In this document: piece after piece, positions 1 to 5,220 of the stretch | How positions within the stretch are numbered: the stretch's first letter is position 1 | How the letters are laid out: every line of letters begins with the position of its first letter | Source: Treponemataceae bacterium | GTDB taxonomy: Bacteria > Spirochaetota > Spirochaetia > Treponematales > Treponemataceae | DNA length: 5,220 nt | Assembly (NCBI GenBank): GCA_024402455.1 | Contig: JAKSTS010000088.1 | Coordinates: forward strand, 1 to 5,220 | Direction of reading: 5' to 3' | Translations under genes and position numbers: made by a program | The notes under the pieces: model-generated | Told to the model about the DNA's origin: nothing | Seen by the model: only the letters and a program-made list of their open reading frames with translations | Database searches by the model: none

Positions 1-45
1 CTTGCCGTTGCACGAAGCAAGGTAATTTTCTAATGGTGTTGACAT
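1..45 (-). CDS. N-terminal fragment of an unidentified protein (cut by window edge)
   Basis: Only the first 15 codons are inside the window, reading MSTPLENYLASCNGK, and the frame is still open at position 1. The start is supported by a good Shine-Dalgarno sequence (AAGGAG, minus strand, 51-56) five bases before the ATG. A possible promoter lies about 110 bases upstream (158-186). The fragment is too short to assign a family and I do not recognise it. It could be co-transcribed with the zinc-ribbon gene upstream on the same strand, because no clear minus-strand terminator separates them, but about 390 bases lie between. Confidence 0.65.
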   Translation of the reverse strand, partial: MSTPLENYLASCNGK

Positions 46-50
46 AAACA

Positions 51-56
51 CTCCTT
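51..56 (-). promoter_or_regulatory. Shine-Dalgarno site of the left-edge gene
   Basis: Minus-strand AAGGAG lies five bases before the ATG at 45-43. The same motif precedes the zinc-ribbon and rubredoxin genes here, which makes it the local norm and supports this start even though only 15 codons are visible. Confidence 0.7.
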
Positions 57-135
57 AAAAAGATTTTTTTGCAGTCCAGGCGCGCGGCTACAAATGAAAG
101 ACTTCATGATGGAAACTCATCTGAGCGCCAGAAGG

Positions 136-151
136 AAAACCTTGCGGTTTT
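136..151 (-). promoter_or_regulatory. Small hairpin with GNRA tetraloop in putative 5' leader
   Basis: On the minus strand the RNA would read AAAACC-GCAA-GGUUUU: a six-base-pair stem closed by a GCAA (GNRA-type) tetraloop. It would lie at the very 5' end of the transcript made from the candidate promoter at 158-186, ahead of the edge gene. It may simply stabilise the 5' end. I saw no known riboswitch consensus in the leader. Confidence 0.35.
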
Positions 152-157
152 GCGAAA

Positions 158-186
158 ATAGTACTATTTATTGCAGAAATTTACAA
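158..186 (-). promoter_or_regulatory. Candidate sigma70-type promoter for left-edge gene
   Basis: On the minus strand, TTGTAA (181-186) is separated by 17 bases from TACTAT (158-163). Each box matches four of six consensus positions, and the spacing is ideal. Transcription would begin near 150 and leave a leader of about 105 bases before the ATG at 45. In AT-rich DNA such matches arise easily, so this is only a candidate. Confidence 0.35.
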
Positions 187-208
187 GACATTTTGACACT
201 TGGAAGAA

Positions 209-287
209 CCGGAACTTTTGAAGGAAAAGGATAAACCGCTTCATTCGAAGCACAGTTTTTTCTTTCCTTCAACCTTTCCTTTTCCGG
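209..287. repeat. Long imperfect palindrome (three nested stems)
   Basis: Three pairs of complementary arms nest inside each other: CCGGAA (209-214) with TTCCGG (282-287), TTGAAGGAAA (218-227) with TTTCCTTCAA (263-272), and GCTTC (238-242) with GAAGC (247-251) around a four-base loop. Twenty-one base pairs are perfect, and asymmetric internal loops separate the stems. An alternative pairing of GGAAAAGG (223-230) with CCTTTTCC (278-285) is also possible. It has no T-run after it, so it is not a standard terminator. It could be a dispersed palindromic element or part of a structured RNA. Confidence 0.5.
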
Positions 288-319
288 CACGGCTTAGGGA
301 ACGCTCCTAAAACCCCGTG
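288..319. repeat. Hairpin directly abutting the long palindrome
   Basis: CACGG (288-292) pairs with CCGTG (315-319), and inside it TTAGG (294-298) pairs with CCTAA (306-310), leaving a seven-base loop. It begins on the base right after the previous palindrome ends, as consecutive helices in a folded RNA or a composite repeat would. Its function is unknown. Confidence 0.4.
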
Positions 320-351
320 ATTTATCTCTATAGTTGGCTTTTGCCCAACGT

Positions 352-385
352 CTGCCGGTTTTTGAAAACAAAAAGCGGCAGTTTT
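352..385 (+). terminator. Terminator-like hairpin followed by TTTT
   Basis: CTGCCG (352-357) and TTTTTG (359-364) pair with CAAAAA (369-374) and CGGCAG (376-381), with one G-G mismatch and an AAAA loop. Four Ts follow on the plus strand (382-385). The shape resembles a weak rho-independent terminator read left to right, yet no plus-strand gene lies upstream. Either it ends an unrecognised RNA from the structured stretch, or it is simply another palindrome of the repeat cluster. A smaller hairpin, GTTGG (333-337) with CCAAC (345-349), precedes it. Confidence 0.35.
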
Positions 386-437
386 CGCTGAATAAACTGT
401 AATTTTAGATTATGCTGTTGCGAAAAGACAGCCATAT

Positions 438-980
438 TTAATTTGATATTATATACGATTGTATTTCCTGTTTGTTTTCCTGGTTATCAAGCCAATCTAG
501 AAAATCAATTATTTTTTCAGATTGTTCAGCAGAGAAATATTTTTTAATGCTGTTGATTTTTATTTCATGCACTTCCTGTTTATGAACATAATTTTGCCAG
601 GAAGATGAAAAAATATAATAAATGTTGTTTTCTAAATTACTTTCTTTCAAGAAATTCCATTCATTTGCATCAAGCCATATACCAGAACAATGGTCGCATT
701 TTTCTATATAAAATTCCAACCCGAAACCTGCTTTTCTTGCGATTAATACTTTTCCGCATTCAGGGCAATTCTTTAATGTATCATCATCTTTGCTATTAAA
801 AACTTTATTAAACTTTACTTTATCAATGATATCCATATTCAATGTTCTGTTTTCCAAGAACTTTTGATAATTGAAATACGGTATAAAATTTCCTTTACAT
901 TTTGGACATTCAAAAGCTTGTAAATCACCTTCCAAGTCTACAGAATTAAGCTCCTCAATTTTACACACAGGGCAATTCAT
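438..980 (-). CDS. Double zinc-ribbon (TFIIB-type) protein, 180 aa
   Basis: The protein contains four CxxC knuckles that form two zinc-binding pairs: C3/C6 with C25/C28 and C72/C75 with C95/C98. The second pair is followed by SGIWLDANEW, the typical 'GiWLDxxE' tail of the TFIIB-type zinc-ribbon family (Pfam zf-TFIIB). The C-terminal 80 residues are polar and probably helical, with no recognised domain. There is no signal peptide or membrane segment, so it is probably cytoplasmic. The family has no settled function, and nucleic acid or protein binding is only inferred. The open frame extends upstream to 1049, but I chose the ATG at 980: an AAGGAG site sits 5 bases before it, a strong promoter lies inside the extension (1012-1040), and the first zinc knuckle begins at residue 3. 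It is divergent from the lipoprotein gene and ends in TAA. No clear terminator follows. Confidence 0.85.
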   Translation of the reverse strand: MNCPVCKIEELNSVDLEGDLQAFECPKCKGNFIPYFNYQKFLENRTLNMDIIDKVKFNKVFNSKDDDTLKNCPECGKVLIARKAGFGLEFYIEKCDHCSGIWLDANEWNFLKESNLENNIYYIFSSSWQNYVHKQEVHEIKINSIKKYFSAEQSEKIIDFLDWLDNQENKQEIQSYIISN

Positions 981-985
981 AAAAA

Positions 986-992
986 TCTCCTT
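986..992 (-). promoter_or_regulatory. Shine-Dalgarno site that fixes the zinc-ribbon start
   Basis: Minus-strand AAGGAGA ends five bases before the ATG at 980-978. No comparable site precedes the upstream ATG at 1049, so it decides the start in favour of the 180-residue product. Confidence 0.8.
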
Positions 993-1011
993 ATTTACAT
1001 AGTTCATTAAA

Positions 1012-1040
1012 ATTATAAATACGCAACCTGAACTTGACAA
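1012..1040 (-). promoter_or_regulatory. Strong sigma70-type promoter of the zinc-ribbon gene
   Basis: On the minus strand, TTGTCA (1035-1040, five of six matches) is followed after exactly 17 bases by a perfect TATAAT (1012-1017). Transcription would start near 1005, giving a leader of about 25 bases that contains the AAGGAGA site. The -35 box lies in a near-palindrome (CTTGACAAG, 1033-1041) that also reads TTGACA on the plus strand. Confidence 0.75.
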
Positions 1041-1121
1041 GAGAGGCATTGCGTTTAAGCTAATTTTTCCAAACAGGTTTAATCTGATATATTTCAGCAG
1101 ACGTCAAAATTAAAACACATC

Positions 1122-1150
1122 TTTAAAAACGTAAAAGTATTTGATAAAAT
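1122..1150 (+). promoter_or_regulatory. Candidate promoter abutting the lipoprotein start codon
   Basis: TTTAAA (1122-1127, four of six) and TAAAAT (1145-1150, five of six) are 17 bases apart. The -10 box ends six bases before the ATG, so transcription would begin at or next to the start codon and give a leaderless mRNA. Alternatives are a TATATT -10 at 1088-1093 with a poor -35, and a TTGACA at 1034-1039 with a poor -10. In every case no Shine-Dalgarno sequence precedes the ATG. Confidence 0.4.
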
Positions 1151-1156
1151 AAAAGC

Positions 1157-2752
1157 ATGAAAAACTTTTTTAAGAATTTTACAAGAATCAGTTTGCTGGC
1201 TTTGTTTGCAGCTGTCTGCACAAGCTGCATTAAAAACACAAACGCAAACACTTGTATTATTGCAAACGGCACAGATGAACCTGTTTTAAACCCTGTAAAC
1301 ATAAAGACAAATGCAGACGAACGCATTTACAGAGCCATTTTTGAAGGGCTTGTTTCTTCAGACGCTGTTACAGGAGATGCCGTACCGGCCCTAGCCGAAA
1401 GCTGGCAATATTCAAAAAACTGCCGGAGCATCACCTTTAAGTTAAGACCGGCAAAATGGAGCGATGGAAAAACAATTACAGCACAGACCGTTGCTGATTC
1501 ATGGTTTTATATAATGGACAACTGCAAAAACCAGGAAAAGCTCCACCTTTTAGCAGAAATGATTTCTGGTGCACAAGCTTATATCAATAAAAAAATTACA
1601 AGAGAAGATGTCGGATTAAAAGTTTTAGACGACAGAACACTACGCATTGAATTTTCTTCACCAAAAGCAAACGCAGTTCAGTTAATGTACAACAGCGCAT
1701 TTACAGTGCTGCCAATGCATATCATTAAAGACAAACCTGATTCATGGGCAACAGCATCAAATATTGTTACAAACGGACCATTTAAAGTGCACAGTCTTGC
1801 TTCTGACGGCACATTGACACTGCTTGCGAACAATAAATACTGGAATAAAAATGCTGTTTCACTTTCGAGAATCGTCTTTCTAAAAAAAGGCGCTTCAAAC
1901 GAAACTTTCAAAGATTTTAATAATGGAAAAATTTCATGGATTCCAGATATTCCTTTTGAAAAAATTGAAACAGTAAAAGATAATGCATATTTTCTGAGCT
2001 CTCCAAAAGCATGTGTTCATTATTATTACTTGAACGTAAACCACAAACTTTTATGCAATCCAAAAGTACGGCAGGCATTCAGTCTTGCAATTGACCGGAC
2101 TGCCCTTGTAGAAAAAATTCTTGAAGGAAACGGAGAACCAGCAGCTGCTATTGTTCCGTCAAGAACAGGCTGGAAACTTGTACAGACACCAGAATATGAT
2201 GTTGCAAAAGCAAAGCAGCTTTTAAAAGAGAGCGATTTTGCCAAAAACAACACAGATGAAATAATTCTTGCTTATAATGAAGAAAATGAGCTTTACAAAC
2301 GGACAGCTTTATTTATTGCAGATGAACTTAAAAAAAATCTTGGTGTAAATATTACACTGCAGTCTTTAAGCTGGAACGATTTTGTAAATAAACGCAGGGC
2401 AAACGGTTTTGACATGGCCCGTGCAGGCTGGCAAACAGCATCAAACGATCCAACAAGTTTTTTGCTGCAATTTGTTTCAACAGACAAAGAAAACTGCGGA
2501 CGATATAACAACCCGATTTTTGACGCACTTCTGCGCACCGCAAACCGTTCACTTGTAAATGCAGACCGTCTTGCAGTCCTGCGGCAGGCAGAAACAATTG
2601 CAGTTGTTGAAGACACGGCTGTTCTTCCTTTATATTTTGAAAAATCATATCAGTTGATTAATACTTCAATATGGCTTGGCTGGCATGAAAATCCTGCGGA
2701 TATTCATACATATACAAGCATAAAATTAAAGGATATTGAATTTTCAAAATAA
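1157..2752 (+). CDS. OppA-like peptide ABC transporter substrate-binding lipoprotein
   Basis: This 531-residue protein is an extracytoplasmic solute-binding protein of family 5 (SBP_bac_5), which captures oligopeptides and hands them to an ABC permease. A basic N-terminus and hydrophobic core (residues 1-20) lead to CTSC, so lipidation at C24 is likely. This lipobox is relaxed compared with the usual L-A-G-C. Family hallmarks in order are 'YRAIFEGL' (58-65), 'PALAESW' (77-83) with 'FKLRPAKWSDG' (94-104), 'NGPFK' (206-210), 'VRQAFSLAIDR' (304-314), the 'GRYNNPIFDALL' stretch (448-459), 'VLPLYF' (489-494) and a 'W-NPADIH' tail (509-517). The length is normal for the family. The start is fixed by the signal peptide, yet there is no ribosome binding site. 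No permease or ATPase gene is next to it, so it is an orphan binding protein that must borrow a transporter encoded elsewhere. The precise ligand is unknown. Confidence 0.92.
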   Translation: MKNFFKNFTRISLLALFAAVCTSCIKNTNANTCIIANGTDEPVLNPVNIKTNADERIYRAIFEGLVSSDAVTGDAVPALAESWQYSKNCRSITFKLRPAKWSDGKTITAQTVADSWFYIMDNCKNQEKLHLLAEMISGAQAYINKKITREDVGLKVLDDRTLRIEFSSPKANAVQLMYNSAFTVLPMHIIKDKPDSWATASNIVTNGPFKVHSLASDGTLTLLANNKYWNKNAVSLSRIVFLKKGASNETFKDFNNGKISWIPDIPFEKIETVKDNAYFLSSPKACVHYYYLNVNHKLLCNPKVRQAFSLAIDRTALVEKILEGNGEPAAAIVPSRTGWKLVQTPEYDVAKAKQLLKESDFAKNNTDEIILAYNEENELYKRTALFIADELKKNLGVNITLQSLSWNDFVNKRRANGFDMARAGWQTASNDPTSFLLQFVSTDKENCGRYNNPIFDALLRTANRSLVNADRLAVLRQAETIAVVEDTAVLPLYFEKSYQLINTSIWLGWHENPADIHTYTSIKLKDIEFSK

Positions 2753-2754
2753 GC

Positions 2755-2796
2755 TTGAACAGATTTTAAAAAAATGTAAAAATCTGTTCAAATTTT
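2755..2796 (+). terminator. Rho-independent terminator after the lipoprotein gene
   Basis: TTGAACAGATTTT (2755-2767) pairs perfectly over 13 bases with AAAATCTGTTCAA (2779-2791) around an 11-base A-rich loop, and TTTT follows at 2793-2796. It begins three bases after the stop codon. The stem is AU-rich and the T-run short, so some read-through toward the rubredoxin gene is possible. Confidence 0.7.
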
Positions 2797-2807
2797 GCGA
2801 ATTGTAC

Positions 2808-2835
2808 TTGCGATATTTTTTAAACCGCTTATAAT
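2808..2835 (+). promoter_or_regulatory. Promoter of the rubredoxin gene
   Basis: TTGCGA (2808-2813, four of six) is followed after 16 bases by a perfect TATAAT (2830-2835). Transcription would start near 2842 and give a leader of about 50 bases with an AAGGAG site (2879-2884) eight bases before the ATG. Its position just after a terminator supports separate expression of rubredoxin. Confidence 0.6.
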
Positions 2836-2892
2836 ATAGGCATGCTGTATTTTGCAGTTGCTTTTTGAAAGAAATATTAAGGAGTTTTAATC

Positions 2893-3054
2893 ATGATAGA
2901 GAGAATGCAGTGCGACAGTTGTGGCTTTGTTTATGACGCTAATGATGGAGATCCTAAAGCTAACGTAGCACCAGGCACAAAATGGGCAGATGTTCCAGCT
3001 GATTATAAATGCCCGCAGTGTGGAGCAGGCAAAGACAAATTTATAACAGAATAA
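2893..3054 (+). CDS. Rubredoxin (53 aa)
   Basis: This is a small electron carrier that holds one iron atom between four cysteines, usually cytoplasmic and common in anaerobes. There it passes electrons to oxygen- and peroxide-detoxifying enzymes such as rubrerythrin or superoxide reductase. The ligands are C7 and C10 (QCDSCGFVYD) and C40 and C43 (YKCPQCGAGKDKF). The conserved centre, GDPKANVAPGTKW, runs from residue 19 to 31. The length of 53 residues is normal, and no fusion partner is present. The start is supported by AAGGAG at 2879-2884. The gene has its own promoter and is closed by a strong terminator, so it appears monocistronic. No redox partner gene is adjacent, and its exact electron acceptor cannot be told from here. 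Confidence 0.96.
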   Translation: MIERMQCDSCGFVYDANDGDPKANVAPGTKWADVPADYKCPQCGAGKDKFITE

Positions 3055-3085
3055 TTTTGTTTTAAGCATTAAATTAGCTTTTAGA

Positions 3086-3127
3086 AGTGTGCATCATCTT
3101 GATTTTTTAAGATGCCTAAAATGCACT
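3086..3127 (+). other. Imperfect hairpin in the rubredoxin 3' region
   Basis: AGTG-GCAT (3086-3089 and 3091-3094, one bulged T) can pair with ATGCACT (3121-3127). Directly inside, CATCTT (3095-3100) pairs with AAGATG (3109-3114) around GATTTTTT. It lies between the rubredoxin stop and the strong terminator. It may be a 3'-UTR structure protecting the message or part of a small 3'-derived RNA. It has no adjoining T-run of its own. Confidence 0.4.
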
Positions 3128-3132
3128 CCTAT

Positions 3133-3166
3133 AAAAAAGACCGAAACGTAAGCTTCGGTCTTTTTT
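3133..3166. terminator. Strong bidirectional rho-independent terminator
   Basis: AAAAAAGACCGAA (3133-3145) pairs perfectly over 13 bases with TTCGGTCTTTTTT (3154-3166) around an eight-base loop. The plus strand has eight Ts (3161-3168) and the minus strand six Ts. It lies between the rubredoxin gene on the plus strand and the minus-strand gene ending at 3185, so it can end transcription from both sides. Confidence 0.92.
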
Positions 3167-3184
3167 TTATTTTCTCCGTTGATT

Positions 3185-4051
3185 TTAACACAACGCAAAA
3201 GGATTTTTCTTTAAACCGGCAAAAACACCATCATTTGCTCCAAATGGGACAACCGAATATTGTCCGAAAGAAGGAGCAATAAGAAGTTTCTGATCAAGAC
3301 AATGCATAAAAAAGTCCTTGTACTGCGATTCTGACACTTTGCAGCACAAATACGGTCCTACCCTGTTCCAATAAGGAGTACAAAACTTATCAAACACAGC
3401 CCAGTCTTCTGCTGCACGCTTTGGAATTTCAAGGCGCAAATCGTAAATTGCACGGCAAAAAGCTTCGCATAAAGGTGCAGGAATTCCGTCAGAGGCAGGC
3501 ACTTTTGCATGCAGTTCAGCATTACGAAACGCAAGAAGTGTTACAGGACGCCAGCTGAAAGGCAGCACAATTTCAACACAGTCTGCATTTTGCAGCAAAT
3601 TTTTCCGCTCTTTTAACGATTCATCTGTATAAAATGGTGCATCTTTCTTGATTTTGCTGTGCGGCATCGCTTTTAAATCAAAACCATAATCAACCCACGG
3701 AAGATAAAGAGGTGCTGCACCTTTTAAACCGGCTGAACACAAAGCATCTGTGACTTTTGCAGAATCTGTATAAAATGCAAAAAAAGCAAAACCGCTGCAT
3801 AAAGACGATAGCGCTCGTTTCAGATTTGCAGGCAGTGCAGAACTGCAAAAACCTGTAAAACCGCGGTCAATGCTGTTTTTAAAATGCATGCGTGCAGTTC
3901 CAGCGCTCCAGCCCAAAACAGCACGACCGCCGTCAAGCCACAAATCTGTTATGCGCTCGCCGCTTTGTGTGTAGAGAAAACAGCCACGGGCACGTTTTAT
4001 CGTGCCGTAGCGTTTAGTTATTTCTTCAAGAAAATCAAATGATTCTGTCAT
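3185..4051 (-). CDS. Degenerate aminotransferase-like protein, translationally coupled to gatB
   Basis: I do not recognise a named family for this 288-residue protein. Its N-terminus (RARGCFLYTQSGERITDLWL, residues 20-39, then GGRAVLGW, 41-48) resembles the opening of fold-type I, class III aminotransferases ('G..lyD.dG..yiDl..g.g...lG'). Its end (LDQKLLIAPSFGQYSVVPFG, 252-271) resembles their C-terminal small domain. Class III enzymes usually exceed 400 residues. Here the central PLP-binding domain seems to have shrunk, and I see no convincing catalytic lysine motif, so an active transaminase is doubtful. The start ATG shares one base with the gatB stop (TAATG), and no good Shine-Dalgarno sequence precedes it, which points to coupled translation and one operon with gatB. 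It is cysteine-rich (about ten residues), with no signal peptide. The frame is clean and the stop is TAA, so the gene appears functional. Confidence 0.8.
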   Translation of the reverse strand: MTESFDFLEEITKRYGTIKRARGCFLYTQSGERITDLWLDGGRAVLGWSAGTARMHFKNSIDRGFTGFCSSALPANLKRALSSLCSGFAFFAFYTDSAKVTDALCSAGLKGAAPLYLPWVDYGFDLKAMPHSKIKKDAPFYTDESLKERKNLLQNADCVEIVLPFSWRPVTLLAFRNAELHAKVPASDGIPAPLCEAFCRAIYDLRLEIPKRAAEDWAVFDKFCTPYWNRVGPYLCCKVSESQYKDFFMHCLDQKLLIAPSFGQYSVVPFGANDGVFAGLKKNPFALC

Positions 4052-5220
4052 TAAAGTTTTTTGAGCTCTTCATTCAAAAGTTTTGTAGCTGCAGCTGGTG
4101 TTGCCTTGCCCTTAGACTTTTTCATAACCTGACCCATAAGCCATCCGACAACATTTGTTTTTCCGGCTTTTAAATCTGCAATTGCTTTTGGATTTTCTGC
4201 AATAACTTCGCGGACGAAAGCTGCAATTTCATCAACGTTTGTTGTAGCAGCAAGACCTTTTTCTTCTACAATAACAGATGGCATTTTTGCAGTTGCAACA
4301 ACTTCTGCAAAAACATCTTTTGCCTGCTTAGAAGTAATCGTTCCAGCACAAACAATGTTTACCAGTTCTGCAATATGATCTGGCTTTATTGCAATTTCTG
4401 TAATTTTCTGCTCTTTTTCTTTAAGAACAGCAAGAAGCTCTGCAAGAATCCAGTTTGCAGCTTTTTTTGGATCTTTTGATTTTTTGGCTGCTTCTTCAAA
4501 CCAAAGAGCAAGATCTCTTGATGATGTCAAAGTCTGAACATCAAAATCAGAAAGACCATATTCTTTCTTTAAGCGCTGGCGTTTTGCTTCAGGCAATTCG
4601 CCGACCTTTTGACGGGCTTCTTCAACAAGAGCACGAGAAACTGTAAAAGGTTTAATATCTGGTTCTGTTGTAAAACGATAATCAACAAACGAATTTTTTG
4701 TACGCTGAATTACGGTTTCGCCTTTTGCTTCGTCCCAACCCATTGTGCGTTTAAAACCGACAACAAATTCCTGGCGGTCTGTATCAAATTCTTCAAGCTG
4801 ACGCTTAACTTCATATGAACATGCATCACGAATAGAACGGAATGAGTTCAAGTTCTTGATTTCAGAAATCGGAGTACGGAATTCTTTGCCGTTTTCCCAA
4901 ATCTTCAAGTTGATATTTGCGTCACAGCGCATGTTTCCTTCTTCAAGGTTGCCTTCTGTAACATTTACATAACGCAAAATTTCCTGAACAGTCTGCATAA
5001 AAAGCGCAGCTTCTTCAGGAGTGTTCATGTCCGGACGTGTAACAATTTCAATAAGCGGTGTGCCGCTTCGGTTATAGTCAATGTAACTGTAAGCGCCTTC
5101 AAGGTGCAGGCTCTTGCCTACGTCTTCCTCAAGGTGAACGCGTTCAATGCGAACACGTTCGTAACCGCCATTTTCCCGCAGGTCGACCTAACCCTCTGTA
5201 CAAAGAGGCACCGCATATTG
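4051..5220 (-). CDS. gatB: Aspartyl/glutamyl-tRNA amidotransferase subunit B, 5' end outside window, with in-frame TAG
   Basis: GatB is the tRNA-binding subunit of the cytoplasmic GatCAB complex, which converts Glu-tRNA(Gln), and in many bacteria Asp-tRNA(Asn), to the amidated form. The visible part covers 389 codons before the TAA, from roughly residue 90 of a protein usually about 480 long. Recognisable blocks are GGYERVRIERVHLEEDVGKS, the family signature IDYNRSGTPLIEIVTRPD (about 5029-5082), 'EEGNMRCDANINL' (about 4905-4941), 'EIKNLNSFRS', and a C-terminal YqeY-type tRNA-binding domain ending in 'GWLMGQVMKKSKGKATP'. The frame is interrupted once, by TAG at 5188-5190, between QYAVPLCTEG and VDLREN. 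Both sides read as good GatB. No ATG, GTG or TTG follows until the ATG at 5028, which lies inside the conserved core and is not a believable start. The aminotransferase-like gene overlaps its stop codon. Confidence 0.93.
5188..5190 (-). other. In-frame amber codon inside gatB
   Basis: The minus-strand codon is TAG, the eleventh complete codon from the right edge. It falls between CTEG and VDLR, where B. subtilis GatB (recalled from memory) has tryptophan (NGW-IEI). One G-to-A change would turn TGG into TAG. No other stop or frameshift interrupts the remaining 378 codons, so the lesion is single. Sequencing error, recent nonsense mutation, suppression and recoding all remain possible. Confidence 0.85.

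Follow-up and report, generated by a model that had tools for sequence, protein, structure and literature searches.

A TAG codon inside a spirochaete gatB fragment is probably a contig-edge artifact and not evidence of a new genetic code

RESULTS

Gene content of the window and the gatB reading frame

The window is the whole stretch of DNA that was analyzed, 5,220 nucleotides of contig JAKSTS010000088.1 (Treponemataceae bacterium, assembly GCA_024402455.1). It carries genes for a zinc-ribbon protein, a family 5 solute-binding protein, a rubredoxin, an unknown protein of 288 residues, and GatB, in the same order as in genome G044, and no tRNA was found in it by ARAGORN. The named records for five of the six compared loci are metagenome-assembled spirochaetes of rumen, gut, or similar origin, including Treponema. 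A search of the genus covered eight genomes, the best of which was 92% identical in protein, and thus none appears to belong to the same species. Identity to the G044 orthologs contrasted sharply between neighboring genes: 94.5% for the zinc-ribbon protein (over residues 22-203) versus 69% for the solute-binding protein and 64% for the 288-residue protein.

The gatB gene occupies the minus strand from 5220 to 4051. Its visible frame reads QYAVPLCTEG*VDLRENGGYERV... and then closes with TAA, with a single internal stop, a TAG at 5190-5188 that forms the 31st to 33rd bases counted from the right end of the window. This TAG is the sole in-frame stop among the 1,464 codons of the five genes. The 378 residues that follow it belong to GatB, subunit B of the Asp-tRNA(Asn)/Glu-tRNA(Gln) amidotransferase (TIGR00133; PF02934, PF02637); they score 386.9 bits against a curated TIGR00133 cutoff of 314.8, and they are 92% identical to the proteins of four relatives' genomes and 88% and 86% identical to those of two more. 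Unlike known GatB proteins, the window copy has an in-frame TAG and four residues that were unseen in the best 120 of 6,503 homologs, and owing to the TAG it lacks the uninterrupted frame that GatB requires. The break in the frame is probably spurious. The ends of all five genes visible in the window are TAA.

A sequence-only reading of this DNA had described the internal stop, the GatB sequence after it, and the five TAA ends, all of which were confirmed here. It had also stated that the frame has no other lesion and that conserved GatB sequence lies on both sides of the TAG, and had listed mutation of a Trp codon as one option; alignment of the window with its homologs did not confirm the first two points and did not support the third. 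Coordinates of the features are given in Table 1.

Table 1. Features of the window, with codons numbered from the first visible codon of gatB; homolog counts refer to the best 120 of 6,503
Feature	Position	Strand	Evidence
Zinc-ribbon protein gene	438-1049		
Solute-binding protein gene	1157-2752		
288-residue protein gene	3185-4051		
gatB, 5' part cut by the right window end; 390 codons plus stops visible	4051..5220	-	3' TAA
Last 84 bases (visible codons 1-28), enriched in changes that only the window shows; considered unreliable or foreign	5137..5220	-	Alignments
Codon 3, Ala; Asp in 120/120 homologs	5212..5214	-	Alignment
In-frame TAG, visible codon 11; Tyr in six closest relatives	5188..5190	-	Reading frame and alignment
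Codon 15, Arg; Pro in 118/120 homologs, Arg in none	5176..5178	-	Alignment
Codon 21, Glu; Arg or Lys in 119/120 homologs	5158..5160	-	Alignment
Codon 28, Val; Ile in 120/120 homologs	5137..5139	-	Alignment

Residues found at the position of the TAG

The column that holds the TAG was occupied by Tyr in the six closest relatives (five relatives and G044), and in the best 120 of 6,503 homologs it was occupied by His (57), Tyr (51), Phe (11), or Trp (1). Since 119 of these 120 homologs carry Tyr, His, or Phe, the TGG-to-TAG mutation that had been proposed as the origin of the stop finds little support, and Trp was rejected as the original codon. All six full-length gatB genes listed for the genus lacked an internal stop. 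The search of the family yielded a match in 139 of 145 genomes, and among the matches listed every one with at least 52% identity was likewise free of internal stops.

Unusual changes cluster at the right end of the window

Alignment with the best 120 of 6,503 homologs (counting only columns that held at least 100 residues) placed a state unseen in the homologs at 6 of 389 columns, namely codons 3, 11 (the TAG), 15, 21, 28, and 307. Five of these six, including the TAG, fell in codons 1 to 28, which correspond to the last 84 bases, and the other 361 codons held one such residue (binomial p = 1.1e-5, for a boundary chosen post hoc). The stop is therefore accompanied by four other unseen residues within 28 codons of the window end, at codons 3, 15, 21, and 28. 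When the same count was made over codons 1 to 28 for each of the best 120 of 6,503 homologs, 107 had no unseen residue, 9 had one, 2 had two, 1 had three, and 1 had four.

Comparisons with closer relatives gave a similar result. Against five relatives, the window had a unique residue at 10 of the 311 columns on which these agreed, and 5 of the 10 were among the first 16 of those columns (p = 4e-5). At the nucleotide level, bases private to the window with respect to six relatives made up 13 of the 84 at the end versus 36 of 1,086 elsewhere (Fisher p = 1.7e-5), and each of the six relatives, when taken as the focal sequence, had 0 to 3 private bases in the 84-base stretch. The p values are guides only because the boundaries of the stretch were picked after inspection of the data. 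At the left end of the window, 16 of 16 residues matched G044 and 2 of 48 bases differed (counted by eye), with no excess of changes comparable to that at the right end. The stop, the cluster of changes, and the confinement of the cluster to the right end are thus directly observed, and an excess of implausible changes confined to one end is the pattern expected of an artifact.

The private changes in the cluster were of mixed kind. Seven of the 13 altered the protein, versus 11 of 36 elsewhere, a difference that was not significant (p = 0.18). The remaining six were silent, and random miscalls alone therefore fit the cluster imperfectly. Private bases that copied a neighboring base accounted for 5 of 11 in the last 66 bases versus 9 of 39 elsewhere (bare counts, with G044 left out). 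Such copying is expected of phasing errors and is only suggestive here; a literature search on this signature returned no paper.

Probable requirement for GatCAB and a fused GatB-like paralog

None of seven relatives reached the cutoff of the GlnRS profile, and six had weak matches to it. Intact GatCAB should therefore be needed in these bacteria, which makes reasonable the earlier point that the enzyme is essential where it is the only source of Gln-tRNA(Gln).

A second GatB-like gene was present in seven of the eight genus genomes, as an open frame spanning 748-807 codons that is 26-32% identical to GatB (L149:12108-14513 on contig C10 of G044, and loci L096-L102), and it was also among the matches listed for many more genomes of the family. 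In the one such gene that was scanned, GatB_N and GatB_Yqey domains are joined to an asparaginase domain, and the product falls below the NCBIfam cutoffs of GatB, GatD, and GatE. Judging from its domains, it resembles a bacterial GatE-GatD-like fusion in one chain, a subject on which a literature search found nothing relevant. In genome G070, of the same genus, the fused gene was found without an ordinary gatB, and several genomes of the family had a weak match only; these genomes may be incomplete. One paralog of the fused type (G008:C21:44096-45166, 27% identical to the query, open frame of 609 codons) had one TAG inside the match.

The main rival to an artifact, plausible but rather unlikely, is a genuine nonsense mutation carried by a single strain or cell lineage. 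The window would then show a broken copy of gatB or the edge of a decaying duplicate, the unusual neighboring residues would reflect relaxed constraint or local divergence, and the cell would rely on another copy of gatB, or else the mutation would be lethal and few cells of the population would carry it. Both silent and protein-changing private differences are more frequent in the last 84 bases (13 in all, 7 of them protein-changing), as local divergence would produce, and six relatives in the genus have the putative GatE-GatD-like fused gene in addition to gatB. Against such a mutation, a single residue absent from the best 120 of 6,503 homologs, and no other stop, turns up in the remaining 361 codons, so that constraint seems relaxed at the window end only. 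The failure of all seven relatives to reach the GlnRS cutoff, with the resulting need for intact GatCAB, and the uninterrupted frames of the six full-length gatB genes listed for the genus also argue against it.

UAG serves as a terminator in the closest genomes

UAG might instead be read as an amino acid in the window's species, either through lineage-level recoding or through a suppressor tRNA, as the sequence-only reading had considered. A conserved gene does contain an in-frame TAG, and no gene in the window is seen to end in TAG. The closest genomes oppose this explanation, which is very unlikely. RF1 exceeded its curated cutoff in seven of eight relatives (four of five and three of three), with only a fragment or fragments in G002; prfA is thus retained in at least seven of these relatives, which are not the window's own species. 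Open reading frames (ORFs) of at least 200 codons ended in TAG in 29 of 157 cases in the sampled contigs of G044 and in 15 of 72 in G001, and in single loci TAG ended 1 of 7 ORFs in G003, 0 of 6 in G004, and 0 of 6 in G005. These counts, together with RF1, answer for the relatives the earlier suggestion to examine prfA and TAG-ended genes, and they speak against recoding. Where roughly one stop in five is TAG, it is unremarkable that all five gene ends visible in the window are TAA.

Among 35 TAG-ended ORFs of at least 150 codons in G044, 15 had a homolog that reached the C terminus; in all 15 a homolog stopped no more than five codons away from the TAG, and for 12 of the 15 some homolog used another stop codon. 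The window's own genes give two such pairs: its solute-binding protein gene ends in TAA where the G044 ortholog ends in TAG at the same residue, and its rubredoxin gene ends in TAA where the L004 ortholog ends in TAG at the same residue. Within the window, one TAG occurs in 1,464 codons alongside 48 Tyr codons. The window therefore does not show the frequent in-frame UAG, nor its relatives the loss of UAG as a terminator, that recoding would bring.

Decoding machinery for UAG was also sought. No CUA anticodon occurred among the tRNAs found by ARAGORN in G044 (35 loci) and G001 (32 loci), at loci chosen around RF00005 matches; these inventories are incomplete because they lack some ordinary tRNAs. 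PylS exceeded the TIGR02367 cutoff in none of eight relatives, with weak matches below the cutoff in six. On the combined evidence of RF1, TAG-ended ORFs and their orthologs, PylS, and the tRNAs found in the incomplete inventories, recoding was rejected for the nearest genomes. A UAG-reading tRNA private to the window's species and absent from its nearest relatives, so that GatB would be made by read-through of its own message, is scarcely credible.

DISCUSSION

Because the TAG stands amid other implausible changes in a short stretch at the end of the window, a sequencing or assembly error is the most likely explanation, and we hold with reasonable confidence that the TAG is a contig-edge artifact, from miscalls or a bad join, and not a sign of a new genetic code. 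We infer this technical cause for the TAG and the cluster together. Four explanations had been offered earlier. The evidence favors the first of them, an error close to the edge of the contig, since the stop belongs to a group of changes not seen in its homologs that is restricted to the final 84 bases; mutation from TGG is unsupported, and recoding and suppression are opposed by the closest genomes.

The window would be a fragment, and probably the whole, of a short metagenomic contig from an uncultured gut spirochaete that resembles treponemes and has an ordinary gatB. We take the window end to be the contig end because of the odd length of the window and because genes are cut at both ends. 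Roughly the last 84 bases would be untrustworthy, either through miscalls in thinly covered read ends or because a variant or foreign read was wrongly joined on, and the TAG would be one of several spurious changes in them. In the living cell, a sense codon would presumably occupy the site of the TAG and ordinary GatB would be made. The data agree about equally well with plain miscalls, with the joining of a divergent read, and with genuine local divergence.

Errors and mis-joins at the ends of metagenomic contigs are known, and the window resembles them in that its implausible changes lie within 84 bases of one end only. One paper that deals with contig ends (PMC7953547) concerns the extension of viral contigs, a different case from ours, and the probable artifact in the window is inferred from comparison of sequences.

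Reassignment of UAG is itself known, for example as code 15 in gut phages (PMC9523058). As in that reassignment, a conserved gene of the window holds a TAG in its reading frame. Unlike in the phages, the gene is chromosomal, the genomes nearest to the window have RF1 and TAG terminators, and no CUA tRNA was among those found in the incomplete inventories of its relatives. In-frame stops in yeast pseudogenes have led to false reassignments, according to PMC8629427. When an in-frame stop lies roughly one read length or less from the end of a sequence, next to residues unseen in the family, it is likewise poor evidence for recoding, and caution is advised in interpreting it. Genuine decoding of UAG in gatB, which the nearest genomes speak against, would be a rare instance of recoding in bacteria, one that acts back on tRNA charging.
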